Source: Candidatus Altimarinota bacterium
GTDB taxonomy: Bacteria > Patescibacteriota > Gracilibacteria > UBA4473
NCBI GenBank assembly: GCA_023143095.1
Contig: JAGLIF010000009.1
Span: 124,001-188,000 of the forward strand
Direction of reading: 5' to 3'
DNA length: 64,000 nucleotides
The stretch's first letter is position 1; each line of letters begins with the position of its first letter. The position numbers were made by a program, and so were the translations under genes. The notes beneath the pieces were generated by a model, which saw only the letters and a list, made by a program, of their open reading frames with translations, searched no databases and had not been told where the DNA came from. This document shows positions 1 to 64,000 of this stretch, piece by piece.

Positions 1-711
1 ACCCTTGAAGAAAAAGAACTTATTATCGAAACACTTTCTACAATCGCCTTGGATCATAGTAAACATAGGCAAGCCTGTGTAAATTATCTTGCAAGTTTTA
101 ATGATTGGATGCTCCAACACAAAAATGTTTTTATTAATGGAAACCTTGTTACATGGCTTTTAAAAGGAAAATACTTTGAAAAATTACCTATTGAGTCACA
201 AAAACTCAGTATAAAAGCTATTATAAAATTAGAACAAATCATAAAAAAACATTGCAAGGATATTCAAAATAATTTTTCGAACAAACCACTTGATCTAAGT
301 TCTAAATGTATTCCAGCATTAAACCTTGGTTTTACAATTTTTCCTAAAAATGCTATTATGTTTAATTTTGGATTCTTTTGGAAATCCAGCTTTTGGGAAA
401 CAACTCTTCATGAAACCAACTTTACTTCTGCAGAACTTCAAGAATGTAATTTCTGGAAAGCAAAACTATACCAAGTAAACTTTAACAACACAAATCTTAA
501 TGGGGCTAAGTTAAAAACTGATTTAAAACTTGTTAAAAACTTATCTTCTACCCAATTTTTTAGCAGCACAGACTGGCATCTTTGTTTATTGTCAGAAGAA
601 CAACTTAAAGAGTTTTTACCAAATCATTCCTCTATCAATAATCCCATTTGGGAAAAATGGACACTTGGAGATGCTGAACGAAAAAGACTATTTAAAGAAC
701 CTCTACTTTAA
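1..711 (+). CDS. Pentapeptide-repeat protein, 5' end outside window
   Basis: The reading frame is open from base 1, so the true start lies upstream and the apparent TTG start at 49 should not be trusted. A central stretch (about codons 135-170 of the visible part) has the A/N-x-L/F pentapeptide pattern, seen in TNFTSAELQECNFWKAKL and VNFNNTNLNGAKL. Such repeats form a right-handed quadrilateral beta-helix. The rest is lysine-rich and helical, with no catalytic motif that I recognise. The gene ends 7 bp before a FemABX-type transferase, so the two are probably cotranscribed. Function is unknown. Confidence 0.7.
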   Translation, partial: TLEEKELIIETLSTIALDHSKHRQACVNYLASFNDWMLQHKNVFINGNLVTWLLKGKYFEKLPIESQKLSIKAIIKLEQIIKKHCKDIQNNFSNKPLDLSSKCIPALNLGFTIFPKNAIMFNFGFFWKSSFWETTLHETNFTSAELQECNFWKAKLYQVNFNNTNLNGAKLKTDLKLVKNLSSTQFFSSTDWHLCLLSEEQLKEFLPNHSSINNPIWEKWTLGDAERKRLFKEPLL

Positions 712-718
712 AAAAATA

Positions 719-1744
719 ATGCCCCTTGAGTTTAACAAAATTTCCGAAGAACTATTTCAGAATTTTTATGATAAGTTTTCAGAGAATAAAACTTTTTTAC
801 AAACCTCAAATTATGCTGAATTCCAAAAAAGATTAGGAAAAACTATTTTTTTATATGGAATTTTTAAAAAAGAAGAATTGATTGGAACAGCACTTATTCA
901 AAAAATACAAACACGCTTAAAAACCTTTTTACACTGCCCGCATTGTCCACTAATTAGAAAAGATAACTCTCTATCCAAAACAGAACAATTTAATTTTTTT
1001 CTTGAAAAATACAAAACACTTGGCAATACGCAAAGATGTGATTTCGTAAGAATCTCACCACTCATCACTCTGGAAGAAAAACCACTTATTACTCTTTTGA
1101 AAACTAATAAATTTCGTCCTGCTCCAATTCATCTAGTTAATCCTGAAAAAACTTGGGTATTAAATTTAGAGCAAACAGAAGAAGAAATTTTTAAAAATAT
1201 GAAAAAAACGACACGATACGAAATTCGTCGTCAAAAAAAATTTAATATTGAAGTTCTTTCTGGAAATACAGACAAAGACCTTGATATATTTTGGAATCTT
1301 CATACTAAAACAGTTCAAAGACAAGGATTTATTCCATTTCCAAAAGATTCTACAGCTACTCAACTTAAAAGTTTTAAAAAAAATTGTCTTATTTTCAATG
1401 GAAAGATTAATCAAGAATTTTATTCAAGTGCTATAATAATATTCGACAAACATACTGCTTACTACCAACAAGGCGCTTCTAAACACTGTAAATTCCCAGT
1501 TTCTCATGCAGTCCTTTGGGAAGCCATTCGTGAAGCAAAAAAGAGAGGATGTAAAAAATTTAATTTTTGGGGTATTTGTGATAAAGATCAAATCACACAT
1601 CCTTGGTATGGACTTTCAAAATTCAAACGTGGTTTTGGTGGAAAAGAAGAAAATTTTCTACACTGCCAAGACTTCCCCATCACTTTTAAATATTGGATAA
1701 ACTTCTACATTGAAAAATATAGAAAATGGAAACGAAATTATTAA
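719..1744 (+). CDS. FemABX-family aminoacyl/peptidoglycan-bridge transferase
   Basis: This 341-aa protein has the double GNAT-like fold of FemA/FemB/FemX and related lipid II aminoacyltransferases, which use aminoacyl-tRNA to build peptidoglycan interpeptide bridges. Family hallmarks are the NMKKTTRYEIRR segment in the middle and the C-terminal GASKH...SHAVLWEAIREAKKRG.KKFNFWGI block. I chose the ATG at 719 because it follows the upstream stop by 7 bp and begins with family-like sequence; an open frame reaching back to 530 only overlaps the upstream gene. There is no signal peptide, as expected for a cytoplasmic membrane-face enzyme. The exact amino acid transferred cannot be told. Peptidoglycan genes elsewhere in the window (murA, mraY, a PBP, uppS) fit the role. 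Confidence 0.8.
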   Translation: MPLEFNKISEELFQNFYDKFSENKTFLQTSNYAEFQKRLGKTIFLYGIFKKEELIGTALIQKIQTRLKTFLHCPHCPLIRKDNSLSKTEQFNFFLEKYKTLGNTQRCDFVRISPLITLEEKPLITLLKTNKFRPAPIHLVNPEKTWVLNLEQTEEEIFKNMKKTTRYEIRRQKKFNIEVLSGNTDKDLDIFWNLHTKTVQRQGFIPFPKDSTATQLKSFKKNCLIFNGKINQEFYSSAIIIFDKHTAYYQQGASKHCKFPVSHAVLWEAIREAKKRGCKKFNFWGICDKDQITHPWYGLSKFKRGFGGKEENFLHCQDFPITFKYWINFYIEKYRKWKRNY

Positions 1745-1811
1745 TTAGTTTTCTTTGTTTTTTATCAAAGTTTTCTTAGTATTAGCTTGAAATTTATAAT
1801 TAATTAAAATC

Positions 1812-2114
1812 ATGGTAAAAGTAACTATCAAAGACAATTCTGGAAAACCAATTACAAACTTTAAAGCTACAGCGGATGAATCTATCGGAGCACAAGCACA
1901 AGCAAACGGAGCCTCTATTCCTTTTTCTTGCGGAGTTGGAGCTTGTCGATCTTGTGTTGGTAAAGTAACTAAAGGAAAAGAATTCTTAAACCCCGAAGCA
2001 ATTGGTCCACAACATATCTCTGTTGAAGAAGATGAAGTCTTGACCTGTATTTGTGGTGTCAAAACAGATGCTCCTGCAAACGAGGAAATTGAAATAGAAT
2101 GTGAGAATCTCTAG
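1812..2114 (+). CDS. [2Fe-2S] plant-type ferredoxin
   Basis: This is a 100-aa electron carrier with the beta-grasp [2Fe-2S] ferredoxin signature. Three clustered cysteines lie in FSCGVGACRSCVGKV (C-x4-C-x2-C), and a fourth cysteine lies in LTCICG near the C-terminus. It is a single-domain protein with no reductase fused to it. No redox partner is adjacent. The ATG is preceded by an AT-only stretch with no Shine-Dalgarno sequence. Confidence 0.9.
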   Translation: MVKVTIKDNSGKPITNFKATADESIGAQAQANGASIPFSCGVGACRSCVGKVTKGKEFLNPEAIGPQHISVEEDEVLTCICGVKTDAPANEEIEIECENL

Positions 2115-2141
2115 TTCATAATAAAAAGAGAAAGGAAAATT

Positions 2142-2169
2142 TTGACAAAAACCGACTTCAATCTAAAAT
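2142..2169 (+). promoter_or_regulatory. Predicted sigma70-type promoter for rpmG
   Basis: TTGACA at 2142-2147 and TAAAAT at 2164-2169 are separated by 16 bp. The same arrangement occurs before rpsU, rpmA, infC, rpsT and rpmE in this window, which supports it. It implies an rpmG leader of about 55 nt. Confidence 0.6.
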
Positions 2170-2230
2170 TAAAATTGTGTGGCTTTCAAAGTAAAACCAT
2201 ATTTATTGTAATTATTAATTCAGTTTAAAG

Positions 2231-2440
2231 ATGGCACGACCAAGTCGAAAAAAACGAGCGTTTTTTGCACTTTTCTGCACAGAATGTCAGGAAAAAGATA
2301 ATAAAAGACGAGAAAATTATAAAATAATGCTAAACCCAACAAATACAAATCCTAAAGAATTTACAGTTAAAAAATACTGCTCAACACATCGAAAACATAC
2401 TTTACATAAAACGAAACAAATTTCTCGTTCTCAAAAATAA
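2231..2440 (+). CDS. rpmG: 50S ribosomal protein bL33
   Basis: This 69-aa basic protein of the large ribosomal subunit carries the bL33 pattern: an N-terminal ARPSRKKR stretch, a FCTEC pair, and a second metal-site half in KKYCSTHRKHTLHKT. The second half has C...H instead of the usual second CxxC pair, so the zinc site is modified. It is somewhat longer than the usual 50-55 aa because of a central insert (KIMLNPTNTNPKE). A predicted promoter lies upstream and a hairpin terminator downstream, so it is probably monocistronic. Confidence 0.88.
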   Translation: MARPSRKKRAFFALFCTECQEKDNKRRENYKIMLNPTNTNPKEFTVKKYCSTHRKHTLHKTKQISRSQK

Positions 2441-2471
2441 ATAAGGAACAACTAGCAAATTTTTGAATTTT

Positions 2472-2502
2472 AAAGAGATTTTTTATCAAAATCTCTTTTT
2501 TT
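2472..2502 (+). terminator. Intrinsic terminator after rpmG
   Basis: The perfect 11-bp stem AAAGAGATTTT / AAAATCTCTTT (2472-2482 and 2488-2498) encloses a 5-nt loop and runs into a T tract. Confidence 0.8.
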
Positions 2503-2574
2503 AGATTTACTATTACCACACTTTGTTTATTACAAATTTGATTCCCTATTTTTTTTGTGTAACAATACTCCTTG

Positions 2575-3783
2575 ATGAAAAACTTCCTTAAACGCGTTTC
2601 CAACAAACTCAACGAACTCAATGAAGTTCGAAAAGAATATGAAAAAAAGAAATCTAGAAAAGTTAAACTAAAAAAAGATATAACACTTAATTCTAATCAT
2701 AATCAACAAATTGAAATTGATATTTCCGCAACAGTAATCATTAAAATTATCCTTATTTTCGCTCTTTTCCTAGCATTGAAAAACATTTTCATAGAACTTC
2801 AGTCAATTGTTATTATTTCTACTATTTCCTTTTTTTTAGCACTTGGACTAAGCCCAATTGTCAAAAAGATTGAGTCTTTTTATATTCCAAGACCATTAGC
2901 TATCATTATTCTTTATCTTATATTTTTTAGCATTTTAGTAATTTTATTTGTAGCAATCATTCCAATCTTAGCAGAACAACTACTTAGTATTGCATATGAT
3001 CTCAAAAATTTTATTTCGAATGGAGAAATAAAAATTCCATTTTTTCAGAACTTACTCGAAACTTTTAAATTTGATACAGTTGAAATAAAAAAATACATAG
3101 CTGATAATTTGGCCAGTATTTCTGAAAATCTTCGAGGTATCGCTGGTTCTACTCTCAGTATTTTAAGTGGTATTTTCCAAGGTGTATTCAATCTTATTTT
3201 TGCTTTGGTTCTTATGTTCTTTATTTTGCTAGAACGAGAGAAAATCGCAAATTTTTCACTTTTACTACTTCCTGCAAAACGTCGAGACTATATAAAAGAG
3301 AAATTTGAATCCGTCCAAGAAAAAATGTCCAAATGGTTTCGTGGACAATTTATTCTCATGATATCAATGGGAACCTTTATGTATGTTGGTATGAAAATTT
3401 TTGAATGGATGTTTGGTATGAAATATGCAGCTACAATTGGACTATTAGCTGGAATCATGGAACTTTTTCCATACATTGGTGTGTTAATCACCGGTGTACT
3501 TTGCCTGCTTATTGCAATTAATATTTCTTGGCTTTTAGTCGCGATTGTTTTAGTATGGATTGGAATTGCTCAATTCTTAGAAGGAAATTTCCTTGTTCCA
3601 CTAATTATGGAAAAAGTAGTAGGGCTCTCCTCCGTCGTAACCATACTCGCCATCGCCATCGGAGGTATTTTAGGAAGTGCTTTGGGAGGTGTTCCATTAG
3701 CTATTTTAGGCATGATATTCTCCGTCCCAATCGTAGCCTCTGTTGCTATTTTCGTAGAGGAATATATTCATCGAGATAACTAA
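2575..3783 (+). CDS. AI-2E family transporter (PerM/TqsA-like permease)
   Basis: This 402-aa polytopic membrane protein belongs to the AI-2E transporter superfamily, whose members export small molecules or act as ion-coupled antiporters. A charged N-terminal cytoplasmic segment (about residues 1-45) precedes several hydrophobic helices, then the family hallmark sequence around GLLAGIMELFPYIGVLITG and the final glycine-rich GGILGSALGGVPLAILGMIFSVP. I start at the ATG at 2575; the TTG one codon earlier is less likely. The substrate is unknown, and the name does not prove autoinducer transport. Confidence 0.85.
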   Translation: MKNFLKRVSNKLNELNEVRKEYEKKKSRKVKLKKDITLNSNHNQQIEIDISATVIIKIILIFALFLALKNIFIELQSIVIISTISFFLALGLSPIVKKIESFYIPRPLAIIILYLIFFSILVILFVAIIPILAEQLLSIAYDLKNFISNGEIKIPFFQNLLETFKFDTVEIKKYIADNLASISENLRGIAGSTLSILSGIFQGVFNLIFALVLMFFILLEREKIANFSLLLLPAKRRDYIKEKFESVQEKMSKWFRGQFILMISMGTFMYVGMKIFEWMFGMKYAATIGLLAGIMELFPYIGVLITGVLCLLIAINISWLLVAIVLVWIGIAQFLEGNFLVPLIMEKVVGLSSVVTILAIAIGGILGSALGGVPLAILGMIFSVPIVASVAIFVEEYIHRDN

Positions 3784-3829
3784 AAATTCCTGCATTTACA
3801 TATGATAAATGTTTTCCTCTTTGCTAAAA

Positions 3830-4666
3830 CTATAAAGAACACTGCGTAATTCTAGCAAAAAAGGATTCTCCACCAATATCATCTATAAAATCTATTTTCA
3901 TTTCTTTGAAAATTTCACTTATGGCTTTTTTCTGAAAAGGAAGAAATTCTAAATACAAACTTTTATACTTAATTTGTTTCCTCTTTAGTTGAACAGATAG
4001 CCGCTTAATAGTTTCCAATCCATTATCACCAGAAAAAATCGCCTTCTTAGGTTCTTTAAAAACTTCTAATGAAACTGCCTCATTCTCTGGCACATAGGGC
4101 AAATTCGCAACAATAACATCAAATGAGAATGTTTTTGGTATTTTTTCCAGTAAATCTGAGTGTAAAAAATTCAAGTCCACCTGATGAACTTTGGCATTAT
4201 CTTTAGCCACACGAAGTGCTGCCTTTGACAAATCCAACGCTGAAACAATTGCATTTGGAAACATCTTTTTCAAAAAAAGTGCGATACATCCACTTCCCGT
4301 TCCAATATCTAAAATTTTAACGACAGACTGATTTTTTAATGATTTCTCTAATCGGACAATATGCTCCATCAAAATCTCCGTTTCATCTCGTGGAATTAAA
4401 ACATTTGGATTCACTAAAATTTTAAGATCTCCCCATATTTTATAACCAATAATATATGCCATCGGAAAATGCTTCGATCTTTTTGTAATCCATTTCTTAT
4501 AAATAACTGTTTCTTTCCAACTTAAAATCTTTTCTTTATGTGTTTTCAAATAAACTCGATCAGTTCCCAAAAGTACAGATAAAATCACTTCTGATTCAAG
4601 GTTAGGACTCTCTAATCCCTCAAGATTCTTTTTTCCAAAATCTAACGCTTGGGAAATATTCATCAT
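3830..4666 (-). CDS. prmC: Peptide chain release factor N5-glutamine methyltransferase
   Basis: This 278-aa S-adenosylmethionine-dependent enzyme methylates the glutamine of the GGQ loop of release factors. A helical N-terminal domain is followed by the family sequence PMAYIIGYKIWGDLKILVNP, then IPRDETEILME, the SAM-binding loop ILDIGTGSGCIALFL, and the substrate-binding tetrapeptide as ANLPYVPE. The tetrapeptide is NLPY rather than the classical NPPY, but the rest of the domain is intact. It is downstream of rpsU, with two copies of a dispersed repeat between them. Two adjacent ATG codons are possible starts. Confidence 0.88.
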   Translation of the reverse strand: MMNISQALDFGKKNLEGLESPNLESEVILSVLLGTDRVYLKTHKEKILSWKETVIYKKWITKRSKHFPMAYIIGYKIWGDLKILVNPNVLIPRDETEILMEHIVRLEKSLKNQSVVKILDIGTGSGCIALFLKKMFPNAIVSALDLSKAALRVAKDNAKVHQVDLNFLHSDLLEKIPKTFSFDVIVANLPYVPENEAVSLEVFKEPKKAIFSGDNGLETIKRLSVQLKRKQIKYKSLYLEFLPFQKKAISEIFKEMKIDFIDDIGGESFFARITQCSL

Positions 4667-4699
4667 AATAATTTACAAAAAAGAACTAAAAATAGTTTC

Positions 4700-4738
4700 T
4701 TAAGGAAATACTGACAAATAAACTCGTAACAAAAAAAT
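4700..4738 (+). repeat. Dispersed ~38-bp intergenic repeat, copy 1
   Basis: This copy reads TTAAGGAAATACTGACAAAT and then AAACTCGTAACAAAAAAA. It is close to the consensus seen at nine other intergenic sites in the window. Confidence 0.75.
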
Positions 4739-4786
4739 AAAGATTTTGATATAAGTTTTATCGAACAAATTCTTTGCAAACCCCCT

Positions 4787-4815
4787 TTAAGGAAACACTA
4801 ACAAATAACTTTTTT
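4787..4815 (+). repeat. Dispersed intergenic repeat, partial copy 2
   Basis: It starts TTTAAGGAAACACTAACAAA and then diverges. It lies 48 bp from copy 1, just beyond the 3' end of rpsU, giving a tandem-like pair. Confidence 0.6.
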
Positions 4816-5019
4816 CTATAAAAATTGTTTTTTCTTCGCTTCTTCTCGATACTCTTCTCGAGAAATAGCCGACTCACGAACATTCTTTTTCCGCGGTTTT
4901 TGTGCAAAATACCGCAATGCTCGAAATTTATGTTGTAATTTCCGAGATTTCGCATGACCAGAAAATCGTTTCAATAAACGCTCTCCTGATTCGCCGTTTT
5001 TTTTCGTTACCTTTATCAT
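4816..5019 (-). CDS. rpsU: 30S ribosomal protein bS21
   Basis: This 67-aa, very basic protein carries the bS21 pattern: an N-terminal beta strand (MIKVTKKNGESGERLLKRF), then two amphipathic helices rich in Lys and Arg (SRKLQHKFRALRYFAQKPRKK, REEYREEAKKK). bS21 binds near the 3' end of 16S rRNA in the small subunit. A predicted TTGACA-N16-TAAGAT promoter lies upstream. Confidence 0.85.
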   Translation of the reverse strand: MIKVTKKNGESGERLLKRFSGHAKSRKLQHKFRALRYFAQKPRKKNVRESAISREEYREEAKKKQFL

Positions 5020-5047
5020 ATGTCTAATTCTAAACTAAAACACCGTA

Positions 5048-5075
5048 ATCTTAAAATTCAATAAGACTTTGTCAA
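5048..5075 (-). promoter_or_regulatory. Predicted promoter for rpsU
   Basis: Read on the minus strand, TTGACA (5075-5070) and TAAGAT (5053-5048) are 16 bp apart, matching the spacing of the other ribosomal-protein promoters in the window. Confidence 0.5.
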
Positions 5076-5146
5076 ATTTTTATGGAAAGACTGTAAAATA
5101 ACCTTATTTCTATAAAATTGAGTTTTTTTAATTTATTTTACCGTCT

Positions 5147-6352
5147 TCATGATGGATCAAATTCAATTGTCGACAAACCCCAGTTTTTAATCCCCACTGG
5201 AGCAAATCTAATAGCACTTGTCCTCGTCGCAGTAGGACTTTTATAAGTCCCAATACTCGACGCTTTCACTTCAACAATAGAGAGAGTCCCTTTTCCTGAT
5301 CCACCATAAAACTGTTTTTCTGCTTGTGGTTTCACTCTTAAACGAAAAACTTTTTCATCACCTGACAAAATAGATAATGTCAAACCAGTAAAAATTATTT
5401 CTCCATTTGTGGAAAAACTCACCTCTTCAGCAAGTCCTCCACCCTGAATCTTCGCTAAAAAATTATCAACAGGTCCAATATTTGTCCTCTCAAAACGCAT
5501 TTTAAACTGAAGTGTATTAAGCTCAACTCTGTCATCTAATGTATTTTTCAATCGAATTGTTCCCATATCCACCCAATCAGAATTCATTTTCATAGGTAAA
5601 ATCTCATTCTTCGGATTCGCTTCCACAGCTAATTCCTTTTTTTCTATATCAAACCCTTGTTTATAAGGATTGAAGTCTCTTGGTTTTATAGCTGTTCGCC
5701 TTGAATCTATTTTTCGCTCATTTGAAAGATCCATTATATTGGAAGTTCCCATAAGCCGAGGCATTCTTAAAATCTGACCAAATACCCACGCCGCTTCTGC
5801 TCGAGAGACAAGATTTTCAGGATAGTAATAATCAACATTTGCATTTCGAATTAATCCATTTTTATAGAGAGCAAATATCGATTTTGAATACCAAACATTC
5901 GAAGGGATATCTCGATATTCTGGATTTTCTAACTCCTCATCTTCTAATAAATCAAAAGCTCGTGAAATAATTGTTGCAAATTCAGCCCTATTTAAAAAAT
6001 CTCCAGGAATAAACTCCCCTTCCCTTTTTCCTTTTATCCAACCCTTTTCGTTTGCAACAATCACAGCAGATTCAAACCAAACTCCACTTGAAACATCTTG
6101 AAAGATTGAATGTCCAGTCACTTCTGACAAATCTTCATTTTTCATCCTAACAAGCAAAGTAACTGCTTCCGCACGATTCAAATTCTTTGCAGGCTGAAAA
6201 GTTCCATCACCAAATCCCGTCATAATTTTTGCTTCACTCATTCGTTCAATGGCATTTTCCGCCCACTGTGGAAATACTGATTCATCTACAAACTTCGCCT
6301 CTACTTTACCTAAAAGACTTAATAACACGAAAGCAAAAAATATTTTTTTCAT
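5147..6352 (-). CDS. Secreted S-layer homology (SLH) domain protein
   Basis: This 401-aa protein begins with the signal peptide MKKIFFAFVLLSLLGKVEA; I chose this ATG over one 12 codons upstream for that reason. Three consecutive SLH modules follow over about residues 20-200. Each has the W-A..AI..A...G.I.G...G.F.P...L.RAE pattern, for example MTGFGDGTFQPAKNLNRAEA. SLH triplets bind pyruvylated secondary cell-wall polymers and anchor proteins to the cell surface. The C-terminal half looks like beta-rich adhesin or pilin-like sequence without catalytic motifs. It begins the surface-protein block and is divergent from the next gene. Confidence 0.85.
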   Translation of the reverse strand: MKKIFFAFVLLSLLGKVEAKFVDESVFPQWAENAIERMSEAKIMTGFGDGTFQPAKNLNRAEAVTLLVRMKNEDLSEVTGHSIFQDVSSGVWFESAVIVANEKGWIKGKREGEFIPGDFLNRAEFATIISRAFDLLEDEELENPEYRDIPSNVWYSKSIFALYKNGLIRNANVDYYYPENLVSRAEAAWVFGQILRMPRLMGTSNIMDLSNERKIDSRRTAIKPRDFNPYKQGFDIEKKELAVEANPKNEILPMKMNSDWVDMGTIRLKNTLDDRVELNTLQFKMRFERTNIGPVDNFLAKIQGGGLAEEVSFSTNGEIIFTGLTLSILSGDEKVFRLRVKPQAEKQFYGGSGKGTLSIVEVKASSIGTYKSPTATRTSAIRFAPVGIKNWGLSTIEFDPS

Positions 6353-6514
6353 CGACAAAGAGACTATATTTTCTTTCAAAAAAATCAATTTTTAAAAAAT
6401 AAAGCAGATAATAATTTATAATTAGACAATATTATCGATTTTCATTCAATCTGAAATACATTCTTTTATGAACAAAAAAATGTTACAGTGAAAAAAGATT
6501 TTAATCATTAAAAC

Positions 6515-8203
6515 ATGCTTTCAACTCATCAAAAAAAAATTTGGATTTCCCTCGCAATCATCTTTCTTGTTAGTATCTGTTTCTTGTGTTCACGGGTAAC
6601 AGCTCCAACAACTCCACCAGAGGACGAAACAGCACCTCTTTTCTCCGAAGAACATGTCGATACTCTTGAAAAATTTATGGCTCTCATAAAGTTTGCTGAT
6701 GGAACAACTCTTTCTCAAGAGGAAGCTAGTGGATTCTACTATGATTGGGTTGCTGCTAAAAATAAAAGTATTCTTTATTTTTCTCCTCAAGAGTTTTTCA
6801 ACGAGAACGGACAAAACGAAAATATTCTAAAAGAAATAGCTCAAGAATTTTTAATCACAAAAAAACTTGATAACATAAAAAGTGAATCTCTATCATACAA
6901 ATTACAATTAAGAAATGAACTTCATGAACTAGAACCAGATAAAGAAAATACTTTCCCACAAAAAAAGAAAGTATTATTAACAAAACTAGGATCAAGCAAA
7001 ATCAATAAAAATGAACTAGAAGTTTTGAGTTATCTTTATGCTTTGGAAGGAGATTACAAAAAATCTATTGCAATGAATCGAGTGAATTGCACTAGAAATA
7101 ATGAAAATTGTACTAGAGATGTAGAAATTACTATAAATGGAAATATAAAAGATGATAATGGTTCACCTGTCGAAGGCGTTACTGTTTTTGTTTTAAATTA
7201 TGCTGATGAAACTCCAACAAAAACTAATATAGCAGGAGACTATTCATTAAAAATAAAAACAAACGATGTGGATAAAATCCGAATAAGAGCCATTAAACAA
7301 GGTTATTCTGATGGATTTCAAGATTTTTATGTAGTAACAAACGGTGCAAATCAAGTAAGAGAGCGTGATTTCGTCATTACAAAAGCTCACGGTCTAGCTC
7401 AAATAAACACAAATACAAAAACTGCCGTTGGGACAAAGGATTCTGAATGGAAAATTTTGGCAAAAAATTTACAAACAAATGTTTTGGAAGAATCTATCGA
7501 TACAGTTGATAAAACAACAGAAGAAGACATTCTGGAAGAAGCTGAAGAAGATATCAATACAGTTAAGAAAACAACAAAAAAAGGCGTTCTGGAAGAATCT
7601 ATAGATACAATCAATAAAACAACAGAAACAAGCGCCCGGTATGAAAATGGTAAATTCATTATTGAAACGGATATAAGCTCCTATATAATTCCAGATGGAT
7701 CAATTATGACAAAAGAAGGTCTTCCTTATCGAGGAAATGCAACAATCTATCTTTACGAGTTCGACAAAAGCAGCAATATAGAAAATATGCTTCGATCAGA
7801 TGCAACTGATGAACTAAAATTATTCATTGGAACCATTTTGAAAACTTATGGAATGCCGTTTATTCAATTTTACTCAGAGGAAAATGAAGAGCTTTTTGTT
7901 GATAAGTCAAATCCTCTTTCTCTCACCTCCCAAATTGCAGAAATGGAGGCCCTAATGACTGGTTCCGATAAAATCTACGAACCACTCACCATAACAGATA
8001 TGGAAAAATTAGTAGCCGAATCAGCTCTTCAACCTAATGGATACCCTATCAATCGTCAATACTTAATTGACAACAACTTATTGAGATTTCCTGCATGGTG
8101 GATATTGGATCGAAATAGGGGTATGTGGGATAGCGTCCCTGTGAATGTTTTAAATACAGAAGGACTTGTAAAAACCATTTTTTATTCCGTCATTAATAAC
8201 TAA
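6515..8203 (+). CDS. Exported repeat protein with carboxypeptidase-regulatory-like domain
   Basis: This 562-aa protein has an N-terminal hydrophobic segment (about residues 8-27), either a signal peptide or an anchor. A helical region follows. At about residues 205-290 there is a carboxypeptidase-regulatory-like (Ig-type) beta domain, typified by INGNIKDDNGSPVEGVTVFV and AGDYSLKIKT. An acidic/Lys tandem repeat (about residues 323-372) comes next, then a C-terminal domain of unknown type. It heads a co-oriented set of three exported proteins (23 bp to the next gene), so an operon is likely. I do not recognise a specific function; a cell-surface or adhesion role is inference. Confidence 0.65.
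   Translation: MLSTHQKKIWISLAIIFLVSICFLCSRVTAPTTPPEDETAPLFSEEHVDTLEKFMALIKFADGTTLSQEEASGFYYDWVAAKNKSILYFSPQEFFNENGQNENILKEIAQEFLITKKLDNIKSESLSYKLQLRNELHELEPDKENTFPQKKKVLLTKLGSSKINKNELEVLSYLYALEGDYKKSIAMNRVNCTRNNENCTRDVEITINGNIKDDNGSPVEGVTVFVLNYADETPTKTNIAGDYSLKIKTNDVDKIRIRAIKQGYSDGFQDFYVVTNGANQVRERDFVITKAHGLAQINTNTKTAVGTKDSEWKILAKNLQTNVLEESIDTVDKTTEEDILEEAEEDINTVKKTTKKGVLEESIDTINKTTETSARYENGKFIIETDISSYIIPDGSIMTKEGLPYRGNATIYLYEFDKSSNIENMLRSDATDELKLFIGTILKTYGMPFIQFYSEENEELFVDKSNPLSLTSQIAEMEALMTGSDKIYEPLTITDMEKLVAESALQPNGYPINRQYLIDNNLLRFPAWWILDRNRGMWDSVPVNVLNTEGLVKTIFYSVINN
7481..7632 (+). repeat. Coding tandem repeat inside the 562-aa exported protein
   Basis: Three imperfect units encode VLEESIDTVDKTTEED, ILEEAEEDINTVKKTTKKG and VLEESIDTINKTTET. 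The outer two are nearly identical at the DNA level (gttctggaagaatctat-type starts), suggesting recent duplication and possible length variation. Confidence 0.75.
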
Positions 8204-8226
8204 ATAAATCTTTTAAATAAATAATT

Positions 8227-8826
8227 ATGAAAAAAAATGTCATTGTTTTCATTTGTACATTCGGAATAATCTGTTCCTTTCTCTCTAATAAGTTTTATGC
8301 TAATAAAAACATAGCTCAAGCAAATCACGACTATATTTGTACGATTGGCAACTGGGGTGATTGGAGTACTACTTGCAGCGATGGTAGCTGGAGTAAGTGG
8401 AATCCGCATACTCACAAAAGAATATATACTGGTGTCAACATAAGCACTAGATCTATTACTTATGGAAATACAAGACAAAATTGTTCTGGATCTTTTATGT
8501 TTGGAGGAAAAGAAACCAAAACAGCAGTCACTATCGGAAATGCTTATTATGCTAAAGTACAACAACGAGCCTGTTCTTATTCCCAATCGGATATAATAAA
8601 TCCCTATGGGGGAAGTGAATTTGAAAATACAGGATTTGAACAAGATATTATTACTGAAAAAGAAATTAAAATGTTCAAACTGTTCAAAGTAGAAGCGTCT
8701 AACATTAATGCAGTAGAAAAAATAGAACAAGAACAGCACAGAGAAAGTGAAAGAGACGAAAGAAATGATAGAGATGAGAACAATAATGAGAGAAATGAAA
8801 ACAGTAATGATAGAAGTAGAAAATAA
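8227..8826 (+). CDS. Small secreted Trp/Cys-rich protein with charged tail
   Basis: This 199-aa protein has a signal peptide (MKKNVIVFICTFGIICSFLSNKFYA). A Trp/Cys-rich module follows, with NWGDWSTTCSDGSWSKW, which superficially resembles the start of a thrombospondin type-1 repeat. The last about 35 residues are almost entirely Arg, Glu, Asp and Asn (ESERDERNDRDENNNERN) and look disordered. It lies between two other exported proteins on the same strand. I do not recognise a family. Confidence 0.6.
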   Translation: MKKNVIVFICTFGIICSFLSNKFYANKNIAQANHDYICTIGNWGDWSTTCSDGSWSKWNPHTHKRIYTGVNISTRSITYGNTRQNCSGSFMFGGKETKTAVTIGNAYYAKVQQRACSYSQSDIINPYGGSEFENTGFEQDIITEKEIKMFKLFKVEASNINAVEKIEQEQHRESERDERNDRDENNNERNENSNDRSRK

Positions 8827-8910
8827 TAGTAGAAGTGAAAAATAAAAACTTTCTAAATTAAAGAAAGATTACAAAATAAGTTCTATAAAAAAATAACCAA
8901 TTCCAGTGAG

Positions 8911-11900
8911 ATGAAAAAAATTTCATTATTCTTTCTTGCTACTTTTTCCATCGCATTTGCAGGAGAACTCTCCCCTTATGTAGACAGTCAAATTTCTTCT
9001 GGACAGCCTTGGGTAAATACTGATGTTTTATACGAATTTCCTTGCACATCTGATAATACCGGAGGAAGCGGTTGTTGGACTTCAGCAGCATGTCCTATTA
9101 GTACAACTCTTTATAATTATCACAATTTCACAAGTAATGGCGGTCCAGTAACACTTTGTCATTCAGACAACGCAGGAAATGAAGTCTTCCAAGAAACTTA
9201 TGTAAATTGGATTGATAAGAATCGTCCTGAAATTTTAGCTTCATCTCTTGTATGTGAAAAAAAAGTAGACATATTTTGGCACTCTTATGATGGAACTTGG
9301 ACAAACAATCACATAAAATGTAGCTTTAACATAAAAGATACTGGTGGATCTAAAATTAAAAGTATTGTATCTAATGGATTTGAAGCTTTTGAAACAAGAT
9401 TAGCTATTAATTCTATTGATCTTAATAATACTCCAGTTACATTCGGTTTTTACGGAACAGAAGAACTTGATAAAAATTTCACTTCCGCTAGCTTTATTAT
9501 AACAGACTACGCTACAAATACGAATACAACTGCAAACCAAGAAATTCTTACAATTCCTCCTATAAAAATTGATCGGACTGCCTCAAATATTTACCCAGTA
9601 TCTTGTTCAGCAAATCCTGCACTAAATACTAATGGATGGACAACTGGAAATGTGTCATGTTCTTATTCTATAACCGATCCAAATCCATTCTATCATTCTA
9701 AGTTAGAATCTTGGAATTCCACTCTCTCTTCTCCTAATGGAATTGGTCCTAACCAATCTTCTTTTTGGCCACAAGTAAATAAATCAGGAGAAAACGAAAG
9801 TAGTATCACTGAAACAATGCCAATGCCATTTTCAGCAGACCAAAATAGAGAATACTCTCTCTCAATAGATGCTAAAGATCATGCCAATAATCAAACAGTG
9901 GACTTACAAACCTTTGAAATAAAAATTGATGGAACACGACCTTATAGTAAAACAGACGGTATACAATTAACCAGTCAAGCACGAACTGTAAAACTTTCTC
10001 AATCCTCCTCCCATTTCGAAGCCGATGAAGAATTTGAGTTAAAACTCAATATAGAAGATGACATGTCTGGAATTGATTGGAACACCTCAACCATTAATAT
10101 TATAGGACCCATTTCTCTTTCTACTGTTGGTATAGGGAATATTACTTCTGCAGGAATTAGTTTTGATCCAATAACTAAAATTATTTTCTTTGATAATTCC
10201 ACCGATATTTTTGAAAAAATAGGAACTTATTCTATAAATCTAGAAATTAAAGATCCGGCTGGAAACACTTTGACTCATGATGAAATTGGAAATCCTGTAA
10301 ACATAACCAACTTGCAAGTAAAAATTAAATCTTCCGAAACGATTATCACAAATAATAATGGAACTGATTGCACTGGAATAGTCTTGGCCAATAATGACGA
10401 TGTTTGTATTTTTCCTATTGAAATAAAAGATCGATTTGGAAATGGAGTGGATACAACTACTTTTGAAGCCGTATTTGATATTCAAGATATGAACGGAAGT
10501 TATAATTTAATAGATAATACTCAAGAGGCCTTTATAAACGGATTAAGATTTAATTATGGCGGTATAGGAAGTAGTATCACTACTAATAATAAAATAACTT
10601 TTAAATCCAAAGCAGATAAGACTCAAGATATATCAATAAAGGCGATAGCACCTTCTATAGAAATTATTACAGGATTATCAGGATCGTATCTCACAAAACC
10701 AATAGAACGATCTGCCGATATAATATTTTTTATTCCAAAAATTAATCCCGATGGAACTGTTTGTGCAGCATGTACTAAAATAGAATATAGAATTACATCA
10801 TCTTTAGATTTTAAACCTTGGGTAAAAGCCTCTCTAAGTGATAACCAAAATGGACAGTTTTCATATGGAGATGCAATTCATCTTTATATTAATTCAACCA
10901 CAGAAAATGCTGGTAAAAATCTACCAAATAATTTAAAAACAGAAATCAGTGGATATACACCTTCTGGACTTTATTTTAGTAATGAAGCTTTACCATATAC
11001 AATGTATTTTGATGAAGATCCTAATAATGATCCTATCTATTATTCAAAAGAGCTGAATTTTTCAACACATCTAAATTCACTCGGTGGGCTTGTTGAAGAA
11101 CTTAATATCGCTTTTTCTTCTATGGTTGAACATGATGTTCTTGATAATTGGGGAACAGTCAGAACAATAGAATATCCTGGAGGTAATTTGGGAAATAAGG
11201 TTGGAAATGATAATCTCTTTTCTGGACTTGATTGTACAATTATTCCAATCCCTATTGGTTGTAATGAGGGTGATGTTTCTTCTATTGTAGTTGGTGCAGA
11301 TATTGAAGGACAAATTTTAACAGAAGGCACAAACTTTACATACCAAGAAGATGGTTCGTCTGGAAAATCTGGTATCACTCGTATGGGAAATATTAGTGCT
11401 ACAGATATAAGAGAAGAAATAACTCAAAATACTTACGAACTTATCAGAGGTCTTTCTGCCGAAACAAATACAACTTTAAATAATCTAGATTTAGGAATCA
11501 ATGAAGTAAAATATTTCGATAGTGATGTAACTCTTTCTGGAATCATTTCTGGAAAAGGTACTATTGTGATTAAAGATGGTAATTTGATAATCAATAATAA
11601 TCTTGTTTATAATAACGATGTAACAGATTCTTTGGGAGTGATATTAATAAATTCAAGTGCGAAATCTCATCCCACAACTGGCAATATTTATGTAAAACCA
11701 ACCGTCCAAAATATTGTGGGAACTTATTTTGCAGATGGAGGGTTTATGAGTGTTGATAATTTAGGAAACCCTGATAATATTGATCGTGAAGATGAAGATA
11801 GTGCAATATTGAAAAAACAATTACTACTCAATGGAACACTCTTAACCAGAAATACATTTGGAGGAGCAATGTTTAATATTAGTGGTTTTCTCGATCCATG

Positions 11901-12135
11901 GGGAACACCACCGGGAATAGATTCCACAGCAAAAAGAAAAATCGCTCAAAAATATGATCTGCATTTCGTGAGAAGATATAAACAGAGTGGAGACATAGAT
12001 CCTACTATAAAAGGATCAGCTCCTGATTATAATCCTTATTGTGTTGCGGATGGTGTCTCTTGTGATACCAATAAACACGCTTTTATTCTTCGTCCTGATG
12101 GAAAAGTGAAAAACATACCACCTCCTGGATTTTAA
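8911..12135 (+). CDS. Large secreted Ig-like surface protein
   Basis: This 1074-aa protein starts with the signal peptide MKKISLFFLATFSIAFAG. The body is a chain of beta-rich modules separated by phrases such as DKNRPEI, IKIDRTAS and IKIDGTRP, typical of bacterial Ig-like adhesin repeats, with paired cysteines. The C-terminal about 250 residues (around GTIVIKDGNLIINNNLVYNND) look like a beta-helix or strand-rich stalk and end in RPDGKVKNIPPPGF. No transmembrane tail or sorting motif is visible. A strong terminator follows at 12165. The 3' end is nearly duplicated, inverted, at the right edge of this window, so there are at least two paralogues. Adhesion is inferred from architecture only. Confidence 0.7.
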   Translation: MKKISLFFLATFSIAFAGELSPYVDSQISSGQPWVNTDVLYEFPCTSDNTGGSGCWTSAACPISTTLYNYHNFTSNGGPVTLCHSDNAGNEVFQETYVNWIDKNRPEILASSLVCEKKVDIFWHSYDGTWTNNHIKCSFNIKDTGGSKIKSIVSNGFEAFETRLAINSIDLNNTPVTFGFYGTEELDKNFTSASFIITDYATNTNTTANQEILTIPPIKIDRTASNIYPVSCSANPALNTNGWTTGNVSCSYSITDPNPFYHSKLESWNSTLSSPNGIGPNQSSFWPQVNKSGENESSITETMPMPFSADQNREYSLSIDAKDHANNQTVDLQTFEIKIDGTRPYSKTDGIQLTSQARTVKLSQSSSHFEADEEFELKLNIEDDMSGIDWNTSTINIIGPISLSTVGIGNITSAGISFDPITKIIFFDNSTDIFEKIGTYSINLEIKDPAGNTLTHDEIGNPVNITNLQVKIKSSETIITNNNGTDCTGIVLANNDDVCIFPIEIKDRFGNGVDTTTFEAVFDIQDMNGSYNLIDNTQEAFINGLRFNYGGIGSSITTNNKITFKSKADKTQDISIKAIAPSIEIITGLSGSYLTKPIERSADIIFFIPKINPDGTVCAACTKIEYRITSSLDFKPWVKASLSDNQNGQFSYGDAIHLYINSTTENAGKNLPNNLKTEISGYTPSGLYFSNEALPYTMYFDEDPNNDPIYYSKELNFSTHLNSLGGLVEELNIAFSSMVEHDVLDNWGTVRTIEYPGGNLGNKVGNDNLFSGLDCTIIPIPIGCNEGDVSSIVVGADIEGQILTEGTNFTYQEDGSSGKSGITRMGNISATDIREEITQNTYELIRGLSAETNTTLNNLDLGINEVKYFDSDVTLSGIISGKGTIVIKDGNLIINNNLVYNNDVTDSLGVILINSSAKSHPTTGNIYVKPTVQNIVGTYFADGGFMSVDNLGNPDNIDREDEDSAILKKQLLLNGTLLTRNTFGGAMFNISGFLDPWGTPPGIDSTAKRKIAQKYDLHFVRRYKQSGDIDPTIKGSAPDYNPYCVADGVSCDTNKHAFILRPDGKVKNIPPPGF

Positions 12136-12164
12136 ATTATAGGAGGGTCCCATAAAAACATAAA

Positions 12165-12194
12165 AAAAGAGCAGTTAACTCTGCTCTTTTTATT
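12165..12194 (+). terminator. Intrinsic terminator after the 1074-aa surface protein
   Basis: A 10-bp perfect stem AAAAGAGCAG / CTGCTCTTTT surrounds the loop TTAACT and continues into T-rich sequence. Confidence 0.85.
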
Positions 12195-12276
12195 TAGACT
12201 TTTTCTCTTCTCAATAGCCTATATATAATCTTTTTACTTGATTTTCTTCAAAAATTTTGCTAAACATTACTTACAT

Positions 12277-13389
12277 ATGAATAAACAAAACATCGTACTC
12301 ATTGGTTTTCGCAGCACAGGGAAAACTACTTTTGGACGCGCTATGGCAAAAGTCTTAAACTTACCTTTTGCGGATTTAGATGAACAAATTGAATTTTATC
12401 TTGGCGGAACTATTACTGATCATGTAAAAAAACACGGATGGCAAAATTTTCGTGAAGTAGAACAAAGAATCACTCACGATTTTTGCCGAAACTTCTCAGG
12501 AATTATCGCTACTGGAGCTGGAACTATTGAAAATTCAAAAAATTTACAAAACTTAACAAAAACTGGAAATTTCGTTTTCTTAAATCCAAACTTTTTAGAT
12601 GTACGAAAAATCCTTATGAAAGACAAAACACGACCACGATTAAATCCTGATATTACAATTGTTCAAGAAATCGATCAAATGTGGAATCAAAGAAAACCTA
12701 TGTACCAGGCTTGTGCTAATTATGAAGTTCAACCAAACCTAAATGGAAATATTATCGAAGAAGCTGAGAAAATAATCGCACAATTACCAAAAACTATTTT
12801 TCCAAAAATCCCCGAAACAAAAAAGATCGCTATTCTTTCCTCTTCTAAAGGTACAACATTACAAGGTCTTTTGGATGCACAAAAAAACGGACGAATTCCT
12901 AATGTAGAATTTACTGTATTTATCACAGATAAAAAAGATTGTGAAGCCTTAAAAAAAGCTAAAAAAGCCGGTATCAAAAACATAGAGGTGATGGAAATAA
13001 AAAAAGACATAAGTCGAGAAGATTATGATCGAGAAATGGCAAATGTTTTGAGAGAACACCAACCAGACCTCATTCTTCTTTGTGGATGGATGCGCATTCT
13101 CTCACCACTTTACTGTAATCAATTTGGAGAAAAAACTATTAATGTTCATCCCTCACTACTTCCAAAATTTGCAGGACTCATAAATAAAGAAATTTATGAA
13201 AAAGTCTTAGACTATGAGGAAAAATACACTGGATGTACTTTTCACAAAGTCTCTGACAAAGTTGATAGTGGAGAAATAATCCTTCAACGAAAAGTCTTAG
13301 TAGAAAGCTTTGATGATATTCCTAGTCTTAAAGCAAAAGTTCAAAAACAAGAAGTATTAGGATTCTGTAAAATTCTAGAAAAAATTTAA
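12277..13389 (+). CDS. Shikimate kinase - PurN formyltransferase fusion
   Basis: One 370-aa frame holds two enzymes. Residues 1-about 175 are a shikimate kinase: P-loop GFRSTGKTT (10-18), ADLD, the substrate Arg in NFREVEQ, a GAG version of the GGG loop (ATGAGTI), and the lid KTRPRL. Residues about 182-370 are a glycinamide ribonucleotide formyltransferase (PurN): LSSSKGTTLQGLL, the catalytic pair N289/H291 in NVHPSLLP, and D330 in SDKVDSGEIIL. Shikimate kinase serves chorismate synthesis and PurN transfers formyl from 10-formyl-THF in purine synthesis, so the pairing is metabolically odd. Both active sites appear intact. The ATG at 12277 is preferred to a TTG 13 codons upstream. Confidence 0.85.
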   Translation: MNKQNIVLIGFRSTGKTTFGRAMAKVLNLPFADLDEQIEFYLGGTITDHVKKHGWQNFREVEQRITHDFCRNFSGIIATGAGTIENSKNLQNLTKTGNFVFLNPNFLDVRKILMKDKTRPRLNPDITIVQEIDQMWNQRKPMYQACANYEVQPNLNGNIIEEAEKIIAQLPKTIFPKIPETKKIAILSSSKGTTLQGLLDAQKNGRIPNVEFTVFITDKKDCEALKKAKKAGIKNIEVMEIKKDISREDYDREMANVLREHQPDLILLCGWMRILSPLYCNQFGEKTINVHPSLLPKFAGLINKEIYEKVLDYEEKYTGCTFHKVSDKVDSGEIILQRKVLVESFDDIPSLKAKVQKQEVLGFCKILEKI

Positions 13390-13988
13390 TCACTAAATTG
13401 TACTTCCCCATATTTCCATCTTTGAAAAAGAGCCGATTTTCGAAGTGTAAAAATACTTTTTTTAGATTTTTTTTGATTTTTAGCCTGAATTATTTTTCTT
13501 AGAGAAGTTTTAAATCGAAATCCCCCAATTTTATCTTCATTTTTTTCCCATTCTTTTTTTCTTATCTTAGGACTTGAAACCTTTTTTCTTTTTTGAGCCA
13601 TCTTATCTGGATTTCCACTAAATCTTATTTTCTCTTCCATTTTCTCACGAGATTGTCTCATCTCAATCTGAAATGTATCGTAATGAGAAAGAAGCTTAAA
13701 CATACTCCTTTCCTTTAACAATTCTTCTGAAACATTTCGTTCAAAAAATTCCTCTTCACCTTGTTTTTCTTTAAAACTCCTTAAATATTCTTGAAAAAGT
13801 TCTTCTTTCGTTATTAAATCTTTCCATATTCGTTCATTCTTTGCTCTTTCTTTTTGAAAAAAATCTCTTTCAGCTCCACTCCGATCTATAATCCCTCTTC
13901 CTGTAATTGAAATAAGACCTGCCGCAAAAGTTATTTCAAAAAAACTTCCAAAACAACCCAGAAAAAATAAAGCTAAAAATTTTCGCAT
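13386..13988 (-). CDS. Secreted hypothetical protein, Lys/Glu-rich
   Basis: This protein of about 200 aa starts with a hydrophobic signal-like segment (MRKFLALFFLGCFGSFFEITFAA); an ATG 7 codons upstream is also possible. The remainder is strongly charged and helical, ending in a very basic region (KKSKKSIFTLRKS). It overlaps the convergent fusion gene by 4 bp at the 3' end and sits just downstream of rsmG on the same strand. No family is recognised. Confidence 0.5.
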   Translation of the reverse strand: MRKFLALFFLGCFGSFFEITFAAGLISITGRGIIDRSGAERDFFQKERAKNERIWKDLITKEELFQEYLRSFKEKQGEEEFFERNVSEELLKERSMFKLLSHYDTFQIEMRQSREKMEEKIRFSGNPDKMAQKRKKVSSPKIRKKEWEKNEDKIGGFRFKTSLRKIIQAKNQKKSKKSIFTLRKSALFQRWKYGEVQFSD

Positions 13989-14042
13989 CTTTTTGAAAAA
14001 ATCCGTCAATTATAACAGTAAAAGACAATTAAAACAACTTTT

Positions 14043-14747
14043 TCACTCAAGAGGAATACTTCTTGGTTTTCCATTGCTTCGTGGGAATTTTTTCGAACAA
14101 AGTTGTATTTTTTTTACAGATACAAAAACTCTTTCCATATCTTCTATCTTATCAGAAAAAACATCCTCAATCTCCCCTCCAAGACATTTTTCAAGTCCTT
14201 TGTACTCTAACAACTCTTTTTTTATTGATGGACCCTGATAAGCAATAAATCGTCCTCCTTTTTTAACAAAAGGTAATCCATACTCCAATAAAACAGGCCA
14301 GGGAGCCAATGCTCTGGCTATAACAGTGTCAAATTGTTCTCTAAATCGTTTATCTTGTCCAGCCATTTCAATTCGATTATGAATCGTTTTTAATCGCAAA
14401 TTCAATCGATCTGCCATCTCTTGAACAACCTTCATTTTTTTTCCCACAGAATCCAATGCCACCATTTCAATATCTTGATAAAAAATAGACAATGGTAATG
14501 CTGGAAATCCCCCACCAGAACCAAGATCTAATATACGATTACCACTTAAATCAAAAAATTTAGTGATAAGAAGTGAATCTAAAAAATGTTTTTTCCATAT
14601 ACCCTCTCTATCTCTAATAGCAGAAAGATTAATTTTCGAATTATACTGACAAAAAAGAATGTAAAATTGTTCAAACACTTTTAATTTTTCATCAGAAATT
14701 GTAATCCCATGAGTCCGAAACAATGCTTTAAGAATTTGTATAGACAT
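14043..14747 (-). CDS. rsmG: 16S rRNA (guanine-N7)-methyltransferase RsmG
   Basis: This 234-aa SAM-dependent methyltransferase modifies G527 of 16S rRNA. Diagnostic blocks are NSKINLSAIRDREGIWKKHFLDSL, the SAM loop ILDLGSGGGFPALPLSI, ALDSVGKKMKVV, and the central IARALAPWPVLLEY. The C-terminal KFPRSNGKPRSIPL matches the usual basic RsmG tail. An AAGGGA element just before the ATG is one of the few Shine-Dalgarno-like sequences here. The downstream neighbour is the secreted hypothetical protein on the same strand. Confidence 0.92.
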   Translation of the reverse strand: MSIQILKALFRTHGITISDEKLKVFEQFYILFCQYNSKINLSAIRDREGIWKKHFLDSLLITKFFDLSGNRILDLGSGGGFPALPLSIFYQDIEMVALDSVGKKMKVVQEMADRLNLRLKTIHNRIEMAGQDKRFREQFDTVIARALAPWPVLLEYGLPFVKKGGRFIAYQGPSIKKELLEYKGLEKCLGGEIEDVFSDKIEDMERVFVSVKKIQLCSKKFPRSNGKPRSIPLE

Positions 14748-14886
14748 TCCCTTTCAATATAAACAATCTTCATATATTGTCATACAAAATTATAAAATTT
14801 GTATTTCTAAAAACCTTTGATAAATAAATTCAATCTAAGATTTTACTATTTTTGTTTTCTATCAAAATTTCCTAAACTACTTCCAT

Positions 14887-15420
14887 ATGGAATATAACTT
14901 CAAAAATCCTTCTGGAAAAAAACAACTTGAAATTCAAGCACATGAATCTATAAAAATTTTCTTAGAAGATTTTTCCAATAACTCAACCTCCTTTCATTTA
15001 AAAGTAAATCTTCTTGGCAATTATTGTAAATGCGAAATAATAGGGAGAGCACAAAGCAGTGGGTCTATCAAAAAAACTTGGAAAATTTCTCAAAAGTTCT
15101 TAGGAAAATCACAAAAGGGAAGCATAAATCTTCATGGTATAGCTGAAGATAACAGCTTTTTAGAATTCGATGGAAAAGGATTTTTAGAAAAAATTTCTGA
15201 AAATGCTGACATTAATATTACCGAAAAAATATTACTTTTTGACAAAGCAAAAGGAAAAAGTCTTCCAATTTTAACTGTCAAAACCGATAAAGTAAAAAAA
15301 GCAAAACATGCCGCCTCCATTACACCTCTCTCAGAAGAACTTATCTTCTACTGTGAAAGTCGTGGAATAGCTCTGAAAAAAAGTAAAAAGATATTAACAA
15401 GAGGATTTTTAAAAATCTAA
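14887..15420 (+). CDS. Minimal SufB/SufD-like Fe-S scaffold domain protein
   Basis: This 177-aa protein looks like only the C-terminal beta-helix core and tail of SufB/SufD. The last third, KAKHAASITPLSEELIFYCESRGI, aligns by eye with the conserved SufBD stretch V..H.A..G.L.EE..FY..SRGI, followed by a helix ending in LTRGFL. Full SufB and SufD proteins are about 400-480 aa, so this is less than half the usual length. No sufC or full-length sufB lies in the window. It could support Fe-S assembly with partners elsewhere or be a divergent orphan. The next gene lies 87 bp downstream on the same strand. Confidence 0.65.
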   Translation: MEYNFKNPSGKKQLEIQAHESIKIFLEDFSNNSTSFHLKVNLLGNYCKCEIIGRAQSSGSIKKTWKISQKFLGKSQKGSINLHGIAEDNSFLEFDGKGFLEKISENADINITEKILLFDKAKGKSLPILTVKTDKVKKAKHAASITPLSEELIFYCESRGIALKKSKKILTRGFLKI

Positions 15421-15462
15421 AAAAGGAATTTTGAAGAAAAAATATATTTTTTGGAAAAAGAG

Positions 15463-15502
15463 TTATTTTTTGTTAGAGTTTATTTATCAGAAGTTCCTTA
15501 AT
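15463..15502 (-). repeat. Dispersed ~38-bp intergenic repeat, copy 3
   Basis: Minus-strand copy: TTAAGGAACTTCTGATAAAT and then AAACTCTAACAAAAAATAAC. It lies between the SufBD-like gene and the ACT-domain gene. Confidence 0.65.
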
Positions 15503-15507
15503 CTTCC

Positions 15508-16155
15508 ATGCAAAAAATATCCGACGCCCTCAAAGATATAATTCGTGAAAATACTTTTTTTGAATTCGGTTTTTCTAATAAAATTTTAAATCTTTCACAG
15601 CTAGCAAAATTTCTACAACCATTAATTGAATCAAGACTTCGCAGAGAAACACAAACATCGACCATTATCATGAGTCTCTCTAGACTGCAAAGAAACTTTA
15701 AAAAAAATGCCCCTATCAAAAAAAACTTTGAAATCGAAAAGATTTCAATCCAATCTCATTTAGCAACATTAACCTTTGAAAAAACGCCTGAAATTCATAA
15801 AAAAATAAACATAGCACTCAACACCATTCAAAAACAAAATAAATACTTTATAATTTCTGAAAGCACTTCAGAAATAACCGTTATGGTAGATAAAAAATTA
15901 GCACCAACCATCACAAAAATTGTAGAAAAAAAGACAAAATATCAAAATAATAACATCTCTTCTATTTGTGTAAAATTTAACAAAAACTATTCAAACACTC
16001 CAGGACTTTTATATGCTTTAATGCAAAAACTAACCCTTCAAAATATTAATCTCATTGAGATTGCTTCAACTTATAGTGAATTTATTTTCTTTATAGATAA
16101 TAAGGATGTTTATCTTTCTTTCGAGACACTTCATGCATGTTTTTCCAAAAAATAA
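15508..16155 (+). CDS. ACT-domain-like regulatory protein
   Basis: This 215-aa protein has a helical N-terminus (about residues 1-65, LSQLAKFLQPLIESRLRRET). Two ACT-like beta-alpha-beta units follow: about 75-145 (IQSHLATLTFEKTPEIHKKI) and about 150-210 (ICVKFNKNYSNTPGLLYALMQKLTLQNINLIEIASTYSE in shortened form). The second resembles the ACT pair of aspartate kinases, where it senses amino acids. No kinase domain is present, so it is probably a free-standing regulator or sensor. Its ligand is unknown. It ends 12 bp from the convergent mfd gene. Confidence 0.6.
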   Translation: MQKISDALKDIIRENTFFEFGFSNKILNLSQLAKFLQPLIESRLRRETQTSTIIMSLSRLQRNFKKNAPIKKNFEIEKISIQSHLATLTFEKTPEIHKKINIALNTIQKQNKYFIISESTSEITVMVDKKLAPTITKIVEKKTKYQNNNISSICVKFNKNYSNTPGLLYALMQKLTLQNINLIEIASTYSEFIFFIDNKDVYLSFETLHACFSKK

Positions 16156-16166
16156 AACAATCTTCT

Positions 16167-19100
16167 TTATTTTACTTTTTTGGGTATTTCCAAAAAAGAG
16201 ATTTCTTCTAACAATTTTTCATACCAAGTATGCGACAATTGATCAATGTTAAGTTTCAGAGAGGTTGTCCCAACAGTCCATTTATTTTTGGTTTTTTGAA
16301 TAAGCCCAAACACTTGTTCTGGTAAAAATTTAGATCCAAATCGAAGTATAATCTCATAAGATTTATGTGAAATTTTTTGAACTTTTATACCTAATAAATT
16401 AACTTTTTGCAGTTCTATTTTAAGTCGAAGCACCTTGCATAAATTTTCTACTTCTTTAGGAAGTGCTCCATAATCGTCTTTTAGTTCTCGTTTTATTTCT
16501 ACCAAAGACTTTACCGTTTCAGCTCCTGCCAAATTTTGATATACTTTTATTTTCTCATCAGCATTTGGAATATAATTAGGTGGAATATACGCCGAAAGCG
16601 GTATTTCAACTGAAACATTCAAATCTCCTTCTGCTTCAATCAAAGTCTCTCCACTGCGCATTGCCTCCACTGTTTTGTTGAGCAATCGCACAAAATGAGA
16701 AACTCCCGCTTCTTTCATAGATCCTGACTGACTCGCCCCTAAAATTTCTCCTGCCCCTCGAATTTCTAAGTCTTTCATGGCAATTTGAAATCCTGCTCCC
16801 AACTCAGAAGCTTCTACAATCGCTCGAAGTCTTTTCTTTGCATCTGGAATTAATCTTTGCCCATGATAAAGAAAAAAAGCATACGCCTGCGTTCGTCCTC
16901 GTCCAACTCTTCCTCGAAGCTGATAAAGCTGTGAAAGTCCAAATTTCTCAGCATAATTAACTAATAAAGTATTCGCATTCGGTAAATCAATTCCATTTTC
17001 AATAATCGTAGATGCAATCAAAACATCTGCGCCTTTTTCTTTAAATTTTCGGATTCGTTCTTCCAAATCATGAACATTCATTTGTCCATGTGCCACAATA
17101 AAACGAACCTCTGGCATCAAACTCCGAAACTGTTGTGCTTGTGCCTCAATCGTTTGAACTTGATTATGAAGGAAGTAAACCTGTCCACCGCGTGCCACTT
17201 CTTGCAAAATTCTTTCACGAATTAAATCCAATCCATATTTCCTAACCTCTGTTACAACCGGCAACCTCCCTGGCGGCGGTGTTGTAATAGTAGAAACATC
17301 TTTCAATTTATTCAGCCCCATATGCAATGTTCGTGGAATAGGCGTAGCCGTTAAAGTCAAAATGTCCACATTCTCCCTTAAAGTCTTGAGCTTTTCCTTT
17401 TGTTGCACTCCAAAACGCTGCTCCTCATCAATAATAACTAATCCCATCTTTTTAAATTTCACATCATCCGAAAACAATCGATGTGTCCCAATCACAATAT
17501 CCACCAGTCCATGCTCCAAATCTTTCAATATCTTTTTCTGTTCTATATTTGTTTGAAAACGAGATAAGAGTTCAATATTAATTCCATACTCTTTGCACGC
17601 AATCCGTTTCATAAAACTTTGATAATGCTGCTCAGCCAAAATTGTGATAGGTGCAAGAAAAGCACACTGCATTCCTGAACGAAAACATTTAAAAGCCGCT
17701 CGCATTGCTATTTCTGTCTTACCAAACCCCACATCACCACAAACCAACCGATCCATAGGTTTTCGTTTTTCCATATCCATTCGCACCTCTTCCCAAGATT
17801 GATATTGTCCTGGAGTCAATTCGTAAGGAAATGCCGCACAAAAATCTTCCATCATATCATCATTTGGCAAAAAAGGTTTTCCTTTCGCCATTTCCCGTTT
17901 GGCATAAAGTTGCAAAAGCTCTTTCGCTATTCGTTCCGTTTCTTTTTTTAATTTCTTTTGTAAATTACGCCACTCATTCCCACCAAGCTTTGTTAAGCGA
18001 GGATCATCATCTCCTACATACTTGGAAACTTTCTCCGCAGATTCTACTGGCACAAAGAGTTTATCATTTCCAAGATATTCCAATTTCAAATACTCACGAA
18101 TCTCATTTTCTCTTAATTCACGACGCACAATCCCATCATATATCGCAATTCCATGATCTAAATGCACAACATAATTCCCTACCTTCAGAGAATTCATGAG
18201 TTCAAAATTCATACCAGAAATAGATTTCTTTCGAGAAGCACTCCTATTGAATTGAAAAATTTCTCTATCGGACAAAAACAAAATCTTCCGATCATTGTTT
18301 TGAAAGGAATGCGGTAAAAAATCTTTATCTTGAATTTGTATAATCTTAACTGTCGAAGGAAAATCTTCCTCCAAATTTTCCGTATACATAATCTCATGTT
18401 CTTTAAACATTCGTTTCAGCTCCTTAACTTTTTTAGTTATTATTACAATTTGAAACTCTCGACGAAATCGTTCTTTGATATCTACTACAAAATCCAAAAT
18501 CGTATAAAATGGCAAAACCGAAAAGAAATTAAGATGAAAAAATCGCTCTTTTTCTCTAGGAAAAGTCGTAAACCGAATCTTATAAAAATCCCCTTTTGGA
18601 CAAATATCCTCATCTAAATCATCTGAAATAAAACATGATTTTTCACAACCAGAAATTAAATTCAAAAAAGATTCAGAAAAATCAGTATCTCTAAATTTTG
18701 CTGGAAAAATTTCAAGATCATTAACTTCTTGCCTCTTAAACGACTCTTCTCCTTGCGGATGGGTTTCAATTTTTTCAATTTCAGTCCCAAAAAGATCTAT
18801 CCGATAACACTTCTTAGCATTAATTGGATAAATAAAGAATTGATCTCCTTGCTTCAAAAATTCCTGTGGATTTAAATGCTTATCTTCCGCTGAACGATAA
18901 CCAATCTTCTCAAGCTGTTCAAAAAGTTCATAAATTTGAATCGATTGTTTTTTTTGAAGAAAAATAGTTTCAGCTTCTATTTCCGATTTTGTCGGAAATT
19001 TCTTATCCAAAACATTCCCCAAATCTTCAAAAAGAAAGAGATTCTTTTCTGAAAGCTCTAATTTTTCTAAAAGTTGATAATATTTTTCTAATGAGACTTC

Positions 19101-19346
19101 TTCAGGAATTAATAAAATATTCTTCCCAAAAAATAGTTCTGCATTGAGATATAAACTATCTGATTTTTCATCCGTAGACGCCCAAAAAACATTCTGAAAC
19201 TGAGTCATTTTTAAAATCTCAGAAATCAAAAAACTTTTAGCCACTACATTCCCCACATTCACAAGCGTAAGATTTTTATCTTTCTGTAATATCTCCAACT
19301 CTTGAGTAAGAGATAAGGAGAACGGAAAATTTTTAATCTGAGTCAT
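16167..19346 (-). CDS. mfd: Transcription-repair coupling factor Mfd
   Basis: This 1059-aa SF2 translocase releases RNA polymerase stalled at lesions and recruits UvrA. The UvrB-like N-terminal region is followed by a CarD-type RNA-polymerase-interacting domain (LKVGNYVVHLDHGIAIYDG). The RecG-like motor shows GDVGFGKTEIAMRAA (Walker A), DEEQRFGVQQKEKLK (DEEQ box), LTATPIPRTLHM and LRGRVGRGRTQAYAF. A TRCF C-terminal domain follows. Length is slightly below the typical 1150 aa, mainly in the N-terminal part. It is upstream of nothing obvious on its strand and converges with the ACT-domain gene. Confidence 0.95.
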   Translation of the reverse strand: MTQIKNFPFSLSLTQELEILQKDKNLTLVNVGNVVAKSFLISEILKMTQFQNVFWASTDEKSDSLYLNAELFFGKNILLIPEEVSLEKYYQLLEKLELSEKNLFLFEDLGNVLDKKFPTKSEIEAETIFLQKKQSIQIYELFEQLEKIGYRSAEDKHLNPQEFLKQGDQFFIYPINAKKCYRIDLFGTEIEKIETHPQGEESFKRQEVNDLEIFPAKFRDTDFSESFLNLISGCEKSCFISDDLDEDICPKGDFYKIRFTTFPREKERFFHLNFFSVLPFYTILDFVVDIKERFRREFQIVIITKKVKELKRMFKEHEIMYTENLEEDFPSTVKIIQIQDKDFLPHSFQNNDRKILFLSDREIFQFNRSASRKKSISGMNFELMNSLKVGNYVVHLDHGIAIYDGIVRRELRENEIREYLKLEYLGNDKLFVPVESAEKVSKYVGDDDPRLTKLGGNEWRNLQKKLKKETERIAKELLQLYAKREMAKGKPFLPNDDMMEDFCAAFPYELTPGQYQSWEEVRMDMEKRKPMDRLVCGDVGFGKTEIAMRAAFKCFRSGMQCAFLAPITILAEQHYQSFMKRIACKEYGINIELLSRFQTNIEQKKILKDLEHGLVDIVIGTHRLFSDDVKFKKMGLVIIDEEQRFGVQQKEKLKTLRENVDILTLTATPIPRTLHMGLNKLKDVSTITTPPPGRLPVVTEVRKYGLDLIRERILQEVARGGQVYFLHNQVQTIEAQAQQFRSLMPEVRFIVAHGQMNVHDLEERIRKFKEKGADVLIASTIIENGIDLPNANTLLVNYAEKFGLSQLYQLRGRVGRGRTQAYAFFLYHGQRLIPDAKKRLRAIVEASELGAGFQIAMKDLEIRGAGEILGASQSGSMKEAGVSHFVRLLNKTVEAMRSGETLIEAEGDLNVSVEIPLSAYIPPNYIPNADEKIKVYQNLAGAETVKSLVEIKRELKDDYGALPKEVENLCKVLRLKIELQKVNLLGIKVQKISHKSYEIILRFGSKFLPEQVFGLIQKTKNKWTVGTTSLKLNIDQLSHTWYEKLLEEISFLEIPKKVK

Positions 19347-19373
19347 AATGTTAAAAAAATAGACAAAACCTGC

Positions 19374-19412
19374 TTAAAAAAACACTGATAAATAAACTCG
19401 TAACAAAAAAAT
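19374..19412 (+). repeat. Dispersed ~38-bp intergenic repeat, copy 4
   Basis: TTAAAAAAACACTGATAAAT then AAACTCGTAACAAAAAAA, located between the mfd start and the dnaN end. The right half is identical to copy 1. Confidence 0.75.
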
Positions 19413-19484
19413 CTTTATTGATAATTATTCCCTTTAGTTACTTGAAATATAAAAAAATGATCCCGAATATTCAGGACCAAATTT

Positions 19485-20588
19485 CTACATTTTAAGAGGC
19501 ATTATTAGGTGAATAAAATCCTCATCTTTTTCTTTCTTAAAAACTGCAGGATTTAATTTCCCTTCTAATTCTATTATTATATTTTCCTCTCCAGGCAAAG
19601 AACTCAAAAGATCCAAAACATAATCAGTATTGAGTGCAATAATATTCGTTGCTCCTTCCAATTTTATAGGAATCGTTGTTCGTTCCTCCCCTATTTGAGT
19701 TGAATCTGTAGAAACAGTTAAAGTTCCATCATTCAAAAACTCTAATTTCATATGCTGATTATTTTCTTTTGCAAAAATGGAAACTCGTCGCACTGCCAAT
19801 TCAAAATCTTCTCGTAAAATTTTTGCTACACTCTTATGTGAAGTTGGTAAAATTTGTTTATAATCTGGAAATTGTCCATCAATCAACCGAGAAACTAATT
19901 CTGTACCACCTGCTGAAAACATAACTTGATTATCAGAAATTGTAATCGCTATGTTATCAATTCCCATAGACAAACGATCCGCCTCAAGCACCGCTCTAAC
20001 TGGTATCACTGATTGAATTTCCGTTACTTCTTGCTTTAACTCAAGAACTTTTTCTGACAAACGATAAGAATCCGTTGCTACAATTAACAACTTTTTTCCT
20101 TTTGTCTTAAAAAAGACTCCTGACAAAATTGGACGGGAAGAATTCTCTTGTGCCGAAAAAGCCACTTGTTGCACAGCTTTCCTAAAATCCCCTGAAGGAA
20201 TTTCCAACTTCACTCCTGACTCCACCCGAGAAATTTGCGGAAATTCTTCTGCTGAGATTCCTTTTATTTTTGTTTTTGATTCTTTGGAATTAATTTCTAA
20301 AGTCGTCCCATCAGAAGCTTTCAACTCAACTTCTTCTCCTTTTCCAAACAAAGAAGCATAAGAAGTCAAAATTTTGGCCGGAACAGTTATCGCTCCTTCG
20401 TTCTTTACTTCTGCTTCTATAGAAGTTGAAATTGATATTTCTAAATTTGTCGCTGCAAAATAAACCTTTTTTCCTTCTGCCCGAATCAAAATATTCCCCA
20501 AAACAGGTAGCGTATTTTGTCCAGAAACAGCTCGAACAACGGTTTTTAAAGACTCCAACAAATCGAATTGTGATATAACTACTTTCAT
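19485..20588 (-). CDS. dnaN: DNA polymerase III subunit beta (sliding clamp)
   Basis: This 367-aa clamp has the three-domain beta-clamp pattern: N-terminal MKVVISQFDLLESLKTVVRAVSGQ, the middle VATDSYRLSEKVLEL block, and the C-terminal NPAVFKKEKDEDFIHLIMPLKM with the typical LIMPL/M ending. It tethers DNA polymerase to the template. dnaA is not adjacent, unlike the common dnaA-dnaN arrangement. A TTGACA/TAAAAT promoter lies so close to the ATG that the leader would be only a few nucleotides. Confidence 0.95.
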   Translation of the reverse strand: MKVVISQFDLLESLKTVVRAVSGQNTLPVLGNILIRAEGKKVYFAATNLEISISTSIEAEVKNEGAITVPAKILTSYASLFGKGEEVELKASDGTTLEINSKESKTKIKGISAEEFPQISRVESGVKLEIPSGDFRKAVQQVAFSAQENSSRPILSGVFFKTKGKKLLIVATDSYRLSEKVLELKQEVTEIQSVIPVRAVLEADRLSMGIDNIAITISDNQVMFSAGGTELVSRLIDGQFPDYKQILPTSHKSVAKILREDFELAVRRVSIFAKENNQHMKLEFLNDGTLTVSTDSTQIGEERTTIPIKLEGATNIIALNTDYVLDLLSSLPGEENIIIELEGKLNPAVFKKEKDEDFIHLIMPLKM

Positions 20589-20597
20589 TCAGGTGAA

Positions 20598-20624
20598 ATT
20601 TTACACGAAAATGACGATTGTCAA
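20598..20624 (-). promoter_or_regulatory. Predicted promoter for dnaN
   Basis: On the minus strand, TTGACA (20624-20619) and TAAAAT (20603-20598) are 15 bp apart. The -10 ends 10 bp before the ATG, implying an almost leaderless mRNA. Confidence 0.45.
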
Positions 20625-20637
20625 AAAAAAAACACAA

Positions 20638-20673
20638 TTTTTTTGTTACAAGTTTATTTATGAGTATTTCCTT
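20638..20673 (-). repeat. Dispersed ~38-bp intergenic repeat, copy 5
   Basis: Minus-strand TTAAGGAAATACTCATAAAT then AAACTTGTAACAAAAAAA, in the divergent gap between dnaN and the CNNM/CorC gene. Confidence 0.75.
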
Positions 20674-20772
20674 AATATATTTTCTAGAATAGAAATCCTT
20701 GCGAAAATATTAAATTTTTCATATGATTACTATGTATTGTGTTGTTTTAAAAGCCTTACCTTCTAAAAAAAC

Positions 20773-22083
20773 ATGGACGAATTACCTCTTTTATTTTTAT
20801 TACTACTTTTTTCTAGTTTTTTCTCTGGTGCTGAAATTGCCCTTTTTTCACTTGGAGCGGAAAAAATCCAGGCTTTAAAAAATAAAGCAAAAAGCCAAAA
20901 AGAAGAACAGAAAATTACCAAACTAGAATTACTAAAAGCAGATCATGAAAAACTCCTTATTACAATTCTTCTTGGAAATAATGTAGTCAATATTGCTGCC
21001 TCAGCTATTGCTACACTTCTTGCAACTGATTTTGCAAACAAAGCTGGATACGGACAAGAAACTGGTATCGTTATTGGAACCGTAACTGGAGTCATGACCT
21101 TTTTGATTCTTATTTTTGGCGAAATTATACCTAAAAGCTTTGCTCATAAATATGCCATAAAATTCTCACTTTTTGTTACTCCAATTTTAAGCACCCTCCA
21201 ATTTTTTCTCATGCCTATCGTTTGGCCTCTTTCAAAAATGATTAAGAAATTTTCTGGTGGAGGCAAACAGAAACACGGACTTGATGAAGAAGAATTGAAA
21301 GCCGCTATTGAGCTTTCAGAAAAAGAAGGAAAAATTGAAGAAAACGAAAAAGAATGGGTTGAAAAAATCCTAGAATTTGGAGAACATTCCGTTGAAAGTG
21401 TTATGACGCCACGCTCAAAAATATTTGCAATTGAAGATAACACTACAGTATTTCAAACTCTTAAAAAAATTAAAGAAGCACATTTTTCAAGAATTCCAAT
21501 TTTCCACAAAGATTTGGATGAAATTATTGGCATTTTAACACTTCATGGAACCATCGAAAAGTTTAATGATCCACTATTCTTCAAACTAAATGTTGCTAAT
21601 TTACCAATGAAAAAGCCCTTCAAGGTTCCTTTAACAATGAAAATCGATACACTTCTACACAAGTTTAAACAACAAAAAGCACATTTAGCACTAGTTCTGG
21701 ACGAACATGGTGGACTAGTAGGACTTATCACTATGGAAGATGTTTTTGAGGAAGTTTTTGGAGAAATTCATGATGAAGAAGATGACGAAAATCTTTCCAT
21801 TCATCAAAGTGGAAAAAAATCATTCATTTGCAATGCTGAAACAGAATTAGAACAACTTGAAAACTTCATTAAAGAAAAATTAGAAAAAAAATCTCCCAAA
21901 AGACTCCCTTGGGAATTAGAAGATGAAAACAAATCTGTTGGACTTTTTATTCTTGAAAAATTAGAAAAATTCCCAGAAACAGGAGAAGTAGTAGAACTTA
22001 AAATACACGAAAAACATTTTTCTTTCGTTGTTAAAAAAGTAGAAGAAGAACAAATTATAGAGGCTGAATTCTTTATTAAATAA
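20773..22083 (+). CDS. CNNM/CorC-type hemolysin-family transporter
   Basis: This 436-aa membrane protein has the HlyC/CorC order. An N-terminal DUF21/CNNM transmembrane domain (about 1-180; FSSFFSGAEIALFSLG, GEIIPKSFAHKYA) is followed by a CBS pair (about 205-335; SVESVMTPRSKIFAIED, VLDEHGGLVGLITMEDVFEEVFGEI) and a C-terminal CorC/HlyC transporter-associated domain (about 350-430). Members move Mg2+ or Na+. The name hemolysin is historical and does not imply toxicity. It converges with the hypothetical gene downstream of rpmA. Confidence 0.9.
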   Translation: MDELPLLFLLLLFSSFFSGAEIALFSLGAEKIQALKNKAKSQKEEQKITKLELLKADHEKLLITILLGNNVVNIAASAIATLLATDFANKAGYGQETGIVIGTVTGVMTFLILIFGEIIPKSFAHKYAIKFSLFVTPILSTLQFFLMPIVWPLSKMIKKFSGGGKQKHGLDEEELKAAIELSEKEGKIEENEKEWVEKILEFGEHSVESVMTPRSKIFAIEDNTTVFQTLKKIKEAHFSRIPIFHKDLDEIIGILTLHGTIEKFNDPLFFKLNVANLPMKKPFKVPLTMKIDTLLHKFKQQKAHLALVLDEHGGLVGLITMEDVFEEVFGEIHDEEDDENLSIHQSGKKSFICNAETELEQLENFIKEKLEKKSPKRLPWELEDENKSVGLFILEKLEKFPETGEVVELKIHEKHFSFVVKKVEEEQIIEAEFFIK

Positions 22084-22088
22084 TACTT

Positions 22089-22679
22089 TTATTCTCCAAA
22101 AAGTTGTATTTGGTACTTTTGAAGAATCTTTTTAAGTAATTTCTTATCAAAATCCTTAATTGCCTTTTTTCTAAAATATTCTTGCAATATCAATCCTAAC
22201 GAATGAGAAAATCTACGAACAAATATCTCATCTAATCTTAATGACTTCAACATAACTGTCCTAGAAACATGATCTGCTGCAAAAACGAAAGTCCACCAAT
22301 AAGAAAGCTTTTCTTCTAATGCTTGCGGCAATTCTATACTCGAAAAATCTGCTTTTTGTGCAATATGTTTTTCAAACTCCTGCAAACAGATTTTTCCTGC
22401 CTGATCATCTAAAAGCGATAAAATAGCCAAAATAGTTAAACTCGGAATTTCTTCATCAATAAGAAAAATAACAATATCCAAAAGTTCTGAAGACAGCCCT
22501 CCCAAAATCTTAGACAAATGATGATCAAAATTTCTAGATTTGAATTCATCCTTCTTCACTTGAACAATCTTTTGTTGTGCTTGTAAAACCCTTTCCGAAA
22601 ACTTCTCATCAGACTCTGAAATCCCCTCTGAGACTTCTCCCATAAGCAAATCATCCAAATTTTCGGAACTTTCAGGCAT
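22089..22679 (-). CDS. Hypothetical alpha-helical protein downstream of rpmA
   Basis: This 196-aa, predicted soluble, mostly helical protein has an acidic N-terminus (ESSENLDDLLMGEVSEGISESDEK). There is no signal peptide and no recognisable motif. It starts 7 bp after the rpmA stop, so it is almost certainly cotranscribed with bL27; a ribosome-linked role is only a guess. Confidence 0.6.
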   Translation of the reverse strand: MPESSENLDDLLMGEVSEGISESDEKFSERVLQAQQKIVQVKKDEFKSRNFDHHLSKILGGLSSELLDIVIFLIDEEIPSLTILAILSLLDDQAGKICLQEFEKHIAQKADFSSIELPQALEEKLSYWWTFVFAADHVSRTVMLKSLRLDEIFVRRFSHSLGLILQEYFRKKAIKDFDKKLLKKILQKYQIQLFGE

Positions 22680-22686
22680 TTTTTAA

Positions 22687-22965
22687 TTAAACAGGAACAA
22701 CATTCACAAATTTTCGTTGATATCTTCTCCCATCAAATCTAACAATTGCTCTTTCAACAAATTCAACTTTTCCTGCAACAATGGAAAAAAGCGTAAAATC
22801 TTTCCCCATGCCAACATTCTCCCCAGGACGAAACTTTGTTCCTTTTTGTCGTATAATAATTTCACCTGCATTTACAACTTCTTCTCCAAACCGTTTTACT
22901 CCTCGTCGCTTCGAGACCGAATCTCGACCATTTTTGGAGCTACCACCAGCTTTTTTATGTGCCAT
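22687..22965 (-). CDS. rpmA: 50S ribosomal protein bL27
   Basis: This 92-aa protein begins [20 protein letters not shown], the invariant bL27 N-terminus that reaches the peptidyl-transferase centre. It continues with the family core [23 protein letters not shown]. No N-terminal cleavage extension is present. The usual partner rplU (bL21) is not adjacent; instead a hypothetical gene follows. Confidence 0.95.
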
Positions 22966-22990
22966 TTTTTCTTTGAAAAATTACTTTGCG

Positions 22991-23018
22991 ATTTTATAAA
23001 AAGCTCTTTATTTGTCAA
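22991..23018 (-). promoter_or_regulatory. Predicted promoter for rpmA
   Basis: On the minus strand, TTGACA (23018-23013) and TAAAAT (22996-22991) are 16 bp apart. It predicts a leader of about 20 nt without a Shine-Dalgarno sequence. Confidence 0.6.
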
Positions 23019-23071
23019 ACTTTTATTTTTGACACTTGATTCAAACTCCTCAATTTAACAGATTTTTATAC

Positions 23072-23100
23072 TTGTTTTTTCTTCTATTTTATGATACAAT
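23072..23100 (+). promoter_or_regulatory. Predicted promoter for the subtilase gene
   Basis: TTGTTT (23072-23077) and TACAAT (23095-23100) are separated by 17 bp. The predicted start is about 17 nt upstream of the ATG at 23124. Confidence 0.4.
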
Positions 23101-23123
23101 CGTGAGATTTTATAAACTTAAAA

Positions 23124-26051
23124 ATGAAAAAATCTGTACTAATCATTTTATCCGCCGCTATTATTGGAAGTTCCAGCTCATTCCTTTTTGTCAATGCAAC
23201 CACCAAAACAAAAAGAGAAACTTTTGTGCAAGACGAACTTATTATCAAGTTTAAAAAAGAAAGCGTTAACTTAACCTCCCCCATGGGAGCCAACACTGCC
23301 AGAAATTTTTCTGATGCTTTAGGTCTTTCTCAAAAAAATATTAATGGAGAATTCAATTTAACTCTTTGGAAAAACACTAAAAAGACTTATTCTCTAGATG
23401 CACTAATTACCGCACTGGAAAAATCCTCTCTTATTGAATCAGTACAAAAAAACTATCTTTATTATACCTCAAATACTCCTAATGATGCTCGTTTCGATGA
23501 GGTATGGGGAATCCATAACACAGGACAAAGTGTAAATAGTACTATCGGAACAACTGATGCAGATATCGACGGAACTGAAGCTTGGAACACTCGAACCGAT
23601 GCTACAAATGTCATTGTAGCGGTACTTGATACTGGAATAAAAGCTGATCACGAGGATTTAGCTTCAAACCTTTGGATAAACACAGCTGAGAATACTGGAA
23701 CTCCTGGTGTAGACGATGATGGAAATGGATATATCGACGATATAAATGGATACATTTTCCCAACCAGTACAGGGTCTCTAACTGATTTTAACGGACACGG
23801 AACACATATTAGTGGAACTATCGGTGCACAGGGGAATAATTCTGTAGGAGTTACAGGAATCGCTTGGAATACCCAAATAATGTCATTAGGTATTTTTACA
23901 GATGATCCTAGTGGACCCTCTGCCAGTACTATTGATATTATTGATGCACTTACTTACGCCCGAGATAATGGTGCTCATATCGTTAATGCTAGTTGGGGAG
24001 GCTCTTCTTTTGATAGTTCTTTAAAGGCTGCTATTGATGCTATGCCAAATGTACTTATTGTTGCCGCAGCTGGAAACTCCTCTGCAAACAATGATAGTAG
24101 CCCAATTTACCCTGCCGGATTCAACTCCCCAAACATTCTTTCTGTTGCCGCTACAAATCAAAACGATACGCTTGCTTCTTTTTCAAATTATGGAGCCTCT
24201 TCTGTCGATGTAGCAGCCCCAGGAGAAAACATTCTCAGTACGACGAATGATGGCGGATATGGTTTTCTGGATGGAACATCCATGGCAACCCCTCTTGTTG
24301 CTGGAATGGCAGCCATTCTTTTAGGAGAAAATTCAAACCTAATAGCATCAAATCTTCGTTACATTCTTATAACTTCTTCTGACTTTATTTCTGGATTAAA
24401 TGGAAAAGTTATAGCAAACGGACGAGTAAACCTCAATAGCGCACTACTCTTAGTTAATTCATCCTCAAATGCACTCATCGAAAGAAATGATAGTCTAAAT
24501 AATCAAAAAATACACCCTGGCACTTCTCCGGAAGTCCTTGATTTCATTTTAACTAATAATTATACAGAAACTATCACCGTTGACTCTTTGGATCTTTTTG
24601 GAAACATGAACACAGATGAAAACATCAACCTTATTTTAACAGGTTCTGGATTTTCTTTCACAGAAAACACTGGAACTTTAACAGGCAGTGGAAGTGTTAT
24701 CAGTATTACAACTGGCTCAGGATTTACGCTTACACCAGGAGAAAGTAAAGAAGTCTCTACGGTGGCGGTTCTTCCAGCAGATACAAATATCAATGAGTTT
24801 AAATTAAACATTTCTGATGTCACACTTTCCTCTGGTTCTGGTGTTTCGCTTATTTCCGGTTCTGGTCTATCCTTAACCAGTCCTTTATCTGGAAGCTTGT
24901 TTCAAATTTTCCCAAACACTTTCTCTTTAGATGAACAATTTCCACTTAATAATCAAAACATAGTGTCAACCAGTACACAAATTATTGGAGAAATTGGAGG
25001 TACTTTTGATCTTACTGATTTCACATTAGATGTTGTTATCACTCAAAATGGATCTACATTCTCTGCTTCAAATTACGCAACAACTTTTACCAAAAACAAT
25101 CGAACATTCAGTATAACACTTAACACAGACTTCTCAGAAAGTGATGTCATCTCTATAGCGACAAAATTAGTAGACAGTACTTTTGAAATAACTGGTCAAA
25201 CCATTGCTTTCACTGTAACAACAACTACTGCCCCAGCAGCTAACTTCACAAATGACCAATCTCTCAACCAAGACTTAATTATTCCTATTGATTTCGATAA
25301 TCAGGAATTTGATGCTACCAATAAAATCGATCTTCTACCAGGAACAGAAATTCCAGATGTAAGTGCTGGTCTCGTCGTATCAATCCCAGCAGGAACAAAT
25401 ATTTCTAAAAACCCATCGGATTCCAATTATTGGGGTGGAGAAATGACCGTTCCATCTATAATGAGTATTCCACTTAAAAGTATCTTTTCCAGTGCCGTTG
25501 GAGTTCCTTCAGGTAAAACTTTCACACCAAAAAAACGTTTTTCTGTTGGTTCACCAAATGTAAGTCTTCTCTTTGATCAGGCAATAACCTTTACAGTTCC
25601 CGTTACTGGTTCAGGTCTATTCGCTATCTACTACAGTCAAGATGGAGTTAACTGGACACGAGATACCTCTTGTACCATAACAAATGGATTTTGTAACTTC
25701 CAAACAAATCACTTTACCGAATTCACTCTTGGTACTGAATCTGATGATGATACCGTAACTCCCCAAATTAGTGCTTCTCATGGAAGTTCTCGTCAAAACC
25801 ATGTTCGATTTGGAGGATATGATCCACGAAATCCTGCAAAACAATTTTCACCAGCTCAACAAAATACTCAAACTATCTTAAGAAAAAGATCCAGTAAAGA
25901 AAAATTCAAATATATACCTTGTGAAATAGACGAAAATGATATCACCACAAACACACTTTATCAATTGAAACTTTCTCAAGGAGCAGCAAGAGGATGTCGT
26001 GAAGATTATGGAAATTTTGATGAACTGCCATATCGGACATTTCAAAAATAA
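23124..26051 (+). CDS. Secreted subtilisin-like serine protease (S8)
   Basis: This 975-aa protein begins with a signal peptide (MKKSVLIILSAAIIGSSSSFLFVNA). An inhibitor-like propeptide (about 30-110, VQDELIIKFKKE) precedes an S8 catalytic domain (about 115-430). The triad is visible: D169 in VAVLDTGIKADHEDL, H225 in FNGHGTHISGTIGA, and S386 in DGTSMATPLVAGMAA, with oxyanion Asn in VAAAGNSSANN. The C-terminal half is beta-rich with frequent T/L/I-x-GSG runs, and ends without an obvious anchor. It probably acts outside the cell in surface-protein processing or nutrient scavenging. A bidirectional terminator separates it from murA. Confidence 0.93.
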   Translation: MKKSVLIILSAAIIGSSSSFLFVNATTKTKRETFVQDELIIKFKKESVNLTSPMGANTARNFSDALGLSQKNINGEFNLTLWKNTKKTYSLDALITALEKSSLIESVQKNYLYYTSNTPNDARFDEVWGIHNTGQSVNSTIGTTDADIDGTEAWNTRTDATNVIVAVLDTGIKADHEDLASNLWINTAENTGTPGVDDDGNGYIDDINGYIFPTSTGSLTDFNGHGTHISGTIGAQGNNSVGVTGIAWNTQIMSLGIFTDDPSGPSASTIDIIDALTYARDNGAHIVNASWGGSSFDSSLKAAIDAMPNVLIVAAAGNSSANNDSSPIYPAGFNSPNILSVAATNQNDTLASFSNYGASSVDVAAPGENILSTTNDGGYGFLDGTSMATPLVAGMAAILLGENSNLIASNLRYILITSSDFISGLNGKVIANGRVNLNSALLLVNSSSNALIERNDSLNNQKIHPGTSPEVLDFILTNNYTETITVDSLDLFGNMNTDENINLILTGSGFSFTENTGTLTGSGSVISITTGSGFTLTPGESKEVSTVAVLPADTNINEFKLNISDVTLSSGSGVSLISGSGLSLTSPLSGSLFQIFPNTFSLDEQFPLNNQNIVSTSTQIIGEIGGTFDLTDFTLDVVITQNGSTFSASNYATTFTKNNRTFSITLNTDFSESDVISIATKLVDSTFEITGQTIAFTVTTTTAPAANFTNDQSLNQDLIIPIDFDNQEFDATNKIDLLPGTEIPDVSAGLVVSIPAGTNISKNPSDSNYWGGEMTVPSIMSIPLKSIFSSAVGVPSGKTFTPKKRFSVGSPNVSLLFDQAITFTVPVTGSGLFAIYYSQDGVNWTRDTSCTITNGFCNFQTNHFTEFTLGTESDDDTVTPQISASHGSSRQNHVRFGGYDPRNPAKQFSPAQQNTQTILRKRSSKEKFKYIPCEIDENDITTNTLYQLKLSQGAARGCREDYGNFDELPYRTFQK

Positions 26052-26060
26052 CAAATTCTA

Positions 26061-26087
26061 AAAAAAGGTCTTTCGACCTTTTTTTTT
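26061..26087. terminator. Bidirectional terminator between subtilase and murA
   Basis: AAAAAAGGTC, loop TTTC, then GACC followed by nine T residues. Both strands give a stem followed by T residues, so it can end both convergent genes. Confidence 0.8.
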
Positions 26088-27363
26088 ATTGTTTCACTCG
26101 CTTTATCTTAGCTCCAAGAAATTGAAGATTTTCAACAAAATTCTCATACCCACGATCAATATATTGAATATTCGTTACTTTTGTTTTGCCTTCGGCAATC
26201 AACCCCGCCAAAACCACCGCAGCTCCAGCTCTCAAATCCCAACTTTGAACTTCTGCTCCACGAAATACTGTCGGTCCAGAGATTCTTGCTTGATGTGCAT
26301 TTAATATATGAATATCAGCACCCATTTTTTCTAACTCATGCAAATAAGAAAGTCTGTTTTCAAAAAGAGTTTCAAAAAGCACACTATCTCCTTCACACTG
26401 TGTAAGCAAAACACCAAACGGAGACTGTAAATCTGTAGAAAAGCCAGGATAGATAGCAGTTTGTATTTTAGAAATGGCTTTTAGTTTTCCATGAGGAAGT
26501 ATCCTCAAAACATTCTTTTTCATTTCAAATTCACCACCTATTCGTCTCAAACAACCATAAAAAGAAAAAAGCTCCCGATGATCTACATTTTCAATTTCAA
26601 TTTCAGAATTGGTAAGCACTCCTGCAATCGCATAAGTCCCTACCAAAATACCATCAGGCGGAATTTTAAAATCGCCTCCTCTTAAATATTTTGTACCCAC
26701 AATTGTAAGATGATGAGTTCCAATTCCCTCTATACTCGCTCCCATTTTTTTAAGCATTTGAAGCGTTGCACAAACATGTGGTTCACTCGCCGAAAAATAA
26801 ATCTCTGCTTTTCTGTTTTCTTGACCAGCCAAAAACATCGCCAAATTCTCCGTTCCCGTTACAGATGCCTCCGAAAGAAGAATTCTGTTTCTTCCTGTAA
26901 CATTAGGATCTATCTTTAGCGAAATCTTTTCTCCATCTTGCAAAAGAGTTGCTCCTAAAACTTCAAATCCATCTGTATGAATTTCGTGACTTCTCACCCC
27001 AATAACGCACCCCCCTGGAGAAAATATTTCACACTTCTTTTCTCGTGCTAAGATAGGTCCCAACATGAGAATAGATGCTCGAATCTTTCTCAGCTGTTCA
27101 CACTGTGCCAACTTATGTGTATCAATTTTTCGTGCTCGCACTTCAATTATACGCTTATCCCAATTTCGTTTCACACTAACTCCAATTTCTTCAAAAATAT
27201 CTAACAAAGTCTCTACATCTGCAATTTTAGGCACACTATGAAAAGTACATTTTTCATCAGTCAAAAGTGCCGCACAAAGCATCGGCAAAGATGCATTCTT
27301 GGCTCCTGGTATCTTTATATTTCCCGAAAGCTTATTTCCTCCTTCTATTTCGAAATAAAACAT
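26086..27363 (-). CDS. murA: UDP-N-acetylglucosamine 1-carboxyvinyltransferase
   Basis: This 425-aa enzyme performs the first committed peptidoglycan step, adding enolpyruvate from PEP to UDP-GlcNAc. EPSP-synthase-like repeats are evident (IPGAKNASLPMLCAALLTDE; DLRAGAAVVLAGLIAEG; RGYENF near the end). The catalytic loop SPGGCVIGVRSHEIH keeps the PEP-attacking Cys, so fosfomycin sensitivity is predicted. It is followed on the same strand by dgt. Confidence 0.95.
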   Translation of the reverse strand: MFYFEIEGGNKLSGNIKIPGAKNASLPMLCAALLTDEKCTFHSVPKIADVETLLDIFEEIGVSVKRNWDKRIIEVRARKIDTHKLAQCEQLRKIRASILMLGPILAREKKCEIFSPGGCVIGVRSHEIHTDGFEVLGATLLQDGEKISLKIDPNVTGRNRILLSEASVTGTENLAMFLAGQENRKAEIYFSASEPHVCATLQMLKKMGASIEGIGTHHLTIVGTKYLRGGDFKIPPDGILVGTYAIAGVLTNSEIEIENVDHRELFSFYGCLRRIGGEFEMKKNVLRILPHGKLKAISKIQTAIYPGFSTDLQSPFGVLLTQCEGDSVLFETLFENRLSYLHELEKMGADIHILNAHQARISGPTVFRGAEVQSWDLRAGAAVVLAGLIAEGKTKVTNIQYIDRGYENFVENLQFLGAKIKRVKQ

Positions 27364-27434
27364 TATTTTTTGTTAAAATCTATTTTACAACCTCTCTTCT
27401 ATTTTAAAGTACATACCATTATATAGGAATTTTT

Positions 27435-28541
27435 TTACGAAGAATTCTTTTCCCAAAACGCTAACAAAAACTGATCAGTCATGCCCGCAATATAATCACA
27501 AATTCTTCGATGAACTGCTTCTTCTGGAAGAAAACTCTCTGGTATCTCATTGGGATAAGCTAAAAGAAAATCAAATGATTCACTAATAATCTTCTCTCCC
27601 CGTTCATTTATTACTTTTATTTCTGGACTCTGATAAAAATTACAAAATAAAAAATCTTTGAGCTCTTTCAATTTTTTATAAAACTTTGCATTAAACCGCA
27701 CTATTCTTACTTGCGAATTTTGCACATCTTCCAATGTTTTTATTTTCTCTTTTTTAAAATTCTGAATGGTATCTTCAATAATTTGTACTAAAAGATTTCT
27801 AATAATTCGACGCACAATAGCTGATCTAGATATTTTTTCTTCCTTAGACAAACTTTCCATCGCTTGTGCTGGAATATCAATCTTTTCCAAATCTTCAAGC
27901 TGAAAAAATGCTCCTCGAAGCCCATCTTCCAAATCCGCACTCAAATAAGCAATCTCATCAGAAAGATCTACCAATTGCGACTCCAAATGTGGAGAAAAAA
28001 TAATTTCTCCTGAAGGTCGATCAAAAAAAGTTTCATGTTTTTGCAATCCTTCTAACACTTCTAAATTTAAATTCATACCAGGAAAAGCCTCATATCGTCT
28101 CTCAAAAAAAGTTACCACTCGCAAACTTTGTTTATTATGATCAAATCCTTCCCCAAAAGTATGCATTTTCCTGTTCAACTCCATCTCTCCAGCGTGTCCA
28201 AATGGAGGATGTCCCAAATCATGAGCCAAAGCGATAGTTTCCGTCAAATCTTCATTTAGTTGCAATGAACGAGCCAAATCTCTAGCTATTTGTGCCACTT
28301 CGATTGAATGACTCAATCGATTTCGAAAATGATCCCCAAAACTCGGTGGTAACACCTGCATTTTCCCTTTTAAACGACGAAAACTAGTACTATGAATAAT
28401 TCTGTCTCGATCTCTCTGAAAAGGAAGTCTAAAAGGATCTGGATTCTCTGGAAAAACTCGCCCGCGACTCAATTCATTTTTTTGAGCATATGGCGCCAAA
28501 AGATTATCATATTGCAACCAAAGATTTTTTCCGTCCAACAT
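27435..28541 (-). CDS. dgt: dGTPase-like deoxynucleotide triphosphohydrolase
   Basis: This 368-aa HD-domain enzyme resembles bacterial dGTPases, which split dNTPs to deoxynucleosides and triphosphate. The start region DRDRIIHSTSFRRLKGKMQV and the metal ligands in RLSHSIEVAQIARDLA and IALAHDLGHPPFGHAGE are characteristic. Further blocks include LEGLQKHE and QLVDLSDEIAYLSADLEDGL. Some members help resist phage by altering dNTP pools, but here it is probably housekeeping. It lies upstream of murA with a 71-bp gap. Confidence 0.88.
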   Translation of the reverse strand: MLDGKNLWLQYDNLLAPYAQKNELSRGRVFPENPDPFRLPFQRDRDRIIHSTSFRRLKGKMQVLPPSFGDHFRNRLSHSIEVAQIARDLARSLQLNEDLTETIALAHDLGHPPFGHAGEMELNRKMHTFGEGFDHNKQSLRVVTFFERRYEAFPGMNLNLEVLEGLQKHETFFDRPSGEIIFSPHLESQLVDLSDEIAYLSADLEDGLRGAFFQLEDLEKIDIPAQAMESLSKEEKISRSAIVRRIIRNLLVQIIEDTIQNFKKEKIKTLEDVQNSQVRIVRFNAKFYKKLKELKDFLFCNFYQSPEIKVINERGEKIISESFDFLLAYPNEIPESFLPEEAVHRRICDYIAGMTDQFLLAFWEKNSS

Positions 28542-28627
28542 GCTTCGATACTAAAGCATAAACAAAAAAATAAAAAGACTTTCACCAAGTCCGGACTTTG
28601 TAGAGTCCGAACTTTAATATGATAATT

Positions 28628-28663
28628 AAAAGATTATTTTTGTCTTCCATCAGTGTTTCCTTT
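28628..28663 (-). repeat. Dispersed intergenic repeat, variant copy 6
   Basis: Minus-strand AAAGGAAACACTGATGGAAG then ACAAAAATAATCTTTTAATT. The AATCTTTTAATT end is shared with the copy at 34258, defining a subfamily. Confidence 0.6.
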
Positions 28664-28702
28664 AAAATTCTTCTGGTCTAAAACACCACCCATCCAAACA
28701 AA

Positions 28703-28792
28703 GGAGAGATGGCAGAGTGGTCGAACGCGCACGCTTGGAAAGCGTGTGAACGGGTAACCGTTCCGGGGGTTCAAATCCCCCTCTCTCCGCCA
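28703..28792 (+). tRNA. tRNA-Ser (anticodon GGA)
   Basis: This 90-nt class II tRNA has acceptor arms GGAGAGA / TCTCTCC, discriminator G and an encoded CCA. The anticodon arm ACGCTTGGAAAGCGT gives anticodon GGA. There is a long variable arm (GAACGGGTAACCGTTC) and a T arm GGGGGTTCAAATCCCCC. It reads UCC/UCU serine codons. Confidence 0.97.
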
Positions 28793-28867
28793 GACAACGC
28801 ACTAATGGCACCTGATTCTTTTCCACTCTAGTAGCGAGTGTTTAGGATTTTTTGCCTACTTAGGCTT

Positions 28868-28999
28868 TTAGACACCTTGAAAAATTTCCAAATACAGATT
28901 AATCGTTCTTTCTGATACCGTCAAACTATCACTATTTTTAAAGATTTTTTCAATTCTCCGTTCTTGATCCTGAAGTTTTTTTGATATTATTATTTTCAT
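28868..28999 (-). CDS. Small ORF downstream of the helicase remnant
   Basis: This 43-codon frame (MKIIISKKLQDQERRIEKIF...NLYLEIFQGV) begins 21 bp after the helicase remnant stop. It is charged and helical and may be a former partner or the displaced tail of the helicase. It could equally be noncoding. Confidence 0.3.
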   Translation of the reverse strand: MKIIISKKLQDQERRIEKIFKNSDSLTVSERTINLYLEIFQGV

Positions 29000-29019
29000 T
29001 TCATCTAAAATTAAGTGAT

Positions 29020-29297
29020 TCAAATTTCTAATAATCTCGGATTTTTATTCGTTAACTTCCGATAATACCTATTTCTTTTTTTGAACATACTTTCTAAATA
29101 CGAAATTTGCTTATCACGATAGTCATAGATAAATTTATTTCTTTCACTCCGTTGAATTCGTCCAATATATTGTTTCAATTTTCCTTCAAATGAAAATGGA
29201 AATACTAAAAATAATACATCCAAATCTGGAAAATCCATCCCTTCACCGAAAAATTGTTCAGTAGAAATAAGAACCTGAAAGTGTCCTTGTTTTATTT
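29020..29297 (-). pseudogene. C-terminal remnant of an SF2 helicase
   Basis: The minus-strand frame reads K-Q-G-H then FQVLISTEQFFGEGMDFPDL and later KLKQYIGRIQRSER, matching motif V and motif VI (QYIGRIQR) of superfamily 2 DEAD/DEAH helicases. Everything upstream, including Walker A and DExH, is missing, and the frame abuts the end of the metalloprotease gene at 29302. It is therefore a truncated leftover, probably cut when the neighbouring segment arrived. Confidence 0.7.
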
Positions 29298-29301
29298 TTT
29301 C

Positions 29302-31503
29302 TTATTTTCTCTTTTTCACCACGACAACCCCAACACCAACTACCAGAATCAAGATAATCCAATATCCAAAACTGCCTCCTTTTTCACTTCGGAAAGAATC
29401 AGTTCCAACAGTTTGAGCAATGGCTTCAAAATATTCTTCTGATGTGATTTTAATATCTTTATCAATATTGACTGACGCTTCGTATCGAGCTGGTGGAAAA
29501 GTCACGGGCAATCGACCATCTGTCACCACATACGACATCGAATAATTATATTCTGGGTTTTCAGGGAATGTAAATTCAAGCGTATGAGTTCCATTTTCTA
29601 CTTCCATAAACCGATTCGGAAGTGTTTGAAATGTTTTCCTGTTTTGGATTTTGGACGCACCTGTGAGTCCAACTTCATCTCCTTCGTCATAAGTCGGTTC
29701 GCAGGGATATTTATGCCAGTTACTATAATCAACCCATGGATCTACCAGTGGGTTGATGCTTCCATTTTTATCAATATCATAAGCTGGTTCTATATTAGCA
29801 ACCGTACAGGAATGTTCTCCGGTAGTATCTCTATATGTATTCGGGAGACTAAACTGTCTATCGCCATCTTGTTTATCCCAGAAAAAACCATGTGCAATAA
29901 AGAGTGGATTTAGTTTTTCTTTTCCGACTAATGGAATAAGTGCATCATAATAATCTTTAACGGTTTGATTGTTTTCATCTTTGATAATATTCCAAAGCTG
30001 TGTAAATCCGATTTGAACAGTATCGCCTTTATCATTATGTTTATCCATCAGATCATTGAGTAAAGACACCACAGCAAATTCCTCTCGCGGGAAAACAGAT
30101 TCCATATCCCAGGCCTTATAATTAACCTCCCAATTGTATCCAAATGCTATGGGAGATGGTTCATAGATGTGAGGATAAGCGTGTTCGTATTCTTGTGCCA
30201 TTAGCAGAGCGAGAAATGTTGCCAATCCTTCTCCGATGGAATCCGCTGTGGATGAATTCAACATTCCCCCGTGATTAAATCCTCCATTCGAGATATCCGT
30301 ATTCCAAACAACTGGTTCATAGAGCGTTTGCATTACATGGTGTCCAAATTCATGGAAGAGAGTCAGAGGTGAATCTGGAGAATAGTAGTCAGAATCTTTA
30401 GTCGCCAAATGAATAGATCCATATGTTGGATCATAATGACTTGATTTCTCAACATTATCAGCATCAGAACTGTAGGCAAAAACAGTAATTGGAGAAATAT
30501 CAGTGCCTCTGATTTGAGAAACATCAGCCATCAAAATAAGTTCAGCAAAATCCATTGCTTGGGCCAATTGAACGTATTTATCAACCAAACCTCTCACTCG
30601 AGTTCGTCCACTTGTTGATTCGTAATCATTACTGAGTACCATTTGTATGGCAAAATCTTTTTCTTTCTGGATATCGATATCTCTCCAAATCTCAACGACA
30701 TCGGTTCCAATTGAGTTATCCACAATTTCAAATGTATTTGTGCTGTCTTGGTATCCTGCAAGCGTAAGTTTGAGTTTTCCTTGTTTCGCTTCTGTATCAA
30801 GATTAAATGTATACGCTCCATCAAGATCAGTCTTTGTCTCATATTTTTTGCCACCAATATCGAGTTCTATTTTGGCATACGGGATTGGTTGTTTGAGTTT
30901 CAAAATATCAAGCCCATACGCTCGTCCTTTGAGTGTTGCCACAGGAGGCTTCCCTTCTGGTGAAAAATTCTGGGCGGCTATTTTTCCTGCTTCCACTCGT
31001 TTCATTGATTCAGCATCAGCTTTCGCATTTTTTTCATCATAACTGAGCGTTTTATCCCATGGGAAACGACCTTCAATTTTTGCAAGATACCTCCCAATGG
31101 CAACAAAGCCACGACATCCTCCAGAATTACCTGAAACGAGATTACACTCTTTTACTTTGAGTCTCCTTCTAAGATTTCCCGTTAGAGGACGTTCTTTTTG
31201 GTATGTTGCGTATTCGTACTCCAATTGCGCTTCTGCTTCATCTTTAAAACATTGATATTCAATATTTATAGAATTGTTTTTTGTACCTGATTCATAACGA
31301 CATGTTATTTTCTTTGATTCTCGCCATCCATCTCTCTCTACTATTTTTGTTTGATATTCTAGTCCCATAATAGGGGCAGTCGGACAATCCTCTTCAGTTA
31401 TCCAACAACTTCCCGTATCAAAAGCGGACACAGAATGTATACCAAAAAATAAAGCAATAGCCAAAACTATCAAACGGGGAATGTATAGTTGAAATGTTTT
31501 CAT
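29302..31503 (-). CDS. Membrane-anchored zinc metalloprotease, gluzincin-like
   Basis: This 733-aa exported protein begins with a signal peptide (MKTFQLYIPRLIVLAIALFFGIHSVSA) and has Cys pairs in its N-terminal part. A carboxypeptidase-regulatory-like Ig domain lies at about 195-270 (VATLKGRAYGLDILKLKQPI, TDLDGAYTFNLDTE). A protease domain has H384-E-F-G-H388 in LTLFHEFGHHVM and a plausible third ligand, E425, in ADSIGEGLATF. The C-terminus is a single membrane helix followed by KKRK. GC is visibly higher than in its neighbours, and broken genes flank it on both sides, suggesting transfer. The substrate is unknown. Confidence 0.75.
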   Translation of the reverse strand: MKTFQLYIPRLIVLAIALFFGIHSVSAFDTGSCWITEEDCPTAPIMGLEYQTKIVERDGWRESKKITCRYESGTKNNSINIEYQCFKDEAEAQLEYEYATYQKERPLTGNLRRRLKVKECNLVSGNSGGCRGFVAIGRYLAKIEGRFPWDKTLSYDEKNAKADAESMKRVEAGKIAAQNFSPEGKPPVATLKGRAYGLDILKLKQPIPYAKIELDIGGKKYETKTDLDGAYTFNLDTEAKQGKLKLTLAGYQDSTNTFEIVDNSIGTDVVEIWRDIDIQKEKDFAIQMVLSNDYESTSGRTRVRGLVDKYVQLAQAMDFAELILMADVSQIRGTDISPITVFAYSSDADNVEKSSHYDPTYGSIHLATKDSDYYSPDSPLTLFHEFGHHVMQTLYEPVVWNTDISNGGFNHGGMLNSSTADSIGEGLATFLALLMAQEYEHAYPHIYEPSPIAFGYNWEVNYKAWDMESVFPREEFAVVSLLNDLMDKHNDKGDTVQIGFTQLWNIIKDENNQTVKDYYDALIPLVGKEKLNPLFIAHGFFWDKQDGDRQFSLPNTYRDTTGEHSCTVANIEPAYDIDKNGSINPLVDPWVDYSNWHKYPCEPTYDEGDEVGLTGASKIQNRKTFQTLPNRFMEVENGTHTLEFTFPENPEYNYSMSYVVTDGRLPVTFPPARYEASVNIDKDIKITSEEYFEAIAQTVGTDSFRSEKGGSFGYWIILILVVGVGVVVVKKRK

Positions 31504-31547
31504 TGCTTTTGAGTATATGTCTCTTCTTAAAAAAAATCAAAAAAATG

Positions 31548-31793
31548 GTGACCCCGTGGAACCTTGAAATCCCCAAATGTAGTATTTAATTTCAAACAAA
31601 ACTCTTTCCAAATATCTTTATGTGAAACTTTACCAATAAGCATATCTTAATGCCATGTACGATAAATAGACAAAATTTCATCAAAAGTTTTATTAGGAAT
31701 AAATTTTGATAAATAAGCACAAGTTGTAAAAGAACCGGACTTATCCAAAGTTATTACTCCATCAAAATCAAAGAAAATCCATTTTGTACTCAT
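31548..31793 (-). pseudogene. HAD-family hydrolase pseudogene
   Basis: Translation from the ATG at 31793 gives MSTKWIFFDFDGVITLDKSG, with the HAD motif I DFDGV. The same frame meets a TAA at 31649-31647 (codon 49), then continues as DMLIGKVSHKDIWKEF until it stops resembling a protein near 31548. The nonsense codon and missing C-terminal two thirds mark it as decayed. Confidence 0.65.
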
Positions 31794-31884
31794 TTTTATT
31801 TATTTTTTAAATAATCAGTAAGTTGTTGTATTGCTAACTTGATGGAATTAAAATTTTATTTTGAAACTAATTTTGTTTCTCCTT

Positions 31885-31920
31885 ATGTAATGATTATAAT
31901 CATTATTATAATCATTACAT
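31885..31920. repeat. 36-bp palindrome, copy A
   Basis: Two perfect 16-bp arms, ATGTAATGATTATAAT and its complement, flank the 4-nt centre CATT. A related palindrome of identical length lies at 54680-54715. Confidence 0.8.
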
Positions 31921-31963
31921 GAAATTATTTAAATTTTTCCTTGAATTTTCTAAAAAATCGTTT

Positions 31964-32116
31964 CTATTCTTCCAAGACTTCTATCCTAAACACATCGGTA
32001 AAACCTTTTGATTGCAAATATTTTCTCATCGCTTGAATATTGCAAATATCTAATTTCAAATCTTTATATTGTAGATATCCACCATTCGGATTGTTTTTAT
32101 TTATTAACAAAACTAA
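31964..32116 (-). pseudogene. Short protein-coding remnant, origin unclear
   Basis: A 50-codon open frame without a start codon encodes NPNGGYLQYKDLKLDICNIQ and then AMRKYLQSKGFTDVFRIEVL before a stop. The residue pattern looks like real protein (perhaps the C-terminus of a CYTH or similar domain), but I cannot assign it. It sits between the HAD pseudogene and the methyltransferase gene. Confidence 0.3.
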
Positions 32117-32163
32117 CTAAATTACGATAAGTTGTTTATTCAAAAATAATAATAAATACTAAA

Positions 32164-32853
32164 CTACGAACCTACTTTTTCAAAAACAAGTAAATTGGAA
32201 ATCAAAAATTTGTTAAATTGATTTTGTGTTTTCATATCGTTCGTCAGTTGAAAATCCTGCTTTCTCATTTCCGTCACAAGTTCCTCTTGTGTCGTATTAT
32301 AATATTTCCCATATCCCAAAGTAGTTTTATAAATCTGAGCAAGTACATCAAAAATTTGTCTTTTGAATCCTTCCGAAACTTCAGGCTTAAAAGTTTCAAC
32401 AACTACTAGTTTACCACTTGGAACAAGTACTCTTTTTGCTTCCTTAATTGCAATTTTAAGCTCTTCTAATGATAAATGATGTAATATCTGACAAAAAAAT
32501 ATTGAAGAAGCTTTTTTTGAATCAATGGGAAGTTCCGTAGCATTTCCACAAACAAAATCAATTCCTTCCTTTTTTTGCCTTGCATTTTGTGTTCTCTGAA
32601 AATCTAAATCAACTCCAATCAATTCAGCTTGTGTTCCAATCATTCTTTTTAGTACTGATAATTTATTTCCAAAACCACTTCCAACTTCTAAAACATCAAT
32701 AGAATTATTCTCAAAAAAGGAAATGTCTTCAAAAAATCCAACTTCCTCCAAAAAGTTGATATATGTCCCTTCAAATATAACAGCCCTAATTTTTAAACAA
32801 ATCTCTCTAATACTTTCTTGAAAATCAAAATGTTTTTCAGTTAATTCCTCCAT
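32164..32853 (-). CDS. Class I SAM-dependent methyltransferase
   Basis: This 229-aa protein has the Rossmann methyltransferase motifs: DVLEVGSGFGNKLSVLKRM (SAM loop), LIGVDLDFQRTQNA (motif II acidic residue), CGNATELPIDSKKASSIFFC (motif III/IV) and LVPSGKLVVVETFKPE. It resembles the UbiE/COQ5-like group, but the substrate cannot be deduced. It stands between a degraded patch and mraY. Confidence 0.78.
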   Translation of the reverse strand: MEELTEKHFDFQESIREICLKIRAVIFEGTYINFLEEVGFFEDISFFENNSIDVLEVGSGFGNKLSVLKRMIGTQAELIGVDLDFQRTQNARQKKEGIDFVCGNATELPIDSKKASSIFFCQILHHLSLEELKIAIKEAKRVLVPSGKLVVVETFKPEVSEGFKRQIFDVLAQIYKTTLGYGKYYNTTQEELVTEMRKQDFQLTNDMKTQNQFNKFLISNLLVFEKVGS

Positions 32854-32948
32854 TTTCTAAAAATGCTCAATTATCTATAATTAGTCAGAATTTTTTTATT
32901 TTTTTCCCTATTGATATTGAACCTATTTTCAAATTCCCTTCATAAACT

Positions 32949-34013
32949 CTACAAAAAACCACTATCTCCCATTCCCAGCAACCCAACCAACATTCCAACT
33001 CCTCCAAACCAAGCTCCAAGTATCCAAAAACGCATTACAATTTGCGTCTCAGACCAACCCTTCGCTTCAAAATGATGATGAATCGGCGCAATAAGAAATA
33101 GTTTTCTCTTGAAATATTTTTTCCAAAAAAGCTGCAAGATAACAGAAATTGTTTCTAATACAAAAATCGCTCCTACAATCGCCAAAATAAATATTGCATT
33201 AGTCATCAATGCAATAACACCAAGCGTCGCCCCAAGCGCCAAACTCCCTGTGTCTCCCATATAAATTTTGGCGGGAGGAATATTGAACCATAAAAAAGCA
33301 GTAATCGCCGCCACCACAATCGCACAAAAAACGGATAAAATTGGCAAACCATAAAAATAAGAAATAACAGCAAAAATCCCATAAGAAATCGATAAAAGTC
33401 CTCCTGCAAGACCATCCAATCCATCCGTTAAATTCACAGAATTGGAAACTCCCACCAAAATAAAAACAAAAAGTGGAAAATACCACAACCCAATATCAAA
33501 ATCTCCTATTCCAGGAATATGAATTGTAGAATAATCAAGCTTAAAAACAAACCAAAAAGCTCCAAATACTGCAAATAAAAAGAGTGTCCAAAATTTTACT
33601 TTAGCCGACAACCCCTTCTGTTTCGAACTTTCCGAAATATTTAGATAATCATCAATAAGTCCCAAAAATCCAACCACTCCTAAAGTAAAAATCGGTAAAT
33701 AAGTTTCTCCACGATTGAGCAACGAGTAATCTATTACACCAAAATAAGAAAGAATTCTTGAAAGAATAATCGTTATAAAAATCGAAACAATAATCACCAC
33801 TCCACCCATCGTAGGTGTTCCTGATTTGTGCAAATGAAGTGCCTTAAAAAGCTTGGCTGTGCCACCAAAGAGTCCTTCTTCACGAATTTTCTGCGTGAAT
33901 TTATAGTTTGTCACAAAGGTTATAAATTTAGGAAATAAAAAAATTCCGACCAAAAAAGCAAAAAGCGCATAACTAGAAATCTCAATAAGATTTTGAATAT
34001 GTATAAATTCCAT
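32949..34013 (-). CDS. mraY: Phospho-N-acetylmuramoyl-pentapeptide-transferase
   Basis: This 354-aa polytopic membrane enzyme makes lipid I from UDP-MurNAc-pentapeptide and undecaprenyl phosphate. Signature blocks are HLHKSGTPTMGGVVI, GLIDDYLNIS (first Asp pair), SVNLTDGLDGLAGG, KIYMGDTGSLALG and APIHHHFEAKGWSE. About ten hydrophobic helices are evident. I start at the ATG at 34013, three codons inside a TTG-initiated longer frame. Neither mur nor fts genes flank it, so the usual dcw cluster is dispersed. Confidence 0.95.
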   Translation of the reverse strand: MEFIHIQNLIEISSYALFAFLVGIFLFPKFITFVTNYKFTQKIREEGLFGGTAKLFKALHLHKSGTPTMGGVVIIVSIFITIILSRILSYFGVIDYSLLNRGETYLPIFTLGVVGFLGLIDDYLNISESSKQKGLSAKVKFWTLFLFAVFGAFWFVFKLDYSTIHIPGIGDFDIGLWYFPLFVFILVGVSNSVNLTDGLDGLAGGLLSISYGIFAVISYFYGLPILSVFCAIVVAAITAFLWFNIPPAKIYMGDTGSLALGATLGVIALMTNAIFILAIVGAIFVLETISVILQLFWKKYFKRKLFLIAPIHHHFEAKGWSETQIVMRFWILGAWFGGVGMLVGLLGMGDSGFL

Positions 34014-34107
34014 AAGAAACAATTTAAATTATTTTTTGAATAAATTTTTTATACACCAAATTTAATTTTATATCTTAAAAAAGTCAATTCTAATTTTTAT
34101 ATTAAAA

Positions 34108-34251
34108 TTGTCTTCCCATTCTTGAAACGGGATCTACGATATTTTATCTTTTTATGTGGATCCCAGCCTACGCTGGAATGAGGGTAGAGTAGATTTTTCC
34201 CCTAATTCATGCAATTCTCTTCTCCTCATTCCTACGAAGACAGGAACAAAT
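34108..34251 (-). repeat. Modular palindromic repeat element, copy 1
   Basis: Minus-strand module A contains CGTAGATCCCGTTTCAAGAA and continues to a complementary CGGGA. It is paired with module B, the hairpin TTCCAGCGTAGGCTGGGA-like sequence, at 34158-34183, and a second B-like unit at 34222-34251. Related copies occur at 37189, 54731 and 63672. Confidence 0.7.
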
Positions 34252-34257
34252 TTTTTA

Positions 34258-34297
34258 TAATTAAAAGATTATTTTTTATCAATATTTCCTTAAACAG
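34258..34297 (-). repeat. Dispersed intergenic repeat, copy 7, overlapping a stop codon
   Basis: Minus-strand TTAAGGAAATATTGATAAAA then AATAATCTTTTAATTATAAA. The last codons of the O-antigen-ligase-like gene (TTA AGG AAA TAT TGA) lie inside this repeat. Confidence 0.7.
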
Positions 34298-35520
34298 GCA
34301 AATATTAAAAAATAAGATATTGAAATTGGTGTCATATCAAAAATAGTTGCCATTCCTCCAAGCAATAAAACCGATATCAAAAAAACACGGCTATCTAATG
34401 AAAATCGTCTCCATAAACTCACAAAAAATAAAAACATCATTAAAAGTCCCACAATCCCCGTCTGTACAAAAATATCAATAAAGATATTTTCAGCAATCAA
34501 TGCCTTATCATCGTTATGAAGTATCAAATTTCTTTGTCTCGCAGAAGGTCCAATCGATGCTAAATCGCCTATTAATGGATGTTCCATCCCTAACTTCAAA
34601 GCTTCTATCGGTCTAGTAAAATGCTGTGAAGTCCCTGCTCTTTGTATAATTTTTTTGTTCAACCCTTCTTTATTAACAACCAAACCACCTAAAATCACCA
34701 ATGAGAATATTCCTAAGCCTATGAATATCAGCTTTTTCCACTTTGATTCCTTCGCCTTTTTCCATAAAAACCAGCCTGCTAAAAAAAGTGAAACAACCAA
34801 TGCCGCTCGAGAAAAACTCTGAAAGATTCCAAAGAACAAAAATGCCAAAACCACATAATCCAATAACTTCAATCGTACCTCTCTTTTTTTCCATAGAAAC
34901 AAAAAAAGAGCACTCACCAATAAATGAGAAAACTCAATTGGACCTGAACTAGCTCCTTGCATTCTGATAAAATTTCCCACCTCATGATAAATAGGGATAG
35001 TTTGCCCTGGCACCCAACTCGAAATCGTTTGTGCATAAAAGTTTTTCAAAATCTCTATCCCTCCAAAAAACTTCATCCAAATACCAAACAACACCGAAAG
35101 TGTGCAAGAATAAATGAAGAAAGTAAAAAACTTAGGAAAAAAATACTGCTTCGATAATTGATCATTTTCTTCTCTGTTTGAAACACTTTCCAACCATTGA
35201 GTCATAACCAAAAACACAAACACCCCCATCCCAAGGTATCTTGCCGAAATTATGGCATAGAGATCAAATTTTTGAAATCCCACAAGTACCAAAAGCCAAA
35301 AAAGAAAAAGAACTGCCCAGAATGAAGGATTTTTAAAAAAACAATCTCCCTCTCTTATTTTGAATTGAAGAAGAAGTATCAATAATAAAAGAATCAAAAT
35401 ACATTCTTTCCAAAAAGAAAAAATTGATGGGAAAAAAACAGAAATTACCCCATGCCACGGCAAAAGTACCAGAAGCAAAACCACTAAAATCTTAGAAACT
35501 TTTTGTAAAACACCTATCAT
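34279..35520 (-). CDS. O-antigen ligase / Wzy-like membrane protein
   Basis: This 413-aa protein of about ten hydrophobic helices has the Wzy_C/WaaL pattern: a large loop with LGMEHPLIGDLASIGPSARQ and LHNDDKALIAENIFIDIFVQ, followed by TGIVGLLMMFLFFVSLWRR. Such enzymes polymerise surface polysaccharide or ligate it to a carrier. It is upstream and divergent from uppS, whose product makes the carrier lipid. The final residues are encoded by a dispersed repeat, so the C-terminus may have been altered. The ATG at 35520 follows a TTG. Confidence 0.75.
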   Translation of the reverse strand: MIGVLQKVSKILVVLLLVLLPWHGVISVFFPSIFSFWKECILILLLLILLLQFKIREGDCFFKNPSFWAVLFLFWLLVLVGFQKFDLYAIISARYLGMGVFVFLVMTQWLESVSNREENDQLSKQYFFPKFFTFFIYSCTLSVLFGIWMKFFGGIEILKNFYAQTISSWVPGQTIPIYHEVGNFIRMQGASSGPIEFSHLLVSALFLFLWKKREVRLKLLDYVVLAFLFFGIFQSFSRAALVVSLFLAGWFLWKKAKESKWKKLIFIGLGIFSLVILGGLVVNKEGLNKKIIQRAGTSQHFTRPIEALKLGMEHPLIGDLASIGPSARQRNLILHNDDKALIAENIFIDIFVQTGIVGLLMMFLFFVSLWRRFSLDSRVFLISVLLLGGMATIFDMTPISISYFLIFACLRKY

Positions 35521-35576
35521 CAAAAAGAATTCTACTTAAAATATTTCTAACAACAATCATCAAACATATTGTTAAA

Positions 35577-36233
35577 ATGAATTTTGGACTCATCGCTGAC
35601 GGAAACCGAAGATGGGCAAAGGATAAAAACCTTTCTCTGAAAGAAGGACATTTCAATGGTTTCCTCACTATTCGAAACGAAATATTCCCAGTACTAGAAA
35701 AAGATCCTGATTTTAAAAGTTTAAGTATTTACGGATTTTCAACTGAAAACTGGAAACGAAACCCTTTAGAAGTAAAAAATCTAATGAATCTTTTTAAAGA
35801 AATATTTGATGGCTGGATATCCGAATTAATCGAAAAAAAAGTTCGATTCGTTCACGCCGGTAGAAAAGACCGTATTCCAAAATCTTTAGCAGAAAAACTC
35901 AAAAAAGCAGAAGAACTTTCCCAAAAGTTTAATCGTTTTACCATCTATCTCTGTTTGGACTACGGAGGTAGAGATGAAATTTTAAGAGGTTTTGAAAAAA
36001 TAGAAAACACGAAGAATCTAAACGAAAAAACATTTTCTGATTTTCTCGAAGTTCCAGAGTTAGACATCGTAGTACGCAGTGGAGGAGAAAACAGAATTTC
36101 CAATTTTTGCATCTGGCAAGCCGCTTACGCTGAATTTTTCTTTACCAAAAAATTGCTTCCAAACCTTAAAAAAAAGGATATACAAAAAATATTAGAACAA
36201 TTCAAAAACAGAAACAGACGAATTGGAAAATAA
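35577..36233 (+). CDS. uppS: Undecaprenyl diphosphate synthase
   Basis: This 218-aa cis-prenyltransferase condenses isopentenyl diphosphate onto farnesyl diphosphate to give the cell-wall carrier lipid. The family start IADGNRRWAKDKNLSLKEGH (usually MDGNGRWA), SIYGFSTENWKR, FTIYLCLDYGGRDEI, and the C-terminal VRSGGENRISNFCIWQAAYAE are all present. It is slightly shorter than the 240-250 aa norm. The prenyl diphosphate synthase converges from the other side. Confidence 0.92.
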   Translation: MNFGLIADGNRRWAKDKNLSLKEGHFNGFLTIRNEIFPVLEKDPDFKSLSIYGFSTENWKRNPLEVKNLMNLFKEIFDGWISELIEKKVRFVHAGRKDRIPKSLAEKLKKAEELSQKFNRFTIYLCLDYGGRDEILRGFEKIENTKNLNEKTFSDFLEVPELDIVVRSGGENRISNFCIWQAAYAEFFFTKKLLPNLKKKDIQKILEQFKNRNRRIGK

Positions 36234-36250
36234 GGATATTTAACAAATAA

Positions 36251-37129
36251 TTACTTTTCTCTCTGCTGAATAAATATCGCTAATTGTTCTAATTTTTCAG
36301 ATTTTAATGTATCTGCAATCTGTACAGACTCTTCAATTAAAGTTGATAGTTTCTTTTTCGATGTCTCCATACCAAAAAGTTTTATAAACCCCTTAGCTGC
36401 AATATCTTTTCCAAGTTTTTTCCCAACCGACGCTTCATCCCCTTCTAAATCCAAAAGATCATCTTTGATCTGAAACGCTAGTCCTATTTTGTCCGCATAT
36501 TGCGTTAGCGTTTTCAACTGTTCCTCCGAAGCCGAAGCCAATATCGCTCCAAATTGAGCCGAAGCGTGTATCAATTGCCCAGTTTTTTTTCGATGTGTTT
36601 CAAGCAACTCCTTTGGAAGACATTCTTTCTCTTCAAACCACAAATCTCGCATTTGTCCTCCAATCATGCCTTCTATACCAGAACATTCTCCCAATACCAT
36701 CACTAATTTTTGCAAACAAAACACTGGAGAAGTTTTAGCCAAATTCTCAAAAGCTAAACTATTGAGCATATCTCCCACCAAAATCCCCGTACTTTCCCCA
36801 TATTTTTTCCAAACAGTTGGCACTCCCCGCCTCAATGTATCATTATCCATCGTAGGCAAATCATCATGTACCAATGAATATGTATGCAAAAATTCCAAAG
36901 ATAAAATCGTTTTCAATGCCTGAGCCCGTGAAACTTTATGATCTGTAAAAAGCTCAAAACATAACAATGCCAAAACCGAACGAATCCGCTTCCCACCATT
37001 TGTAACAGCATACCGAGAAGCTTTCAAAAGAGTTCTTTCAGAAACACCTAACTTTTTTGACTTAAATTGATCAAAAAAAATATTCAAACCTTGATCAACT
37101 TCTTTCGAATATACTTCCAAAAAATCCAT
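36251..37129 (-). CDS. Trans-polyprenyl diphosphate synthase (FPP/GGPP synthase)
   Basis: This 292-aa all-helical enzyme makes the allylic substrate for uppS. The first Asp-rich motif is DDLPTMDNDTLRRG (DDx4D type, typical of bacterial FPP synthases), and the second is KDDLLDLEGDEASVGKKLG. The GGKRIRSVLALL block binds the homoallylic substrate. Chain length cannot be fixed from motifs alone; IspA-type FPP synthase is the most likely reading. Confidence 0.88.
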   Translation of the reverse strand: MDFLEVYSKEVDQGLNIFFDQFKSKKLGVSERTLLKASRYAVTNGGKRIRSVLALLCFELFTDHKVSRAQALKTILSLEFLHTYSLVHDDLPTMDNDTLRRGVPTVWKKYGESTGILVGDMLNSLAFENLAKTSPVFCLQKLVMVLGECSGIEGMIGGQMRDLWFEEKECLPKELLETHRKKTGQLIHASAQFGAILASASEEQLKTLTQYADKIGLAFQIKDDLLDLEGDEASVGKKLGKDIAAKGFIKLFGMETSKKKLSTLIEESVQIADTLKSEKLEQLAIFIQQREK

Positions 37130-37188
37130 CGAATTGATTTTAAAGAATTATTGCAAAAAAGTGAATCTGAACTTAAGGAAGGTCTGAG

Positions 37189-37323
37189 ACAAAATATCGT
37201 AGATCCCGTTTCAAGAACGGGAAGACAAGAATAGGTTCCTGCCTTCGCAGGAATGAGGGAGAGTAAAGCAAGAATGAGGAAAGGACAACACCCTAGAGTG
37301 GGAATAAGAGAGACAGGAATACA
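37189..37323 (+). repeat. Modular palindromic repeat element, copy 2
   Basis: Module A (CGTAGATCCCGTTTCAAGAA then CGGGAAGACAA) is followed by module B (GTTCCTGCCTTCGCAGGAAT then GAGGGAGAGTA) and degenerate B-like units. It fills the gap between the prenyl synthase and obgE, where I see no gene. Confidence 0.75.
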
Positions 37324-37383
37324 TCCATGAAGGTATAAAAACAAAAAGAAAAACAATCTCCAGTAGGTGTTTCACTAGCAATC

Positions 37384-38694
<1,311 letters not shown>

Positions 38695-38723
38695 TTATCA
38701 ATAAACTTTCAAAAATACAAAAC

Positions 38724-38749
38724 AAAAAAGTCGAAAATCCGACTTTTTT
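38724..38749 (-). terminator. Terminator after rplT
   Basis: AAAAAAGTCG and CGACTTTTTT form a 10-bp stem with a 6-nt loop and T runs on either strand. It separates the infC-rpmI-rplT unit from obgE. Confidence 0.75.
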
Positions 38750-38750
38750 A

Positions 38751-38785
38751 AAAAACATCAATAAAAAAACTCGTACCAAAAAAAC
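38751..38785 (+). repeat. Dispersed intergenic repeat, copy 8
   Basis: AAAAAACATCAATAAAAAAA then CTCGTACCAAAAAAACTA, at the rplT 3' end. It is a diverged copy recognised by the ACTCGTA core. Confidence 0.5.
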
Positions 38786-39147
38786 TAAGCTATTTTTTTG
38801 GTCGTTTTAGCAACATCTACCACTTTTTGGAAAACCTCTGGAAAATTTACAGCTAATTCTGATAAATTTTTCCGATCAATTTCCATTCGTGCATGCAACC
38901 ATTGATTTTTCGTTTCTGAATATCGAAGACCTTGTGCTCGAAGTACTGCCGAAATTCGCGAAATCCACAATCTTCTAAAATCTCTTTTCTTCTGTTTTCG
39001 TCCAACATAAGCATTCTTTCCCGCTTTCATATGAGCCTGCATAGCCATTTTAAAAGTTGAATGTCGCTTACCTCGATAACCCTTTGTGGCTTTTAATACT
39101 TTTTTGTGTCGATTTCTCGATGCCACACCACCTTTTACTCGAACCAT
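38785..39147 (-). CDS. rplT: 50S ribosomal protein bL20
   Basis: This 120-aa basic protein has the bL20 pattern: MVRVKGGVASRNRHKKVLKA, GYRGKRHSTFKMA, YVGRKQKKRDFRRLWISRI and LRYSETKNQWLHARMEIDRK. It binds 23S rRNA early in assembly. It is the last gene of the infC-rpmI-rplT operon. Confidence 0.96.
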   Translation of the reverse strand: MVRVKGGVASRNRHKKVLKATKGYRGKRHSTFKMAMQAHMKAGKNAYVGRKQKKRDFRRLWISRISAVLRAQGLRYSETKNQWLHARMEIDRKNLSELAVNFPEVFQKVVDVAKTTKKIA

Positions 39148-39194
39148 CTTTGATAATTAATAATTAAATATTTTTCACTATAAAAAACTTCTCT

Positions 39195-39392
39195 TTACTT
39201 AGAAATATTAAGTAACCGAGAAATTGTTTTCATCTGTCCTTTTGGAGCATGAACACCTCCTGTCGAAGCTTTTAACTGTCGAGAATTTTTTGAAGACAAT
39301 AAGTGATTTTTACAAGATTTCCGAAACATTACCTTTCCAGATCCTGTAATCTTTGTCCGTTTTTTGGTACCAGAATGTGTTTTCTGTTTCAT
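39195..39392 (-). CDS. rpmI: 50S ribosomal protein bL35
   Basis: This 65-aa protein has the sequence MKQKTHSGTKKRTKITGSGK, then FRKSCKNHLLSSKNSRQ, the classic bL35 layout. It sits 17 bp downstream of infC and 47 bp upstream of rplT. Confidence 0.95.
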   Translation of the reverse strand: MKQKTHSGTKKRTKITGSGKVMFRKSCKNHLLSSKNSRQLKASTGGVHAPKGQMKTISRLLNISK

Positions 39393-39409
39393 AATTACAA
39401 TATTTACGC

Positions 39410-39922
39410 TTATTTTCCTACTTTTGGTTTAAGAATGGAAATAATCTGAAACCCTGTCATTCGAGGTGGTTGATCCTCTGTTCCAAACTCTTCAAGTGAA
39501 GCAATAAATTCCTTCATTTTCACAAAGGCCATACCCCTGTGTGCCTTTTCCCTACCTTTTAGTACTAACTGTATCCGAACTGGATGTTTTTCGGTCAAGA
39601 ATTCCTCTGCTCGACTTCTCTGTCGATCTAAATCGCCTGGTCCAATTCGGAAACTCAAACGAATTCCTTTTATTTCATGAGACTTAGACGCTTTTTTTTG
39701 TATTCTTTCCTTCTTTTTCTCTTCATATTGAAATTTTCCGTAATCAATAATCTTGCAAACAGGAGGCCTCGCTTTAGGAGAAATCTCCACAACATCCAAC
39801 CCTACCTCATGTGCTTTTGCTAGAGCTTCTGAAAGCTTCATCACTCCAAGCATATCTCCTTTTTCATCCACAAGTCTCACTTCTGGAGCACGAATCAACC
39901 CATTGACCAGGTGCCTTGGCAC
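39410..39922 (-). CDS. infC: Translation initiation factor IF-3
   Basis: This is a 170-aa protein if it starts at the GTG at 39922. The N-terminal domain (VNGLIRAPEVRLVDEKGDML) is joined by a Lys-rich linker (YEEKKKERIQKKASKSHEIK) to the C-terminal domain (RIGPGDLDRQRSRAEEFL, VLKGREKAHRGMAFVKM). The frame remains open 5' for 18 codons with family-like basic sequence (KGGRRRTFRARVPRHL), so initiation at a rare ATA codon at 39970 is possible. IF-3 genes often use unusual starts for autoregulation. A strong promoter lies upstream. Confidence 0.93.
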   Translation of the reverse strand: MPRHLVNGLIRAPEVRLVDEKGDMLGVMKLSEALAKAHEVGLDVVEISPKARPPVCKIIDYGKFQYEEKKKERIQKKASKSHEIKGIRLSFRIGPGDLDRQRSRAEEFLTEKHPVRIQLVLKGREKAHRGMAFVKMKEFIASLEEFGTEDQPPRMTGFQIISILKPKVGK

Positions 39923-40008
39923 ACGAGCTCGAAAAGTTCTTCTTCGACCGCCTTTGAAAGGAACTGCTATTGTGAATTAAATTTGATAAAAATACAAAAA
40001 GCCTCGCG

Positions 40009-40036
40009 AGTTTAAAGTACGAAAAGCTTTTGTCAA
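40009..40036 (-). promoter_or_regulatory. Predicted promoter of infC-rpmI-rplT
   Basis: On the minus strand, TTGACA (40036-40031) and TAAACT (40014-40009) are 16 bp apart, followed by CGCGAGG. The TAAACTCGC stretch is shared with the rpsT promoter. Confidence 0.6.
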
Positions 40037-40191
40037 ATATTTTAATATTCTTCCTCAAGATTGTTTATTCGAAGAAACACTGCTCTCCCAAGTCCGGACT
40101 TTATTGTTTTTTTTGTTTCCTTGATATTTATTCGAATTTTTATAATATTTAAATCATTAATATAGAGCTTGTAAAATAAATTTAAATAAAA

Positions 40192-40857
40192 ATGATCAAA
40201 ACACCCATATTCATTACCAACTTCAAAAACTGCGAACAAAGTACAGGAAAAAACGCTCTTGAACTAGCAAAAATACACGAACGAGTCGCACTTGAAACTG
40301 GAAAAACAATTGGTATTTGTGTTTCTGCTTGCGATATTTTTCGTATCGCCCAAGAAGTTTCTATTCCTGTTTTTGCTCAACATGTTGACCCAATTGATTT
40401 TGGAAGCTTTACAGGACAAATTTTACCACAAAATATAAAAAACTCTGGAGCCATTGGAACCCTTCTCAATCATTCTGAACGGAGACTTTCAAATGAAGTT
40501 CTGAAAGACTCTATAACATACGCACAAAAGGCAAGTCTCGCCCGAATTGTTTGTGCAGAAAGTCCAGAAGAAGTTTCTCAATTTTCTGAATTTGATCCTG
40601 ACTTTTTAGCTTTTGAGCCACCAGAACTCATTGGTAAAACTAATGTTTCTGTATCAAGCGAAAAACCAACTTCTATAAAAGAATCCGTTGCCCTTTCTCA
40701 AGGCATTCCACTACTTGTAGGGGCTGGAATCAATTCTCCAAAAGACATTAAAGTCGCTATGTCTCTTGGAGCTAACGGTTTTCTTGTTGCAACTGCTATT
40801 ATTAAATCTCCAAATCCAGAAGAAAGCTTAAAAAATTTCGTATCTGTTATGGAATAA
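40192..40857 (+). CDS. tpiA: Triosephosphate isomerase, archaeal type
   Basis: This 221-aa TIM barrel interconverts glyceraldehyde 3-phosphate and dihydroxyacetone phosphate. Catalytic residues are visible: K12 in TNFKNCE, His in LLNHSERR, and Glu in AFEPPELIG. The phosphate-binding loops are VGAGINSPKD and GANGFLVATAI. The length and the AFEPPELIG and VGAGI signatures match archaeal enzymes rather than the roughly 250-aa bacterial type. It converges with the PBP gene, 4 bp apart. Confidence 0.9.
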   Translation: MIKTPIFITNFKNCEQSTGKNALELAKIHERVALETGKTIGICVSACDIFRIAQEVSIPVFAQHVDPIDFGSFTGQILPQNIKNSGAIGTLLNHSERRLSNEVLKDSITYAQKASLARIVCAESPEEVSQFSEFDPDFLAFEPPELIGKTNVSVSSEKPTSIKESVALSQGIPLLVGAGINSPKDIKVAMSLGANGFLVATAIIKSPNPEESLKNFVSVME

Positions 40858-40861
40858 ATGA

Positions 40862-43048
40862 TTATTTATCTGGCGGAACTTCAAAGTGATTAAATAAAAA
40901 TTTCGCTACTTTTCTAAATGTGATAACAGCTGTTTCTGATCCCCATTGTGAAGTTTTTGGATAATCATATTTCACAAGCACCACAAACTTTGGATCAGAA
41001 AAAGGACCAAATCCCGCAAAACTCGTAATAGTAGTCCCTACTCCCTCCAATACTTTTCCATTTTTATAAGTTTGAGAAGTACCAGTTTTTCCCATAACAG
41101 AATATCCATAAACACGCCCTCCCATAGCTACTCCATTATTCACAGAATTAAGAAGCATTGATTTGATTGTGCTATACGCTTTATCAGAAATAACTCTTCG
41201 AATTCTTTCTGGCTCAAAAACATCTACTGTTCCATCTGGATGACGAAGTTCTTCCACCAAAAGAGGTTTCATCAAATAACCTCCATTGGCAAGAGCGGAA
41301 AATCCCATTACCATTTGCAAAGGCGTTGCAGAAATTCCTTGTCCAAACCCGCGAGTAATGAGCTCTGATTCACTCCAATCATGCCAATGTTCTAACTTCC
41401 CTTGTCCCTCACCATCTAATTCAATATCCGTATATTGCCCAAACCCAAAATCTTTTAAATATTTATATAATAATTCTTTTCCCAATTTTCGAGTAATAAA
41501 CGCTATCCCTGTATTCAAAGAACGATTCAAAACCGTAATCATAGAAGTTTTCCCAGCATATAGTTCATCCGCATTTCTAATTTTAAATTCTTCTACTTCA
41601 ATAGGTCCTATATCGTTATAAACTGTTTGTGGGGTTACTTCATCAGAATTTAACGCCGCTGCCATAGTTAAGGCTTTCATAACAGATCCTGGTTCATAAG
41701 TATCAGAAACAAGTTTGTTTCGAAAAACCTGCGGTCCCCATAAATTAAAATATCGATAATATTGACTCTCCTCAACAATTATTGGTATTCGTTGGTTAAA
41801 AAGCTCGTCTTCACGATCCAATTGCTCCTGCTCAGGAGTAATTTCATACCGTTTAAAAGCTTTTCCAAATTCGTTTGGATCAAAACTTGGCGCATTAGCC
41901 ATAGCTAAAATTTTCCCTGTATGAGGTTCTACAACAATAATTTGTCCAAAATCAGCTTCAAAATACATCAAATCTTCCTTAAGAATTTTTTCTACTTGTC
42001 CTTGAATAACCCGATCAATAGAAATCAATATATCAGAACCATCTTCCGCCTGAATAATACCAGAATTTTCTCCCAAAATTCGTTGTCCTTGAGTATTTGT
42101 CGCTCCATAAATATATCCTGATTGCCCATTTAATTCATTCTGAAAACGCCCTTCAATCCCATATTGTCCATTCCCCTGTGAATCAACAAACCCTAAAACC
42201 TGTGCAGCCAAACTTCTTTCTGGATAATATCTCCAATGCTCATTTCTCAATGCAATGCCCCTTAACATATCTTTGTATCGAGGATTTTTCTTTAATTCCA
42301 AAATTTTATCAGATACCTCTGGAACAATTTTATGAGCAATCTCAATATATCTATTCGGACGACGAGAAAGTAGTTTTATTAAAACTTTTTTTTCTATATT
42401 CAACAGAGATGACAATTTTTCAGCCGTTTTTTCTACTAAAAAAATCCTTGTAGGATCTACAAAAACTGATTGTCCAGCAATCCAAATCCCAGTTAATTTC
42501 AAAGCTTCAATCTCAGCCAATCTTGATTCTGAAATCTCACTTTCCAATAAAACCTTAGTTCGTTCCACTTGTAAAAAAGTTTCTTCCAGGCGCTGCTGAT
42601 ACGCTAAAATAGCAATTTTTTCTCCCGAAGACATTTTTTCCATATCCGTTTCTATTTCACATCCTTCTATTTTTTCACAATGAGCATTGATAAGCACTGG
42701 TGCCAATATTTGAGCTGCCAACGCTGGATTCCCTTTTTCTTGCTCTGATAAATCAAGACTTGAATTGTATTTTGGATAAGCCAAAATCAGAGGATCAACA
42801 AAAAGCATTTTAAGCGTATTGTTCGTGGCAACAGGCGTTACATCTTGAGTTAGTCTATTTTTACGAACAAGAATCTTTCCTCGTCTTGCTGGCAATATAG
42901 ATCTTTTTTCATGTTGTGCTCGTGCTTCTCTATAAAATTCATCATATTCAATCACTTGAAGATCAAAAAGTCTTATAGCAAAAATAAAAAACAGCCCTGT
43001 AAAAAAGAATTTTAAAACTCGAAGTCTTGAAGAAAAACCAAAAAACAT
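40862..43048 (-). CDS. Class B penicillin-binding protein (FtsI/PBP2-like)
   Basis: This 728-aa peptidoglycan transpeptidase begins with a membrane anchor (about 12-32). A long dimerisation/pedestal region (about 35-370) precedes a transpeptidase domain with YEPGSVMKALTM (SxxK), NRSLNTG (SxN) and MGKTGTSQTYKNGK (KTGT). The pedestal is longer than in typical FtsI. There is no PASTA domain. I use the ATG at 43048, which places the membrane helix at the N-terminus; a frame 29 codons longer exists. It is divergent from rel. Confidence 0.88.
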   Translation of the reverse strand: MFFGFSSRLRVLKFFFTGLFFIFAIRLFDLQVIEYDEFYREARAQHEKRSILPARRGKILVRKNRLTQDVTPVATNNTLKMLFVDPLILAYPKYNSSLDLSEQEKGNPALAAQILAPVLINAHCEKIEGCEIETDMEKMSSGEKIAILAYQQRLEETFLQVERTKVLLESEISESRLAEIEALKLTGIWIAGQSVFVDPTRIFLVEKTAEKLSSLLNIEKKVLIKLLSRRPNRYIEIAHKIVPEVSDKILELKKNPRYKDMLRGIALRNEHWRYYPERSLAAQVLGFVDSQGNGQYGIEGRFQNELNGQSGYIYGATNTQGQRILGENSGIIQAEDGSDILISIDRVIQGQVEKILKEDLMYFEADFGQIIVVEPHTGKILAMANAPSFDPNEFGKAFKRYEITPEQEQLDREDELFNQRIPIIVEESQYYRYFNLWGPQVFRNKLVSDTYEPGSVMKALTMAAALNSDEVTPQTVYNDIGPIEVEEFKIRNADELYAGKTSMITVLNRSLNTGIAFITRKLGKELLYKYLKDFGFGQYTDIELDGEGQGKLEHWHDWSESELITRGFGQGISATPLQMVMGFSALANGGYLMKPLLVEELRHPDGTVDVFEPERIRRVISDKAYSTIKSMLLNSVNNGVAMGGRVYGYSVMGKTGTSQTYKNGKVLEGVGTTITSFAGFGPFSDPKFVVLVKYDYPKTSQWGSETAVITFRKVAKFLFNHFEVPPDK

Positions 43049-43172
43049 ACATTCTAAATTTAGAGGAACAAAAAAAATGAGCAATCTTTTATACCCAAAA
43101 AATAAAAGGGAATCTCCTGTAAAAAAACTAGACAAATTACCTTCTAAAATGTTATGTTCATCACTCTAAATC

Positions 43173-45215
43173 ATGAAATCAACAAAAAACATTATTTGCA
43201 AACATTCCTTCGAAAAAGAACTCGAAGTGATTTTGTATGAAATAAAAAATTACTATCCACATTTCTCTAAAAAAATAGAAGACACTGTTCGAAAAGCTTT
43301 CTGGTTCGCATATGACGCACACTACGATGTCAAAAGATTTTCTGGATGTCCTTATTTTTCACATCCAGTTGCAGCAACAAAAATACTACTCTCTATAAAA
43401 CCAGATATTGAAACCATTTGTGCTTGCTTACTGCATGATGTTATTGAAGACACTCCCATTTCAGCGGAAGAAATTGAAAAAGCTTTCGGTAAAAATATTC
43501 GATTTCTCTGTGAAGGCGTAGAAAAAATAGCTAAAATTCGTCTCCAAGGAAAAGAGCGCGAATTTGGAAGTCTTAAAAAACTATTTGTTGCTATGGCAAA
43601 GGATATTCGTGTTATATTCGTTAAGTTAGCAGACAGAATTCATAACCTGCAAACTTTAGAATTTGTTCGACCAGAGAAACGCATTCGAATTTCTCAAGAA
43701 TCGTTAAAAATTTATGCACCAGTAGCAGAAAGATTAGGTCTTTTCGAATTCAAAACCCAGATTGAAGATCTTTGTTTTTCTCATATTCATGAAGAAATAT
43801 TTAAAGACCTAAACAGGCAAATAAAACAAAACAAAAAAGAACGAAAAATATTTATAGAAAAAGCCAATGAAGAAATCAGAAAAGTGCTTACCAAAGAAAA
43901 AATTAACTTTCAACAAATTACTGGTCGTACAAAAAATATTTACTCAGTGTACGAAAAAATGAAACGGAAAAATTTCTTCAAAGTAGATGAGATTTATGAC
44001 CTTTTTGCTATTCGTGTTATCGTAAATACTCCTACAGATTGTTACCGAACACTCGGAGTTATCCACTCTATGTGGAAACCAATCCCAAAAAGATTTAAAG
44101 ATTATATTGCAGTTTCAAAAACAAATGGATACCAAAGTCTGCACACTACCGTTTTAGGGTTAGCTAAAAGTAACATTCCAACGGAAATCCAAATTCGAAC
44201 TGAAAAAATGCATTTGGATGCAGAGTTTGGTCCAGCTACTCATTGGGCATATAAAATAGCAAAAAATTCTAATTTTGACGAAAATTATATCAACAAAATG
44301 GACTGGCTTCCTCAAAGTATTCTAGTTCAACAAAGTGATTCTGCTGAAAAATTTTTTGAAGAAATAACTACATCCCTTTCAACCGATCGTATTCATGTTT
44401 TTACTCCAAGAGGCGACATCAAGTCTCTTGCTGCGAAATCCACTCCTGTAGATTTTGCTTTCTCCATTCACTCTGAAATAGGAAACTCTTGTATCGGTGC
44501 AAAAGTAAATGGGACAATTAAACCACTTAACTACGAATTAAAAACTGGTGATGTAGTAGAAGTCATGACCAAAAAAGGAAAAAACCCAAATCCACTTTGG
44601 CTCAAATTCACAAAATCATCTCATGCAAGAGGTCATATCAAAAACTATATTAATAAGCTCAAACAAGATAGTAACATTGAACCCCATATTTTTGAAAAAC
44701 TTCCTCAAAAGATAGCCACTCCTCAAAAAGTGGTTCCAAAACAATTTATCAAAAAACGAGGGGATTTTTCAGATATCATTATTGGTGGTGAAACAAATAT
44801 TCCTTATAAAATTTGTAATTGTTGCAAACCTGCTCCAGGAAAAAATATCATCGCTTACAAATCTCGAGGGTTGGAATTTTCTATCCATGAAGCCTCTTGT
44901 AAAACTGTCGCTAAACTTGATTCTCATCGTTTTGTAGAAGCTGATTTCAATATTATTTATTCTTTCAAAATCAATGCAATAGATCGAATAGGTCTATTGC
45001 GAGACTATGCTAATGTCATGTCTGAACACGGTCTCAATATTATAGATTCTAAGTTTGACTACAATAAGAAAAAAAACATTTCCTGCTGGTATTTTTCAGT
45101 AGAAATCAGCTCTCCACGAGAATCAGAAGATATGATTGCTGACCTAAAAAAAGTCCCAAATGTCATAGATATAAAAACCATCAAGGACATTGACAAAAAG
45201 AACAATAAAACATAG
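43173..45215 (+). CDS. Bifunctional (p)ppGpp synthetase/hydrolase (Rel/SpoT type)
   Basis: This 680-aa stringent-response enzyme has an HD hydrolase domain (about 50-200; YFSHPVAATKIL, CLLHDVIEDT, KLADRIHNL). The synthetase domain (about 245-360) shows GRTKNIYSVYEKM and TNGYQSLHTTVLG. A TGS domain (DRIHVFTPRGDIKSLAAKST), a zinc-finger-like region (CNCCKPAPGKNI) and a C-terminal ACT domain (IDRIGLLRDYANVMSEHGLN) follow. The HD residues look intact, so hydrolysis is expected. It ends 42 bp before ssrA. Confidence 0.95.
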   Translation: MKSTKNIICKHSFEKELEVILYEIKNYYPHFSKKIEDTVRKAFWFAYDAHYDVKRFSGCPYFSHPVAATKILLSIKPDIETICACLLHDVIEDTPISAEEIEKAFGKNIRFLCEGVEKIAKIRLQGKEREFGSLKKLFVAMAKDIRVIFVKLADRIHNLQTLEFVRPEKRIRISQESLKIYAPVAERLGLFEFKTQIEDLCFSHIHEEIFKDLNRQIKQNKKERKIFIEKANEEIRKVLTKEKINFQQITGRTKNIYSVYEKMKRKNFFKVDEIYDLFAIRVIVNTPTDCYRTLGVIHSMWKPIPKRFKDYIAVSKTNGYQSLHTTVLGLAKSNIPTEIQIRTEKMHLDAEFGPATHWAYKIAKNSNFDENYINKMDWLPQSILVQQSDSAEKFFEEITTSLSTDRIHVFTPRGDIKSLAAKSTPVDFAFSIHSEIGNSCIGAKVNGTIKPLNYELKTGDVVEVMTKKGKNPNPLWLKFTKSSHARGHIKNYINKLKQDSNIEPHIFEKLPQKIATPQKVVPKQFIKKRGDFSDIIIGGETNIPYKICNCCKPAPGKNIIAYKSRGLEFSIHEASCKTVAKLDSHRFVEADFNIIYSFKINAIDRIGLLRDYANVMSEHGLNIIDSKFDYNKKKNISCWYFSVEISSPRESEDMIADLKKVPNVIDIKTIKDIDKKNNKT

Positions 45216-45218
45216 TAT
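45190..45218 (+). promoter_or_regulatory. Predicted ssrA promoter
   Basis: TTGACA (45190-45195) and TAGTAT (45213-45218) are separated by 17 bp, overlapping the end of rel. A transcript starting near 45225 would have a short 5' leader removed by RNase P. Confidence 0.4.
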
Positions 45219-45257
45219 ATATGTGTTCTTTGACATAATATCAGCTTTTTATTCAAC

Positions 45258-45698
45258 GGGGATGATATGGCCTCGACAAGAAGAATTGAAAACTTTTTTC
45301 GGCGTTTCCGGTTTTGAATATTTACCGGTTATCCAAAATCTTCATAAAAAATAAGTGCAAACTTAAAAACTCGAACTCAAACAGCTTTAGCAAGCATAAA
45401 AGTAAGATTGGGACTTGTTCCTACTCCAGCTTTAGCTTACGCCTAACCTGAGAGTTCATAGGTAAATCCTGCTTGAGCCTTTGGCTCGCAGGTAATCTAA
45501 AAACAAGACCACATAATTTTTAGATTAAACTTTTGTGGTGTAGTTTTATCGGTTCTCAACGGTAAAATGAATCCTTCGAGAAAATTTTCAGGTATTTTGT
45601 TTATCCTATAAGCCTGAATCTTAAATAAATAAACTATGAGCGTAGAAGAAAAAACTTTTCCTTTTTGGACGCCGGTTCGATTCCGGCCATCTCCACCA
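45258..45698 (+). ncRNA. ssrA: Transfer-messenger RNA (tmRNA)
   Basis: This 441-nt RNA rescues stalled ribosomes. The 5' end GGGGATGATATGGCCTCGAC pairs with the 3' CATCTCC to form the acceptor stem, and the T arm CGGTTCGATTCCG and an encoded CCA (45696-45698) complete the tRNA-like domain. The tag frame most likely resumes at GCA 45357 and ends with TAA at 45444-45446. It gives 29 residues starting ANLKTRTQ and ending TPALAYA, which is longer than most tags. A serine recombinase lies immediately 3', on the opposite strand. Confidence 0.93.
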
Positions 45699-47205
45699 TA
45701 CATGATTCTGTATCGCCAGAGTCTTCAAGAACCTTATAGAGAAGCGGTTTAGGCAGTGTTCCATACCCGCTTTTTTTGTCGTACTTCAGTGAACCTGCGA
45801 AAGCCAGTTTTAGAACCAGTTGCTTGTCTTCTAAGTCCCCTGAAACCCACATGCCATGCGGATTTTCTATAAACTTCATAGAGTGTTCCATGAGTCGCTC
45901 GAAATCTAATCGATTGATACTTGTGCCCAACTTCTTAATCTTTTCTTGCTGAAGCGCTTCCATACCCTCCAAATCCTCGATCCTTTCGCCTAACGCCTGT
46001 TTTATTGCGGGACTTTTTACTGTGATATATTCATCTACTGTCTGCTTTTTCGTTTTCTCTGTCTGCTTCAATGCTCTTTCCTCTCTAGCCAGCCGAAAAG
46101 ACGCATCCCCTCTTACGACATCCCATTTATCTGTTAGGATCGTCTGAAGGGCTTTGAGTATCTGCTTCTGTGGGATAAAGGTCTGTAAAATTTGCTCCAG
46201 CTCCCCTTCAAGCCTGTTTCTCTGCAAACTCTTGCCGTAATACTTACACGGCTTATTTTGGCAGTGATAATTGGCGTATTTCTTTTTCTTGCCCTTGTTC
46301 CAACTACCTGTAACAAACCTACCACATCCAGCACAGGTAACGAACCCCCTAAGGGGGAAATCTTTACTGATGTCTTTTCTTGCTGGTCGCCTCTTTCTGT
46401 CTTTGAGTCTCTTTTGAATTCGATAATAGATTTCCAATGAAATCAAAGCCTCATGTTGGGCTTTCACAAACTCTATTCCCCATTTGGGGTAGTGAATATA
46501 TCCTGTATAAAGGACTTGCTTAAGTATTCGGTTCACTACATCGAGGTTCACTTTTTTCCCTCTTCGCGGGACAAAGCCTTTCTTTTTTAGAAATTTTGCC
46601 ACATCGACTTGAGTATCTAACACTCCGTTAGCGAAGGACTCTAGCGCTTCTTTTAATATTGAACACTGCGGTTCAAAAGGAACCATCAATTTTCCATGTT
46701 GAAGGCTAGTTTGGTAGGCATAGCCAGGAGGCATGTAAAAAGTCCAATATCCTGCCTGTAAACGCGCTTTCATTTTTTGAGAAACTTGTCTTTTATTTTG
46801 TTCCCGTTCTAACCCTCCCTGTGCCGCCAAAACAGACTCAATAAACTTTCCCTCAGGAGAATCATCAAAATTATAATTCAAACATTTTATAATTGCGTTG
46901 CGAGCGCTTAATTCCGCTCTTAGTTTCCAATGGACTGTCAAATCCCGTGCAAATCGCTTCAGATCGTCAAAAATCACCATGTATTGATCCATTGGATGAT
47001 CATCAAGGTATTTAAGTAATTCCGTCATCGCTGGACGTCCAAATAGATCTGCTCCTCCTGAAATAGCTTCATCTTTGAAAACTCTTTCAACAATCGCCCC
47101 CTCAGTTTTAGCATAATCCCTACAACGTTTTTCTTGGGTATCTAAACCACTCCCTTCAGTGACCTGTTTTTGTGACGAGACTCTGCAGTATATAAGAGAT
47201 TTCAT
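45634..47205 (-). CDS. Large serine recombinase (integrase) of the ssrA island
   Basis: This 523-aa site-specific recombinase has a resolvase domain (about 1-150; YCRVSSQKQ with catalytic S10, then SGGADLFGRPAM and FDDLKRFARD). A recombinase domain (about 160-280) follows. A zinc ribbon (CAGCGR ... CQNKPC) and coiled coil (about 380-450) complete it. The last about 20 codons, MVEMAGIEPASKKEKFF and on, are antisense to the tmRNA 3' end, so the stop codon belongs to ssrA. This places the recombinase exactly at the attachment junction. GC is visibly higher than in the surrounding genome. It is translationally coupled to a 46-aa ORF upstream. Confidence 0.92.
   Translation of the reverse strand: MKSLIYCRVSSQKQVTEGSGLDTQEKRCRDYAKTEGAIVERVFKDEAISGGADLFGRPAMTELLKYLDDHPMDQYMVIFDDLKRFARDLTVHWKLRAELSARNAIIKCLNYNFDDSPEGKFIESVLAAQGGLEREQNKRQVSQKMKARLQAGYWTFYMPPGYAYQTSLQHGKLMVPFEPQCSILKEALESFANGVLDTQVDVAKFLKKKGFVPRRGKKVNLDVVNRILKQVLYTGYIHYPKWGIEFVKAQHEALISLEIYYRIQKRLKDRKRRPARKDISKDFPLRGFVTCAGCGRFVTGSWNKGKKKKYANYHCQNKPCKYYGKSLQRNRLEGELEQILQTFIPQKQILKALQTILTDKWDVVRGDASFRLAREERALKQTEKTKKQTVDEYITVKSPAIKQALGERIEDLEGMEALQQEKIKKLGTSINRLDFERLMEHSMKFIENPHGMWVSGDLEDKQLVLKLAFAGSLKYDKKSGYGTLPKPLLYKVLEDSGDTESCMVEMAGIEPASKKEKFFLLRS
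45664..45715. other. Predicted attachment junction at the ssrA 3' end
   Basis: The tRNA-like 3' domain of ssrA meets recombinase coding sequence here. Element DNA must begin at or before 45699. I did not find a duplicate of the ssrA 3' segment elsewhere in the window, so the other end is not fixed. Confidence 0.45.
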
Positions 47206-47342
47206 AGTGATTCAACGTAAGAATTGATAAGTTTCTCAGACATAGCAAGTAAAGAAGCCACTAAAAGCTCTTTCTCTGGTTCAGAAAGATTTTGATCCTC
47301 CAAAAGATCTTTATATTCAGCTAATTTTTTCTGCGAAATCAT
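47202..47342 (-). CDS. Small 46-aa ORF coupled to the serine recombinase
   Basis: The frame MISQKKLAEYKDLLEDQNLS, then EPEKELLVASLLAMSEKLIN, ends in TGA overlapping the recombinase ATG as ATGA. The sequence is acidic and helical. The 4-bp overlap strongly suggests translational coupling and a role in recombinase function, such as an accessory or directionality factor. That role is inference. Confidence 0.55.
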   Translation of the reverse strand: MISQKKLAEYKDLLEDQNLSEPEKELLVASLLAMSEKLINSYVESL

Positions 47343-47365
47343 CGCAGTAATAAAAACATATCCCG

Positions 47366-47394
47366 TTGGTCGTCAGATTGGTCACAACTGGTCG
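47366..47394. promoter_or_regulatory. Three phased TGGTC repeats (possible operator)
   Basis: TTGGTC at 47366, TTGGTC at 47378 and CTGGTC at 47389 are spaced 12 and 11 bp apart, about one helical turn, in the gap between the winged-helix-like gene and the recombinase pair. This suggests a protein-binding array. Confidence 0.35.
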
Positions 47395-47397
47395 TTT

Positions 47398-48132
47398 TTA
47401 GAAATTTCTGTAAACCCTCCTTTTAGCAACGGTTGTTATTCCTTTCAAATTAAATTCGTCCTCTATAATTTTATTTATCCGTTTTGAAAGTCCTCGGAGC
47501 ATCTCGTAAGGATCGACATTCCTTTCAATCTTTTCATTTACTTCCTCAAGAGTAAATTCATGTCCTGGGGGTTGCGAAAAAACAACTTCACAAAATAATT
47601 CCTGTTCCTGAGATTTAAGTGGTGCAGTTTTCTGTGTAATCAGGTGCTTCAGATACTTTTTTTCTTTGTTGTAGGATAACAAAACTTGATCGACTTTCTG
47701 TTTGAGAAAGTTTTCAAATTTCTCTCTATCTTTCCACGAAAAAAACAATTCCCTAAATTCCGTTGTATATTCATCAGCAAATTCATCCCCAAAAATATTT
47801 TTCATATCTCCAAATTCCGAGTATTTCATATCTCCAAACTGCACCTCCCAAAAAACATCCACATCGGGAATCACGAAACAACGTGGTTCTTTGCAATTAT
47901 GTTCTAGACAATTTTGTTTCACTATAGCATTAACCTCTCTTGGCTCTGAGATCGCAAAGAATGCCGCAAAAAGCCTTGTTAGAGATAAATCCGTGGTAAT
48001 ATTCTCCTTTCGAAATTGGGCTTCTGAAACGGTGAAATTTGAGCATAAATCTCGAGGACATGCCTCTAGCTTCTTTTGTAAATAGAGGAAAACTCCCCTA
48101 TCTCCTGCAAACATTTCCTTAAAATCAGTCAT
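47398..48132 (-). CDS. Hypothetical protein with winged-helix-like C-terminus
   Basis: This 244-aa protein has a Cys-containing middle (CLEHNCKEPRCFVIPDVDVF) and a C-terminal region (FTLEEVNEKIERNVDPYEML, then RINKIIEDEFNLKGITTVAK and RRVYRNF) that reads like a winged helix-turn-helix. It is located directly upstream of the recombinase operon on the same strand, with a phased repeat array between. I infer a regulator of the element. No family is recognised. Confidence 0.5.
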   Translation of the reverse strand: MTDFKEMFAGDRGVFLYLQKKLEACPRDLCSNFTVSEAQFRKENITTDLSLTRLFAAFFAISEPREVNAIVKQNCLEHNCKEPRCFVIPDVDVFWEVQFGDMKYSEFGDMKNIFGDEFADEYTTEFRELFFSWKDREKFENFLKQKVDQVLLSYNKEKKYLKHLITQKTAPLKSQEQELFCEVVFSQPPGHEFTLEEVNEKIERNVDPYEMLRGLSKRINKIIEDEFNLKGITTVAKRRVYRNF

Positions 48133-48261
48133 TTCGTTTGAGCTATCCCCTTATAGTTTAAGCTTTTTTGACAATAAAGCGAAGATTGGTAGATTTGATA
48201 GGCACCTTGGTCACGAGTTTTTATAACGGAAATGCATTTTTGCATGAATATCTGTAATGAT

Positions 48262-48336
48262 GGGGCGATTTCTCGTCTGAGCAGATATTCCGCAAGGAAA
48301 TTCGAAGCCAGGGTGCACGAAAATCGCCCCTTTTTT
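48262..48336 (+). ncRNA. Structured leader RNA / attenuator before a tail-anchored protein
   Basis: GGGGCGATTT (48262-48271) pairs perfectly with AAATCGCCCC (48321-48330), followed by TTTTTT. Past a one-base bulge, TCGT (48273-48276) pairs with ACGA (48317-48320). An inner CTG/CAG and a TTCC-GCAA-GGAA hairpin with a GNRA tetraloop fill the top. The T run touches the ATG at 48338. This looks like a transcriptional attenuator or a small RNA with its own terminator. Confidence 0.55.
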
Positions 48337-48337
48337 G

Positions 48338-48991
48338 ATGAAAAAAACTATCGACATGCAAATTCGTGAAGCAATAGAAAACAGTCTATTCGATATAGAC
48401 AAAGTCTCAGAAAGAAATAAATCTGAGCCAAAAGAGGAAGGATACATGATTCATGCAACGCAGGCAGTGCTATCCCAATTTCTTGATAAAAACACAACTA
48501 TTGAATATAAAGAAATGGAACATCTTTATGTGGCACTTTCAAAATTGATGGAAATAGTTTTTTCTCAGAACCTTGAAAACAATTATTTCATTCGGTGCCA
48601 ACGAAATAAAATAGCTATTGTCTTTTGTTATATGGCTCAGAAGTTGAGTATTGAAGCAGTAAACTCTCTCAATCCAACTTCCTCCTCTCTTCCTCTTACT
48701 GATACTTCATTAAAATATGCTAATTTTGCATTATCTATTGTCTCGGATTTAAATCTCAAAAAACAAACACAACAAATAATAAATTCTCAAATCATTCACA
48801 ATCACAATGTTTGTGAAATGGCTGAAAATACAAAAGAAGAAATTGAAACGCAGTGGGCTGGATCTACGCAACGGCTTATTAAAAATCTAAACAATCCTTC
48901 CTCCAAAGAAATAAAACCAACTGAAAACTCCGCAAGAATCCTTGTTTGGATTCTAATTCTTGCGGGAGCGCTTATTTTAACCTTTTTCTAG
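48338..48991 (+). CDS. Hypothetical tail-anchored membrane protein
   Basis: This 217-aa helical protein has a single C-terminal membrane helix (ILVWILILAGALILTFF) and no signal peptide, the layout of a tail-anchored protein facing the cytoplasm. A histidine-rich patch (IIHNHNVCEMAE) precedes the tail. It is preceded immediately by a strong hairpin-T structure, so expression may depend on read-through. No family is recognised. Its location inside the ssrA island suggests an accessory function. Confidence 0.5.
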   Translation: MKKTIDMQIREAIENSLFDIDKVSERNKSEPKEEGYMIHATQAVLSQFLDKNTTIEYKEMEHLYVALSKLMEIVFSQNLENNYFIRCQRNKIAIVFCYMAQKLSIEAVNSLNPTSSSLPLTDTSLKYANFALSIVSDLNLKKQTQQIINSQIIHNHNVCEMAENTKEEIETQWAGSTQRLIKNLNNPSSKEIKPTENSARILVWILILAGALILTFF

Positions 48992-49478
48992 GTCGTATGT
49001 TGAGTGATGGATGTATAAATTGAAATGCGCACTGGGCGAAAGTGGGAGGGGCGGGATGACTTACTACAAAAGATTTTATTTAACACAATCTATCTTATGT
49101 TAAGGAACTACCACCCCCCACATATCGACAAAACTTCGTCACTGAGCCAAAAGATCGAGGTTTGTGGGCTTGTTGGTTTTTTTATAGTGGTTGTCAAGTT
49201 TTAACCCTTTTTAAGGGGGAGCTTGGAAACCCGCTCCCCTATTGGGGAAGCGATAAATCCAAAGTTTTACAATACAACATTTGAGAGGGCAGTTTCCACC
49301 TTCGTTTTTTATCGAACCTGCCATAAGTAAAACTCTGGGGGATCTTCCCTCTATGAATTGATAAAATCCCTATGGGACAGGGCGCAAATTGATTTTGGGG
49401 TTGTGGGTATTCTATGAGTGTGTGTGCGTGCGGTACATGTTTTGTGGCAAGGTTGTTCCTTTATTTCTTGTTGTCACC
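48992..49478. other. 487-bp noncoding stretch with GC-rich hairpins
   Basis: No convincing coding frame is seen. Composition is visibly richer in G and C than the neighbours, with several inverted repeats, for example GGGGAGC ... GCTCCCC around 49215-49239 and CCCTATGGG near 49370. It also has a GTGTGTGTGCGTGCG run near 49420. It could be an untranslated structured RNA, an element origin or remnant sequence. Confidence 0.4.
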
Positions 49479-50750
49479 CTATTTAAGTAGTGTGTGTCCA
49501 GGACGAGAGATATAAGAAGCAATTTTATGTTGGATATCTATTACAATGTTTGAACGGAACTTTAATATTACATTAGCATCTTTAATTCGATTTTCATCTG
49601 TACAGTATGACTTTAAATTAAAAGAAAGTGTATATATAGCATTTTTATAAAAAAAGTTATTTTGTAATTGATAGCCATAGTCTTTTTTTACTTTTACTTC
49701 TCCTTTCGTTTTGCCTGTCTTTTTAAACCTTTTTGGATGTAATACTCCATTAATAAAATATCGGTTCCCATTAGAATTAGCCGATCCACAAAGTGGGGTT
49801 ACATCAACATACACCACTTCTAATTTTCTAATATAAAATTGTTTAAATTCTTGATTTATTTGAAGTTCATCTTGATCAATAATTTCCTTCAAAATATCTC
49901 GTCGTTGCTTAAGGCTTAATTTAAGTTTATAAATTACACCACTACTCTCAACATCATCAGTCAAAAATATTAATGATGTATTTAATTTTTCATTATCTTT
50001 CTCTAAACCTTTCCCCTTTGCTAGCTTTGAAAAACCTTGAGAAATTATTTCTTTTTCAATCTCATCTTGAAAGATTGTACTCAAATTAAGTAATGCATTT
50101 CTTTCTTTTTCTTTTTCTCCTCCAGAATAGCCTTTAGAAAGAGCTGTAATTAATGCAGATAGTCGGCTATCGCTCTTGTCTTTTACAATAGAAGATATTG
50201 ATTTACTAATCCCATTAATAGCTAAATTTTCACCTATAGAAAAAATTTCAAATGCTGGAACCCCAGAAAGAACAACATTTATTTTTTGTTGTATCAAATC
50301 ATAGTCATATTCATAATTAGGCTTTGTTCCACTTCTGCATTGACTTTTTTGAAGTACTATAATTTTAAGAGGCTTTGCCACATTATACTGTTTAAACTTT
50401 TTTTTAAATTCTTTAATTGCTTCATCAATCTCTCCCACTGGTTTACTTGTCCAAATAATAAGAATATATGCATTTATATCTCCAATAAATTTTTCTAAAT
50501 TTCCCATTGCATGCGTTGCTTTTTGTTCATTGCTATGTAACTCAATAGATACTGATTCTAATATAAAGTCTAAAAAAACAAGCCTTGGATTTTTTAATTT
50601 ATTACTGGGAAAATCCTCATTACACTGAATATGAAAAAACGCAGAAGGTACCCCTTTTTTGTTTAGAGCACTTTGAATAGCCTGCCCTTCTTCTAATTCA
50701 TCATCAATAACTAAAACTCGTGCAGAGTCTTTGTAATCTTCTATCCTCAT
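49479..50750 (-). CDS. Receiver-domain protein with unknown C-terminal domain
   Basis: This 423-aa protein begins with a response-regulator receiver: acidic pair D16/D17 in VLVIDDE, phospho-acceptor D61 in LVFLDFIL, T101 in IIWTSKP and K135 in VLQKSQ. There is a long insertion between D61 and T101. The remaining about 270 residues contain no DNA-binding helix-turn-helix, cyclase, EAL or HD-GYP motif that I can see. They end with VDVTPLCGSANSNGNRYF and ASYISRPGHTLL. The start overlaps the preceding gene by 4 bp (ATGA), so translation is coupled to the double-GHKL protein, its likely phosphodonor. Confidence 0.75.
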   Translation of the reverse strand: MRIEDYKDSARVLVIDDELEEGQAIQSALNKKGVPSAFFHIQCNEDFPSNKLKNPRLVFLDFILESVSIELHSNEQKATHAMGNLEKFIGDINAYILIIWTSKPVGEIDEAIKEFKKKFKQYNVAKPLKIIVLQKSQCRSGTKPNYEYDYDLIQQKINVVLSGVPAFEIFSIGENLAINGISKSISSIVKDKSDSRLSALITALSKGYSGGEKEKERNALLNLSTIFQDEIEKEIISQGFSKLAKGKGLEKDNEKLNTSLIFLTDDVESSGVIYKLKLSLKQRRDILKEIIDQDELQINQEFKQFYIRKLEVVYVDVTPLCGSANSNGNRYFINGVLHPKRFKKTGKTKGEVKVKKDYGYQLQNNFFYKNAIYTLSFNLKSYCTDENRIKDANVILKFRSNIVIDIQHKIASYISRPGHTLLK

Positions 50751-52924
50751 TTTTCTTTCTTAAAAATTAATTCAATGATAGCTCCTCTTTCAAATTCTTT
50801 GGGAATATCAACTTCATTAGAATTTCTAATAATAAGTCTTCCATTATGTACTTTCATCATTTCATCAACAATATGAAGCCCCAGACCTGTGCCTCCATTT
50901 TTCATTGAAATAAATGGTCTTATTGCATCTTCTGAATTAATAGTAAATCCTTTTCCATTATCAACGATTAAAAGACCTATTTCATCACGGTAGTCTCTGA
51001 AATTTATATATAGCTTCTTTTCTTCTATGGCGTAGGTATTTAGCCAATAAAGACTGTTATCAAAGATATTTAGCAATGCACCAACTATTACATTTGAAGC
51101 ACAAACAATTTTTTGATCTTTGGCATTCTCAAATGCTTTTATTATTACTGTTTTATGGGCGCAAAAACGGAATTCGGTATTGAACAATGCATCATTAACT
51201 ACTTTTTTCAAAGGAATAGACTTTTTTTGTTTATTTGAAACTAAGTCTGCATAATTTCCTACTAATTGAGAAATATCTTCTACTATTTTTTTTGTTTTTT
51301 CCAACGGGTTTTCCTCTAACTCTTTTGTATCCGCACCTAGAGACTCAATAACTTTTTCTAACTCCCTAATCCTTTTTTCAATTTCGTGTATTACAACGCT
51401 TAAGTTTAGCCCTGCTCCTGCACTTTTAATCAATATATCGTGAGTCTCAATATATTGCTTTTTTATAATGTCTAAATTCACAATGATATTATCTCTAATT
51501 TCAATAGCATATTTCTGTTTTTCTTTAGAAAGACCTTCGGACAAATCATTAATTTTTTCTTCAGCAAGTTGCTTTAATTCATCTACATTATATAAAACAG
51601 GTTCTGATTTAACGACTCCTTCATAAAACTCTTTAATTTTTAGTTTATCTAAATTTCTTAGATTATTAAATAAGCCAATAACTTGTAATATTGATGCTTT
51701 AAAACTTGAGTATGCCTCATTTTCTACAAAACCTTCACGATTAGTTTTTTCTCTTAAAGCAGTACTTACTTTTCGATCTAACGATACAGCCCCTAAAATT
51801 AATTTATTACCAATTTTACCACCAACATTAGAAACTCTTTGCTGGTCTAAATTCAGCCAATCATCTTCAATCTCTCCATAACTATAAATCCTCATATCAT
51901 CTCTATAAACACGGACCCCACCATTCTGTTTCAGAAATTTATTTATTTCGGAATTATCAATGTTCCCTAGTCTTAGAATTTTTGATCCAAGATAAAAAAC
52001 ATTTAATTCAAGCTCTACATCTCCTATTTTATGAGAGGAGAGATCTGCCTCTGCAGAAAGAATAGTAAGCTCTTTTATTTTTTTTGACGTTTCTGTTAAT
52101 GAGTACTTTTCAAGTTTATCCATTTGTGAATATGGAAGGAATTCATACTTAAATTTAGCTATTTTGTTTCCAGAAATAGTACATTTTAATCTCCAAAGGG
52201 CTAGGTTTTTAATTTCTTGAATAGATAGTTTTTTTTCTTCCCATTTTGATTGTTTCTCTTTCTCTTTTAGTTTTAGTTTTAAATTCACAGAAAATTCATT
52301 TTTTAAACCTTTTTCTTTAAAGGGAGAATTCAATGAATTAATAGTTCTATATAAATCTCTAAACTTAAAAATAGTCCAATCAGTTCTAATTTTTTTTATT
52401 GAAATATAAGTGCCAGTTCCTCCATCAATAAATAATTCCGGAGTACGCTCTATAACGTCAAATTGTGCATTTTCTAGATATTTATTGCTTTTAAATTTTT
52501 GCCAATCGAGAGTGACAACTATTTCCTTTTTTGAATTAGCACTTTTTGTAATCATTTCAATATAATCTCCTAATTTATGCACTCCAAAACGTCCAATACC
52601 TTTTTCTCCAATAGGGGTCCTTTCTGTAGTATAAGAATATTCAAATAAATCCAACTGCTGATTAATTATTAATTCCTTAAAATCAGCGCCAGGCTCTAAC
52701 CAAACCTCTTCAATGACCTTTTTAGTCATTCCAATACCATCATCTTTTATGATAATTTCACTTATTTTTTTACTATCAATGTTTTTTAATACTACTTCAC
52801 AATTATTAGCACCAGCATCATAAGCATTTTTTACTAACTCAACTACAGCAATATTTTCACTTTTAATAAGTTGATCACCTAATTGAATTAGCATTCTTGC
52901 TCGCGGTTTAAATATCTTTTTCAT
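50747..52924 (-). CDS. Double GHKL ATPase: MORC/Hsp90-like plus histidine-kinase-like
   Basis: This 725-aa cytoplasmic protein has two Bergerat-fold ATPase sites. The first (about 1-180) has the N-box VELVKNAYDAGA (E29, N33), IIIKDDGIGM (D62) and GEKGIGRFGVHKLGD, as in MORC, MutL and Hsp90. The second (about 490-725) resembles a sensor kinase core: an H-box-like LSVVIHEIEKRIREL with H513, the N-box NIFDNSLYWLN (N623), LLIVDNGKGF (D655) and NGGTGLGLHIVDEMMKVHNG. No membrane helix or PAS domain is seen. It is the middle gene of an operon with a C5 methyltransferase upstream and a receiver protein downstream. Confidence 0.82.
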   Translation of the reverse strand: MKKIFKPRARMLIQLGDQLIKSENIAVVELVKNAYDAGANNCEVVLKNIDSKKISEIIIKDDGIGMTKKVIEEVWLEPGADFKELIINQQLDLFEYSYTTERTPIGEKGIGRFGVHKLGDYIEMITKSANSKKEIVVTLDWQKFKSNKYLENAQFDVIERTPELFIDGGTGTYISIKKIRTDWTIFKFRDLYRTINSLNSPFKEKGLKNEFSVNLKLKLKEKEKQSKWEEKKLSIQEIKNLALWRLKCTISGNKIAKFKYEFLPYSQMDKLEKYSLTETSKKIKELTILSAEADLSSHKIGDVELELNVFYLGSKILRLGNIDNSEINKFLKQNGGVRVYRDDMRIYSYGEIEDDWLNLDQQRVSNVGGKIGNKLILGAVSLDRKVSTALREKTNREGFVENEAYSSFKASILQVIGLFNNLRNLDKLKIKEFYEGVVKSEPVLYNVDELKQLAEEKINDLSEGLSKEKQKYAIEIRDNIIVNLDIIKKQYIETHDILIKSAGAGLNLSVVIHEIEKRIRELEKVIESLGADTKELEENPLEKTKKIVEDISQLVGNYADLVSNKQKKSIPLKKVVNDALFNTEFRFCAHKTVIIKAFENAKDQKIVCASNVIVGALLNIFDNSLYWLNTYAIEEKKLYINFRDYRDEIGLLIVDNGKGFTINSEDAIRPFISMKNGGTGLGLHIVDEMMKVHNGRLIIRNSNEVDIPKEFERGAIIELIFKKEK

Positions 52925-52930
52925 GAAATT

Positions 52931-54157
52931 CTATTTAAAGTGTTTTTTTAATCTTTTTGCCAATAATTGAGAAAACATTGGTGGTACAGCATTTCCAATT
53001 TGTTTAAACTGTGAAGTCCTAGGTCCTTCAAATTTATAACTATCTGGAAATGTTTGCAATCTTGCTGCCTCTCTTATTGATAGAGACCTATTTTGCTTGC
53101 CATCGGGATGAATGTAGTGATGTCCATCCTTCGAAATATGAGCAACAACAGTGTGACACGCCGACATGTTGCCTTCAATGACTTTAAATCTATCCAAAAA
53201 GCTTTTCTCGTTACTGTGTGTTTTTAGTCTTTTGGGAAGATCTGTGTATTTTAGTCTCTCTTCTTTTTCATATTTTTCAACTGCAATTCTATAAATTTCT
53301 TTATCTTGTTCGTTGTGAGGTCTAGCAATGTGATCAATGACAACGGAGATATCCCTGATTTCTAAATCTACTAAAGGCTTTGATGGCTTGATGTATTCAG
53401 AAATATCATCACCTTGTCCATCTTTTAATTGAGGCAAATCTACTAAAAAATCATTCACAAGAAGGGAATGGGGCGAATTTTTTTTGAAAACTTCTTTTAT
53501 ATCAATATCAACGCCTTTTTTCCAGCCAATCATTATAATTCTTTTTCTTTTTTGAGGGATTCCAAAATCAGCCATGTTTACAGGGTCAGGAAATGGAACA
53601 GTGTATCCTAGCGCCCTCATATCCGAAATCATATTTTTTAAATACACGCCACCCCCTGCAGTCAAAAGACCTGGAACATTTTCAAATATGAAAAATTTAG
53701 GCTTTAACTCCTTTAAAAATTTTAAATAAAATTTATATAGGTGATTTCGTTTGTCGTCCTTCATTCCATTTTTGTCTCGGGCACGTCCTATGTTGGAATA
53801 TGCCTGGCAAGGAGGACCACCAATTATACCTAGAAGGTCATCGTTCCCCAGTTTTTTTTTCATATTGGAAATTAATATATCACAATTTTTATCGTCAATC
53901 TCTGCGTTAATTATTTTTTTTAATTCTTCATTGAGTTTGTATTTTTTTACAAGCGACTCCTTAGAAACAAGCCCCTTTACATATGCTTCATAGTCTTCAA
54001 GATTATTTGTTTTTTTTAAATAATAATAAATAGACCTTGTTTCAAGGGTTTCGCAGGCATATGAATCCATTTCAATATGCCCTACGAAATCAAATCCTTC
54101 TTTCCAAAAACCTTCAGAAAGCCCACCTGCTCCAGCAAAAAGGTCTAAAATCTTCAT
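52931..54157 (-). CDS. DNA (cytosine-5-)-methyltransferase
   Basis: This 408-aa m5C methyltransferase shows the motifs in order: I (LDLFAGAGGLSEGF), IV (GGPPCQAYSNIGRAR with the catalytic Cys), VI (FENVPGLL), VIII (IPQKRKRIIMIGW), and IX/X (SIREAARLQTFPDSYKF, QIGNAVPP). There is a sizeable insertion between motifs I and IV. The target-recognition region (about 250-320) does not reveal the sequence methylated. It heads the operon, 6 bp before the double-GHKL gene. No endonuclease gene, Vsr or specificity subunit is adjacent. Confidence 0.93.
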   Translation of the reverse strand: MKILDLFAGAGGLSEGFWKEGFDFVGHIEMDSYACETLETRSIYYYLKKTNNLEDYEAYVKGLVSKESLVKKYKLNEELKKIINAEIDDKNCDILISNMKKKLGNDDLLGIIGGPPCQAYSNIGRARDKNGMKDDKRNHLYKFYLKFLKELKPKFFIFENVPGLLTAGGGVYLKNMISDMRALGYTVPFPDPVNMADFGIPQKRKRIIMIGWKKGVDIDIKEVFKKNSPHSLLVNDFLVDLPQLKDGQGDDISEYIKPSKPLVDLEIRDISVVIDHIARPHNEQDKEIYRIAVEKYEKEERLKYTDLPKRLKTHSNEKSFLDRFKVIEGNMSACHTVVAHISKDGHHYIHPDGKQNRSLSIREAARLQTFPDSYKFEGPRTSQFKQIGNAVPPMFSQLLAKRLKKHFK

Positions 54158-54679
54158 TTCTGGTATTTTTTTTAATTTAATGCTGTAAAAATCAAGTATA
54201 GAGTACTTTAAAATTTTAATTTTTCTAGTTTATTTTGAATGCGTGAATATGAGGACAAGGGGCTTGATTCTCTTCCTAGCTCGTGTGATTAGCCAATGGC
54301 ACATGAAGTGTTTTCGTTCCTTGTTGTAAATCAGTACGATTTGAACGTGAAAAGAATAGAGTACAACCTTCATAATTCGATTATTGTCTGGTGTTAAAAG
54401 ACCCTCTGAAAAACACGAAACCTAACCTCTCTCCAATTTGTCTTCAAAGTGGTATTTCAGAATTTCACCCCATTCTATTATGGTTTCCACTAAAGTGTTC
54501 CAGTTATTTTCCACAACCTCCACCACGTCGGGATAAGCTTCGCTTATTCCGTTTTTTGCTATGCAAAAAAAACTTAACGCTTCGTTATTTTAACTTCCGC
54601 AGACACTCAATCGAAATTATTGCTGCGTAGCTCATACCGTCAACACAAGCGACCTTTAACACTGATTTTATTTATAATT
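54158..54679. other. Noncoding stretch upstream of the methylase operon
   Basis: No gene is convincing. On the minus strand, 54422-54577 is open without a start codon and encodes EAYPDVVEVVENNWNTLVET-like sequence, which might be a worn transposase or accessory-gene tail. The promoter of the methylase operon must lie near 54160-54240. Confidence 0.35.
54194..54208 (-). promoter_or_regulatory. Inverted repeat over a possible -10 of the methylase operon
   Basis: AAGTA-TAGAG-TACTT is a 5-bp inverted repeat overlapping TATACT on the minus strand, 38 bp upstream of the methylase ATG. No good -35 is visible. It might be an operator; this is weak. Confidence 0.25.
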
Positions 54680-54715
54680 ATGTACTTATTATAATCATGA
54701 TTATAATAAGTACAT
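54680..54715. repeat. 36-bp palindrome, copy B
   Basis: Perfect 16-bp arms ATGTACTTATTATAAT and complement flank the centre CATG, making the whole 36 bp symmetrical. It shares its length, ATGTA ends and inner ATTATAAT with copy A at 31885. Confidence 0.85.
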
Positions 54716-54730
54716 AAAATAATCAAAAAA

Positions 54731-54860
54731 GACAAAATATCGTAGATCCCGTTTCAAGAACGGGAAGACAATTTTTATAAAATTACATGGATCCCTGCCT
54801 TCGCAGGGATGAGGGAGTACACTCTGACTTGGAAAAAAGAGCAGGGATGAGGAAAGACAC
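54731..54860 (+). repeat. Modular palindromic repeat element, copy 3
   Basis: Module A (CGTAGATCCCGTTTCAAGAA then CGGGAAGACAA) and module B (GGATCCCTGCCTTCGCAGGG then ATGAGGGAG) lie 15 bp beyond palindrome B. They mark the transition from the accessory region to rpsT. Confidence 0.75.
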
Positions 54861-54923
54861 CCTACCAGAGATATCTCCTCACTTTCAAGAGAGAGCAAAA
54901 AGGAGCGAAGCAAAAACAAATAT

Positions 54924-54951
54924 TTGACTTTTCTTGTCTACTTTTTAAACT
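54924..54951 (+). promoter_or_regulatory. Predicted promoter for rpsT
   Basis: TTGACT (54924-54929), 16 bp, TAAACT (54946-54951), followed by CGC as in the infC promoter. Confidence 0.55.
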
Positions 54952-54992
54952 CGCACCAGTCTTTTGATTTATTTAGTTTTTATTCAAAAAAG

Positions 54993-55262
54993 ATGCCCAT
55001 TATAAAATCAGCTATCAAACGAGTTCGTCAGGAAGCAACACGACAAAAAAGAAATACTCTTACTAAGGATGCTTATAAAGGACTGATAAAAGAATTTTCT
55101 TTGCTTATTACCGATAAAAAGATAGAAGAAGCTCAAAAACTTTTTCCAACTGTTCAAAAAGCCATAGACATGGCTGTTAAAAAAAACTTGCTGAATTCTA
55201 ATACTGCTAGTCGAAAAAAGTCTCATTTATCAAAACAAATTTCCGTTAAAAAAACTGCATAA
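54993..55262 (+). CDS. rpsT: 30S ribosomal protein bS20
   Basis: This 89-aa helical basic protein has the bS20 pattern: IKSAIKRVRQEATRQKRN near the start, a central acidic helix, then AVKKNLLNSNTASRKKSHLS. The ATG at 54993 is chosen because the longer frame from 54924 would run through the promoter. A terminator follows. Confidence 0.9.
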   Translation: MPIIKSAIKRVRQEATRQKRNTLTKDAYKGLIKEFSLLITDKKIEEAQKLFPTVQKAIDMAVKKNLLNSNTASRKKSHLSKQISVKKTA

Positions 55263-55288
55263 AAAGGATTTAAGTCTTCCTTTTCGAG

Positions 55289-55316
55289 AAAATCATCCCT
55301 TCGGATGATTTTTTTT
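55289..55316. terminator. Terminator between rpsT and lspA
   Basis: AAAATCATCC, loop CTTC, GGATGATTTT and a T run. It overlaps the convergent lspA 3' end and can serve rpsT directly. Confidence 0.8.
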
Positions 55317-55739
55317 ATTTCCAAAAACTTCATCCCATAAAAACAAAACAATTCCAACCGTAATAAAAGTATCAGCTAAATTGAAAATCGGAAAACTCCA
55401 AAAAGCCAAAAAATCCGTAACCGTTCCAACTAAAATCCGATCAACTAAATTTCCAATAGCTCCACCAAAAACCAACAATAAAGCTATATTTTCCACTAAC
55501 GATAATTTCTTGAAAAAAAGCTGATATCCAAGTCCTGCTAAAATCACAACCGTTAAGAAAATAACAATACCTTGTGATATAGGAATAGAAAAAGCAATTC
55601 CCGAATTGTAAGTCAATTTTAAACGAAAAAAATCAAAAACTTTCATTTCTTCTAAAAAATGATTTTGAGCATAGATTTTTGAAATCTGATCAATTCCCAC
55701 AAGAAGAAGCGTACCAACAACATATTTTAATTTATACAT
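55293..55739 (-). CDS. lspA: Signal peptidase II (prolipoprotein peptidase)
   Basis: This 148-aa inner-membrane aspartic protease has four hydrophobic helices and the two catalytic Asp motifs FGGAIGNLVDRI and FNLADTFITVG, plus LTYNSGIAFS. It cleaves lipoprotein signal peptides before the lipidated Cys. It is 11 bp downstream of pabB on the same strand, so the two are probably cotranscribed. Confidence 0.95.
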   Translation of the reverse strand: MYKLKYVVGTLLLVGIDQISKIYAQNHFLEEMKVFDFFRLKLTYNSGIAFSIPISQGIVIFLTVVILAGLGYQLFFKKLSLVENIALLLVFGGAIGNLVDRILVGTVTDFLAFWSFPIFNLADTFITVGIVLFLWDEVFGNKKNHPKG

Positions 55740-55750
55740 CGCTCTCTATA

Positions 55751-56869
55751 TTACTTTTTAAAGGAAAATTCTTCCAGTACTTTCATCTTCATTAATGTTT
55801 CTTGAAATTCTTTTTTAGGATTTGAATCAATTGTAATTCCCGCCCCTACAGGAAAATGCCAAAAATGTTCTTGTATAAAAAGTGTCCGAATCAAAATACT
55901 AAAAATAGATTCTTCCTCAGAGAACCTCACACCAAAGATTCCTGTATAGAACCCTCTATCAAAATTTTCTAACTCTACTATTTTTTCAGTTACTCTTTTC
56001 TTTGGCGCACCAGAAATAGATCCCGTTGGGAAAAGCTTTTTAAAAGCTTTCAACGAAAGCCCTTTTTCGTTAACCAACTTCAAAACACCTCTAATTTCCG
56101 ATTGAGCATGATAAAAATCATTTTCATTTGTCAAAAACCGCTCACGCTCCACCCAAACTTTTTCACAAATTTGTCCAAAATCATTCCGAAGCAAATCAGT
56201 CACCATCGAAAGTTCTGAAATCTCCTTAATAGAATCTTTAAGTTCTAGCTCGGTTCCAGTTCCTTTTATAGGAAAAGTTGATACATTCAGCCCTTTCTGC
56301 AACAAAAACACCTCAGGAGAAAAAGAACAAAATTTTTGTTTACTTGTTAAAACTACCCCCCCGCAATGCCCCTTTCCTGATTTCAAAAATCGATAAAAAC
56401 TTCCTAATAAAATATCATTTCCCTCTTCCTCTTTTCCATTAAACACACCTTTTAAATCTTGTGCCAAATTTAAAACCCAAAATTCTCCATCCCGCTGCCC
56501 TTTTTGTACTTCCAATATTTTTTGTGAAAAAGTTTCCTCCGTCTCAGAAAACAACTTTTCAAATTTTTTATTCTTTTTCAGATAAACACTCTCTAAATCT
56601 ATCTCTTGTTGTAACCTTAAATCGATATCTATATTTTCACTCGAAACCCAATTCTCAAAATACCAAAACTGATTCTCTTTTCCCAAAAAATCAGTAATTG
56701 AAAAAAACGGGAAAGGTCCTTTCTCAAAATCAGCCACTTGTTTCTTCCCCCATCCAAAAATCCATTGATCTTTCTGGATAACTCCTGGTTTTTTAACAGA
56801 AAAAAACACTCCTTCATTCCCTTCTTTTATTTTTTTTGCAAAAAATGAAAACGCAGAAAGACAATTCAT
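55751..56869 (-). CDS. pabB: Aminodeoxychorismate synthase component I-like enzyme
   Basis: This 372-aa chorismate-utilising enzyme has the conserved FSPEVFLL, FPIKGTG (K202 is the residue typical of PabB rather than anthranilate synthase), VTDLLRNDFGQICEKV, LFPTGSISGAPKKRVTEKI and GAGITIDSNPKKEFQETL blocks. The N-terminal region is shorter than in full PabB. It would add the amino group to chorismate for p-aminobenzoate and folate synthesis. No pabA or pabC is adjacent. It starts 1 bp after rnc ends. Confidence 0.82.
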   Translation of the reverse strand: MNCLSAFSFFAKKIKEGNEGVFFSVKKPGVIQKDQWIFGWGKKQVADFEKGPFPFFSITDFLGKENQFWYFENWVSSENIDIDLRLQQEIDLESVYLKKNKKFEKLFSETEETFSQKILEVQKGQRDGEFWVLNLAQDLKGVFNGKEEEGNDILLGSFYRFLKSGKGHCGGVVLTSKQKFCSFSPEVFLLQKGLNVSTFPIKGTGTELELKDSIKEISELSMVTDLLRNDFGQICEKVWVERERFLTNENDFYHAQSEIRGVLKLVNEKGLSLKAFKKLFPTGSISGAPKKRVTEKIVELENFDRGFYTGIFGVRFSEEESIFSILIRTLFIQEHFWHFPVGAGITIDSNPKKEFQETLMKMKVLEEFSFKK

Positions 56870-56870
56870 T

Positions 56871-57596
56871 CTATTTTTTCCTCGGAAATAAAGATTTCCA
56901 CTCGCTTATATTTTTTAATGCGTTTTCTGCCGCCTCAATTTGTGCCTCCTTCTTTGAATGACCTTTCCCTTCTCCTACCTTCTGTTTTTCTAAAAAAGCA
57001 CCTAAAACAAAAGTTTTATCATGATCCTTCCCAAAAGAGTCTAAAACAGAATAACTCGGTGTTATTCCAAAATCACCCTGCGTAACTTCCTGAAATTCTG
57101 ATTTAGCATCAATATAAAGTGAATGTTCCAAAATCTCATCCAATTCAACTAAAATAAAGTTTTTTACAAATTTTTGTGTCAACTTATACCCACCACTCAA
57201 ATAAATCGCTCCAATAAAGGCTTCCAAAAGGTTTGCTAACAAATAATCTTTTTCTCTTCCACCAGATCGTTCTTCTCCTTTTGACATACTTAAAAGCAAA
57301 CCCATTTCTAGATTTCGAGCTACTTTCGCCAAAGTTTCTTTCTTTACCAATGCCGAACGAAAATTAGTCATATCACCTTCCGGTTTATCTGGAAAATTCT
57401 GAAATAAAAATTCTGTAACCACCAATTCCAATACTGCATCTCCTAAAAACTCCAATCGTTCATTTTGAGCGGCTATAGTAGAACTTTCATTCACCGCACT
57501 CCGATGCGTAAAGGCCTCCAAAAAAACAACTTCATGCTCTTTAAAAAGAGAAAAATCCAAATTAATTTTTTGAAACAATGACTCAAAACTTTTCAT
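56871..57596 (-). CDS. rnc: Ribonuclease III
   Basis: This 241-aa double-strand-specific endonuclease has the catalytic signature NERLEFLGDAVLELVVTEFLF, further acidic residues in NLLEAFIGAIYLSGG, and a C-terminal dsRNA-binding domain (about 165-235, KSEFQEVTQGDFGITPSYSV, GKGHSKKEAQIEAAENAL). It processes rRNA precursors. It lies between nusB and pabB on the same strand. Confidence 0.95.
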   Translation of the reverse strand: MKSFESLFQKINLDFSLFKEHEVVFLEAFTHRSAVNESSTIAAQNERLEFLGDAVLELVVTEFLFQNFPDKPEGDMTNFRSALVKKETLAKVARNLEMGLLLSMSKGEERSGGREKDYLLANLLEAFIGAIYLSGGYKLTQKFVKNFILVELDEILEHSLYIDAKSEFQEVTQGDFGITPSYSVLDSFGKDHDKTFVLGAFLEKQKVGEGKGHSKKEAQIEAAENALKNISEWKSLFPRKK

Positions 57597-57652
57597 AAAA
57601 TAAAAACACTTTTAATATTACAATTAAAGATTAAAACAGCATGACCCAATAG

Positions 57653-58096
57653 TCAATCAGTCTTTCCTCCCTTTCCTCTATCCATCCCTAAATTTTTCCG
57701 AAAATTATCCAACACACCATTAATAAACCCCGCCGACTTCTCTTCTCCAAAGTCTTTTGCTATTTCAATATATTCGTTGATAACCACAATTGGTGGTGTT
57801 TCTAAAAATTTTATTTCCGCAATCCCCAAAATCAAAATAGCTCGATTAATAGGAGCAATTTTATCAAAAGCAAATTCTTGCGCGAGCGAACGAATAATAA
57901 TTTTTATCTTTTTCAAGTTTTCCACAGCAGTTTGAACTATCTTTTCAGCAAAATCATCCTCTTTTTTTTCTAAAACATTTTTCAATACATGTTTAAAAAC
58001 CTCCTCCAAAGGCACTTCCTCCTCTCTAGCAAGATAAGCAAAAATTGTCTCCAACGCCAAAATACGACTTTCTCGACGAGCCTGTTTTTTCTCCAT
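57653..58096 (-). CDS. nusB: Transcription antitermination factor NusB
   Basis: This 147-aa all-helical RNA-binding protein of the rRNA antitermination complex has an N-terminal ARRESRILALETIFAYL and C-terminal FDKIAPINRAILILGIAEIK, then VVINEYIEIAKDFGEEKSAG and FINGVLDNF, diagnostic of NusB. It lies between rpmF and rnc. Confidence 0.93.
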   Translation of the reverse strand: MEKKQARRESRILALETIFAYLAREEEVPLEEVFKHVLKNVLEKKEDDFAEKIVQTAVENLKKIKIIIRSLAQEFAFDKIAPINRAILILGIAEIKFLETPPIVVINEYIEIAKDFGEEKSAGFINGVLDNFRKNLGMDRGKGGKTD

Positions 58097-58133
58097 GGTT
58101 TACAGTTTTATAACTTCTAAAGAAACTCGTAAT

Positions 58134-58373
58134 CTACGCCTTTATCTCTGCTACTGGCGCAACAGTTTTTTGAACATCAAGAACTTTCCGTCCATTATAA
58201 AAACCACATTCTGGACAAGCAAAATGAGCTCTCTTTACTGCCTGACAATTGGAACATTTTCCAAGAGCCACTGACTTTTCTATCTTTTTTCGTTTCTCAT
58301 ACACATATTTAGAGTGTCGCGAACGCGTTGAGGAAACTGCTTGTTTCTTCTTTGGTACTGGTTTTTTAGACAT
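58134..58373 (-). CDS. rpmF: 50S ribosomal protein bL32
   Basis: This 79-aa protein has the bL32 N-terminus (MSKKPVPKKKQAVSSTRSRH) and a zinc ribbon KCSNCQ ... HFACPECGFYNGRKV with four cysteines retained. The C-terminal tail is slightly extended. It lies 18 bp after a membrane-protein gene on the same strand. Confidence 0.93.
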   Translation of the reverse strand: MSKKPVPKKKQAVSSTRSRHSKYVYEKRKKIEKSVALGKCSNCQAVKRAHFACPECGFYNGRKVLDVQKTVAPVAEIKA

Positions 58374-58391
58374 ATTCTTATATAATAATTT

Positions 58392-59297
58392 TTATCGTAT
58401 TTGCTTTTTTTTCACCATGTGCACCATCAAAAAATACATAAAAGAAAGCACAATCGGTGGCAAAATAAAGAAACCTATTAAAAAATCAAGTAATTCAACA
58501 ATCAATCTCAAATTCCCACTCAAAGAGACTGCCAAATAGAATAACCCTACTTTAAGAACTATCAAACAAAGTACCAAAACAAATAAGCTTAAAAAGACAA
58601 ACCAAAAATTACCCTTTACAACACTTAATGCCCCTTTGAAAGAAGCCTGAACGCCTTCATTAAAATGAACTAGAAAAAACTTTGCACAAAAAACATTTAC
58701 CTTTCTCCATATCAGAAGTAAAAAAATGAAAATTAGAATTGAAAAAATGGAAATTACCGACATACTAAGACTTAAAGGATGAAGTAATCTAGATTCAACT
58801 ATACCGACTACCACTGCCAAGATAAGCAACACTGGCCAAATTACATACCAGAAAGTACGAAGTACTAGGAGTAAATACCTCCAAAGGAAAATCCAACTTT
58901 GAACAAAATAAATCTGAAAAGGATTTTCAGTCGTTTTTTTAACATAATTTTTTATAGTCAACAAATTTGATATTTTCCAAAGAGATCCAAAAATAACTAA
59001 CCAGATAACCAGAAAAGCTATCCCTCCCAAAAATAAATAAATAGAATCCATAAATAACCGATACCAAGCCTCTTGTCCACCAATCTTTAAATTAACCACA
59101 ATAGATTCTATTCCTGATATACCTCCTAATAGTAGAAACAAACTTCCAAAAAGAATCACCATTCCAATTAGAATCATTAACACAGAAAAAATATTCACAA
59201 CCCCAATCCGCCACCAAAGTTTTGGAAACGCCGAAAAAGCAGCCTTAATCAAATCAAGAGAATCTCTAGAACTAAAAGTAATTTTTGTTTTTTCCAT
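58392..59297 (-). CDS. Polytopic membrane protein of unknown function
   Basis: This 301-aa protein has about six hydrophobic helices and an N-terminal amphipathic stretch (DLIKAAFSAFPKLWWRIGVV). The pattern resembles the glycerophosphodiester phosphodiesterase-type membrane domain found in many hypothetical proteins, but there is no catalytic motif. It sits between rpmE and rpmF on the same strand. Confidence 0.65.
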   Translation of the reverse strand: MEKTKITFSSRDSLDLIKAAFSAFPKLWWRIGVVNIFSVLMILIGMVILFGSLFLLLGGISGIESIVVNLKIGGQEAWYRLFMDSIYLFLGGIAFLVIWLVIFGSLWKISNLLTIKNYVKKTTENPFQIYFVQSWIFLWRYLLLVLRTFWYVIWPVLLILAVVVGIVESRLLHPLSLSMSVISIFSILIFIFLLLIWRKVNVFCAKFFLVHFNEGVQASFKGALSVVKGNFWFVFLSLFVLVLCLIVLKVGLFYLAVSLSGNLRLIVELLDFLIGFFILPPIVLSFMYFLMVHMVKKKQIR

Positions 59298-59333
59298 ATT
59301 TTTATATGATTAAAAGTAAGAACCTCAATCTAA

Positions 59334-59603
59334 CTAAACAACTTTAGCCTCTTTCGCTTTTTGTGCTCGTTCCATCTTCGCTTTAAATTTATCAACTCTT
59401 CCAGAAGTATCTAGTAAATTTTGCTTTCCTGTATAAAAAGGATGAGAAGCCGAGCTCACATCCACACGAATAACATAATGATCAACACCTTTTATTTTCT
59501 CTACTTCTTCAGAAACAAGAGTTGAAGAAATAACAAAATCTTTCCCAGCGTTGGCATCACGAAAGATAACCGGATGAGTTTGTGGATGAATATCTACTTT
59601 CAT
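59334..59603 (-). CDS. rpmE: 50S ribosomal protein bL31, type B-like
   Basis: This 89-aa protein starts MKVDIHPQTHPVIFRDANAG and has VDVSSASHPFYTGKQNLLDT, matching bL31. It lacks the CxxC zinc site, so it is the zinc-independent form. The longer frame from 59690 runs through a good promoter, so the ATG at 59603 is preferred. Confidence 0.92.
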   Translation of the reverse strand: MKVDIHPQTHPVIFRDANAGKDFVISSTLVSEEVEKIKGVDHYVIRVDVSSASHPFYTGKQNLLDTSGRVDKFKAKMERAQKAKEAKVV

Positions 59604-59635
59604 AATTGGTATTACTTTAAATAAACTGCCTCGTG

Positions 59636-59663
59636 ATTTTAAATTTTCCTCTTTTAAAGTCAA
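59636..59663 (-). promoter_or_regulatory. Predicted promoter for rpmE
   Basis: On the minus strand, TTGACT (59663-59658) and TAAAAT (59641-59636) are 16 bp apart, followed by CACGAGG. The leader would be about 30 nt. Confidence 0.55.
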
Positions 59664-59769
59664 ATTTATTTCACATGAGAGCAAATTCATTCCTTTTAAA
59701 TGATAAATAAAGAACTTTTCATCTTCTCAAAATTCTTTTAAACTGCACACACAAATAAATTTTAAAACA

Positions 59770-60144
59770 ATGAATTTTTGTTCCACTCCCAACGCACCAC
59801 AAGCCATTGGTCCTTATTCTCAAGGTATAGAAGTAAACGGTTTTTATTTTTTTTCTGGACAAATCGCACTCACTCCAAGTGGCAATTTCCTAGATAAAGA
59901 CATAGAAACACAAACACTTCAAGTCCTCAAAAATATCGAAGCATTGCTCCTTTCCCAAAATCTCAAAAAAGAAAACATCGTCAAATGCACTATTTTTCTC
60001 ACAAACATAGATGATTTTGGAAAAGTAAACGAACTATATGCTAATTTTTTTAAAAATCACAAACCAGCACGAAGTTGCGTAGAAGTATCCAATATTCCAA
60101 AAAATGCAAAAATAGAAATTGAAGTTATTGCTACAAAAAACTAA
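59770..60144 (+). CDS. ridA: RidA-family reactive enamine/imine deaminase
   Basis: This 124-aa trimeric chorismate-mutase-like fold protein has the family pattern APQAIGPYSQGIEVNGFYFF, SGQIALTP, LLSQNLKKENIVKCTIFLTN and the substrate-binding Arg in KPARSCVEVSN. RidA clears 2-aminoacrylate and branched-chain imine intermediates. It precedes leuA by 20 bp, fitting a role with branched-chain amino acids. Confidence 0.9.
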   Translation: MNFCSTPNAPQAIGPYSQGIEVNGFYFFSGQIALTPSGNFLDKDIETQTLQVLKNIEALLLSQNLKKENIVKCTIFLTNIDDFGKVNELYANFFKNHKPARSCVEVSNIPKNAKIEIEVIATKN

Positions 60145-60164
60145 CTTTTAGTCCATTCTCCATC

Positions 60165-61682
60165 ATGCAAAATAATTATGTAAAAATTTTCGATACCACC
60201 CTTCGTGATGGAGAACAAAGTCCTGGGTTTTCAATGCATTTAGAAGAAAAAATAAGACTGGCGATTCAACTCGAAAAACTTGGAGTTGATGTTATCGAAG
60301 CAGGATTTCCTGCTGCAAGTCCTGAAGATTTTGAAAGTGTAAAAAGAATCGCCCAAACACTCAAAACTACTGAAATTTGTGGATTATCTAGAGCAATGGA
60401 ATCAGATATCACCACCTGTTACGAAGCAATAAAACATGCTAAAAAACCTCGTATTCATACTTTTTTGGCAACCTCTCCCATTCATATGGAATTCAAGCTA
60501 AAAAAAACACCATCTCAAATATTAACAATGGCAACCAACGCCGTAAAATTTGCAAAAAGCTTATGTGATCGTGTTGATTTTTCCCCAGAAGACGCTGGCA
60601 GGTCAGATCGCCAATTTTTGGTCGAGATAATCGAAGCGGCTATTCAAGCTGGTGCTGATACAATCAATATTCCAGACACAGTCGGATTTTTGCAACCTTC
60701 TGAATTTGGCGATTTGATTCGATTTTTAATCAAAAATGTAAAAAACTCAGACAAAGCTATCTTTGCTACTCATTGTCATAATGATCTAGGGCTAGCCACC
60801 TCCAATTCTCTTGCAGGAGTATTGAACGGAGCACGACAAATCGAATGTACCGTAAATGGTATTGGAGAAAGAGCTGGAAATTGTGCTTTAGAAGAAGCTG
60901 TGATGTCTATGCGAGTTCGAAAAGATTTTTTTAATCTTCAAACTGGAATTAATACGGAAGAAATTCATAAAACTTCACGCCTTCTTGAACAAATTACCGG
61001 ACAAAAAGTCCAATCCAATAAAGCAATTGTCGGAAAAAATGCTTTTGCTCACGAATCAGGTATTCATCAAGACGGTATGCTCAAAAACAGAGAAACCTAT
61101 GAGATTCTAACACCGGAATCAATCGGACTCGATAAAAATGAAATTATTTTAGGAAAACATTCTGGACGAGCTGCTCTCAAAGCACATTTACAAAAAATGG
61201 GATATACTATTTCTGATGAAAAAATGCCAGAAATTTTCGTAAAATTCAAAACTCTTGCTGACAAGAAAAAAGAACTTTCTGATTTCGATCTTGATGCTTT
61301 AATGATGGGAGAAAATCACTCAATGCCTCAAAAATGGGCGTTAGTAAAATTTGAAGTAACTTCTGGATCTCAAACCCCTTGGTGCAAATTGACACTCAAA
61401 AATCTGGAAACAAACAACTCTATCACAAAAGAAAATACAGGAACAGGAATGGTTGATGCCGCATACAAAAACATTGAAGCCATTTGTGGTAATTTCGGAA
61501 AATTGACTGAATTTTATATGGAAAATGTGACCAATGGACTAGATGCTCAAGCCGTAGTAAATATCCGATTAGAAAATCTCGATGGAAAAGTTCTTTCTGG
61601 AAAATATGGAGATACAGATATTGTAAAAGCCGCAATAATGGCATATTTAGAAGTAATAAATAAAGCAACACTTACAACCTAA
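60165..61682 (+). CDS. leuA: 2-isopropylmalate synthase
   Basis: This 505-aa enzyme condenses acetyl-CoA with 2-oxoisovalerate, the first step of leucine synthesis. The HMGL-like barrel has IFDTTLRDGEQSPGFSM, EAGFPAASPEDF, DAGRSDRQFLVE and THCHNDLGLATSNSLAGV. The linker AHESGIHQDGMLKNRETYEI precedes a C-terminal LeuA dimer/leucine-feedback domain (about 390-505). It is full length, so feedback control is expected. leuC follows after 7 bp. Confidence 0.93.
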   Translation: MQNNYVKIFDTTLRDGEQSPGFSMHLEEKIRLAIQLEKLGVDVIEAGFPAASPEDFESVKRIAQTLKTTEICGLSRAMESDITTCYEAIKHAKKPRIHTFLATSPIHMEFKLKKTPSQILTMATNAVKFAKSLCDRVDFSPEDAGRSDRQFLVEIIEAAIQAGADTINIPDTVGFLQPSEFGDLIRFLIKNVKNSDKAIFATHCHNDLGLATSNSLAGVLNGARQIECTVNGIGERAGNCALEEAVMSMRVRKDFFNLQTGINTEEIHKTSRLLEQITGQKVQSNKAIVGKNAFAHESGIHQDGMLKNRETYEILTPESIGLDKNEIILGKHSGRAALKAHLQKMGYTISDEKMPEIFVKFKTLADKKKELSDFDLDALMMGENHSMPQKWALVKFEVTSGSQTPWCKLTLKNLETNNSITKENTGTGMVDAAYKNIEAICGNFGKLTEFYMENVTNGLDAQAVVNIRLENLDGKVLSGKYGDTDIVKAAIMAYLEVINKATLTT

Positions 61683-61689
61683 AAAAAAC

Positions 61690-63102
61690 ATGAATAAAAA
61701 TATCATCGACAAAATATGGGAAGCCCACCAGATACACTGTGAAAAAGGCGCACCAGATGTTTTTTTTATTGATCTTCAATTCCTCCATGAAGTTACCAGT
61801 CCACAAGCTTTTGAAGTATTACGACAAAATAATTGGAAACTTTTTAACCATAAACGAAATTTTGCCACAATTGACCATTCTATTCCAACCGATAAATCTC
61901 GATCAGCTTGGGAAGATACCGCTGCTAAATTTCAAGTAGAAACCCTTAAAAAAAACTGTAAAGAATTTGAAGTCACTCTTTTTGATTGCGGAAGTGGCAA
62001 TCAAGGAATTGTACATGTAATAGGACCAGAACTAGGACTTACCCAACCAGGAAAAACAATTGTTTGCGGAGATTCTCACACTTCCACACATGGTGCTTTT
62101 GGTGCTTTAGCATTTGGTATTGGAACCACTCAAATTTCTCATGTTATGGCAACTCAAACATTATTACTGGAAAAACCTAAAACTATGCAAGTAATGTTCA
62201 AGGGAACTCCTTCTAAATACTTTACTCCTAAAGATGCTATTCTAGCATTAATCAATCAAATTGGAATTCAAGGAGGCACTGGATATGCTATAGAATTTTG
62301 TGGTGAATATATCCAAAATCTTTCTATGGATGGACGAATGACTATTTGCAATATGAGTATTGAATGCGGTGCCAAATTTGGACTTATATCACCAGATGAA
62401 ACCACTTTTCAATATCTTGAAGGAAGACAATTTGTTCTTGATGATTTTGAAATAGCCAAAACCCACTGGAAACAATGGAAATCAGACGAAAAAGCATACT
62501 ATGATACAGTAGTTGAAGTAAATATTGATGGAACTGCTCCATTTGTTACTTGGGGTACAAATCCTGAACAAAGTGTTCAAATACATGAAAATATTCCATC
62601 ACCAGAAGATTTTAAAGATCCAGCAAAACAATTGGCTTGTAAAAAAGCACTTGAATACACACAACTCAAATCAGGCAATCCCATAGAAGGAACTCCAATT
62701 GATTATGTCTTCATCGGTAGTTGCACTAACTCTAGAATGGAAGATTTTAAAGCCGTAGCACAAATAATAAAAGGAAAGAAAATTCACCCTAACATAACAG
62801 CTTATTTTGTACCAGGATCAGAAACTATTCGAGCACAATGCGTAAATGAAGGCTTTGATAAAATTTTTAAAGAAGCGGGAGCTGATTTTCGATATTCTGG
62901 ATGTTCCATGTGTTTAGCAATGAACGGTGATCATGTCCCTGAGGGAAAACGATGTGCCTCTACTTCAAACCGAAACTTTGTGGGAAGACAAGGCACTGGA
63001 AGCTTTACTCATCTCATGAGTCCAGAAATGGCAGCTATTTGTGCCATATCTGGAAAAATCACTGACCCAAAAAAATATTTCAACACTCCTCAAAATCAAT
63101 GA
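61690..63102 (+). CDS. leuC: 3-isopropylmalate dehydratase large subunit
   Basis: This 470-aa aconitase-superfamily subunit isomerises isopropylmalate. The [4Fe-4S] cysteines are in GSCTNSRMEDF and GCSMCLAMN. Other blocks are VCGDSHTSTHGAFGALAFGI and NRNFVGRQGTGSFTHLMSPE. It overlaps leuD by 4 bp (ATGA), so subunit synthesis is coupled. Confidence 0.95.
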   Translation: MNKNIIDKIWEAHQIHCEKGAPDVFFIDLQFLHEVTSPQAFEVLRQNNWKLFNHKRNFATIDHSIPTDKSRSAWEDTAAKFQVETLKKNCKEFEVTLFDCGSGNQGIVHVIGPELGLTQPGKTIVCGDSHTSTHGAFGALAFGIGTTQISHVMATQTLLLEKPKTMQVMFKGTPSKYFTPKDAILALINQIGIQGGTGYAIEFCGEYIQNLSMDGRMTICNMSIECGAKFGLISPDETTFQYLEGRQFVLDDFEIAKTHWKQWKSDEKAYYDTVVEVNIDGTAPFVTWGTNPEQSVQIHENIPSPEDFKDPAKQLACKKALEYTQLKSGNPIEGTPIDYVFIGSCTNSRMEDFKAVAQIIKGKKIHPNITAYFVPGSETIRAQCVNEGFDKIFKEAGADFRYSGCSMCLAMNGDHVPEGKRCASTSNRNFVGRQGTGSFTHLMSPEMAAICAISGKITDPKKYFNTPQNQ

Positions 63103-63647
63103 AAGATTTCTCTCTCTTCACTTCCAAAACCATTTGTCTTCCACAAAAAGACATCGATACCGATCTTATCATCCCAGCAGAATTTTTAAAAACCACAACA
63201 AAAGAAGGATTAGGAAAACATGTTTTTTGCAACTTACGAAAAACTGATTCAAACTTCCCAAAGTTTAATGGACCAAGAATATTAGTCACTGGAAAAAATT
63301 TTGGTTGCGGTTCTAGTCGAGAACACGCCCCTTGGGCACTCAAAGATGCCAATATTGATGTTATCATTGCTTCTGAATTTGCAGACATATTTAAAGGCAA
63401 TGCTGAAAAAAACGGAATACTTCCTATTATTTTGACCGAAAAAACTGTACAAAAATTCCTTACTTCTGGTGAAGATTTATCGATTGATTTAAAAAATAAA
63501 ACTGTCAAAGACAGTGAAAACACATTCTATTCTTTTGAAATCACTGATTTTGCTCAAAAACGACTACTAGAAAACCTATCCGACATGGATTTTCTTATGA
63601 AATTTTCAACAGAAATACGGAGGTTTGATACAAAACAAAAAAGATAA
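63099..63647 (+). CDS. leuD: 3-isopropylmalate dehydratase small subunit
   Basis: This 182-aa swivelling subunit pairs with LeuC. Family blocks are DIDTDLIIPAEFLK, ILVTGKNFGCGSSREHAPWA and ASEFADIFKGNAEKNGILPI. leuB, needed next in the pathway, is not downstream; the operon ends here with a repeat element and an inverted surface-protein gene. Confidence 0.95.
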   Translation: MKDFSLFTSKTICLPQKDIDTDLIIPAEFLKTTTKEGLGKHVFCNLRKTDSNFPKFNGPRILVTGKNFGCGSSREHAPWALKDANIDVIIASEFADIFKGNAEKNGILPIILTEKTVQKFLTSGEDLSIDLKNKTVKDSENTFYSFEITDFAQKRLLENLSDMDFLMKFSTEIRRFDTKQKR

Positions 63648-63671
63648 AACAAAAGACCTCAAAAAGTAAAT

Positions 63672-63713
63672 TCCGACCTCTTCACCTCATTCCTGCGACG
63701 ACAGGAATCCATT
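63672..63713 (-). repeat. Modular palindromic repeat element, copy 4 (module B only)
   Basis: Minus-strand GGATTCCTGTCGTCGCAGGA then ATGAGGTGAAG. Module A is missing. Confidence 0.65.
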
Positions 63714-63714
63714 T

Positions 63715-63741
63715 TTGATTACTTTTTTTCAGTGTTTCCTT
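63715..63741 (-). repeat. Dispersed intergenic repeat, copy 9, supplying a stop codon
   Basis: Minus-strand TAAGGAAACACTGAAAAAAA then GTAATC. Its first TAA is the stop codon of the partial surface-protein gene. Confidence 0.6.
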
Positions 63742-64000
63742 AAAATCCAGGAGTTGGAATCTTCCTAACTTTTCCATCGGGACGAATGATAAAAGCATGT
63801 TTATTGGTATCACAAGAGACACCATCCGCAACACAATAAGGATTATAATCAGGAGCTGATCCTTTTATAGTAGGATCTATGTCTCCACTCTGTTTATATC
63901 TTCTCACGAAATGCAGATCATATTTTTGAGCGATTTTTCTTTTTGCTGTGGAATCTACTCCCGGTGGTGTTCCCCATGGATCGAGAAAACCACTAATATT
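63740..64000 (-). CDS. C-terminal end of a second Ig-like surface protein (partial)
   Basis: The last 86 codons of a minus-strand gene run off the right edge, from NISGFLDPWGTPPGVDSTAK to IIRPDGKVRKIPTPGF. Over this stretch it is nearly identical in DNA and protein to the end of the 1074-aa protein at 11876-12135 but inverted; differences cluster in the final 15 codons. The upstream part, signal peptide included, is outside the window. Confidence 0.88.
   Translation of the reverse strand, partial: NISGFLDPWGTPPGVDSTAKRKIAQKYDLHFVRRYKQSGDIDPTIKGSAPDYNPYCVADGVSCDTNKHAFIIRPDGKVRKIPTPGF

Follow-up and report, generated by a model that had tools for sequence, protein, structure and literature searches.

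A three-gene operon in the window (the whole 64,000-nucleotide stretch of DNA that was analysed) encodes a C5 cytosine DNA methyltransferase, a kinase with two GHKL ATPase domains and a receiver protein. The reading we prefer, to which we give about an even chance, is that it senses DNA as a module of the paraMORC and two-component-like kind, linked to a methylase and controlled by a phosphorelay, and probably serves in defence against foreign DNA. Gene order and domain architecture, the conservation of the ATP sites and of a histidine and an aspartate, the co-evolution of kinase and receiver, and the enrichment of methylase, Vsr and nuclease genes nearby are all observed, and are described below.

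Organization of the operon

The genes are read from the minus strand in the order methylase, kinase, receiver, and all three frames are intact and open. A 6 bp gap separates the methylase and kinase genes, and the kinase and receiver genes share a 4-bp ATGA overlap; the ORF coordinates agree with the preliminary description of three tightly packed genes forming one operon. The features are:

52931..54157, minus strand: C5 cytosine DNA methyltransferase, 408 aa (ORF, PF00145, catalytic motifs all kept)
50747..52924, minus strand: double-GHKL kinase, 725 aa, with MORC-type ATPase module, coiled coil, DHp hairpin and kinase CA domain
52475..52855, minus strand: N-terminal GHKL domain of the kinase (HATPase_c_3), residues 24–150 (Pfam, 3.9e-16)
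51725..52414, minus strand: S5-like middle domain of the kinase, residues about 171–400, boundaries approximate (model, Foldseek, conservation)
51239..51412, minus strand: predicted DHp helical hairpin of the kinase, residues 505–562 (model and conservation)
50759..51079, minus strand: C-terminal kinase CA domain (HATPase_c), residues 616–722 (Pfam, 2.7e-15)
49479..50750, minus strand: receiver protein, 423 aa (ORF, model, Foldseek, conservation)
50265..50723, minus strand: receiver domain, residues about 10–162 (D16, D17, D61, T101, K135)
49482..49958, minus strand: C-terminal alpha+beta output domain of the receiver protein, residues about 265–423, with C321

The first gene was initially described as a cytosine methyltransferase, and its match to the Pfam family DNA_methylase (PF00145, 2.8e-61) with intact motifs I, IV (PCQ), VI (ENV), VIII, IX and X confirms this. 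It is the sole PF00145 gene in the 1.2-Mb genome.

The kinase

Residues of both kinase ATP sites are invariant or nearly so among relatives. E29, N33, the GxG motif and K108/G109 of the N-terminal GHKL domain are invariant across 63 relatives, the S5-like middle domain carries invariant K393 and R396, and the invariant residues of the CA domain are N619, D622, N623, D655 and G657. An N-terminal HATPase_c_3 and a C-terminal HATPase_c domain occur in one protein in all 63 kinases of the subfamily. AlphaFold2 models were made with input alignments of 63 kinases and 79 receivers. In the kinase model (pLDDT 85) the DHp hairpin consists of helices 505–527 and 540–562; the predicted phospho-acceptor, H513, is present in 63/63 kinases and its acidic neighbour, E514, in 54/63.

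Foldseek searches match the N-terminal part of the model to SMCHD1 (5.9e-12), MORC2 (6.3e-11) and MORC3 (3.0e-10), and also to TRAP1, and its C-terminal end to the HK853 kinase. The predicted fold is consistent with a histidine kinase core joined to a MORC-like ATPase; the MORC/MutL-like ATPase with such a core that the preliminary description proposed is what both the Pfam domains and the Foldseek matches point to. The N-terminal domain also matches NF050001 (2.9e-16), the model for BbrUII/HgiDII, which are restriction enzymes by name. No membrane helix is indicated in either signalling protein, the peak 19-residue Kyte-Doolittle mean being 1.40 for the kinase and 1.27 for the receiver, and neither protein matches any PADLOC model.

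The receiver protein

The receiver protein of the window has no Pfam match. Its AlphaFold2 model (pLDDT 89) shows a (beta-alpha)5 receiver, then a helical stretch and finally an alpha+beta domain, with D16/D17, D61, T101 and K135 modelled at the ends of beta1, beta3, beta4 and beta5, respectively. Foldseek finds response regulators with this model, with clear PDB relatives for the receiver part only, and the predicted fold fits a CheY-like receiver domain. Among 79 receivers, D16 is found in 79, D17 in 76, D61 in 79, T or S at position 101 in 74 and K135 in 78; thus the claim that all phosphorylation residues are present holds in the model and in the alignment.

The output domain has a signature of its own. 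C321 is kept in 79/79 proteins and position 322 is D in 78/79 relatives; the window copy alone has G at this position, that is CG where the others have CD. Position 173, which is W in 76/79 relatives, is also G in the window receiver. The output of the window copy may be altered or lost, because D322 and W173 are both replaced by G. The protein aligns to its relatives over its full length. Distant receivers, and likewise Pfam Response_reg_2 proteins, have a Cys-Asp motif of similar kind. No DNA-binding output domain was recognised by Pfam, the Foldseek matches are of receiver type only, and none of them identifies the output domain.

Recurrence and co-evolution

The receivers are very divergent (mostly 14–24% identity), and for this reason the kinase alignment was used to find relatives; the receiver alone gave no match in a direct contig search, nor in a tblastn search of plasmids. 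When 84,980 species genomes were scanned with the kinase alignment, 304 relatives emerged; the 80 best were retained, and 25 viral contigs were added. The relatives span at least 15 phyla and hundreds of genomes, and the trio does recur in unrelated genomes, its homologues being neighbours there too, so that the refuting condition named in the preliminary description, homologues apart from one another elsewhere, does not apply. The gene that directly follows the kinase encodes a receiver in 85 of the 88 non-redundant loci of the subfamily, and the modal kinase-receiver spacing is −4 bp, as in the window. Several copies of the module are on plasmids, and others are beside prophage baseplate, tail and portal genes.

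Up to four genes away on either side of the kinase, the frequency of C5 methylase genes is 0.109 per gene position, compared with 0.008 at a distance of 6–10 genes, and the corresponding values for Vsr genes are 0.072 and 0.0026; there are 46 Vsr genes at most four genes from the kinase in the 88 loci. The methylase enrichment is not built in, since the kinase was the query that located the loci. Among 128 flanking proteins, Pfam recognises nucleases of the AspBHI type (7), EcoRII (6), MvaI/BcnI (5), HaeII (1) and HNH_2 (2), together with AbiE toxin-antitoxin genes.

Pairwise distances between kinases are correlated with those between their receivers (r = 0.93, 68 loci), which shows that the two form one machine and travel together. 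For kinase and methylase in the same loci, a pairing that acts as the background control, the value is r = 0.20, and the methylase is therefore an exchangeable partner that is swapped among loci. The preliminary description took all three genes for probably one machine. This stands for kinase and receiver, both by co-evolution and by adjacency, and has to be relaxed for the methylase, which is a looser partner. Since methylases are swapped, a sensor tuned to a single methylation motif seems unlikely. A chance neighbourhood is ruled out by the kinase-receiver co-evolution and the neighbour enrichment.

The window kinase groups with those of Bacteroidota, Ignavibacteriota, Fibrobacterota and Spirochaetota (7 rows, support 100/99), and its branch is long (1.57 vs a median of 0.4). 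Within its own phylum a full-length kinase was found in one other genome of 380, also with a receiver beside it. In the tree group of the window kinase, Vsr is often found 3′ of methylase-kinase-receiver. In the close relative L014 an HhH-GPD glycosylase (L014:11440-12072:+) occupies the place of Vsr, as if one T:G repair gene had been swapped for another. The window has neither of these, and Vsr is absent genome-wide.

Two other neighbourhoods should be pointed out. AspBHI-type enzymes (PF18062 plus Mrr_cat, ‘methyl-directed’ in PADLOC; cluster c4, e.g. L080:10007-11191:+) are found beside or near the pair in L036, L046, L047, L051, L059, L060, L080, L084 and L087, in most cases near a C5 methylase. 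By name these enzymes would cut methylated DNA, which is odd beside a methylase that marks the host. In L105, L116 and L117, whose kinases are more distant, the genes after the kinase encode a protein of ~220 aa, an HNH nuclease and an Eco57I-type N6-methylase; this arrangement is the same idea with an adenine methylase.

Relation to known systems

Bellieny-Rabelo et al. (2021; PMC8011034) described kinases composed of HATPase_c_3, a His box and HATPase_c that are encoded beside receiver-like proteins (91.6% linked). Their paraMORC-type kinase/receiver pairs are accompanied by C5 methylases and Vsr, and the authors speculate on signalling cascades controlling R-M systems (PMC8011034). The window pair shares with these a soluble kinase with HATPase_c_3, a His-containing hairpin and HATPase_c, an adjacent receiver with the DD, D, T and K residues and, around the pair in its subfamily, C5 methylases, Vsr and R-M genes. 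The C-terminal Cys-Asp motif is also present in the Pfam-positive members (HEF_HK/Response_reg_2 kind) that were fetched. Unlike the Vsr-linked kind, the window copy has no Vsr or recognisable nuclease.

The Pfam families Response_reg_2 (PF19192) and HEF_HK (PF19191) match 0/79 receivers and 0/63 kinases of the subfamily, respectively; the PF19192 search itself works, since 4/99 genomes of one genus have matches. The receiver profile aligns with a small set of long receivers, two of them with and two without a PF19192 match, in the output domain only, and weakly (E 0.0012, probability 20%). The Vsr-linked genera of the 2021 work include Azotobacter, Agrobacterium, Rhizobium, Mesorhizobium and Chlorobium (PMC8011034), and the A. 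vinelandii genome carries a copy of the present subfamily (L076) and no PF19192 match. The overlap in genera, with A. vinelandii as an example, indicates that the published set very likely included this subfamily. The arrangement has thus been known since 2021, by sequence only, and is not new in kind. The initial remark that a phosphorelay in such a set could not be matched to a named defence type needs correction, as kinase-receiver pairs beside C5 methylases were already described (PMC8011034).

ParaMORC GHKL ATPases in R-M operons were reported by Iyer, Abhiman and Aravind (2008; PMC2292703). The common properties are an N-terminal GHKL plus S5-like module and C5 methylase and Vsr neighbours. 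In the window the paraMORC-type ATPase shares its polypeptide with a complete histidine-kinase core and has a receiver partner, whereas the paraMORC families with extra domains in that work have nuclease, TIR or unknown domains instead (PMC2292703). BbrUII/HgiDII and the GHKL-Shedu protein VcSduA likewise represent a related N-terminal GHKL ATPase in a restriction or anti-phage protein. In VcSduA this ATPase is required for anti-phage activity, and the protein has a nuclease domain of its own where the window protein has a kinase core (PMC12137116).

Two further systems were considered and rejected. The best PADLOC match of the window methylase is the DISARM methylase DrmMII (1e-154), but the likeness to DISARM ends there, as PADLOC finds no DrmA helicase, DrmB or DrmC among the six island proteins. 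Detocs also employs a histidine kinase and a receiver in defence, and its effector is a nucleotide-degrading purine-nucleoside phosphorylase (PNP) domain; Pfam finds no such domain in the window receiver or among the families listed for its 79 relatives. In the open-licence literature neither an experiment on any member nor a later named system was found.

Proposed mechanism and alternatives

In the mechanism we propose, the methylase would mark host DNA by 5-methylcytosine at its motif. The N-terminal GHKL and S5 module would be driven by ATP, as a clamp of the MORC/MutL type, and would react to the wrong kind of DNA; closure of the clamp might be relayed by the coiled coil to the DHp/CA kinase, with autophosphorylation on H513. 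From there the phosphate would be handed to D61 of the receiver, whose gene overlaps that of the kinase, and the receiver output domain could act directly or control a nuclease provided by a variable neighbour. We infer every biochemical step here, from phosphotransfer to effector activity, and likewise the signal sensed and the role in defence. It is possible that the window copy functions with no nuclease, or that its output is being lost.

Several lines of evidence favour a DNA-sensing defence module: the 85/88 adjacency and r = 0.93 of the pair, the methylase, Vsr and nuclease enrichment, the invariant His and Asp, the intact ATPase sites, the matches of the models to MORC, HK853 and receivers, the BbrUII/HgiDII match, the GHKL requirement of VcSduA, and carriage on plasmids, near prophage genes and, in the window, in an ssrA island. 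Against it are the want of an effector, as Pfam and PADLOC recognise no nuclease, toxin or other effector in the operon or island, the genome-wide absence of Vsr, the altered output residues, the lack of a PADLOC model for kinase or receiver, and the open-licence literature, where no experiments on members were found. A bolder form of this reading, which we put forward only tentatively, is that of an unnamed, widespread defence type: a His-Asp phosphorelay, and not a built-in nuclease, would read out the MORC-family ATP clamp, the output domain with its Cys-Asp or Arg-x-Gly motif being a new effector and the methylase a self mark only. If so, the relay alone would be the restricting arm in nuclease-free loci such as that of the window.

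The pair could be a regulator and not an effector, that is, a soluble two-component system that senses methylation or the state of the DNA and tunes how far the linked methylase and restriction enzyme are expressed or active, e.g. on entering a new host. The speculation of Bellieny-Rabelo et al. on cascades over R-M systems leads in this direction (PMC8011034), as does the finding of one conserved pair with diverse, exchangeable nucleases. However, the receiver has no DNA-binding output domain that Pfam recognises and only receiver-type Foldseek matches, and the window locus offers no restriction enzyme to regulate, so that we regard this possibility as rather doubtful. It is improbable that the module limits C-to-T mutation caused by the methylase, with the GHKL clamp as a MutL-like partner of Vsr or a T:G glycosylase. 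E. coli MutL works with Vsr (as cited in PMC2292703), and this cooperation, the 46 Vsr genes near the kinase and the glycosylase that replaces Vsr in L014 would all be accounted for, but Vsr is missing from the window genome, a His-Asp relay is unnecessary for such a role, and the more distant relatives of the pair accompany N6-methylases and HNH nucleases.

The long branch of the window kinase, the change of CD to CG and of W to G at otherwise near-invariant positions and the missing Vsr might also be signs of decay: a system once complete with Vsr or a nuclease, of which the island retains an active methylase while the output domain is losing function. The three open frames, the full-length alignment of the receiver and the retention of the catalytic residues of the methylase and both ATPase domains, of the His and of the receiver Asp speak against decay, which we likewise consider to be improbable.

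The kind occurs in at least 15 phyla, with a small-genome lineage included, and in hundreds of genomes; its kinase and receiver are missed by PADLOC and by the dedicated Pfam models. With a co-evolving pair, an exchanged methylase and an invariant His and Asp, what was a vague association becomes a testable claim, that of a phosphorelay in a restriction-type module. MORC-type ATPases silence genomes in eukaryotes; the relay, if shown, would link ATPases of this type with two-component signalling in bacterial immunity.

The ssrA island

The module is in an island at the tmRNA gene, as was first noted, and the 3′ end of a serine recombinase gene overlaps the 3′ end of the tmRNA:

45258..45698, plus strand: tmRNA (ssrA), insertion target
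45634..47205, minus strand: large serine recombinase, island carrier, outside the module (ORF, Pfam)

At the ssrA loci of six relatives nothing matches the recombinase or the two small island proteins, and a search of 98 relatives for the receiver was negative. In the window, repeats reveal neither a second tmRNA 3′ end nor a right-hand att site, which leaves the other boundary of the island undefined.

Restriction enzymes diverge fast; two island proteins, of 244 and 218 aa, have no recognised family or restriction-endonuclease assignment. The 244-aa protein (47398-48132, minus strand) has a 41% relative (L130:7319-8056) in a genome of the same family; the neighbours of this relative are a tyrosine-type integrase and a 1338-aa protein whose N terminus has an NTP-binding-like motif, and the module is not present there. 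The 244-aa protein is likely an element gene, and was dropped as a candidate for the missing nuclease, having no family match and a relative that is found by an integrase without the module. The 218-aa protein (48335-48991, plus strand), encoded between the module and the recombinase, carries a hydrophobic helix at its C terminus, and no family matches it with confidence. The tag encoded by the window tmRNA is unusually long, with 29 residues (ANLKTRTQTALASIKVRLGLVPTPALAYA).
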